From the NCBI GenBank assembly GCA_949538025.1, contig CATISI010000216.1, forward strand, positions 1 to 32,522: a DNA stretch of 32,522 nucleotides, given 5' to 3'. The notes under the pieces are model-generated. The model worked only from the letters and a program-made list of their open reading frames with translations, ran no database searches and was not told the DNA's origin. This document shows positions 1-32,522 of this stretch, piece after piece (positions within the stretch are counted from its first letter, which is position 1; each line of letters begins with the position of its first letter). Made by a program: the position numbers and the translations under genes. The stretch is from Candidatus Poseidoniaceae archaeon (GTDB lineage Archaea; Thermoplasmatota; Poseidoniia; Poseidoniales; Poseidoniaceae).

Positions 1-530
1 ATGATTGATTGGTTTCGTTTCTTGTAAAACACGTACGACCAAATGGCGATAATAATCGCTAGATTTGTGAGCCACACCCAAGGCGTGCTCCATCGATAAC
101 CATCGACTCGAATGTCACTAAATGGTGCCAAAAACGGTGTAGGAAAGAACTTCGCGGTATGCGTCGGTATGTCGTTGAAGATGTGGATGAACCAAGGAAG
201 CCATAACCAAACTGCAGCGTTTCGTGCTGAGAGGGAATGATCGGTAAACAACCGTTTAGAAACGCCTCGTTTCTCGAAGAAAATCCAAGTAAACAAGAAC
301 CCGATCGTCGCCCAAACGAGACTATGGGTGACTTGGTATGCTTCCCATGCGTACCATCCAAAATCAGCGGTGAGCGTATTCTCATCAATTTCGGGGCGTT
401 CATCCAAAAAGAAGGAGTTCGGAACAAAAACGAGCAGGTCTGGAAGGACGCCCATCAATCCGGCGACCCAGAATTTCGTACGTCCATTTGTCGCACCCGA
501 ACCCATCAACCAGTGTGAGGCGACATCCAT
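1..530 (-). CDS. Integral membrane protein, YdjM-like metal-dependent hydrolase family (3' end outside window)
   Basis: This reading frame is absent from the ORF track because it runs off the left edge without a stop. From the ATG at 530 there are 176 open codons. The protein starts MDVASHWLMGSG and continues with a hydrophobic stretch (AGLMGVLPDLLVFVP), VTHSLVW, a second hydrophobic helix, WFIHIFNDIPTHT and a final helix before a basic KKR end. The scattered conserved His and Asp residues (SHW, PDLL, THS, HIFND, THT) between membrane helices fit the YdjM/LexA-regulated membrane hydrolase superfamily, whose substrate is generally unknown. The 122-residue ORF listed at 59-427 on the same strand is an out-of-frame shadow. 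The membrane topology is visible; the enzymatic assignment is inference from motif pattern only. Confidence 0.6.
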   Translation of the reverse strand, partial: MDVASHWLMGSGATNGRTKFWVAGLMGVLPDLLVFVPNSFFLDERPEIDENTLTADFGWYAWEAYQVTHSLVWATIGFLFTWIFFEKRGVSKRLFTDHSLSARNAAVWLWLPWFIHIFNDIPTHTAKFFPTPFLAPFSDIRVDGYRWSTPWVWLTNLAIIIAIWSYVFYKKRNQSI

Positions 531-553
531 AATACAACCTCAACGCATTGAGA

Positions 554-564
554 ATTAAATTTTA
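554..564 (-). promoter_or_regulatory. Putative TATA box for the YdjM-like gene
   Basis: Read on the minus strand this is TAAAATTTAAT, an AT-rich box in the 63-nt gap between the TSP3 surface-protein gene and the YdjM-like gene. Its centre lies about 28 nt before the ATG at 530, the distance expected if the transcript starts at or near the start codon (leaderless). Position and composition are seen; promoter function is inferred. Confidence 0.4.
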
Positions 565-593
565 GCACAAGACCGAACTAAATTCTAGAAGCA

Positions 594-3500
594 TCATTTT
601 CGATGAACCCATTGCTGGGTTGATTGGTCTCGGTAGAACCATTGTTGGCTCCCTGATGGATGTTCAATCCACTCCATACCGTCACGCATCGCTCCACGTG
701 TCGCATATTGTGGATATTCAATGGAGGGAGCTTGTTCAATGCCATCGCCCTCTTTTCGTCGCATCATAATCAACCCAACCAATATGACAATGACCACTCC
801 TGCAACCCCAACAAGCATGTTTGAGGCGAGTGTATTTTCATTCGAACTTGCTCCTTTCAGTTCGTATTGTTCATCCGAGCAGCCTTTTGCATCAGCGATA
901 TGGACTGCATCTGTGTTTGCACATTCATCGTTTGCATCGTACACGCCATCACCATCTGAATCCATTTGCCATGTTGAGCATCCATTCGGCGCTACAGAAT
1001 CAGCGAGTGTGTTTGGACAAAGGTCGAATTTGTTGAAAATCCCGTCCTCATCATCATCTCGCTGATTCCATGAACATCCATATTCATCCACTGATTCGTT
1101 CAATTCAGTGTTTGGACATGTATCGATAGACGTACAGTTCGATGGACCCGACGAAGCGGCATCTCTATTGCAAATTAAATCCAAATCAGTATCGACTTGA
1201 AGATCTGAACAACCTGAATCATCTATTTCAGCCCCGATAGCGGTGACCTGGCACACATCCCAATAATCATTGATTGAATCTTGGTCGGAATCACGTTGCT
1301 TTCTGTCACACCCGTTGCTGTCCGCATCTCCGGGAATTTCTGTGTATTCACACAAATCATTGCCGTTGTCAACTCCATCGCCATCGCTGTCCTGTTGTGC
1401 CCAACTACAACCACTGCTGTCGATGCTTACACCAGTTGAGGTGCCCGGACACTTGTCTTCGCCCGTGCAATCGGATGGGCCGTCACTTGGAGCATCATCG
1501 TTGCAGATGCCATCGTAATCTTCGTCAACCTGACCTTCTGTACAGCCATTTTCATCAGTACTCACGCCTGCAGGCGAGTCCATACAAAGGTCAACAAAAT
1601 TCGCTGCACCGTCGCCATCATCATCGAGTTGTTCTTCACTGCATCCAGTTTCATCTACCGTCCATTGAATATCTGTCAATGGGCATGCGTCAACAGAGTT
1701 GTTGAACCCGTCACCATCGGAATCTTTGGCCATTGAAATGTAGTTATCGTTTCGACCTGGCTTGATGAGTACAACCTCCTCATCTGGGTGATACAATGGT
1801 GCAACAACATCACTTGACCTGTACACTTCGCTTTCAGCGAGAAAGCTGAGATTGCCCTCATCAATTGAATATGTCTTGAGAATCGTTGTCGCTCCCTCTT
1901 GATCATCATCACATCTCCAAGAGCAATATTCCAGCAATACAGTGACGTAAATCATTCTCTGATTCTTTGAGAATTGGATGTCAATAATTTCTGAATCGTT
2001 TTCTGTTACAGCAATAGTGGTTGCTATGGTTAATTTCGATGCTGAATAGGTCATGATTTCCTCATCCAAATGAAGGAGGAAGTGCCCCCCATCAGAGGTG
2101 AGTTGCATCGTATGTGAACCCCTCATAGCACGTGTCTCTACAAATTCATAATTCTGCGCGTCCCAGACGATAATCTGCGATCCATCGCCTCCAAAGAGCC
2201 AGTTACCGTCGTATGAGAATTGGAACAAACTGGGAGCAAAATTGCTGTCTTCTATCAATATTGACTGCATTGAACCGTCAAGCAGAATGGTCCGTACTCT
2301 GTACCCCGAATTGTATGCAGACAGCACAATCATGTTTCCATCAGGTGAATACGTTGTGCTGTCGGCCCTGACACCCCTACAATCTGAGAGAAACACTTGG
2401 AGTTCAGATAACACCTGAGTTTGTACATTCCAAGTTTGAAATTCACATTCCGAGTCATCGTTGCTTATGGTCAACAACAACTCTTGGCTATCCGGGCTCC
2501 ATTCGTAATCATTGAAGAAAAAATTTCCAGGTGCGTATATCGTGTACACAACTGAAAGATCCTTGTCCATGACAACAACTTCCCCATATGAGGGAGACTT
2601 TCTTGCAGCGATATAATTCCCATTTGGGGCATATTCAAGGTACGCATAATTTTTTGAATTTTCGATTTGCGTTCCGTTAAAATCCCACAAAATATTCTCT
2701 GGACAGTCATTGAATGGATCCAACGGGCATTCGTCGCTTTCATCACTCAACTCATCGCCATCTGAATCTCTCTGCACAGGCGAGCAGCCATTACGATCTG
2801 TCTTCGAATTGGTTGTGGAGTTGGGACAAACATCATCTGAGTCGGCTATTCCGTCACCATCTGAATCCAACAATTGAGAGACTGAGCAACCCTTCGCATC
2901 GACAGATGAGGTGTCCTTCGTGCGAGGGCAGTCATCGAATTTGTCATTGATTCCATCTCCATCGGTATCTCGTTGGCTCGATGAGCAACCCGATGTATTC
3001 GATTCCTCTTCAGTAGGGGTTTCTGGACACTGGTCTTTGGAATCATCTACACCATCTTCATCCTGATCTGGCATGTAGCCAACCAACCTCGTGGTATCGT
3101 AGCCACCAGATACGAGAACAAAAATTTCAGAATCATTAGCTGAAAAACTTGCGTCCTTGTTGCCATAGGACACGTCTAAATCTCGTTCAAAGTCCCAATC
3201 CATTGTTGAGTAAATTCCGATGTCACCATTCGAATAAGAACCAATTGTTTGGAGAAATGACGTTCCATCATGTGAAAATTTTGCCTCTCCTACTGTATAT
3301 TGGATTGTATCACTTAGCGTGTAGTCGTTGGTCGAATACACGTAGGAGCTTGAACCGTCGTTTGCTATGAGGGCATCACCATCAGGGGATGCGGCAAAGT
3401 CATACACTGGACTTTGGATTGTAAACGAACGTGTTAGCACCCATCTTTTCCCTGCGAGAGGGACGTCTTGATACTCGTAGACGTTCCCTGATCCATCCGA

Positions 3501-4139
3501 GCCTACGTACCAAATTTTTTCTTCGCTGGGATGGTGAGCCACCAATATTCCGGTAGAAGAAGCACCTTCAACTTCATTCCAATCAGGAGCTTCATACATG
3601 TGACCGCCGTTGTTGCCTGTGGCGACAATGACACGAGTGCTATCTCCGGACCATGTGACAGAATTGAAAAAGAAATTATCTGCTGTAGAGCGAGATTGAC
3701 TGACTACCTCCGTCCATGTCGCTGTTTCAACGACCGAGAATGCTTCTGGTGAGCGCAATGCCAGGTACTGCCCGTCTGGCGAAAAAATGACATCTCGCAA
3801 AGAATCGCTGTTCTGAATCGTATGGAGGAGGCTCAAATCCTGAGTGTTGTATACGATTACATCACCATTTTCATCATCGCAACCTTCTGAGTAAATGGCA
3901 AGCATGTCGAGAGTGCTAGCTGCGGTGATGATATAATCAGAACCATAGTAACTCCTACAGCCATCATTAACAAAAATTTCTCTGTGAATCACCCAATCTC
4001 CATAATGCACTGAACGCCCCGAAGTCGCTTGATTATCGTCTTTCTTCGGAGAAAAGTCATGCATGTGGATTGGACTTGTTGAACAAAGGATGAAGAGCAC
4101 TGAAAGAAATACAGGAAGAATCGAATTACGACTACTCAT
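594..4139 (-). CDS. Large surface protein: two beta-propeller-like domains, two thrombospondin type-3 arrays, C-terminal TM anchor
   Basis: I prefer the ATG at 4139 (about 1181 residues) over the track's GTG at 4184, because it places a good signal peptide (SSRNSILPVFLSVLFILC) directly at the N-terminus. Order: signal peptide; beta-propeller/WD40-like region with repeated SPDG-type turns (about 30-355); TSP3 array 1 (about 356-480); second propeller-like region (about 480-800); TSP3 array 2 with eight repeats (about 803-1085); one TM helix (about 1107-1126); RRK stop-transfer; and a short cytoplasmic tail with spaced Trp/Tyr (MEWIEHPSGSQQWFYRD) resembling a WW fold. The TSP3 repeats have the calcium-binding pattern DxDxDGxxDxxDxCP followed by a GC motif. 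The likely role is a Ca2+-stabilised cell-surface adhesin or binding protein; the ligand is unknown. It is divergent from trxB. Confidence 0.8.
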   Translation of the reverse strand: MSSRNSILPVFLSVLFILCSTSPIHMHDFSPKKDDNQATSGRSVHYGDWVIHREIFVNDGCRSYYGSDYIITAASTLDMLAIYSEGCDDENGDVIVYNTQDLSLLHTIQNSDSLRDVIFSPDGQYLALRSPEAFSVVETATWTEVVSQSRSTADNFFFNSVTWSGDSTRVIVATGNNGGHMYEAPDWNEVEGASSTGILVAHHPSEEKIWYVGSDGSGNVYEYQDVPLAGKRWVLTRSFTIQSPVYDFAASPDGDALIANDGSSSYVYSTNDYTLSDTIQYTVGEAKFSHDGTSFLQTIGSYSNGDIGIYSTMDWDFERDLDVSYGNKDASFSANDSEIFVLVSGGYDTTRLVGYMPDQDEDGVDDSKDQCPETPTEEESNTSGCSSSQRDTDGDGINDKFDDCPRTKDTSSVDAKGCSVSQLLDSDGDGIADSDDVCPNSTTNSKTDRNGCSPVQRDSDGDELSDESDECPLDPFNDCPENILWDFNGTQIENSKNYAYLEYAPNGNYIAARKSPSYGEVVVMDKDLSVVYTIYAPGNFFFNDYEWSPDSQELLLTISNDDSECEFQTWNVQTQVLSELQVFLSDCRGVRADSTTYSPDGNMIVLSAYNSGYRVRTILLDGSMQSILIEDSNFAPSLFQFSYDGNWLFGGDGSQIIVWDAQNYEFVETRAMRGSHTMQLTSDGGHFLLHLDEEIMTYSASKLTIATTIAVTENDSEIIDIQFSKNQRMIYVTVLLEYCSWRCDDDQEGATTILKTYSIDEGNLSFLAESEVYRSSDVVAPLYHPDEEVVLIKPGRNDNYISMAKDSDGDGFNNSVDACPLTDIQWTVDETGCSEEQLDDDGDGAANFVDLCMDSPAGVSTDENGCTEGQVDEDYDGICNDDAPSDGPSDCTGEDKCPGTSTGVSIDSSGCSWAQQDSDGDGVDNGNDLCEYTEIPGDADSNGCDRKQRDSDQDSINDYWDVCQVTAIGAEIDDSGCSDLQVDTDLDLICNRDAASSGPSNCTSIDTCPNTELNESVDEYGCSWNQRDDDEDGIFNKFDLCPNTLADSVAPNGCSTWQMDSDGDGVYDANDECANTDAVHIADAKGCSDEQYELKGASSNENTLASNMLVGVAGVVIVILVGLIMMRRKEGDGIEQAPSIEYPQYATRGAMRDGMEWIEHPSGSQQWFYRDQSTQQWVHRK
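890..1731 (-). repeat. TSP3 calcium-binding repeat array 2 (eight coding repeats)
   Basis: Eight in-frame degenerate repeats of about 30-45 residues follow the pattern D-x-D-x-DG-x-x-x-x-x-D-x-C(P) ... GC-x-x-x-Q. The third and sixth repeats are longer variants carrying an extra segment (ICNDDAPSDGPSDCT and ICNRDAASSGPSNCT). The array can therefore be read as short-short-long, short-short-long, short-short. It is a protein-coding repeat; each unit is expected to bind Ca2+ through its Asp side chains. Confidence 0.8.
2700..3070 (-). repeat. TSP3 calcium-binding repeat array 1
   Basis: Four in-frame TSP3 repeats (QDEDGVDDSKDQCP, DTDGDGINDKFDDCP, DSDGDGIADSDDVCP, DSDGDELSDESDECP), separated by GC-x-x-x-Q linkers, lie between the two propeller-like domains of the surface protein. 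They end in a shortened DPFNDCP unit. This array lacks the long variant repeats of array 2. Confidence 0.8.
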
Positions 4140-4249
4140 CGATTCAATACTCGGCTCTGCCCTACATAGGTGTTTAGCCGACACTTTGCGCGAGAAAACA
4201 GAGGGATAATGTTCAAGTCCATCGGGGTGTTGGTATGGGAGTGAGTCAA
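4140..4249. promoter_or_regulatory. Divergent intergenic region between the TSP3 surface protein and trxB
   Basis: This 110-nt gap must carry the promoters of two divergent genes. On the minus strand GGCTAAACACC lies about 30 nt before the ATG at 4139 and is a weak TATA candidate. On the plus strand GGGATAATG near 4202-4210 is the most AT-rich candidate, and GGAGTGAG lies just before the trxB ATG at 4250 as a ribosome-binding site. No strong inverted repeat was seen. Confidence 0.3.
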
Positions 4250-5179
4250 ATGTCAGATGTTCACAATGTCATCATTATCGGTTCTGGACCTGCTGGATAT
4301 ACTGCTGGTTTGTACGCAGCTCGAGCCATGCTCGAGCCTCTTATGTTCGCTGGTTACATGTCCGGTGGCCAGTTGATGCTCACCAGTGATATCGAGAATT
4401 TTCCAGGTTATCCGGAAGGCATTGGTGGTCCAGAGATGATGATGCAGCTTCGTGAGCAAGCAGAACGATTCGGTTTGAGCGTTCAAGACAAGAACGTCGA
4501 GTCGGTCGACACCTCCTCTCGACCGTTCAAGGTCACCGTTGAAGGTGAAGATTTCCTCGCTCATTCGCTGATTGTATCCACAGGTGCGGAATCCATTTGG
4601 CTCGACGCACCCGGTGAAGCAGACCAGAAAGGACGAGGCATTTCCACTTGCGCAACGTGTGATGGGGCCTTTTTCAAAGAGGAGGAAGTTCTCGTTATCG
4701 GTGGTGGAGATTCTGCTTGTGAAGAAGCAACCTTCCTCACTCGCTTTGCTTCAAAGGTCACGTTGATTCATCGTCGGGATGTCTTCCGAGCATCAACCAT
4801 CATGTATGAGCGTGCTGCGAACCATCCTAAGATTGAGATCAAAACGTTCCGTCAAGTCAAGGAATGGCTGAGCGATGAGAAGGGACTGACCGGAGCCGTT
4901 CTCGAGGACCCAAGAGATGGGTCGACCGAAGAGATTGCTGCAACAGGGGCGTTCATTGCCATTGGTCACAAACCAATCACCAGTTTCCTGAACGGACAAG
5001 TTGAAACCGATGAAAACGGCTACATCATTCACAAGAAACACACCATGACTTCGGTTGATGGTGTCTTTGCAGCAGGTGACGTTGTCGACACCCGTTACAA
5101 GCAAGCCATTACCGCAGCGGGAATGGGTTGCCAAGCCGCAATGGATGCAGAAAAGTGGCTTGAAGAGAACCTTCATTGA
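4250..5179 (+). CDS. trxB: Thioredoxin-disulfide reductase
   Basis: This FAD- and NAD(P)H-dependent enzyme reduces thioredoxin in the cytoplasm. The N-terminal FAD-binding motif is IIGSGPAGYTAG. The redox-active pair is STCATCDG (Cys134 and Cys137 counting from the ATG at 4250, essentially the E. coli TrxB positions). The second Rossmann motif is VIGGGDSACEEA, and the C-terminal FAD motif is FAAGDVVD. Length is about 309 residues, normal for low-molecular-weight TrxB. I chose ATG 4250 (MSDVHNVIIIG) over 4235 because GGAGTGAG sits directly upstream and few residues are needed before the first beta strand. It is followed by the E1-like/rhodanese gene after a 40-nt gap, possibly one transcript. 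No thioredoxin gene is in the window. Confidence 0.96.
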   Translation: MSDVHNVIIIGSGPAGYTAGLYAARAMLEPLMFAGYMSGGQLMLTSDIENFPGYPEGIGGPEMMMQLREQAERFGLSVQDKNVESVDTSSRPFKVTVEGEDFLAHSLIVSTGAESIWLDAPGEADQKGRGISTCATCDGAFFKEEEVLVIGGGDSACEEATFLTRFASKVTLIHRRDVFRASTIMYERAANHPKIEIKTFRQVKEWLSDEKGLTGAVLEDPRDGSTEEIAATGAFIAIGHKPITSFLNGQVETDENGYIIHKKHTMTSVDGVFAAGDVVDTRYKQAITAAGMGCQAAMDAEKWLEENLH

Positions 5180-5219
5180 GCAACGATGTCTATTTCATTA
5201 TGGATCAATACGCATCAAC

Positions 5220-6374
5220 ATGGTCGATATGCAACGGCATGCCCGTCATCTTGTTCTTCCACAAGTTGGGATTGAAGGGCAAGAGAGGTTGGCCAAGGCC
5301 AAAGTGTTCGTTGTTGGTGCAGGTGGACTAGGAAGCCCCGTGCTTCTCTATCTGGCCGCAGCAGGTGTTGGAACCATTGGTGTCATCGATGATGATTGGG
5401 TCGACATTTCAAATCTTCAACGTCAAGTCCTTCATCGAACTGAAGACGTTGGTCGGATGAAGGTTGAATCTGCCAAAGAACAACTTCTCGCGCTCGATCC
5501 AAATCTGAACATTGTTGAGCATAAAGAGAGACTCAGCCCTGCGAATGCACTTGAATTGTTCAAAGGCTGGGACGTGGTCGTGGATGGGACCGATAACATT
5601 CCAACTCGCTACCTGATTGATGATGCATGTCATCTTCTCTCGATTCCTTGGGTCTACGGATCAATCCACCGATTTGAGGGTCAAGTCTCGTTCTTTTCAT
5701 CAAAAGAAGACCGCCGTTATCGGGATTTATTCCCTGAAGCACCTCCGGCTGGAGCCCTGCAAAACTGTGCTGAAGCTGGCGTGTTTGGTGTTCTTCCGGG
5801 TGTTGTTGGCAGTCTTCAGGCGACGGAGGTGATCAAGCACATCGTTGGAATGGGGTCGAGCCTTATTGGTCGTCTACTCCTATACGATGCAGAATCAATG
5901 ACTATGCAATCGTTGCAATTTGGTGCTCTTGACTTCAAACCAGATATCACCGACTTGTCCCATTCTCAAGCGTTGTTTGACGATCCTGTCTACTGCACGC
6001 CACGCCCTCAGCAAGTTCAAGAAGACGAAGTTGCAGGGGAATCTATGATGCAATCCATCACTGTGCCTGAATTGAAATCAAAGCAACAAACAGGATGGAA
6101 TCCCTTCATTGTCGACGTTCGAAGCGATGAGGAACTTCAACAAATTCGACTTGCAACATTCGATTTGCATGTCATTCACGACGTTGCGAATACGGCATCG
6201 GAAGATATTCCTCGCGACCGTGATGTTGTGGTTATCTGTCGAAGCGGTATGCGTTCTCAAATGGCTATTTTGTTGCTTAACCAATCGGGCATCGAATCCA
6301 GTCGCTTGTACAACCTCACCGGTGGTATCATGGCATGGGGTCAAATGGCTCCAGAAGACATTGTTCACGGCTAA
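5220..6374 (+). CDS. moeB: MoeB/ThiF-type E1-like adenylyltransferase fused to a rhodanese domain
   Basis: This enzyme family adenylates the C-terminal Gly-Gly of ubiquitin-like sulfur carriers (MoaD, ThiS, SAMP) for molybdopterin, thiamine or tRNA thiolation. From the ATG at 5220 (384 residues) there is the ATP-binding VVGAGGLGSP, the DNLQRQ-like segment (ISNLQRQVLH), VVDGTDNIPTRYLI and the catalytic-type NCAEAGVFG (Cys183). A C-terminal rhodanese domain follows with active loop CRSGMRS (Cys340), which would supply sulfur as in MoeZ/Uba4. The four zinc-binding cysteines of E. coli MoeB are not seen: CYRC is RYRD here, and only one Cys lies in the second site. The track start at 5055 lies inside trxB and is rejected. 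Whether it serves Mo cofactor, thiamine or tRNA is undecided; the molybdenum enzyme in this window makes MoeB plausible. Confidence 0.85.
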   Translation: MVDMQRHARHLVLPQVGIEGQERLAKAKVFVVGAGGLGSPVLLYLAAAGVGTIGVIDDDWVDISNLQRQVLHRTEDVGRMKVESAKEQLLALDPNLNIVEHKERLSPANALELFKGWDVVVDGTDNIPTRYLIDDACHLLSIPWVYGSIHRFEGQVSFFSSKEDRRYRDLFPEAPPAGALQNCAEAGVFGVLPGVVGSLQATEVIKHIVGMGSSLIGRLLLYDAESMTMQSLQFGALDFKPDITDLSHSQALFDDPVYCTPRPQQVQEDEVAGESMMQSITVPELKSKQQTGWNPFIVDVRSDEELQQIRLATFDLHVIHDVANTASEDIPRDRDVVVICRSGMRSQMAILLLNQSGIESSRLYNLTGGIMAWGQMAPEDIVHG

Positions 6375-6424
6375 TTCGTGGGTGAGGTTCAAAGAGCCGG
6401 AGGTCTCGTTTCCTCTTGGTCATC

Positions 6425-7450
6425 ATGGGAAAGGTCATCGTTGCTGATGAGAATCAGGGTCGTCGTACTCTTCTCGCATCAACGCTTGAACGTGAAGGAT
6501 TTGATGTCACTCGGGCCGGAACATTACGCCAAGCAGAAGGTACGGCCCTTGCCGTCATGCCCGAGGTGGTTCTGCTTGATGGTGAGTGGAAATCAGGCGA
6601 TGCCATTGATGCTGCTCAACGGTTAATGGGCGATCCAGAATTTGCTTTCAAATGCCGAATCGTTTTGTTGTCCCGTTCTACGACACCGGATTTCATGTTG
6701 GTAGCTGCGAAGGCTGGAATCCACGAGGTGATTGGCAAACCAGTCGACATGAAGGTTCTTGTCGACCAACTTTGGAAACACAGTCGCAAACAATTCATTC
6801 CCCCTCCAGCAGACGTCACGCTCGACACAGGTGGTGGTTCGTTCGATGTTGCGGTTATGGCCGGTGGAGGGGGATGGGCGTTACCGATGCTCAAGGGGCT
6901 TGTCGGACCCGACCGTATCAACGAGTCTTTCATTAACGAAATTCTTGTCCAGATGGGCGAAGAAGGGATGGACGTTGACTTGGACTTGGAGGCAACGGAC
7001 TTGTCAAATCTTCTTCGCGTCGCACTCAACCGTCTGGTGCAAGATAGTGGAGATGCAGGCGAAGCAACAGGGCCATCGTTTGAAGACTTGAAGAAAAAGA
7101 AATCTCTTGGCGATTTGAACGAGCAACCAACACCTGTTTCAGCAGGTGGAATGGAATCTATTTTGGAACAGCAAGCTGAAAACATTGCTGATGAGATTGA
7201 ATCAAAAATGGATGATATCCTCGACGAAGTGCCAGAACAAATTGCGCTCCTTCCTGAGGATGACCTCGATCGGATTGACCCTCAAGTCTTGCGAATGACA
7301 CGACTGACAACTGAAATGGTTCATGAATTAATGTGGGATTTGGGACGACCGGGAGCCGTCGCTGATATCACACTCATGACGCGAATTGAGGATGCAGCAG
7401 AAATGCTCGGTGATGTCCTCTCGTCGTTGCCAGAATCAGAAGAGGAATGA
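6425..7450 (+). CDS. Response-regulator receiver domain protein with uncharacterised C-terminal region
   Basis: Residues 1-115 form a CheY-like receiver: acidic pair D8/E9 after the first strand (KVIVADEN), phosphoacceptor D52 in VVLLDGEW, and K105 in VIGKPVD. All key residues are present, so phosphorylation is expected. The remainder (about 120-341) has a Gly-rich segment (MAGGGGWALP), an acidic helical region and a charged C-terminus ending in ESEEE; I recognise no DNA-binding output. ATG 6425 gives the natural receiver start MGKVIVAD. A TTG at 6416 has GGAGGT 11 nt upstream and cannot be excluded. The gene sits 50 nt after the rhodanese gene and 4 nt before the TVP38 gene, so it is likely co-transcribed. 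No histidine kinase is in the window. Confidence 0.75.
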   Translation: MGKVIVADENQGRRTLLASTLEREGFDVTRAGTLRQAEGTALAVMPEVVLLDGEWKSGDAIDAAQRLMGDPEFAFKCRIVLLSRSTTPDFMLVAAKAGIHEVIGKPVDMKVLVDQLWKHSRKQFIPPPADVTLDTGGGSFDVAVMAGGGGWALPMLKGLVGPDRINESFINEILVQMGEEGMDVDLDLEATDLSNLLRVALNRLVQDSGDAGEATGPSFEDLKKKKSLGDLNEQPTPVSAGGMESILEQQAENIADEIESKMDDILDEVPEQIALLPEDDLDRIDPQVLRMTRLTTEMVHELMWDLGRPGAVADITLMTRIEDAAEMLGDVLSSLPESEEE

Positions 7451-7454
7451 CGGT

Positions 7455-8252
7455 ATGAAGAAAATTCCTCGACCATCGGTTTCGCAACTTCCGAAGCCTT
7501 CAGAACTCCATCTTATCGATGGTCGTAAAAACCTTCAACAAATGAAGCAACAGAAGGTTCGATTGTATCAATGGCGAGCATTGTTTGGTCTTGCTGTACT
7601 GGTCCTTTGTGGTGTTGCAGGCTACTTTTTGTTTCAAGATGCTGTGAACATCATCGACTGGATCAAGAGTTTCGGAATTTGGTCACCCGTGCTGTTCACG
7701 ATTGCTCTATCGTTAGCTATTGTTCTTCTTTTGCCAACACCATTTGTAAAGGTCGGTGCAGGTGCCATTTTCCCGTTCTGGATGGCTGTCGCCGTGAACT
7801 TTGTTGCATCAATGGTTGGAGGTTTCATTGCATTCGTTCTTGGAAGATGGCTGTTCCGAGAATCCATTCAAGAAGCCATCCAAAACGATCGGAGGATGCT
7901 CAACATTGAAGCAGCACTAGGCGAGGACGCGATGCGAATCTCGGTCTTAGTTCGTCTTTCACCAATTCTTCCTGATGAGTGGCTCAACTACATCATGTCG
8001 GCGACTCCAGTGACACTTCGCGTGTTCTTACTCTCGAACCTTTCAAGTCTAATCTACTGCCTGATTTACGCATACTACGGCCATGCTCTTGGCTCGATTG
8101 CTCTCAGTCGTTCAGGGATGGCTGGTTTGACTGAGTCGAGTGGAGGATTATTCTTGCTCCTCCTTGGTATTGTTGCAACAGTCTTGGCGACAGTTCTCGT
8201 GACACGGACCTCAATTCGCGTGCTCAAGGACGCTATCGGGGAAGATGAGTGA
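7455..8252 (+). CDS. TVP38/TMEM64 (DedA-like, SNARE-associated) membrane protein
   Basis: This 265-residue polytopic membrane protein starts at the ATG four nucleotides after the preceding stop (MKKIPRPSV). After a ~40-residue basic cytosolic segment come a TM helix (ALFGLAVLVLCGVAGYFLF), a central hydrophobic block with LLLPTPFVKVGAGAIFPFW, the Gly-rich FVASMVGGFIAFVLGRWLFR that marks the family, VRLSPILPDEWLNYIMSA, and further helices. The family includes DedA-like flippase or membrane-homeostasis proteins. The usual family phrase is close to R-x-x-P-x-x-P, here RLSPILPDEWLNY. The 3' end overlaps the E1 gene start by 8 nt if 8245 is used, suggesting translational coupling. The substrate is unknown. 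Confidence 0.82.
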   Translation: MKKIPRPSVSQLPKPSELHLIDGRKNLQQMKQQKVRLYQWRALFGLAVLVLCGVAGYFLFQDAVNIIDWIKSFGIWSPVLFTIALSLAIVLLLPTPFVKVGAGAIFPFWMAVAVNFVASMVGGFIAFVLGRWLFRESIQEAIQNDRRMLNIEAALGEDAMRISVLVRLSPILPDEWLNYIMSATPVTLRVFLLSNLSSLIYCLIYAYYGHALGSIALSRSGMAGLTESSGGLFLLLLGIVATVLATVLVTRTSIRVLKDAIGEDE

Positions 8253-10908
8253 GGCCTTTTGCCAAATCCGTGAATCCATAGCCTTGATACAAGGTGCCTC
8301 TTCGCCAACATGGGGCGGGGTCATGACACAAGGTGCACAGCCAGTCATTCACGGTGCTGAATGGACGCCGAGCGAAGCGCTAACCTTTACACAACCATTG
8401 CTTATTGATGCGGCAAGAGCAGAAGTAATGCGATTCTTTTCCGAACGCCATGAAGGACACGTTTTCTTGGCAGCCAACATTTGGGATCATCTCCATGTCG
8501 ATGGTCAGCAATCCTTTGACGGTGCATCTTGGCATGCATTCAGTGAGCGCTATATTGATGCATTCAAGCGAGGGTTTGAAGCCCAAAACACACACAAGAT
8601 TTCGACCATTCTCGATGAAGAGGTAATGCCACGAAGAACCATCGAAGAGCACTTGCAACGACGAATGAAGCATCTCATCGTCGACCTTCGTTTGTGCCTC
8701 AGGCGGCTTGCGCATTACATGTCGACAACGATGGAGCATCGTATGGAATGGCAGCGTATGATGACGCGTACTCGGGCCATGGATGCGCACCTCAAGGAAG
8801 TGTTCTTCTCAGGTATGGATACGCCTGATGGCTCTCGATTTGGAGGGAAGGGATTCCGCTCAACTTGGCAAGAAGGCGTTGTTGCCGTTGCTACTGCGCT
8901 GAAGCGTTCTGACGATCCAGACAAATCACATACGCCTGGAAACGGCTATGATGGTGATCTCGTTGCACCAATGATTCGTGATGTTGGCCTTGCACTCGCC
9001 ATGGGTGACACCGTTGTCGATGTCATGGCTGCACAAATGGGTAAGGCAGAATCGAACCAAAACGGTGGCCACGAGGGTGCCGGAGGACGTGATCTCCACA
9101 TCGGTGCTTGGCACGTAGGTGTACTTCCTCCTACAGCCCCACTTCCCATCGCCAGTGCAACCATGACGGGTCTTGCTTTCGCAGGATGGAAACAATCGCT
9201 CAATCGTTTCCACGTTGCATGCATCGGAGAAGGAGCCTCGTCATCTGGAGAGTATTGGGAAGCCATCAACTTGGCAGGTGCAAGAGGCCTGCCGATCTGC
9301 TACATTCTCCAGAACAATCAGATTGCACTTGACACGCCTCCTGCGCACCAATCAGGTGTTGAATTGTGGGCTGATAAGGCCGTAGCAATGGGATTCCCTG
9401 CATGGACAATCGACGGCTCCGACCCTGCAGCGTGGCATGCGAGTGTCGCTACAGCACGAGAATATGGACTTGAAGGAGGCGGTCCGACCATGATTCATGT
9501 AGAAACCATGCGTGGTTGCGGCCATGCACACCACCATGATGACCTCTATCTCGGTTCAGAAACTGGAACGCCTCCAGGTTACGTTGACCGTGAACTTCTC
9601 GAATATTGGGCGAACAAGGACCCCATACCCTCACACCGTGAGTTACTGTTGACACTTGGTGCCAGCGAAGACCAACTCAGTGCAATGGAATCCGAAGAAC
9701 AACAGCATGTTGATGAAGCACGTCAAGCAGTTGAAGCAATGGCATGGCCTAATCCAACGACTGTTACAAAGGGTGTTACAACACTCCACGATGCGAGGAC
9801 GCATCATGACCATCTTGCTTTGATCGGTACCGTTGCAAGCTCACAGTCTGCAGCATCCCATCAACCACTGGACTACGTCGAATCTGGCGGATGGACCTAT
9901 GCTCGAGCCATTCAACAAGCCATGGTCGACATTGCAAACATGCATGGAGAAGATTGTGTCTTCATAGGAGAAGACATGGAGGTAGCAGGAGCATTTGGAA
10001 TGAACATGGCCTTGAAGAATGCAGGACACCAAGAGAAGTTGGTCGATATGCCTCTCTGTGAAGCCATCATCGTTCACACAGGCGTCGGAGCCGCTTTATC
10101 TGGCATGCGTCCAATGGTTGAGATTCAATTTGGAGGATTTGCTGCGCTCGGTTTCAATGCCCTCATCAACAATGCAGCAATGTTGCGTTGGCGATGGGGT
10201 GCTGATTGTCCAATGACAATACGTGTCCCACTCGGTGCACGCACTCGCTCGGGTCCGTTCCATGCGAATATGATTGAATCGTGGTTTGCCAACGATCCAG
10301 GACTGGTTGTCCTTGCACCAGGAACGCCACAAGATGCCTACGATCTGTTGGTCGAAGCATCCCATCTCGATGATCCGGTCTTGTTCCTTGAACACATTGG
10401 ACTGTATGGGCTCCGTGGAGGAAAAACCGGATGGGGTCAAAACATCAATCAGAAAGTTGACACGACATCTGTGCATGCATCCATCGAACAAGGAAAACGC
10501 CATTCAATTGGAAAAGCATCCATTGTCCGTGAAGGTGAAGACCTCACGATTGTGACTTGGGGTGCCATGATTCACATCGCGGCCGAGGCTGCATCGAAGC
10601 TCTCTGAAAACGGGGTGGATGTTGAGATTGTTGATTTACGAACGTTGCTTCCGTTCGATGCTGAATCGTGTATTGCATCCGTCCAGAAAACGGGACGGCT
10701 CGTCGTTTTGCAAGAAAGTCAGTGGCATGGCGGGCTTGGTCATACCATCCAATCTCGAATCCTCGAGTCGACGTTCTATCAACTCGAGACACAACCAGTT
10801 GTCATCGGGGCGATTGATACGCCAGTACCGTTCTCTCCTCCATTGGAAAACCACACCATTCCTTCAGTGGAACACGTGATCAGTGTTATTCAGAAGTTGA
10901 TGCAATAA
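8245..10908 (+). CDS. Fused alpha/beta E1 subunit of a 2-oxoacid dehydrogenase (thiamine diphosphate-dependent)
   Basis: E1 decarboxylates a 2-oxoacid (pyruvate, branched-chain or similar) and passes the acyl group to lipoyl-E2. Here alpha and beta are one polypeptide of up to 887 residues. Residues about 210-520 are the alpha part, with the thiamine-diphosphate motif GEGASSSGEYWEA...NN (G328 to N358). Residues about 545-887 are the beta part, including VFIGEDMEVAGAFGM, LGARTRSGPFHA and a transketolase C-terminal-like domain (VDIVDLRTLLPFDAES-like). The first ~200 residues form an extra, mostly helical, Arg-rich region not typical of E1. Start: 8245 overlaps the previous stop; ATG 8323 (MTQGAQPV), preceded by GGGG, is a reasonable alternative. 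No E2, E3 or lipoylation gene is adjacent, so the substrate stays open. Confidence 0.88.
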   Translation: MSEAFCQIRESIALIQGASSPTWGGVMTQGAQPVIHGAEWTPSEALTFTQPLLIDAARAEVMRFFSERHEGHVFLAANIWDHLHVDGQQSFDGASWHAFSERYIDAFKRGFEAQNTHKISTILDEEVMPRRTIEEHLQRRMKHLIVDLRLCLRRLAHYMSTTMEHRMEWQRMMTRTRAMDAHLKEVFFSGMDTPDGSRFGGKGFRSTWQEGVVAVATALKRSDDPDKSHTPGNGYDGDLVAPMIRDVGLALAMGDTVVDVMAAQMGKAESNQNGGHEGAGGRDLHIGAWHVGVLPPTAPLPIASATMTGLAFAGWKQSLNRFHVACIGEGASSSGEYWEAINLAGARGLPICYILQNNQIALDTPPAHQSGVELWADKAVAMGFPAWTIDGSDPAAWHASVATAREYGLEGGGPTMIHVETMRGCGHAHHHDDLYLGSETGTPPGYVDRELLEYWANKDPIPSHRELLLTLGASEDQLSAMESEEQQHVDEARQAVEAMAWPNPTTVTKGVTTLHDARTHHDHLALIGTVASSQSAASHQPLDYVESGGWTYARAIQQAMVDIANMHGEDCVFIGEDMEVAGAFGMNMALKNAGHQEKLVDMPLCEAIIVHTGVGAALSGMRPMVEIQFGGFAALGFNALINNAAMLRWRWGADCPMTIRVPLGARTRSGPFHANMIESWFANDPGLVVLAPGTPQDAYDLLVEASHLDDPVLFLEHIGLYGLRGGKTGWGQNINQKVDTTSVHASIEQGKRHSIGKASIVREGEDLTIVTWGAMIHIAAEAASKLSENGVDVEIVDLRTLLPFDAESCIASVQKTGRLVVLQESQWHGGLGHTIQSRILESTFYQLETQPVVIGAIDTPVPFSPPLENHTIPSVEHVISVIQKLMQ

Positions 10909-11524
10909 TTCGCTCGACGACTACGGCGAGAAGCGCTCCAATGATTGTGCAAATGAAGTACACTGGGATGATCCATCCGTCACCTGAGACGAGATTTGGC
11001 CCAAACGTTCGTGCTGGATTCATGCTCGCTCCCGTGTAGTTGCCAAAAACAAACGCAAGGGCTGCAACGGTTGAGCCTACCACAAAGGCGATTGGAATCC
11101 ATTGTTCGGTCTTTCGAATAATCCAAAGAATGGAAGCCATCAGCAAGAAGGTAATGAGAATCTCAATCCCAATGAGATTGACCCATGTGGTGTTCCGCAC
11201 AGTTGGACCTGCACCATTCAGGAGAAAACCAGCAAATAACGCACCGACCAATTGGCCGAGAACGTGTGCTATTGTATCGTGTGTCGAAAGATTGCCTCTG
11301 TACCGAAAGGCAATCGAAACTGCTGGATTGATGTGCGCACCACTCCAGCGACCAATACCAACGATGACAAGGGCCACAATGGCTCCAAACGCAAGTGAAA
11401 TTTCGAGCGGTGAACGCTCCAATGCAACGCTTCCACATCCAACAAAAACCATGGCGAAGGTCCCTGCTGCTTCGATGCATCCACGCTTCCACATCGGTCC
11501 GACGAATTGAACAGAGAACATCAT
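10886..11524 (-). CDS. MIP-family aquaporin
   Basis: This 212-residue channel protein has six hydrophobic helices and both half-helix signatures: AHINPAVS (N66-P67-A68) and ASMNPARTFGP (N169-P170-A171, with the selectivity-filter Arg172). The residue after NPAR is Thr rather than the Asp typical of glycerol facilitators, so a water (AqpM-like) or small neutral solute channel is favoured. It is shorter than most aquaporins (about 230-280 residues) because the termini and loops are minimal. The 3' end overlaps the end of the E1 gene by 23 nt in convergent orientation. It is divergent from the Ca2+ antiporter across a 53-nt gap that must hold both promoters. ATG 11521 is an equally possible start. 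Confidence 0.92.
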   Translation of the reverse strand: MMFSVQFVGPMWKRGCIEAAGTFAMVFVGCGSVALERSPLEISLAFGAIVALVIVGIGRWSGAHINPAVSIAFRYRGNLSTHDTIAHVLGQLVGALFAGFLLNGAGPTVRNTTWVNLIGIEILITFLLMASILWIIRKTEQWIPIAFVVGSTVAALAFVFGNYTGASMNPARTFGPNLVSGDGWIIPVYFICTIIGALLAVVVERIIASTSE

Positions 11525-11577
11525 CTTAACTCAGTAGAAGGACAGAAGCATCAAAACCCATAACTCATGGGGAGTTT

Positions 11578-12681
11578 ATGGAGCAGAAGGATGAATTGAT
11601 GGGAATTCCCCAACTCCTTCACTTCAATGCGATGCTCATCACTGGAGCGCTCTTTTTTGCGATTGTCTTGATGAAGTATCTCGGGCAATCGAATTCGATG
11701 TTTGTTGTCAGCATCATTTTGGTTCTTTCACTTGGCCTGCTCATCACCAGTGCAGACTTCTTCATCGAGGGTGCAAAGGGGCTTGCTCGAAGGGCTGGGA
11801 TTGCAGAAATCGTCATTGGTTTGACAATTGTATCCATTGGCACGTCGCTTCCTGAAATTCTGGTTTCCGGTAGCGCTGCCTACGAAGCGAGCCAAGGAAA
11901 AGAAGGAGCAGCAGACTTTGCCGTTGGTAGTATCCTCGGGTCTGTCCTTGTTCAGATCACACTGATTCTTGGTATCGTTGTGATGACGAGATCGGTCAAA
12001 GTTCGCCCCTCATGGTTGAACCGTGATGGTGTCATCATGCTTCTCGCTGTGGTTCTTCTTCTGTTCTTTGTTTGGACAAGTGACGAACTTGCACGATGGG
12101 AAGGTGCAATCCTTGCCTCTCTGTATGTTGCTTACATCGTGTGGTTATTGATGAAACGCGAAGCCATTCGTCAAGAAGAGGTCGAAGAATCGGGTGAATA
12201 TCAAGTTCGGGGATCGAATTGGAGTTCAGCCGCCTACATGATCATGATATTCCTCGGACTTGCTTTCGCAGTCTACGCTGCAAACATCTTGGTCGAGCAA
12301 GCCTACGATCTTGCATTAAAACTGAACGTACCACATTCCGTTGTAGGTACGACGGTTTCCGGAATTGGAACCTCCTTACCGGAACTCACCATCGCATTGA
12401 TGGCAGCAAAACGCAGCAAAGGTGTAGCGATTGGAACTCTTATTGGGTCAAACATCACCGATCCACTTCTGTCCGTTGGAATCGCTTCTATGATTCATCC
12501 TCTTTCCATCTCACCTCAAGACAACGGATTGACCATGGACATCATCGCACCAGCTACCGTCCTTGGAGTCCTTCTCGCTCTGTTCTTTATGCGTCGAACC
12601 TATCGATTCGAACGTTGGGAAGGTACCTGCTTGGTCATGTTTTATCTCATTTTCTTGGTCGTTTTACAACTCAATCGATGA
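11578..12681 (+). CDS. Ca2+/cation antiporter (CaCA superfamily, YrbG-like)
   Basis: This membrane antiporter has the two inverted alpha repeats of Na+/Ca2+ exchangers. Alpha-1 has SIGTSLPEILVSGSAA (E93) followed by AVGSILGSVLVQ. Alpha-2 has GIGTSLPELTIALMAA (E269) followed by IGTLIGSNITDPLLS (N292, D295). Length is 367 residues, slightly long because an extra N-terminal hydrophobic helix (LLHFNAMLITGALFFAIVLM) precedes the first family helix. A hydrophilic loop rich in Glu (EAIRQEEVEESGEY) separates the halves, as usual. Alpha-1 lacks the Asn residues normally seen in GSNxxN, having Val123 and Gln126, so ion selectivity may differ. GGGGAG lies just before the ATG at 11578. Likely roles are calcium extrusion or osmotic ion balance; the aquaporin is divergent next to it. 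Confidence 0.88.
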   Translation: MEQKDELMGIPQLLHFNAMLITGALFFAIVLMKYLGQSNSMFVVSIILVLSLGLLITSADFFIEGAKGLARRAGIAEIVIGLTIVSIGTSLPEILVSGSAAYEASQGKEGAADFAVGSILGSVLVQITLILGIVVMTRSVKVRPSWLNRDGVIMLLAVVLLLFFVWTSDELARWEGAILASLYVAYIVWLLMKREAIRQEEVEESGEYQVRGSNWSSAAYMIMIFLGLAFAVYAANILVEQAYDLALKLNVPHSVVGTTVSGIGTSLPELTIALMAAKRSKGVAIGTLIGSNITDPLLSVGIASMIHPLSISPQDNGLTMDIIAPATVLGVLLALFFMRRTYRFERWEGTCLVMFYLIFLVVLQLNR

Positions 12682-12728
12682 GTTGAACCAAAATCAAGAC
12701 TTATGTCCGACCTTCCACTGGGAGAGTC

Positions 12729-13877
12729 ATGGTCGACTTCCAATTGGACGAAATGCAGGAGATGCTTCGTGAACTTGCTCGAGAGTTCGCACGAGATGAA
12801 ATACGCCCACATGCCGAACATTGGGATGAAGAATCCGTGTATCCAAAAGAAACCATTCAACTTGCCCACGAGATGGGTCTGCTCAATCTTCACATTCCTG
12901 AGGCATACGGTGGACCAGGCCTTGGTTGCATGGAAGAAGTCCTTGTGAATGAAGAACTTGCATGGGGGGACCCTGGTTTCGCTACTGCTGCATATGCAAC
13001 GGCTTTAGCATGCGCTCCAATCATTACAGGTGCTACCGAGGAACAGAAGAATGTCTGGTTGCGAAAAGTCGCTGAAGAAGGTGCATTAGCATCCTATGCA
13101 GTCACTGAACCTGGTGCTGGTTCGGATGTCGCTGCCATTCAAACTACAGCGGTTCGAGATGGTGATGACTACGTCATCAATGGCTCCAAGATGTGGATTA
13201 CTGGTGCAGGATATGCTGATTTCTTCTTCGTCTTGGCCAAAACAGATCCTGATGCAGGCTATCGAGGTATGTCAGGATTTATTGTTGAAGCAAATGCTGA
13301 GGGCCTCTCCCTTGGAAAAAAGGAGACCAACATGGGTCAACGATGCAGTGACACGCGCAGCATCACCTTCAACAACGTCCGTATACCTGCCAACCAACTG
13401 GTCGGTGAAAGCGAATCAGGTGGGTGGATGAACGCCATGAATGCCTTCGATTTGAGCCGTCCAAACATCGCAGCTCATGCGACCGGGCTTTCACGTGCCG
13501 CATACGAACATGCGCTCCAATACAGCAACGAACGTCATACTTTTGGAAAGCCATTGCACAAGCATCAAGCAATCCAATTCATGCTTGCGGATATGAAAAC
13601 AAGCATTGAGGCAAGCCGAATGCTTACTTGGAAATCTGCTGCAGACGCAGACGGTGGCATCAAGAATACAGAATCTGCGGCTCACGCAAAGCGCTTCGCA
13701 GCAGATACGGCCATGCAAGTTTCAACCGATGCGGTTCAAGTGTTCGGAGGATATGGATACTCTGAGGAATATCCGGTTGCTCGCCTCATGCGTGGTGCAA
13801 AGGTGATGCAGATTTACGAAGGAAGCAGTCAAGTGCAGCGCATGATCATTGGTCGAGAAATCACGAAGAATCTTTGA
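12729..13877 (+). CDS. Acyl-CoA dehydrogenase
   Basis: This FAD enzyme performs alpha,beta-dehydrogenation of acyl-CoA thioesters in fatty- or branched-acid oxidation, passing electrons to ETF. The 382 residues match the family size. Seen: N-terminal helical domain, signature 1 (SYAVTEPGAGSD), middle beta domain (INGSKMWITGAGYADFF), FAD/subunit segment ERHTFGKPLHKHQAIQ, signature 2 (QVFGGYGYSEEYPVARLMR), and catalytic Glu364 in QIYEGSSQVQR, the position used by medium- and short-chain enzymes. GGGAG precedes the ATG at 12729. It stands 47 nt after the antiporter gene. No other beta-oxidation or ETF gene is in the window, so chain-length preference cannot be judged. Confidence 0.95.
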   Translation: MVDFQLDEMQEMLRELAREFARDEIRPHAEHWDEESVYPKETIQLAHEMGLLNLHIPEAYGGPGLGCMEEVLVNEELAWGDPGFATAAYATALACAPIITGATEEQKNVWLRKVAEEGALASYAVTEPGAGSDVAAIQTTAVRDGDDYVINGSKMWITGAGYADFFFVLAKTDPDAGYRGMSGFIVEANAEGLSLGKKETNMGQRCSDTRSITFNNVRIPANQLVGESESGGWMNAMNAFDLSRPNIAAHATGLSRAAYEHALQYSNERHTFGKPLHKHQAIQFMLADMKTSIEASRMLTWKSAADADGGIKNTESAAHAKRFAADTAMQVSTDAVQVFGGYGYSEEYPVARLMRGAKVMQIYEGSSQVQRMIIGREITKNL

Positions 13878-13888
13878 ATTGAGAAGAT

Positions 13889-14593
13889 TCAATCGAATCT
13901 CTGCATGATATCGTCAGATACGTCCTGCAACCAGTTTGTTTGGATAGAGTCCAAATCAAACGCTTCCTGCTCGCCAAGCTCATCATCCCAAAAACCTGGA
14001 AGAAAATCAATGAACTCCACATCATGATCCTCCTCCATGAAGTCTAGTACGTGTTGAGGATTGCCTTCGAGAGCGCTTTCATCGCTCATATCTTGGGTGA
14101 CCACAAGTTCTTCTTGAAAGGTGAAGATGTGGAACAATTCTTCACGTGGGCAAACAATGAATTGTGCAACAAGTGGTATCTCCATGGCTAACTTGACGTC
14201 GTTATGCAAGCTTAGAACGAGGGATGCAAGGCGGTCACCAACGGGAAGGTGCTCTTTGTCTTCATGAATATTGAGGCATAATTTGGCCGTATATGCTCGT
14301 GCTTTTTCGGAATCAAAATCTCGCTTCCAAGCAGCTCCTACCACTTCAGTCGTCCACGGAGTCTGCATAAACAGCCCAATTGGACGAGATGCTTCAACTT
14401 CATAGTGCCTTCCTGAACGGCCACGAACTTGCACAACAATCTTGTAAATTGAGTTTGAATCAATCATTTCAATCCCATCGATGTTGCAAACCTCTCGAAG
14501 AAACTGCATGGATTTCTCATGCGGATTAAGTTCACATTCCACGGACACATCATTTTCTCCATTCCACCGTATATGAACCGAAATTCTCAACAT
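13889..14593 (-). CDS. Hypothetical acidic protein
   Basis: I do not recognise this 234-residue protein. The ATG at 14593 (MLRISVHIRWNGENDV) is chosen over the track start at 14743, since the extra 50 residues would overlap the divergent mocA-like gene and look like non-coding translation. The N-terminal half is mixed beta/alpha, with YKIVVQVRGRSGRHYEVEAS and a Trp-containing WTTEVVGAAWKRDF segment. The C-terminal ~90 residues are very acidic (MEEDHDVEFIDFLPGFWDDELGEQEAFD) with scattered Trp/Phe, and resemble an interaction tail. No signal peptide or TM helix. It ends 11 nt from the acyl-CoA dehydrogenase stop (convergent) and begins 21 nt from the divergent mocA-like start. It is cytoplasmic by appearance; no function is proposed. 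Confidence 0.65.
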   Translation of the reverse strand: MLRISVHIRWNGENDVSVECELNPHEKSMQFLREVCNIDGIEMIDSNSIYKIVVQVRGRSGRHYEVEASRPIGLFMQTPWTTEVVGAAWKRDFDSEKARAYTAKLCLNIHEDKEHLPVGDRLASLVLSLHNDVKLAMEIPLVAQFIVCPREELFHIFTFQEELVVTQDMSDESALEGNPQHVLDFMEEDHDVEFIDFLPGFWDDELGEQEAFDLDSIQTNWLQDVSDDIMQRFD

Positions 14594-14614
14594 CGTTCTG
14601 TCGGTGGTTGAATC

Positions 14615-15196
14615 ATGGGAGTTATTGATGTCATTCTTTTGGCGGCAGGTCGCTCTTCTCGACTTGGTCAGCCAAAAGCCCTTGTTGATGTCGATGGTCG
14701 GCCGTTGATTCAACGACTCATGAACAGATTGAATCAATTGCATACAGAGGTGACGGTCGTCACCAACACGGACCTTCTCGCAGACATCATGCTACTCTGC
14801 CCATCGGCTCATGTCGTGCTCAACCCTGATCCAGAAAAAGGCCGGACAGGCTCCGTTCAATGTGGGCTTGCGAGCATTCTTGAACGGAATGGACGTTTGC
14901 CGAAAAAGGTGCTTTTGGTCCCTGTAGATCGGCCTGGATGGAGTGTTAAACTGGTCAGCAGTATTTTGGAATCAGAAACGAGCATATGCCCAGTTTGGAA
15001 CAATCGTGGAGGCCATCCACTGCTGATGGTTGGGGACGATGTCACTACTGTCTATTTGGCTGAGGGCGATGCTCCGCTCTCCTCTTTGGTTCAGCGAACG
15101 CCTCTACCTGTTGACTTTCCTTGGCTTCATCTCAATATCGATACTGAAGATAACTTGGACGATCTTATCAGAGCTTCCAAGGAAGATTGGTTCTAG
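14615..15196 (+). CDS. mocA: MobA/MocA-type molybdenum cofactor nucleotidyltransferase
   Basis: The protein starts VIDVILLAAGRSSRLGQPKALVDVDG, the nucleotide-binding signature of the MobA-like NTP-transferase family (LAAGxSxRxGxPK). It continues with VVTNTDLL, a Gly-containing RTGSVQCGL segment and LLVPVDRPG, the equivalent of the DxP metal motif. Length is 193 residues, normal for MocA/MobA. These enzymes attach CMP (MocA) or GMP (MobA) to molybdopterin. Because XdhC, which acts on the xanthine-oxidase family, lies 36 nt downstream, the CMP-forming MocA role is inferred. GGTGGT lies a few nucleotides before the ATG. It probably serves the molybdenum hydroxylase at 25.4-29.8 kb. Confidence 0.8.
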   Translation: MGVIDVILLAAGRSSRLGQPKALVDVDGRPLIQRLMNRLNQLHTEVTVVTNTDLLADIMLLCPSAHVVLNPDPEKGRTGSVQCGLASILERNGRLPKKVLLVPVDRPGWSVKLVSSILESETSICPVWNNRGGHPLLMVGDDVTTVYLAEGDAPLSSLVQRTPLPVDFPWLHLNIDTEDNLDDLIRASKEDWF

Positions 15197-15232
15197 GGCA
15201 AATCGTATGTGTATGTTCATCGAGGCACTGTT

Positions 15233-16099
15233 ATGACGGCGAGAGTTCTGGCATGGGTGTTGGAACAACTGCAACACAATTCGCCTGTTGTTCTTGCTAC
15301 TGTTGTCGGAACGAAAGGTAGCGTACCCGGAAAATCAGGAGCACGCTTGGCTATGAATCGGTCTCAGAATTGGGTAGGGACGGTTGGCGGAGCTGGTTTG
15401 GAACATCGAATCCTCAACCGTTGCAAAGAATTGCTTCAAGAATCCAAAGCAACATCTGAGGTGCACACCTTTGGCCTCAACAAAGGGGCGAAGGGCTATG
15501 AAGTGCAACCACTCGACTCACTTTGTGGTGGACAAGTCACCATTTCGTTGGAGTTGATGTTACCGATGCCACATATCTTGTTGATGGGAGGAGGGCATTG
15601 CTCGGAAGCCATCTCCAAATTGTTGCCAAAAAAAGGCTGGAATTTTTCCGTTCAAGACACCCGTGAAGCGTTCACAACCTCTGAACTCTATCCAGAAGCA
15701 ATCGAACGGTCCTATTCAACCGTTGAAGAATTCTTCAGCAACGAAACTGCAGGATCGCTCTCACGCTTTTCAGACGTTCTTTTGCTCGGTCATGATTATT
15801 CCGAAGACCTTGACAGGCTTCAACGGTTACTGCAACTCGCTGAAGGTGCGAATGTCTCACTTGACGGGAAAGTCTTCCCTCGGATCGGGGCGATTGGCAG
15901 CCGTTCGAAATGGAAATCGTTCACAGAGTCTTGCATCGATATGGGAATTCAGCCTTCTTCCCTCGACCGAGTGCGATGTCCAATCGGATTGAACATTGGT
16001 GCTGAATCGCCTGAAGAGATTGCGATTGCTGTCATTGCAGAAATTCTGTCGATGCACAAAAATGCTGACGTTCATGCCCCTAATTGGCGAGACCAGTGA
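15233..16099 (+). CDS. xdhC: XdhC/CoxI family molybdenum hydroxylase maturation factor
   Basis: XdhC proteins bind Mo cofactor, promote its sulfuration and insert it into xanthine-oxidase family enzymes. From the ATG at 15233 (288 residues) there is the N-terminal XdhC/CoxI domain (VVLATVVGTKGSVPGKSGARL, VGTVGGAGLEHRIL) and a C-terminal Rossmann domain (ILLMGGGHCSEAIS). Then come DVLLLGHDYSEDLDRLQ (usual THD-like motif), RIGAIGSRSKW and the family end motif VRCPIGLNIGAESPEEIAIAVIAEI. The order matches the full-length family. The track's GTG at 15209 is less likely than ATG 15233, which has GAGGCA just upstream. It lies between the mocA-like gene and the Old Yellow Enzyme gene, in one apparent transcript. 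Confidence 0.88.
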   Translation: MTARVLAWVLEQLQHNSPVVLATVVGTKGSVPGKSGARLAMNRSQNWVGTVGGAGLEHRILNRCKELLQESKATSEVHTFGLNKGAKGYEVQPLDSLCGGQVTISLELMLPMPHILLMGGGHCSEAISKLLPKKGWNFSVQDTREAFTTSELYPEAIERSYSTVEEFFSNETAGSLSRFSDVLLLGHDYSEDLDRLQRLLQLAEGANVSLDGKVFPRIGAIGSRSKWKSFTESCIDMGIQPSSLDRVRCPIGLNIGAESPEEIAIAVIAEILSMHKNADVHAPNWRDQ

Positions 16100-16108
16100 G
16101 GTCATCCT

Positions 16109-17191
16109 ATGCCATCGATGGATGAGTCTTGGGAGATGCGAAACGGTCTGATGATTCCGAATCGTAGCGTTCTTGCAGCGATGACCAACAAACAGAGTCA
16201 TGCGGATGGAACGCTTTCAGACGAAGAGATACGATTTTTGATCCGTCGTGCTGAAGGTGGATTTGGACTCATCACAACCGCAGCATCTCATGTGCAAGAA
16301 TCAGGTCAAGGTTGGGCAGGTGAGTTTGGAGTATGGAGTGATCACCATCTTCCCGGTTTGACCTCACTTGCGACACAGTTGAAACAACATGACTCGAAAT
16401 CATTTGTGCAGATTTTCCATGGAGGTATGCGTGCACCTTCTTCGATTACAGGTCAGCAAGCCTCCTCTGCAAGCGTGAATTTCATTTCCGAAAGCGAGGG
16501 GTCCTCGAGAAGTCTAACAACAAGCGAGGTTGATGACACAATTTCATGCTTCATCAGGGCAGCACAACGCTGTGAACAAGCCGGTTTTGACGGTGTTGAA
16601 TTACATGGTGCGCATGGATACCTTATCGCTCAGTTCTTGGGATCGAAGACCAATCGCCGTAATGATGCTTACGGAGGCGATACGGAGCAACGATGTACGT
16701 TCCTTCTGCGCATAATCCGGGGTATTCGAGAGGTTGTCGATGAGAATTTTGCGATTATGGTCCGTCTTTCACCTGTCTCCGATGAAATTGGAATCACGCT
16801 GGAAGATACGAAGCAAGTCGTAGAATTGCTCATCGGTGAGGGCATCGATGCGCTCCATATTTCATGCTGGGATGTTTTTCAGAAGCAACAAGATGGCCAA
16901 ACGCTGACACAAAAACTCTGTTCAACCTATTCCGAATCCATTCCAATCATATCGACTGGTTCTGTTTGGACCGCTGAAGATGCGCAGTTTGTTCTCAATC
17001 AGGGTGCTCAAGCAGTAGGAGTCGCTCGAGTCGCACTACCCCACCCCGATTGGGCTTCCATGAGCACAGATGCGAGCTACAACCCGGAAAGGCCACCATT
17101 TACGCCCGAAACGCTTCTTTCTGCAGATCTTAGTTCAACGTTCGTTGAGTACATGCGACGCTGGAAAGGGTTCGTCACGGACGGTCGTTGA
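16109..17191 (+). CDS. NADH:flavin oxidoreductase of the Old Yellow Enzyme family
   Basis: This FMN-dependent ene-reductase-type TIM barrel of 360 residues shows FVQIFHGGMRAPS early, then the hallmark GFDGVELHGAHGYLIAQFLG and KTNRRNDAYGGD, ISTGSVWTAEDAQ, and GAQAVGVARVALPHPDW near the end (FMN phosphate site). It has no C-terminal 4Fe-4S/NADPH module, so it is the short OYE form rather than 2,4-dienoyl-CoA reductase FadH. GTGAGGTCATCC immediately precedes the ATG. It starts 9 nt after the xdhC stop, so co-transcription with the Mo-cofactor genes is likely. The 3' end overlaps orn by 17 nt (convergent). The natural substrate is unknown; an alpha,beta-unsaturated carbonyl is expected. Confidence 0.9.
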   Translation: MPSMDESWEMRNGLMIPNRSVLAAMTNKQSHADGTLSDEEIRFLIRRAEGGFGLITTAASHVQESGQGWAGEFGVWSDHHLPGLTSLATQLKQHDSKSFVQIFHGGMRAPSSITGQQASSASVNFISESEGSSRSLTTSEVDDTISCFIRAAQRCEQAGFDGVELHGAHGYLIAQFLGSKTNRRNDAYGGDTEQRCTFLLRIIRGIREVVDENFAIMVRLSPVSDEIGITLEDTKQVVELLIGEGIDALHISCWDVFQKQQDGQTLTQKLCSTYSESIPIISTGSVWTAEDAQFVLNQGAQAVGVARVALPHPDWASMSTDASYNPERPPFTPETLLSADLSSTFVEYMRRWKGFVTDGR

Positions 17192-17723
17192 AAATCAACT
17201 CACGAAAATGGACGAGCTCGAACACAGACTCGCGAATGTCATCGAGAGCAAGGTGCGCCCCTTTCTTCTCGAATTTTGGTAACCCAGGGTACCATCGCCG
17301 AGCCAATTCCTTGATGGTCGAGACATCCACCATCCTGTAGTGAAGATAATTCGCTACGCTTGGCATTTCTTTGACGAGAAATTGGCGGTCGTTCCATACC
17401 GAGTTGCCACAAAGTGGTGCGGTTCTTCTAGGAACGTATTGCTTGATGAACTCGAGAGTTTGGTGTTCTGCCTCTTCTAAACTAACAGAATCGTTTCGAA
17501 CTCGGTCGACCAATCCACTTCCAACGTGGTGTCGAGTATTCCATTCATCCATACCTTCAATCAGTTCTTCGGATACTGAAATTGCAAGATTTGGTCCCTC
17601 AGCAATGATGTTCAGTTCAGAATCGGTGATGATTGTCGCAATCTCAATGATGCTTTCACGTTCCAAGTTCAAACCCGTCATTTCAAGGTCAATCCATACC
17701 ATTCGTTTGTTTGGGTCGTCCAT
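17175..17723 (-). CDS. orn: Oligoribonuclease (DEDDh 3'-5' exoribonuclease)
   Basis: Orn degrades short RNA oligonucleotides to mononucleotides. The ATG at 17723 gives 182 residues (MDDPNKRMVWIDLEMTGL), the standard Orn length. DEDDh residues are visible: D12 and E14 in WIDLEMTGL, Asp in CGNSVWNDRQFL, and His and Asp in KGAHLALDDIRES. The nucleotide-binding and dimer segment SIIEIATIITDSELNIIAEGP is also typical. The track start at 17888 adds 55 non-family residues and is rejected. Orn is mainly bacterial and mitochondrial (REXO2), so presence in an archaeon suggests lateral acquisition. It overlaps the OYE gene by 17 nt. Confidence 0.94.
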   Translation of the reverse strand: MDDPNKRMVWIDLEMTGLNLERESIIEIATIITDSELNIIAEGPNLAISVSEELIEGMDEWNTRHHVGSGLVDRVRNDSVSLEEAEHQTLEFIKQYVPRRTAPLCGNSVWNDRQFLVKEMPSVANYLHYRMVDVSTIKELARRWYPGLPKFEKKGAHLALDDIRESVFELVHFRELIFNDRP

Positions 17724-17832
17724 GGTTTTCCGATGAGAAAGCGGTTCTTGAAGTCGGCGTAGGATTCTTGATGGTGATGTTGCAGGCCAATGCATGGTCG
17801 ATGCTGGTGATGTTGCGATTGCTGTCGGCTCT

Positions 17833-17847
17833 GAGGTCTTTGACCTC
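17833..17847 (+). promoter_or_regulatory. Perfect 6-bp hairpin just before the subtilase start codon
   Basis: GAGGTC-TTT-GACCTC is a perfect inverted repeat ending 9 nt before the ATG at 17857. Its left arm contains the Shine-Dalgarno-like GAGGT. If the start is 17857, the fold could mask the ribosome-binding site. If the start is 17794, it is simply coding sequence. Seen in sequence; function is speculative. Confidence 0.3.
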
Positions 17848-17856
17848 TGGCTGTTT

Positions 17857-19170
17857 ATGCTCAAATTCCGTACTTGGCTTGTCGTCATGCTTCTCCTCGT
17901 CGTTGGAATGTCGTATTTTGCTATGTCCGGTTGGGAGACTGACGATGAAGGCCAGAAATCCTCATCATCGGTTAATTCTGATACAGGATGGAGGCATTAT
18001 TCTGTTGTAGCACCAGTTGATACAGGAATCAACGTCTACCACGATCACTTCCGAACGAGTGAAGTCTATCCTGATTGGTTGCTTGATTCCCTTGGCGTGA
18101 CCAAGACATGTGACATTACGTTTGATGGCTCGTGGCAAGAGCGTTATGAGGCCGACAAAGAATCCTGCTGGGATGATATCACGACTTCCGATATTGTGTA
18201 TTTTGCTGGAACAAAAATCATCGGAACTTCCCCTGATGGAGGCACGGACATCCATATTCTTGATGACCCTTCAGATGGACATGGGACCGCTGTTACGGGC
18301 GCAGTCTTGGATGCAAACCCAGATGCAGTCATTTTCTTCGTTGAAGGTTTCTCGACAGAAGCCGTTCTTGCGGCTTCAAATCAACCGCTTGTTGATATCA
18401 TCTCCACATCCTTCGGCGCCATAGGCTCGCTCCCAGTGCCAGGAATCGAGACTGGAACGTACGAAGCAGTCGTTGGCAACAACAAGATTCACACCGGTGC
18501 AGCTGACAATACACCTTCTCCTGCAGTTCAAGATGCTACAGCAGGCCCGCCTTGGTCGATCGGTATCGCAGGATACGCCGAGGAAGGAGACGATCAGAAG
18601 GAAACTATGAGTGGTTCATATCCCGATATCGCAGCAGATTGGACTCAAGTCTTGCCAAATCATGATGATACAGATGGCTATCATGAGACCTCCGGGACGT
18701 CCTTTGCAACGCCCCGCACGGCTGGGATTTTGTCGTTTATCCTGCAAGAGCTGCGAGATGAATTCAACGATGGAGGTTCTGGAGCAACCACAGAACGTGG
18801 TGGTTATCTCGTCAATGGAACGACCAGTGATGGTGAATCCTTTACCATCCGCAATTCAGAGGTTCGTAACGCACTGAACTTGTCTGCATGGTATCCATCC
18901 TTCACATCCTGGGACCCATTCTCAGGTACAACGCCTGTTTCACCAGTTGCACCATGCACACAAGTTGGTTGGGGCGTTGTCAATATGTCCAACATCGAAC
19001 CTATGCTGATGCACTTGAATGGAACACAACCTATGGACAACCGTCCCAGTGATGTCGTCCTGTGTATGAACATGAATCAAGAAGCCCGTGAGGCTTATTG
19101 GGGAGTATACCCTTCAGCACCCGACGAAGCCGTTGTCTCCGGCCGTGAAGCCATCTTCAGAGAAGAATGA
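17857..19170 (+). CDS. Subtilisin-like serine protease (S8), N-terminally anchored or secreted
   Basis: From the ATG at 17857 the protein (437 residues) begins MLKFRT and a strong hydrophobic helix (WLVVMLLLVVGMSYFAM), either a signal peptide or an anchor. The S8 triad is Asp55 (APVDTGIN), His142 (DGHGTAVTGAV) and Ser282 (SGTSFATPRTAG). The Asn in GAADN may form the oxyanion hole. There is no recognisable I9 propeptide and no C-terminal TM helix. Two Cys pairs (TCDITF/SCWDD and PCTQ/LCMN) could form disulfides outside the cell. The track's alternative start at 17794 adds an acidic 21-residue leader and is less likely. Its stop codon directly abuts the stop codon of the convergent giant membrane protein. 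Target unknown. Confidence 0.85.
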   Translation: MLKFRTWLVVMLLLVVGMSYFAMSGWETDDEGQKSSSSVNSDTGWRHYSVVAPVDTGINVYHDHFRTSEVYPDWLLDSLGVTKTCDITFDGSWQERYEADKESCWDDITTSDIVYFAGTKIIGTSPDGGTDIHILDDPSDGHGTAVTGAVLDANPDAVIFFVEGFSTEAVLAASNQPLVDIISTSFGAIGSLPVPGIETGTYEAVVGNNKIHTGAADNTPSPAVQDATAGPPWSIGIAGYAEEGDDQKETMSGSYPDIAADWTQVLPNHDDTDGYHETSGTSFATPRTAGILSFILQELRDEFNDGGSGATTERGGYLVNGTTSDGESFTIRNSEVRNALNLSAWYPSFTSWDPFSGTTPVSPVAPCTQVGWGVVNMSNIEPMLMHLNGTQPMDNRPSDVVLCMNMNQEAREAYWGVYPSAPDEAVVSGREAIFREE

Positions 19171-22100
19171 TCACAACGGTTCGAAGTCAAGGACAATCTG
19201 TCCAAGCATGTTAACACGGACAACTGGCTTGAAGCCTTCATGCGGCGTCATGGCAATGGTTCGAGTGATCTGTTCAATCGATTCCTTTGGTAGACGTACA
19301 TCGAATCCTTCCATCGTTTCGATGTAACCGATATTGTTCGTTGTTGCATTGCCAATTGGATTGACGATTTCGTTCAACTCTTCTTCGAGTTCCTTACCTA
19401 ATTTGAGTAGTTCCGTTTCTTCAGCATTCGTGCTGCCTTTCTCTTCAACAGACGTTTTCTCTGTCTTGATTTCGTGCTCCTGAATATCGTCGATTTCTTC
19501 TTCAGTGTCATCTTCAAGTTCATCTTCAAGTTCATCTTCATCATCCACAACCGTCTCAGGAATTGGCTGTTGAGGGACAACAGTATCCCCAAAGACTTGG
19601 GGGATCACAACATCCTGAACATCGAACATTGAGCGGCGTTGCATATACATGAATCCGTAGCCAAGTGCGAGCAAACCGGTGATTACGAGTGTTAGGCTTC
19701 TGAAGAGAACATCATCGGATCCATCCAGATAAATGTAAAGCGAAACCATCGTCAACACAGAACCAAACACACCGAGTCCACGTCGCCAACGAACTTGTGC
19801 TTGGGTTTCATCAAAGCCAGTAATAGCAAGCGCTGTCAGAATCGCTGCAGTAAGGAAGAACGCAATCTCGGTTTGGTCCTGTCCGAAGGCGTAAATGACA
19901 CCAGTCAAGGCAGCCACAACACCAGAGAAGCCCATGTATTCGATGAAACTGAAGAATTCCTCATCGTCGTTCCATGTGAAGATCTTTGAATCATAGATTC
20001 GATCTGTCTTCGAGGAGAGGTAAATCATCACAGCGCCTTCGACAAAGAAGATGCCTCCTATGAGGAATTGTCGCATGGATTCTGACCCAACCTCAAACTG
20101 ATGGATAAGGTTGGCTGCGGTCAATCCGTCGATGAGTGGGAGGAAGAGAATCGATACCTTGTCACCCTTTTGCACGGCTTCATAGGTAGCCCATCCACTG
20201 CCAGCAAGCATACCAAGGCCATTGACAACATCGAACGATAGAAGCAGCGTTGAAATAGCCAAAAAGCGTAGTTGAGTGTCCAAAGAGTATGGCATGAGCT
20301 TTTCCAGCCGTTCTTCATCTTGGACATTCATGCGCATGATGCCATAGGCTTCTGCCAACCATAGCACGTAGATGATACCACCTGAAAACAGCATCGAGTA
20401 TCCAAAGATGTCACCTGTGAAGTAGCCTCCATCAGCAAACCCGATCATGAATGAGAAGATGATTCCAACCGAAAGAAGTGGCATGAGGTTGATGTCTCCA
20501 CGTACCCATGCATTGGCGATTCCGAAGATACAAGCAACCAGTGGCAACCAAGACGCCGATGGAAGTACGGCCCAAATGGCGAACAGGAACCAAATCATAG
20601 GCAGGAACCATGGGAACGGATTGTCCACAACTTCTTTGCTTTGGACATCTCGAACGCTCCATGCAAGCGGCATCAACATATGCGCTGCGACAAGCATTCC
20701 AGTTACGCGCGTGAACCAAAGGATTCTAATTTCCGTGATGTCGGCAGGATTGTCGAAGAACGAATCAAGGAAGGCATGAGTAATACCATGGTCATAGGTC
20801 CAGTACATTGAGATAGTAGCAATAGGGGCTAGTAGCGTTACACCATGGTGTCGATACTGGATGGCCGTAATCGTAACAAGCCCGTACATGCTTAGGAAGA
20901 GCAGACCACCGGATTGGTCGAGCATTCCAATCACCAAGAGGACACAGAGCATAACTTGGTCAGCTTGACGGCTCAAATGATCTCGGTCAAGGCCACGTTT
21001 GTTAATCAGAACAAACGCTCCAATCGGTGCAGAAAGGAAGATGATATCGTACATGATCCCTGCTTTGAACAAACCATCCGTATGTTCAACATTGAACATG
21101 AGTGGGATGGATGAGGCTGCAATGATGAGGAGCATGAATGCACCAATCATTCTGCTTTGGGAAGAGATAACATCCATGGATTTGATTTCCCACATGACGA
21201 TACCGATTGGGATGGCATACAAACCGACCAGGTAGAATGCATCCCCGACCAAGACCTCCGGGTTGAGCATGCTAATGCCAATCGTGATTGCCAAAAGTGA
21301 GAATGCCATCGATATACGGCCAATTGAACCAATTGAACTCTCAGTCAACACATCTGCATCGTCGACTTCCTTGATGTACCATGCATTTGTTTCCGAATCG
21401 TAGGTGTAAGCGCCAGCGGCTTTCAACTCGAGCAGAGACATCAATTGGCCGATGTCCACTTCAACATCTCGTACGGTGTTGAACAGGCCGTATACAATGA
21501 GACCGAGCAGTACGAACTCAAGCGATACTCCATTCAAGGCCGAAAGTTGGTAAGAATCCGGTATTTCGAGCTTGCCAGTCAAAAGCAAACCAGTGCTGAC
21601 GGCCAAGGCTGTGATGAGAGCAAGTGTTGAGTTCCGACGTTCGATGTCATCCTTGTCCCGTGCTCTTAGCATCGATTCGTAGACCATACCAAGCAAATAA
21701 ATCACGAACATCCATGTTACAAACCAGTAAGCGGAATCCAAAATGGTCGAACTGAGTGCAATGAATGTGACGGTTTGGACGCTGCTCCAAATGGAAATCT
21801 TCTCCAATCGCCGAGCTGTTTCAGCAATGACAACAATGCCAATGGCAATTGCAATGTCCATCTCGATTTGATCCACGCCATATCCAATTCGGTCGCTGAA
21901 GAGGTAGGAAAACGATAGAGCAGAGATGGTGAAGTTTGCGACCCACTTACGCGTTGCTTCTGCAGCGAACAGCATGTAAGAAATCATGACCAATGCGATG
22001 ACCCAAGGGATGATGGCTTCGTCACCATCGAGCGTCCACAATGAGAATGCAAGTCCAATGGGCATTGCCGGGACTCTGTTTCTGTGCGTTGCAGGGAAGT

Positions 22101-23193
22101 AGGCACAGAGGACAGTAATCCAGAGCGCTACGGGAAGGGTGAGGAGGTTCTCAGCGCTTTGGTTACCCATTTCTGCGGGTTTTAAAGGACCGATGACGAG
22201 GTTGAAGTCTTCCAAACTTGCAATGAGCATCGCAACAACAACAACACCGATCATGAAGAAGGACATTCTTTCTGCCAAGGTTTGCTTTAATCGTTCATTT
22301 CCTGCTAAGAATCCCTGAATAATGATGATGAAGATGAGTAGTGAAAGCGCACCACCCTCGCCTCCCGGGGGTGCGTTCTCATTGAGTAATTCATAGACGA
22401 TTGGAATGATGCCAGAAACGACACTTACGACTGCGAAATTGATCGATTTATTTGACATCAATGCGCTATACATGGCAAGTCCACACAATCCAACGATTGC
22501 GGTTCCTAGCGGATAGGACACTTCGTACTCTGCCCACTCAATCCACGTTCCTACGCCGACAAGCAACAATCCGAGTGGAATGTAACTGGCAACAGCCCAG
22601 CCGAAGGAAGTATCTCCTCTGTACCGCTCGAGAATCTTGCGGTGAGCGAGCCACATGCCAAATGCACCAAGAGTTTGAGCATAGATTAAGTTCGCACTTG
22701 CAATGAATTCGCCCGTTTCTCCATCGACAGAACCGAGGAATGTGAATTTACTACCGTCAAATTCAAATTCAGACAGGGTAAAGTATCCTGCGAGATATCG
22801 GATGCCCCATAGCGTCCCAACAGCCATGAAAAAGAAAGCCATGCCAAGAAGATAGTTCTGTGAAATCATCAGATGAAAATCGTTCTTTTTCGCTTGCAAT
22901 TCTACCATGAAGAGGGCAATTCCAGCTGAAAGCAGCCCACCTCCGAAGAGGTATGCGAATTTTTCCTCACCGGTATTCTCAGCAAAGGCGATTCCAAGCA
23001 ATCCTGTCCAGATGGCAATCATCGCAACGCCGAACATCGTGATTTCAGTGAAACGTTCGAGTGAATCTCCATTTGTTTGTCCTGGGGCACGAACGATCAC
23101 AGGCTTGAATGGTATTTCTTGTTCATCCTTCGCATAAATTGCATCGTTTGCAATTGACACCATTTGCTTTGGTTTTCTCTGTGGTGCAGGCAT
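19171..23193 (-). CDS. Giant polytopic membrane protein (~35 TM helices) with acidic cytosolic-like tail; function unknown
   Basis: ATG 23193 (MPAPQRKPKQMVSIAND) gives about 1340 residues. A basic/Pro-rich ~45-residue N-terminus is followed by roughly 35 hydrophobic helices, interrupted near the middle by one soluble segment (LLELKAAGAYTYDSETNAWYIKEV, about residue 590). After the last helices (LTLVITGLLALGYGFMY) come an acidic low-complexity stretch (DEDELEDELEDD..., about 1200-1235), a charged Glu/Lys coil-like region, and a compact C-terminal domain containing GFDVRLPKESIEQITRTIA and VVRVNMLGQIVLDFEP. Very large predicted membrane proteins of the DUF2339 type have similar helix counts, but I see no diagnostic motif. 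It is divergent from one subtilase and convergent with another. No catalytic residues are evident. Confidence 0.85.
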   Translation of the reverse strand: MPAPQRKPKQMVSIANDAIYAKDEQEIPFKPVIVRAPGQTNGDSLERFTEITMFGVAMIAIWTGLLGIAFAENTGEEKFAYLFGGGLLSAGIALFMVELQAKKNDFHLMISQNYLLGMAFFFMAVGTLWGIRYLAGYFTLSEFEFDGSKFTFLGSVDGETGEFIASANLIYAQTLGAFGMWLAHRKILERYRGDTSFGWAVASYIPLGLLLVGVGTWIEWAEYEVSYPLGTAIVGLCGLAMYSALMSNKSINFAVVSVVSGIIPIVYELLNENAPPGGEGGALSLLIFIIIIQGFLAGNERLKQTLAERMSFFMIGVVVVAMLIASLEDFNLVIGPLKPAEMGNQSAENLLTLPVALWITVLCAYFPATHRNRVPAMPIGLAFSLWTLDGDEAIIPWVIALVMISYMLFAAEATRKWVANFTISALSFSYLFSDRIGYGVDQIEMDIAIAIGIVVIAETARRLEKISIWSSVQTVTFIALSSTILDSAYWFVTWMFVIYLLGMVYESMLRARDKDDIERRNSTLALITALAVSTGLLLTGKLEIPDSYQLSALNGVSLEFVLLGLIVYGLFNTVRDVEVDIGQLMSLLELKAAGAYTYDSETNAWYIKEVDDADVLTESSIGSIGRISMAFSLLAITIGISMLNPEVLVGDAFYLVGLYAIPIGIVMWEIKSMDVISSQSRMIGAFMLLIIAASSIPLMFNVEHTDGLFKAGIMYDIIFLSAPIGAFVLINKRGLDRDHLSRQADQVMLCVLLVIGMLDQSGGLLFLSMYGLVTITAIQYRHHGVTLLAPIATISMYWTYDHGITHAFLDSFFDNPADITEIRILWFTRVTGMLVAAHMLMPLAWSVRDVQSKEVVDNPFPWFLPMIWFLFAIWAVLPSASWLPLVACIFGIANAWVRGDINLMPLLSVGIIFSFMIGFADGGYFTGDIFGYSMLFSGGIIYVLWLAEAYGIMRMNVQDEERLEKLMPYSLDTQLRFLAISTLLLSFDVVNGLGMLAGSGWATYEAVQKGDKVSILFLPLIDGLTAANLIHQFEVGSESMRQFLIGGIFFVEGAVMIYLSSKTDRIYDSKIFTWNDDEEFFSFIEYMGFSGVVAALTGVIYAFGQDQTEIAFFLTAAILTALAITGFDETQAQVRWRRGLGVFGSVLTMVSLYIYLDGSDDVLFRSLTLVITGLLALGYGFMYMQRRSMFDVQDVVIPQVFGDTVVPQQPIPETVVDDEDELEDELEDDTEEEIDDIQEHEIKTEKTSVEEKGSTNAEETELLKLGKELEEELNEIVNPIGNATTNNIGYIETMEGFDVRLPKESIEQITRTIAMTPHEGFKPVVRVNMLGQIVLDFEPL
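19508..19540 (-). repeat. Short 12-nt coding tandem repeat (ELED acidic tract)
   Basis: TCATCTTCAAGT is repeated twice exactly and a third time partially (TCATCTTCA). On the minus strand it encodes the acidic (E/D)LED repeats in the tail of the giant membrane protein. Such units are prone to slippage, so tail length may vary between strains. Confidence 0.75.
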
Positions 23194-23224
23194 TTGAATC
23201 AATACTTGTTGGCATCATTACCAA

Positions 23225-23234
23225 TATAAATTAA
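23225..23234 (-). promoter_or_regulatory. Putative TATA box in the giant-protein/subtilase intergenic region
   Basis: TTAATTTATA on the minus strand (TATAAATTAA on the plus strand) is the most TATA-like element in the 133-nt divergent gap. Its near edge is 32 nt before the ATG at 23193, consistent with a leaderless or nearly leaderless transcript of the giant membrane protein. For the plus-strand subtilase it would leave a ~65-nt 5' leader, or that gene uses the weaker AT-rich TTTCTTTACA near 23274-23283. Confidence 0.45.
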
Positions 23235-23326
23235 CACCCAGCATTGACCACTTTGGTTGCAATTCGTGACAATTTCTTTACACTCCAATCGAAAGACTTC
23301 AAACAATAGTGTTTCTTGGATGAAAC

Positions 23327-25330
23327 ATGGCCCGTGTGAACTCAACGAGATTGACCCTAACAATCCTTTGTCTTACCATGTTTGTGTTGCCCACCGTTCT
23401 CGCTACAGTACCTGTTGCACCCAATCAAGATTCAGTAGAACAAGGTTGGTGGGTTGAAACAACCGTCGACCGTGACGGAAACGGGATTGGGGATATGATC
23501 GAAGTGCACCAGAAGAACCCACTTTTCCTCGATGAGGATAAGACGCTTCCGTTAATCATCGACTTTTCATTCACGCCTGGCGATGCTGAAATCAAGATGC
23601 TTGAAGATGCTGTAGAGTACCGTCATCAATGGACGTTGAAAGGCATCGATGCGCTTGCCGGTCGAGTTCCTGTTGGCTACATCCTTGAAGCATCTCAACT
23701 CCCTGGCGTTGTCATGCTCGAACTTGATGGCATCCTTTCAGTCACAAACGGCGACGCTGCCGTCCTTCATGGCGTTGATACAGCCTGGGCAGAGACAGGT
23801 TACGACGGCTCGGGCACAACTGTAGCCATCATTGATACAGGAATTGATGGAAATCACTCCAGTCTTGACGATCAAGACGATGACCCAACTACGTACGACC
23901 CGAAAGTCATTGCATTCTACGACCCTGTCAACAACCCAAGTTTGACAAACGGCACTGAGGTTTTCCCATACGATGACCAAGGACATGGCTCCCATTGCGC
24001 CGGAACAACCGCTGGAACCGGTGCTCCAACCTACGACCATCCCGGTATGGCGCCACAGGCTTTCCTAGTGGGTGTCAAGGTTCTCGATGCAGGTGGCAGC
24101 GGATCTTTTGCAACCGTCATGGCAGGAATGGAATGGACCGTTGAGAAGCGATACGAATTCAACATACGAGCAGCATCAATGAGCCTTGGAGGCCCTGGCG
24201 CAATTGAATGGACTTCTTCTGAAGAAGATAGCGTCAACCGCTACGCAAACGAAATGGTTCGTGCTGGAATTGCTTTGTTCATCGCTGCTGGAAACAGTGC
24301 CTTCTCAGCACAGATCGGAACTCCGGGCAGTGCTGAGGATGCCATCACAGTCGGTGCTTTGGACAAGGATTCAAGCATCGCCATCTACAGTAGCCAAGGT
24401 CCGACAGAAGAAGGTCGAATCAAGCCAAACATTGCCTATGTTGGCTCCGATGTTATGTCGGTTGCTCACAACACTGGCGATGGTTATGTTGCTTTTAGTG
24501 GTACAAGCATGGCCACACCTGGTGCGGCTGGTGTAGCAGCACTGATGTTGCAAGCAAATCCAGATTTGTCTCCTTTCGATATTCGGAACATCATGCAAGA
24601 GACTGCGACCTATCGTCAGTGCCATTACATGGGTGCAAATGAACCGTGCGCTGAGGATTTTATTCCGAAGAACCGACAGAACAACGTCTACGGTCATGGA
24701 GAAGTCCGTGCAGTCGATGCGCTACTTGAGGCAGCTGAGCGTGATTACGCATTCAACTCGAACATCAGTGTCACCATTTCGACACCCGCAACACTCGATA
24801 ATCGAATCCATCTCGAGCGAGGCGATAGCATCGCCTTCGAGGTCAGTGAAAACATGGAAACCGTCCAATGGAGAAGCAACCATTTGCGCGACGATTGGTC
24901 CAACATTCACACATACGAGTCAGGAGACACGTCTGGAGAATTGTCCATCATTGACATCATTCATCAGATTGAGCATCTTCCTGGTATTGCCGTCATGGGC
25001 AATCACACCATCTCGCTGCGAGGTGTTCAGTACCAAGATGGTACAACATCTGCCTCACCACTTGTCACTGCGGAGATTATGGTCATGGACGATGATACAA
25101 ACCCGCCAACGGCGAGTGGTGAAGATGGGCTCTCAGCAACGACGATTGTAGTCGTTTCAGTCGGTGGTATCATTCTCTTCCTTGTCGTTCTCCTATTGAT
25201 TTCGACCATCTCCAGTCGAGAGGAGGGAACGCTTGCTGGTAAGGATCTCCAGACGTATCTCGATGCTCAAATCGTTGATGCGGTCGATTCCGATTTGTCT
25301 GAAAACCCGTTCTGGGAAGAAAAGGCGTAA
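23327..25330 (+). CDS. Subtilisin-like serine protease (S8) with signal peptide, propeptide and C-terminal TM anchor
   Basis: This 667-residue exported protease has a signal peptide (LTLTILCLTMFVLPTVLA) and a calcium-loop-like DRDGNGIGD motif near residue 45. A propeptide of the I9 kind (about 65-140) is followed by the catalytic domain with Asp170 (AIIDTGIDGNH), His220 (GHGSHCAGTTAG), oxyanion Asn323 (AAGNS) and Ser394 (GTSMATPGAAG). A C-terminal beta-rich region precedes one TM helix (IVVVSVGGIILFLVVLLLI, about 605-628) and a short acidic cytoplasmic tail. It is most like archaeal and thermitase-like subtilases. Likely role: cell-surface protein degradation for heterotrophic growth, or processing of surface proteins. 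It is divergent from the giant membrane protein; the molybdenum hydroxylase genes begin 56 nt downstream. Confidence 0.93.
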   Translation: MARVNSTRLTLTILCLTMFVLPTVLATVPVAPNQDSVEQGWWVETTVDRDGNGIGDMIEVHQKNPLFLDEDKTLPLIIDFSFTPGDAEIKMLEDAVEYRHQWTLKGIDALAGRVPVGYILEASQLPGVVMLELDGILSVTNGDAAVLHGVDTAWAETGYDGSGTTVAIIDTGIDGNHSSLDDQDDDPTTYDPKVIAFYDPVNNPSLTNGTEVFPYDDQGHGSHCAGTTAGTGAPTYDHPGMAPQAFLVGVKVLDAGGSGSFATVMAGMEWTVEKRYEFNIRAASMSLGGPGAIEWTSSEEDSVNRYANEMVRAGIALFIAAGNSAFSAQIGTPGSAEDAITVGALDKDSSIAIYSSQGPTEEGRIKPNIAYVGSDVMSVAHNTGDGYVAFSGTSMATPGAAGVAALMLQANPDLSPFDIRNIMQETATYRQCHYMGANEPCAEDFIPKNRQNNVYGHGEVRAVDALLEAAERDYAFNSNISVTISTPATLDNRIHLERGDSIAFEVSENMETVQWRSNHLRDDWSNIHTYESGDTSGELSIIDIIHQIEHLPGIAVMGNHTISLRGVQYQDGTTSASPLVTAEIMVMDDDTNPPTASGEDGLSATTIVVVSVGGIILFLVVLLLISTISSREEGTLAGKDLQTYLDAQIVDAVDSDLSENPFWEEKA

Positions 25331-25376
25331 TTCTTGGATTGGAGTGGTACCTTACATTCATAGACGGAGTTCCCAA

Positions 25377-25381
25377 GGTGA
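25377..25381 (+). promoter_or_regulatory. Shine-Dalgarno site for the 2Fe-2S subunit
   Basis: AAGGTGAG, with core GGTGA, lies 5 nt before the ATG at 25387. It decides the start against the track's upstream start at 25339, which has no comparable site. Confidence 0.6.
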
Positions 25382-25386
25382 GAAAC

Positions 25387-25989
25387 ATGGTCGGGAAAGA
25401 ACACGTAACGATGATTCCATCTTCACCGAAGACGATTTGGTCTGCGACGGTCAACGGTCATGACGTCCAAGCCATTGCTCCATCAAATGCCATTTTGCTC
25501 GACGTTCTTCGCGATGAAGTCGGCATGCTTGGTGTGAAGCGGGGTTGCGACTTGGGAACGTGTGGTTGCTGTGCAGTGCTCATTGATGGTGAGCCTCGCC
25601 TGTCCTGCTTGTGCCTAGCCGGACAAGTCGAAGGTCAAGCGATTACGACGGTTGAAGGGCTTGCAGATGGTGCACACCTCGCACCGATTCAAACCTGCTT
25701 TGCAACACACGGGGGTTCGCAGTGTGGATTCTGCACGCCAGGATTCCTCATGAGTGCTGAAGCACTTCTCAATGAAAACGAGAATCCAACACGGGATGAA
25801 ATCGCATGTGCTATCGAAGGAAACCTTTGCCGATGCACAGGTTATCAACAAATTGTCGATTCTATAGAGGCAGCTGCAGAAATCAAGCGAGGTGATGCGC
25901 CTGCATCATCTCCAGCAAGTGATCCTCATCCAAATCCACATCCAGAAGGGCCTGATGAACCATCGATGCCACCTGGCCATGCGAGGTGA
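25387..25989 (+). CDS. Molybdenum hydroxylase 2Fe-2S subunit (HcrC/CoxS type)
   Basis: This small electron-transfer subunit of a xanthine-oxidase family enzyme has 200 residues from ATG 25387. The plant-type ferredoxin cluster is GCDLGTCGCC...C (C-x4-C-x2-C-x11-C). The second helical-domain cluster is CGFC...CRC (C-x2-C-x31-C-x1-C), both intact. The first ~30 residues precede the usual family start (VNGHDVQAIAPSNAILLDVLRD). The C-terminus is extended by ~30 residues rich in Pro, Ser and His (DPHPNPHPEGPDEPSMPPGH), unusual for this ~160-residue family. Its TGA stop lies within the Shine-Dalgarno site of the next gene, so translation of the two is probably coupled. Confidence 0.9.
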   Translation: MVGKEHVTMIPSSPKTIWSATVNGHDVQAIAPSNAILLDVLRDEVGMLGVKRGCDLGTCGCCAVLIDGEPRLSCLCLAGQVEGQAITTVEGLADGAHLAPIQTCFATHGGSQCGFCTPGFLMSAEALLNENENPTRDEIACAIEGNLCRCTGYQQIVDSIEAAAEIKRGDAPASSPASDPHPNPHPEGPDEPSMPPGHAR

Positions 25990-25991
25990 TC
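25983..25991 (+). promoter_or_regulatory. Shine-Dalgarno site overlapping the stop codon of the 2Fe-2S subunit
   Basis: GAGGTGATC matches the archaeal anti-Shine-Dalgarno at nine consecutive positions and contains the TGA stop of the small subunit. It precedes the ATG at 25994 by 2 nt (4 nt counting from GAGGTGA). It fixes the start of the large subunit and argues for an archaeal host. Confidence 0.65.
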
Positions 25992-25993
25992 CC

Positions 25994-28798
25994 ATGGCCG
26001 GAGGATATCGACAACAACCAGGGGCATCTTCGGGTGAAACCCGTAAGGACGGAAAGCGTGTGGCAGGGAAGCAAAAGTTCCCTCCGCCAGGTTCGGGTGG
26101 CTCCCGGCCGACAATGGCTCCCCGTAATCTTGATTCTATTCCAGAATCTGTTGGTGGGAAAGAACCCCAACCAGCTGGCTCACACATCCACGATAGGTAC
26201 CGAACGGGTACCGAAGTTGGAAAATCAAGAGCGCTTGTTGATTCCCATGCAAAGGTAACCGGACAAGCGTGGTACGGCGACGATGTTCGTCTTCCGAATG
26301 AAATCATTGGCAAGATCCTTCGTTCACCGCACCATTATGCCAAAATCAAATCCATTGACACCTCAAAGGTTGAAGCCCTCCCCGGCGTCCTTGCAGTGGC
26401 CACTGGAGCCGATGCACCAAACACATTCGGTGTATTGCCTGTAACGAAAGACGAACACGCCATGGCCGTTGAGAAAGTACGCCACGTTGGCGATCTCGTT
26501 GCCTGTGTTGCTGCCGTTGACGAAGCGACAGCCATGGAAGCCCTCAACCTGTTTGAAATTGAGTGGGAAGTTTTAGACCCTGTCTTCGATCCAAGAAAAG
26601 GATTGGAGGATCAAGATGAACCAATCCACTGGCGTGGAAAGTATCACGTTGGAACCACCAACGTTCAGAAGCGTGTGTTCCAAGAATTCGGCGATCGTAG
26701 CCTCGTCGACGACCCAACAGCATCATCTCACGGAAAATGGCGAATGGAAGGCGTCCATCACGGTTTCACGGAACCTCACGCAGTCGTTGCCCACTGGGAT
26801 CCAAACGGTCGTCTGCAACTCTACACTCCGCAACAAGTACCGCACTATGCACATCGAGCACTCTCAACGGTCCTTGAGGTTCCGATGCATCAAATCAATG
26901 TCATTCGTACCTTCGTTGGTGGAGGATTTGGTGGCAAATCCGACCCATTTCCGCACGAGATGTGCGCAGCCATTCTCTCTCGCAAAGCAGGGCGTCCTGT
27001 TCGAATCAATTTCTCTCGAGAAGAGGTTTACTGGATCAATCGAGGCCGACACCCAAGCTACATTGAAGTCAAGATGACAGCGGATGAAGAGGCCCGAATT
27101 TCTGGCTTTGATATCGATGCTCTGATTGACGGTGGCGGATTTGCTTCATTCGGTCACGTCACCTCTTACTACAACGGTGTTCTCGCAACAGCTCCGTACG
27201 AACTCGGCTCGTTCCATTACACTGGCGCACGTGTTTGGACAAACAAACCAGCAAGTGGTGCTATGCGTGGACACGGGGCTGTCAATACCCGTTGTGCAGT
27301 TGAAGTTGGTCTTGATGAAATGGCTGAACAAATGCAAGTCGACCCAATCGACCTACGCTTGGCGAATCTGCTCCCTCCGCACAGCAGAACCATCTCTGGT
27401 TTCCGCATCACCTCCAACGGAATGAGAGAAGCATTAGAGCGCGTTCGAGATGGTTCAGATTGGGATACAAAATTCCGTCAAATGCCACTCGGTAAAGGAA
27501 TCGGAATTGGCTGTGGTTTCTTCATTTCAGGATCTGGTCTACCAATCCACTGGGATCCAAATCGATTCCCACATGCGACCGTCCACATTCAAATCGATAT
27601 GGATGGAGGTGTAACGGTTCACACAGGTGCTGCCGATATCGGACAAGGATCTACCACAGCCGTTGCACAAGTTGTTTCCGAAGTGCTTGCTCTCCCCATA
27701 GAGATGATTCACGTTCGCTCGCATGAAAGCGACACAAGTCCAGTTGACCTCGGTTCCTACTCAAGCCGTGTAACCTTCATGAACGCCAATGCTGCGATTC
27801 GAGCAGCACTTGACATTCGCGAGAAACTCCTCAATGCTGCTTGGGAAATGCTGGGCTATCACCCAGATGTTCTCGTTCTCAACGATCGTCGAATTTACTA
27901 CAAGCACGATCCAGCTGTCGGCGTATCTTATCTTGAAGCACTCCATAAGGCGCAGGAGGACAAGGGCTCACTGATTTCGAGTGGTGCATACCGCTCTCCT
28001 CCAATGGGTGGTGTTCACAAAGGTGCAGCAGCAGGTCTTGCTCCAGCATATTCGTTCTCTGCTTACGTTGCTGAAGTCGATGTTGATATCGAAACAGGCC
28101 TCGTATCATGCACCAATGTTTGGGCTGCACACGACTGTGGTAAGGCACTCAATCCACTCGCCGTGGAGGGACAAATCATCGGGTCTTGTCACATGGGGCT
28201 TGGCCAAGTCCTTTCGGAGAAGATGGTGTACGGACGGACAGGACATTTGCAAAATCCAAATCTCTTGGAATACAAAATCCCGTCCGTTCACGAAATGCCT
28301 CATGTAACGCCAATCATTGTTGAATCATCGGACCCAGAAGGGCCATTCGGTGCGAAAGAAGCTGGTGAAGGTCCTCTCTTGCCAATCCTGCCTGCTGTGG
28401 TGAACGCAGTCTACGATGCGATTGGCGTTCGCATCCGCGAACTACCGCTCACCCCGGATGTTGTTTGGAAAGCCATCTCGGCGAAGACGAGATCGCTCGG
28501 CGGTATCGATGAAACGGAACTTCCCTCTCCTCGCTTGGAGCACAGCCCCTTGCAAGCAACACTCGTTGCACGAGGTCAGGAGCACAGGAAGCGGGACCGC
28601 CGCCGACAGCGTAGCGAAGATACCAGCGCATATGTCAACGGTGTGCTGTTTGGATTTGACCCAGACCGTCCGCTCGAAGACCAGGTTGATGGATGGAAAT
28701 CCGCTGTTGAACCCGTGCCTGAACAGCTGGCTGAGCTTGGCTTAGCAGGAAAGGCTTGGCTGAAGAAGGAGCAACGCCAAATGAGAGGTGGACAATGA
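25994..28798 (+). CDS. Molybdenum hydroxylase catalytic (molybdopterin) subunit, 4-hydroxybenzoyl-CoA reductase / xanthine oxidase family
   Basis: This 934-residue Mo-cofactor subunit starts at ATG 25994. After an ~85-residue Gly/Pro/basic extension the family domain begins (ALVDSHAKVTGQAWYGDDVRLPN). Mo-cofactor motifs: FVGGGFGGKSDPF, ASGAMRGHGAVNTRCAVE, TGAADIGQGSTTAVAQ and FGAKEAGEGPLLPILPAVVNA, where Glu792 is the catalytic glutamate position. GAMRGHG and the EPHAVVAHW/QVPHYAHRAL segments resemble HcrA more than CO dehydrogenase; the CO dehydrogenase AYRCSFR loop is absent. The C-terminus carries ~90 extra residues with a basic RKRDRRRQRS cluster. Subunit order 2Fe-2S, Mo, FAD is distinct from coxMSL. 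Substrate is not proven: an aromatic or N-heterocyclic CoA thioester or similar is possible. Confidence 0.85.
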   Translation: MAGGYRQQPGASSGETRKDGKRVAGKQKFPPPGSGGSRPTMAPRNLDSIPESVGGKEPQPAGSHIHDRYRTGTEVGKSRALVDSHAKVTGQAWYGDDVRLPNEIIGKILRSPHHYAKIKSIDTSKVEALPGVLAVATGADAPNTFGVLPVTKDEHAMAVEKVRHVGDLVACVAAVDEATAMEALNLFEIEWEVLDPVFDPRKGLEDQDEPIHWRGKYHVGTTNVQKRVFQEFGDRSLVDDPTASSHGKWRMEGVHHGFTEPHAVVAHWDPNGRLQLYTPQQVPHYAHRALSTVLEVPMHQINVIRTFVGGGFGGKSDPFPHEMCAAILSRKAGRPVRINFSREEVYWINRGRHPSYIEVKMTADEEARISGFDIDALIDGGGFASFGHVTSYYNGVLATAPYELGSFHYTGARVWTNKPASGAMRGHGAVNTRCAVEVGLDEMAEQMQVDPIDLRLANLLPPHSRTISGFRITSNGMREALERVRDGSDWDTKFRQMPLGKGIGIGCGFFISGSGLPIHWDPNRFPHATVHIQIDMDGGVTVHTGAADIGQGSTTAVAQVVSEVLALPIEMIHVRSHESDTSPVDLGSYSSRVTFMNANAAIRAALDIREKLLNAAWEMLGYHPDVLVLNDRRIYYKHDPAVGVSYLEALHKAQEDKGSLISSGAYRSPPMGGVHKGAAAGLAPAYSFSAYVAEVDVDIETGLVSCTNVWAAHDCGKALNPLAVEGQIIGSCHMGLGQVLSEKMVYGRTGHLQNPNLLEYKIPSVHEMPHVTPIIVESSDPEGPFGAKEAGEGPLLPILPAVVNAVYDAIGVRIRELPLTPDVVWKAISAKTRSLGGIDETELPSPRLEHSPLQATLVARGQEHRKRDRRRQRSEDTSAYVNGVLFGFDPDRPLEDQVDGWKSAVEPVPEQLAELGLAGKAWLKKEQRQMRGGQ

Positions 28799-29769
28799 TG
28801 TTGATGCCCCCATTTAATCTTCATCACCCGAAGACCGTTGAGGAAGCGTGTGAACTAGCAGCGACATTCCTTGCCAACAAGGAATCTTTTGATTGGGTCG
28901 CAGGTGGTACTGATTTGCTACCGAATTACAAGTGGCACATCAACGCCAAGACACATGTGATTTCTCTGGCAAATATACCAGGTCTCGATACCATTTCTAT
29001 GCAAGAAATTGGTGCAATGGCTCGTTTGGGTGCATTGACCACATCGGAAAATGTGCACCCTCTCATAGCATCCGCTGCTAGCAAAGTTGCCTCTTCATTG
29101 ATTCGAAACAACGCAACACTTGGAGGAAACATTTGCCTCGATACGCGCTGTTTCTGGTTCAATCAAAGCGAAGATTGGCGCCGTTCAATCGACTGGTGCC
29201 ACAAGGAAGATTGTGGAACGGGTTCGGATTGTCGAGTTATTCCAAATCAAAACACACTCTGTGTAGCAACTTACCAAGGCGATTTGGCTCCATCTTTGAT
29301 GGTGCTTGAGGGAACCATTCACATTATCGGTCCAAACGGACCACGAAGCCTGCCTGTTGATGAGTTCTTCCAACTCGATGGAATTACTCGAAACGTGCTT
29401 CAGGAAGGTGAATTTATCCTCAAGGTGACCTTCCCAGAAAACGTCGCCAACAGAAAGGGCTCCTACAAGAAACTCAGAGTTCGAGAATCGTGGGATTTCC
29501 CCGAGGCAGGTGTTGCCTCTTCGTGGATTTCAGGCGATCCGTCCTCTCTTCGAGTTGCCTCTACAGCTTTGGAATCCATTCCACGCTCACACCAAGAGGA
29601 AGTTGATGCACATGGAACCTCCTTCTCGAAGGAACACATTCCTCAACTCTCTGAAGCGATTATGAAATCCATCAAACCAGTCAACAATACGGCATTGCCT
29701 CCACGATATCGCAAATCAATGGTTCGAGTTCTAGCAAAGCGCAGCCTTCGAGAAATTCTTGGTGATTGA
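28795..29769 (+). CDS. Molybdenum hydroxylase FAD subunit with [4Fe-4S]-type cysteine insert (HcrB-like)
   Basis: The start at 28795 overlaps the previous stop (ATGA), with AGAGGTGG just upstream, so it is translationally coupled. The 324 residues include FAD motif VAGGTDLLPNYK, IRNNATLGGNICLDTRC, and the CO dehydrogenase flavin C-terminal domain (SYKKLRVRESWDFPEAGVA). Between the FAD halves is a Cys-rich insert, with Cys at 114, 119, 135, 140, 146 and 156 and an NQSEDWRRSIDWC segment. This closely resembles the insert of HcrB in 4-hydroxybenzoyl-CoA reductase, which binds an extra [4Fe-4S] cluster; the 16-residue spacing between the first two ligands (C119, C135) is the same as I recall for HcrB. 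Most FAD subunits (CoxM, XdhB) lack this insert. Confidence 0.85.
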   Translation: MMLMPPFNLHHPKTVEEACELAATFLANKESFDWVAGGTDLLPNYKWHINAKTHVISLANIPGLDTISMQEIGAMARLGALTTSENVHPLIASAASKVASSLIRNNATLGGNICLDTRCFWFNQSEDWRRSIDWCHKEDCGTGSDCRVIPNQNTLCVATYQGDLAPSLMVLEGTIHIIGPNGPRSLPVDEFFQLDGITRNVLQEGEFILKVTFPENVANRKGSYKKLRVRESWDFPEAGVASSWISGDPSSLRVASTALESIPRSHQEEVDAHGTSFSKEHIPQLSEAIMKSIKPVNNTALPPRYRKSMVRVLAKRSLREILGD

Positions 29770-29771
29770 AG

Positions 29772-30740
29772 ATGAAAAAGGCCGCTTGTCTGCTTATCTC
29801 GAGCGTTCTAATCTTAGTGTTGCCACTCGGTCATGCGCAATTCCCTGCCAACAATGAATGGGAATTTGGCTGGGATACTGATGTGGAACCAAGTTACGAT
29901 TTGGAATTGGATGGGGATAAATGGAAGATTGATGACATCTTGGTCTTCTATGTCGACAACCCGAGGATCAATGATTTGAGCCTCACCATTACCATCGAAT
30001 TTGAAAACGAGGTCGATGTTCTCGAAACATCGTACTCGGAATCGATCTCAGTAGGCTCCCAATCGAATGAAACCTTCTCGATTGAATTAAGTACCTCAGA
30101 TGCTGAAAAGGTGAGAAGTCACTCCCCAAGCGAAAAAATCACCATGATTGTGACTGCGGAAGAGAACGGAGCAGGAGCAGCGGGTTCATCAAAGGAGATT
30201 GAAGCGAACCTCAATGTCCCAAGGTATCACAAACTTCTCCCAGAAGTCTCCTTGGTTGCGAGCTCAGTTGATGCAGGAACCTGGATTGAAGAAACGCTCC
30301 TACTCAGCAATATGGGAAACACAGTCGATGCTGCCAGCAAGATTGAGGCCGACATTCGCAATTGTCCACTGCTTGAAATCGAAGGTCTAGAGAGCGGTGA
30401 AAATACGCAGATACAACCAACCGATGTGAACGGAAATCGACCTGCTGAAGTCACGTTTCGCATCGCCCCCTCAACCGCTCACGCTTCAAAGACCTGTGAA
30501 GTCACCGTTATCGTGACCTCAGAAGGGAACGGTTTAGAACGCAGTGTCGCATTTTCAATCGATGTTGATGCGTCCGGCGGAAGTCAAAATTCGAACACCG
30601 GAGATACCGGCTCTAGTTCGTCCAATACGGGCTCGGAATCTGATGGTTCTTCGGCACTTCCTGCACTGGGTCCTCAAACGGTCATTTTTTGGCTAGGATT
30701 GCTTGCTATACTGCGCAGAAATCGGCTCGATGTCAACTGA
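29772..30740 (+). CDS. Secreted protein with Ig-like domain and C-terminal hydrophobic anchor
   Basis: ATG 29772 lies 2 nt after the FAD-subunit stop (the track uses the overlapping TTG at 29766). The 322-residue protein has a signal peptide (MKKAACLLISSVLILVLPLGHA) and acidic beta-rich regions. A CARDB-like or Ig-like region (SLVASSVDAGTWIEETLLLSNMGNT ... CEVTVIVTSEGNG) with one Cys pair follows, then a Ser/Gly/Asn-rich linker (SQNSNTGDTGSSSSNTG) and a C-terminal LPALGPQTVIFWLGLLAILRRNR. This last tripartite ending (short motif, hydrophobic helix, Arg cluster) resembles archaeal PGF-CTERM-like sorting signals, but the motif itself differs. It is probably a surface-anchored extracellular protein. 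Despite its position it has no evident link with the molybdenum enzyme. Confidence 0.7.
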   Translation: MKKAACLLISSVLILVLPLGHAQFPANNEWEFGWDTDVEPSYDLELDGDKWKIDDILVFYVDNPRINDLSLTITIEFENEVDVLETSYSESISVGSQSNETFSIELSTSDAEKVRSHSPSEKITMIVTAEENGAGAAGSSKEIEANLNVPRYHKLLPEVSLVASSVDAGTWIEETLLLSNMGNTVDAASKIEADIRNCPLLEIEGLESGENTQIQPTDVNGNRPAEVTFRIAPSTAHASKTCEVTVIVTSEGNGLERSVAFSIDVDASGGSQNSNTGDTGSSSSNTGSESDGSSALPALGPQTVIFWLGLLAILRRNRLDVN

Positions 30741-30742
30741 TT

Positions 30743-30762
30743 AGACCAGTCGACTCTGGTCT
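30743..30762 (+). terminator. Perfect 7-bp hairpin 2 nt after the stop codon
   Basis: AGACCAG-TCGACT-CTGGTCT is a perfect inverted repeat (7-bp stem, 6-nt loop) beginning 2 nt after the TGA of the secreted protein. No T-run follows, so it is not a classical terminator. It may stabilise the 3' end or act in transcript processing. The following ~105 nt hold no gene; CATAAAAACC (about 30769-30778) is a weak TATA candidate for the DUF4350 gene. Confidence 0.4.
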
Positions 30763-30867
30763 TGATGTCATAAAAACCTCTCTAAACGTCAAGGGAGAAT
30801 CATTATGTGTGTATCGTGATTCCGAAGAAAAGAACATACTGCGCTTGCCGCAAAATGAGGTGAAAAT

Positions 30868-32463
30868 ATGGCAGAAACAGAGAAAACAAAACTCTCTGTT
30901 GAGAAGAAACTCATGGTAGGACTTGTTGTTTCCATTCTTCTTTCCACTGTCCTCATTGTTCTCGCTTCCTCGTCGAAGGAAACCGTCTTTTCACCGTACG
31001 TTCGAGATGCTGAAGGCGACTATCAGTACCAACAACTCTCAAAGATGCGTGACACGCTTGGTACCAGTGATGATGGCAAGGCTGGTGAGAAATATTCAAT
31101 CTACAACACAATGTCAACACCAATGCTCGTCAATGACTGGCAAGATCCTCATCGAACCATGCTCATCATCGCTGCTCCAGAGAAACCCTTCGATGCAGCA
31201 GAAGCCCAAGCCATCCATGACTTTGTTACCGAAAAAGGCGGCAAAGTCATTCTTGCTGCAAATTCAACCAACGCAAAGCGAGTTGCTGAAGAATTTGGTG
31301 TTCTCTACTTTGATGCGCCTGTTGCCGACAAGAAGTGGTTCTATGAGGTGACTGACAGTACCAATGTTCGGATGCCAGTTCAACACACACGATTGTGGTC
31401 TGTTGCTTCAGTCAGCGAGGATTTAGAACTCATGGATGAGGCTTCGCTTCGCACGCCTTGCACAGAAGCAGAAGTATCCGCAGGAACCACAGACAACTGC
31501 AGAATGCCTGTGCTTTTCCACTCACCAACAGCCATTCAAGTGCTTGATGTCGAGGACAAAAGCCGTGAAGTGAGTGTCCTTGCCTCTGCGAGTGACCAAG
31601 CGTTTGTTGCACGATCTGGCTTTGACATCAACAACGTTGCGAACCCAAAGACTGGAAAAACCGACCTCATCGTGCGTCTTGATTACCCAGGCATCGATGC
31701 TTACGATACCAAATCCGACGGAGATTCTGGTGAAGTATCCGTAACTGGAAGCATTGTTTTCGTTTCCGATCACTCCGTATTCGCAAACCACCTCTGGGAT
31801 GCAGGTGATGCCGACCTGACTGGAAAGCAGCAATGTGGAGATATTTACATCGAGAACGGACACAGTTGCTGGGATACCGACCCTGACGGACTTGTATCAG
31901 CTCAAGGTGACACCGCATGGGAAGGAAATCAACTCTACTTCCGTGCTTTGATTCGAGACATGATGGAATTCGATAACGATGAACTCTCCCTTCAAATTAC
32001 ACGAAATACGGATGAATTCAACATCGTCTTTGATGAAAGCCGTCACGTTTCCAGTGTCGCAACACAACCATTCACTGAAGCGATCGGCGCTGTCGTACTT
32101 TTGACCAGTGACGCTTACCTCAAGTGGTTGATTATTCTCAACCTTTTCGCACTCCTTGCAATTGCTATCATGGTTGTTCCAGAGAAAGAAAACTGGCGCC
32201 ACGTCTTCGATTTAACCCGCTTTAGGGAACGTCCAACAAAATTGGATACTTCGCTCTATCAAGTCCGAACCAGAGAGGCGTTCCTCTCCAAGGTCCGGCA
32301 ATTTAACGACCTCACGCGAGATGAATTTGCTCGCAAGACCCCTGCAGAAATCATGCAGATGGTCCGTGACCCACGCCTTGTTGAACTTGTAAGTTCAGCA
32401 AGATCCTATTCCAACGAAGAACTAAGGGAAATTATCCCACTAATTCGTCGTTGGGGAAATTGA
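30868..32463 (+). CDS. DUF4350-like two-TM membrane protein
   Basis: GAGGTGA (30857-30863) lies 4 nt before the ATG at 30868. The 531 residues have a TM helix near the N-terminus (LMVGLVVSILLSTVLIVLAS) and a large extracytoplasmic domain with an alpha/beta core (TMLIIAAPEKPFDAAEAQAIHDFV, GGKVILAANSTNAKRVAEEFGV). A second TM helix (LKWLIILNLFALLAIAIMVV, about 414-434) and a ~95-residue charged cytosolic tail (VRTREAFLSKVRQFN...) complete it. The GG-x-[VI]-[IL]-x-A-x element after an amphipathic helix matches the DUF4350/GATase-like fold usually found beside MoxR AAA+ ATPases and DUF58 proteins. The role may be membrane-protein complex assembly or stress; this is inference from that association. 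The next gene starts 21 nt later. Confidence 0.72.
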   Translation: MAETEKTKLSVEKKLMVGLVVSILLSTVLIVLASSSKETVFSPYVRDAEGDYQYQQLSKMRDTLGTSDDGKAGEKYSIYNTMSTPMLVNDWQDPHRTMLIIAAPEKPFDAAEAQAIHDFVTEKGGKVILAANSTNAKRVAEEFGVLYFDAPVADKKWFYEVTDSTNVRMPVQHTRLWSVASVSEDLELMDEASLRTPCTEAEVSAGTTDNCRMPVLFHSPTAIQVLDVEDKSREVSVLASASDQAFVARSGFDINNVANPKTGKTDLIVRLDYPGIDAYDTKSDGDSGEVSVTGSIVFVSDHSVFANHLWDAGDADLTGKQQCGDIYIENGHSCWDTDPDGLVSAQGDTAWEGNQLYFRALIRDMMEFDNDELSLQITRNTDEFNIVFDESRHVSSVATQPFTEAIGAVVLLTSDAYLKWLIILNLFALLAIAIMVVPEKENWRHVFDLTRFRERPTKLDTSLYQVRTREAFLSKVRQFNDLTRDEFARKTPAEIMQMVRDPRLVELVSSARSYSNEELREIIPLIRRWGN

Positions 32464-32471
32464 AGAAAAAA

Positions 32472-32476
32472 GGAGG
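32472..32476 (+). promoter_or_regulatory. Shine-Dalgarno site for the terminal partial ORF
   Basis: GGAGG lies 8 nt before the ATG at 32485, good spacing. For the alternative ATG at 32480 the spacing would be only 3 nt, so 32485 is preferred. Confidence 0.5.
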
Positions 32477-32484
32477 AAAATGAC

Positions 32485-32522
32485 ATGCAACCCCCCGCAC
32501 CACCAGCAGCCCCGCCCGCGCC
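32485..32522 (+). CDS. 5' end of a proline/alanine-rich ORF (possible MoxR AAA+ ATPase), truncated by window edge
   Basis: Only 12 codons are visible: MQPPAPPAAPPA. A strong GGAGG and the gap of 21 nt after the DUF4350-like gene indicate translation in the same transcript. Proline-rich N-termini are seen on MoxR-type AAA+ ATPases, and MoxR is the usual partner of DUF4350/DUF58 genes. That identity is a guess from context; the sequence shown is insufficient. Confidence 0.4.
   Translation, partial: MQPPAPPAAPPA

Follow-up and report, generated by a model that had tools for sequence, protein, structure and literature searches.

The only functional data that we found in the literature for the DUF2339 family concern Arc3A of Pseudomonas aeruginosa. 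Arc3A has "35 predicted transmembrane domains" and no residues indicative of enzymatic activity; it prevents the build-up of LPE and monolysocardiolipin under attack by a phospholipase effector, through a route distinct from LplT/Aas (PMC8926400). The role of Arc3A against lipase effectors was confirmed by a second group (PMC12663445). In many bacteria aas adjoins arc3, and DUF2339 genes lie beside acyltransferase genes (PMC8926400). Among the sequences analyzed here, a DUF2339 gene of Sphingobium likewise adjoins a phospholipid acyltransferase gene. The protein described below resembles Arc3A in being very large and polytopic, with about 35 predicted transmembrane segments and no catalytic motif. 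Its family is not individually described in the literature as far as searched; the accessible text of general papers on Poseidoniales reports lineage-specific hypothetical and membrane families and does not name it (PMC9258230). The literature searched likewise yielded no experiment on a protein from Poseidoniales.

The window, by which we mean the whole stretch of 32,522 nucleotides that was analyzed, belongs to a Marine Group II archaeon (Poseidoniales) with a fragmented genome of 1.88 Mb. The giant gene begins with an ATG at position 23193 and encodes 1340 amino acids followed by a stop (Table 1). Its coordinates agree with those of a preliminary description of the locus, which named no strand; the gene lies on the minus strand. 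The preliminary description had announced a very large polytopic protein of about 35 helices, and family-averaged hydropathy bears this out, with 33 segments at a threshold of 1.0 and 35 at 0.8. Between the window protein and its 93%-identical relative in the nearest species, dS is 0.73 and dN is 0.042, and orthologues extend over the full length at identities down to 17–25% (17–20% in the second family considered below). These two observations rule out a chance open reading frame; the gene is real and under strong purifying selection. Seventeen columns are invariant in an alignment of 29 members: Y114, W129, R132, P206, W217, W397, Y406, R415, W417, V418, T422, D759, G763, W1136, R1138, P1323, and G1331.

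Table 1 Features of the giant membrane protein gene, in coordinates of the window.
Feature	Position	Strand	Evidence
Giant membrane protein CDS	19171..23193	-	ORF, orthologues, purifying selection
N-terminal cytoplasmic segment (predicted), residues 1-51, conserved MxxP start	23041..23193	-	hydropathy, loop charge
Membrane region, residues 52-1184, about 33-35 hydrophobic segments	19642..23040	-	hydropathy, loop charge
Soluble loop, residues 572-626, predicted cytoplasmic	21316..21480	-	hydropathy, loop charge
Conserved membrane hairpin (putative), residues 745-782, motif LxLDxSGGLL	20848..20961	-	alignment, loop charge
C-terminal membrane module, residues 1086-1188, WRR..G..G...GLxAxGxGxLYxxR	19630..19938	-	profile match
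Acidic variable linker, residues 1193-1290	19324..19617	-	tail comparison across members
Private C-terminal domain, residues 1291-1340	19174..19323	-	tail alignment and profile

Poseidoniales comprise two families, here designated f1 and f2, which probably correspond to Poseidoniaceae and Thalassarchaeaceae. Orthologues with an open frame of 1240–1440 amino acids were found in 55 of 58 f1 genomes and in 12 of the 40 f2 genomes searched. The three f1 genomes without the giant are 65–80% complete, and occurrence in f2 is patchy, genus by genus. Apart from a single linker or coil match, the family had no match outside Poseidoniales in 194 Thermoplasmatota genomes, and viral contigs contained no relative. 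The exception, a match in genome G135 (E = 4e-10), lies in a different protein, within its coil or linker stretch, and we disregarded it. Two records need comment. The contig L004 (CALDQY010000143.1) is titled Rhodobiaceae bacterium and codes for the archaeal giant (90% identity); it is therefore a mis-binned or mislabelled Poseidoniales contig. The f1 genome at L058 (G053:C37) has an additional copy, of f2 type, on a contig of 5 kb; this is most likely contamination.

From TM1 to TM22, loop charges alternate as expected from the positive-inside rule: loops before odd-numbered segments are rich in lysine and arginine, and those before even-numbered segments are poor in them. This pattern predicts an N-terminus on the inside, and the C-terminal tail is likewise predicted to be cytoplasmic. 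The MxxP start is kept across the family. The soluble segment that the preliminary description placed near residue 590 is present as the predicted cytoplasmic loop listed in Table 1. Two stretches, residues 745–782 and 972–1012, have positive loops on both sides and look like short or re-entrant hairpins; in the first, for which this flanking charge raises the possibility of re-entry, D759 and G763 are invariant among the 29 aligned members. AlphaFold2 models based on an alignment of the window protein and three close relatives gave a mean pLDDT of 30 for the membrane part and 44 for the C-terminal part, too low to be of use with so shallow an alignment.

The suggestion that the soluble loop divides the membrane part into two anciently duplicated halves found no support. 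Profile–profile comparison of residues 45–590 with residues 618–1190 gave a probability of 5.4%, compared with 2.6% for a reversed control, a signal that we regard as no better than background. By this comparison, the loop does not separate two homologous halves, and we rejected a two-fold internal duplication. The best internal repeat score pairs the stretch near residues 972–1012 with the similar hairpin at 745–782 (30.1 bits versus 27.9 bits for the reversed control).

The acidic ELED tract, charged stretch, and small C-terminal domain noted in the preliminary description are all present. Across 49 members, the linker ranges from 60 to 134 amino acids with a median content of 33% D+E and 5% K+R; its sequence and length vary while its acidity is constant. 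The last ~50 residues are conserved, with an invariant proline and glycine, and their pattern suggests a strand–helix–strand–strand fold. No relative of this domain was found in Pfam or the PDB. Weak similarity to ribbon–helix–helix proteins (Arc PF03869, E = 0.14; AmrZ, E = 0.16) was set aside because the tail pattern runs on into a strand hairpin rather than a second helix. We also rejected the idea that the tail is a module shared with other proteins: its profile matches the giant alone, always at the C-terminus and, with few exceptions, at one place per genome. The preliminary description had likened the tail to a docking module. A conserved domain on an acidic tether could indeed dock, and docking or sensing is a fair guess at its role, but the domain is private to the giant.

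Searches of the giant against Pfam, NCBIfam, PHROGs, PADLOC, and PDB sequences returned nothing credible, in line with the preliminary description, which recognised in it no motif of a transporter, enzyme, or secretion protein. The DUF2339 profile PF10101 matched controls and none of the 29 aligned giants at E ≤ 1, and it had no match in any Poseidoniales genome. hhalign gave no N-terminal alignment above control for the N-terminal membrane segment of DUF2339 (G-x-W-L-x-K-x-G...). Judged by the PF10101 profile, the giant is not a member of DUF2339. Further differences set the two apart: the N-terminal halves cannot be aligned, the giant family is confined to Poseidoniales, and the soluble domain lies at the C-terminus of the giant, whereas DUF2339/Arc3A proteins have an N-terminal coiled-coil or lipidated region.

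Giants of other Thermoplasmatota provide an indirect connection. Four of these (L096, L105, L106, and L107) match PF10101 with E values of 1e-34 to 6e-8. A profile built from the four, scanned blind over 390 genomes, recovered more giants together with residues 1092–1188 of the window protein (E = 4e-6 per genome, or about 1.6e-3 when corrected for 390 genomes), a match that covers only ~100 of the 1340 residues and is restricted to the genus of the window. It falls in the C-terminal membrane module of Table 1. In a controlled rerun, the window protein scored 20.7–21.7 bits, L011 19.7, and L001 17.3, compared with 11.5 bits for the best reversed or locally shuffled control domain. hhalign placed the C-termini of the giant and the archaeal DUF2339-type giants in register with probabilities of 13–65%, versus 0.1–0.6% for controls. 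Eleven bacterial DUF2339 proteins from plasmid records, gathered to deepen the comparison, weakened rather than strengthened the match. Used alone, they gave a top hhalign alignment at the same C-terminal place (2.3%; reversed control, 1.5%) and no hmmsearch match to the giant; a profile of f2 giants had no match. The DUF2339 C-terminal segment (WxR..G...K...D......R..SF.G.G..L...Y.Y) is thus matched weakly, C-terminus to C-terminus, through archaeal intermediates and not above control through bacteria alone. The preliminary description had held that a confident full-length match to DUF2339 would make the protein ordinary; such a match is absent, and what exists is a weak one at the last ~100 membrane residues.

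Similarity at this same place extends to L105, L107, L132, L133, and L134, giants of 1043–1681 amino acids that share with the window protein their many helices and an extramembrane region that is charged or acidic. L107, L105, and L132 match PF10101 (E = 4e-15 to 5e-7), and L133 and L134 have no Pfam match. All five differ from the giant in having the extramembrane region at the N-terminus and no C-terminal domain. The comparison is suggestive of a distant, as yet unproven kinship that involves the final ~100 membrane residues only. Among the DUF2339-like giants, the one at L105:939-5981 has N-terminal CxxC motifs resembling a zinc ribbon. That at L132:1328-4888 has visible repeats of membrane units of roughly 110 amino acids, so internal duplication may be a way in which this superfamily grows.

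The giant gene is transcribed alone, within a gene order that is widely kept in f1: NCX, acyl-CoA dehydrogenase, MobA, XdhC, Orn, (S8), giant, S8, and XDH, with S8 genes lost or flipped. Because most of these neighbours are unrelated in function, we read the arrangement as general synteny. In the window, the flanking subtilases occupy 23327-25330 and 17794-19170; the larger ends with a membrane helix and a ~45-amino acid tail, and its gene changes orientation between genera while remaining adjacent. A complete operon for a xanthine dehydrogenase-type molybdenum hydroxylase (FeS, Mo, and FAD subunits) lies at 25339-29769, about 10 kb from MobA-like and XdhC maturation genes (14615-16099); the operon and these genes are conserved together across the family. 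Elsewhere in the window (594-4184, minus strand), a secreted protein of 1196 amino acids carries eight thrombospondin type 3 repeats and has halves that resemble beta-propellers, with a membrane helix at the C-terminus plus a short W/Y/Q-rich tail (WIEHPSGSQQWFYRDQSTQQWVHRK).

A ~540-amino acid PF01553 acyltransferase lies 2–5 kb from the giant gene in the Poseidoniales genera g11 and g17 only. At L038:12287-13909 and L047:12520-14214, in two genera of different families, a ~540-amino acid protein is encoded between the giant and the XDH operon; it has an acyltransferase domain at its N-terminus and hydrophobic segments towards its C-terminus. PF01553 (PlsC-type acyltransferase) occurs in one to three copies in 98 of 98 Poseidoniales genomes, including those that lack the giant, and its presence therefore does not track the giant; PlsY (PF02660) was found in 0 of the 98. 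The control genomes matching PF01553 were all bacteria. Co-distribution of the giant with acyltransferases is uninformative for this reason.

Several other roles can be weighed against these observations. The giant could be a lineage-specific membrane scaffold whose helices anchor and cluster while the tethered domain recruits a cytosolic partner. Such an arrangement would suit a tail domain that is private, always terminal, nearly always present once per genome, and carried on a linker whose acidity outlasts its sequence. We nevertheless consider it rather unlikely, as a pure anchor would need no invariant residues spread through the membrane part (Y114, R132, W217, R415, W417, D759, G763, W1136, and R1138) and no partner gene is consistently adjacent beyond general synteny. 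The same residues D759 and G763, set in a hairpin between positive loops, invite the idea that the giant belongs to a new family of transporters or channels in which this hairpin contributes to the translocation site, and the similar hairpin near 972–1012 yields the best internal repeat score. That score barely exceeds its reversed control, however, Pfam and NCBIfam contain no matching transporter family, and 35 segments are far above the number in known carriers, which to our knowledge use far fewer. A transport role seems quite unlikely to us.

A lipid- or glycan-modifying membrane enzyme that has diverged past recognition would explain invariant charged residues near the membrane faces (R132, R373, R415, and W1136–R1138). 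With neither a catalytic motif nor a match to glycosyltransferase or acyltransferase models in Pfam or NCBIfam, this explanation is very doubtful. Genomic context raises one more, namely that the giant acts with the neighbouring secreted subtilases in the export, anchoring, or regulation of extracellular proteases: most f1 loci have a membrane-anchored S8 subtilase beside it, and many have a second one convergent with it. S8 genes are absent beside the giant in f2 loci and in several f1 loci, the larger gene changes its orientation, and conservation extends to more distant neighbours (XdhC, XDH, Orn, and acyl-CoA dehydrogenase) as well. The adjacency is thus better ascribed to general synteny; subtilases show no consistent co-occurrence with the giant, and we regard a functional partnership as highly improbable.

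We favor, tentatively, a role in membrane-lipid upkeep similar to that of Arc3A. This reading draws on the likeness to Arc3A, the weak match of the C-terminal membrane module to DUF2339-like giants of other Thermoplasmatota, the adjacency of DUF2339 and acyltransferase genes in bacteria, the acyltransferases near the giant in g11 and g17, and the G3P backbone predicted for lipids of Poseidoniales, which possess a G3P dehydrogenase (PMC6461757). We rate it as possible, though somewhat improbable. The giant would be the Poseidoniales version of a DUF2339/Arc3A-kind protein of the cytoplasmic membrane, with about 35 segments and cytoplasmic N- and C-termini, and would lack an enzyme active site. 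Within the membrane it would act on glycerolipids that are damaged or of the lyso type, by binding, sequestering, or moving them; the C-terminal domain, on its acidic tether, would serve for docking a partner from the cytosol or for sensing the state of the lipids. Common descent with the DUF2339-like giants is indicated, if weakly, for the last ~100 membrane residues; the lipid function and docking are argued purely by analogy. The fuller proposition, that archaea with predicted G3P-backbone lipids possess in the giant an order-specific counterpart of Arc3A lysolipid protection, equipped at the C-terminus with a docking domain of its own, we consider unlikely as a whole.

Marine Group II archaea are uncultured and rank among the most abundant archaea in surface ocean waters. 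The giant is nearly universal in one of the two families, takes up more than 1300 residues per copy, and has gone without annotation. The presence of PF01553 without PF02660 bears on whether Poseidoniales make acyl-glycerol lipids. If the giant is a distant Arc3A-type protein, it would offer an archaeal test case for the handling of damaged lipids by giant polytopic proteins and would bear on the unsettled lipid make-up of Marine Group II archaea. Were the analogy correct, giant polytopic proteins would serve to control lipid damage in both prokaryotic domains.
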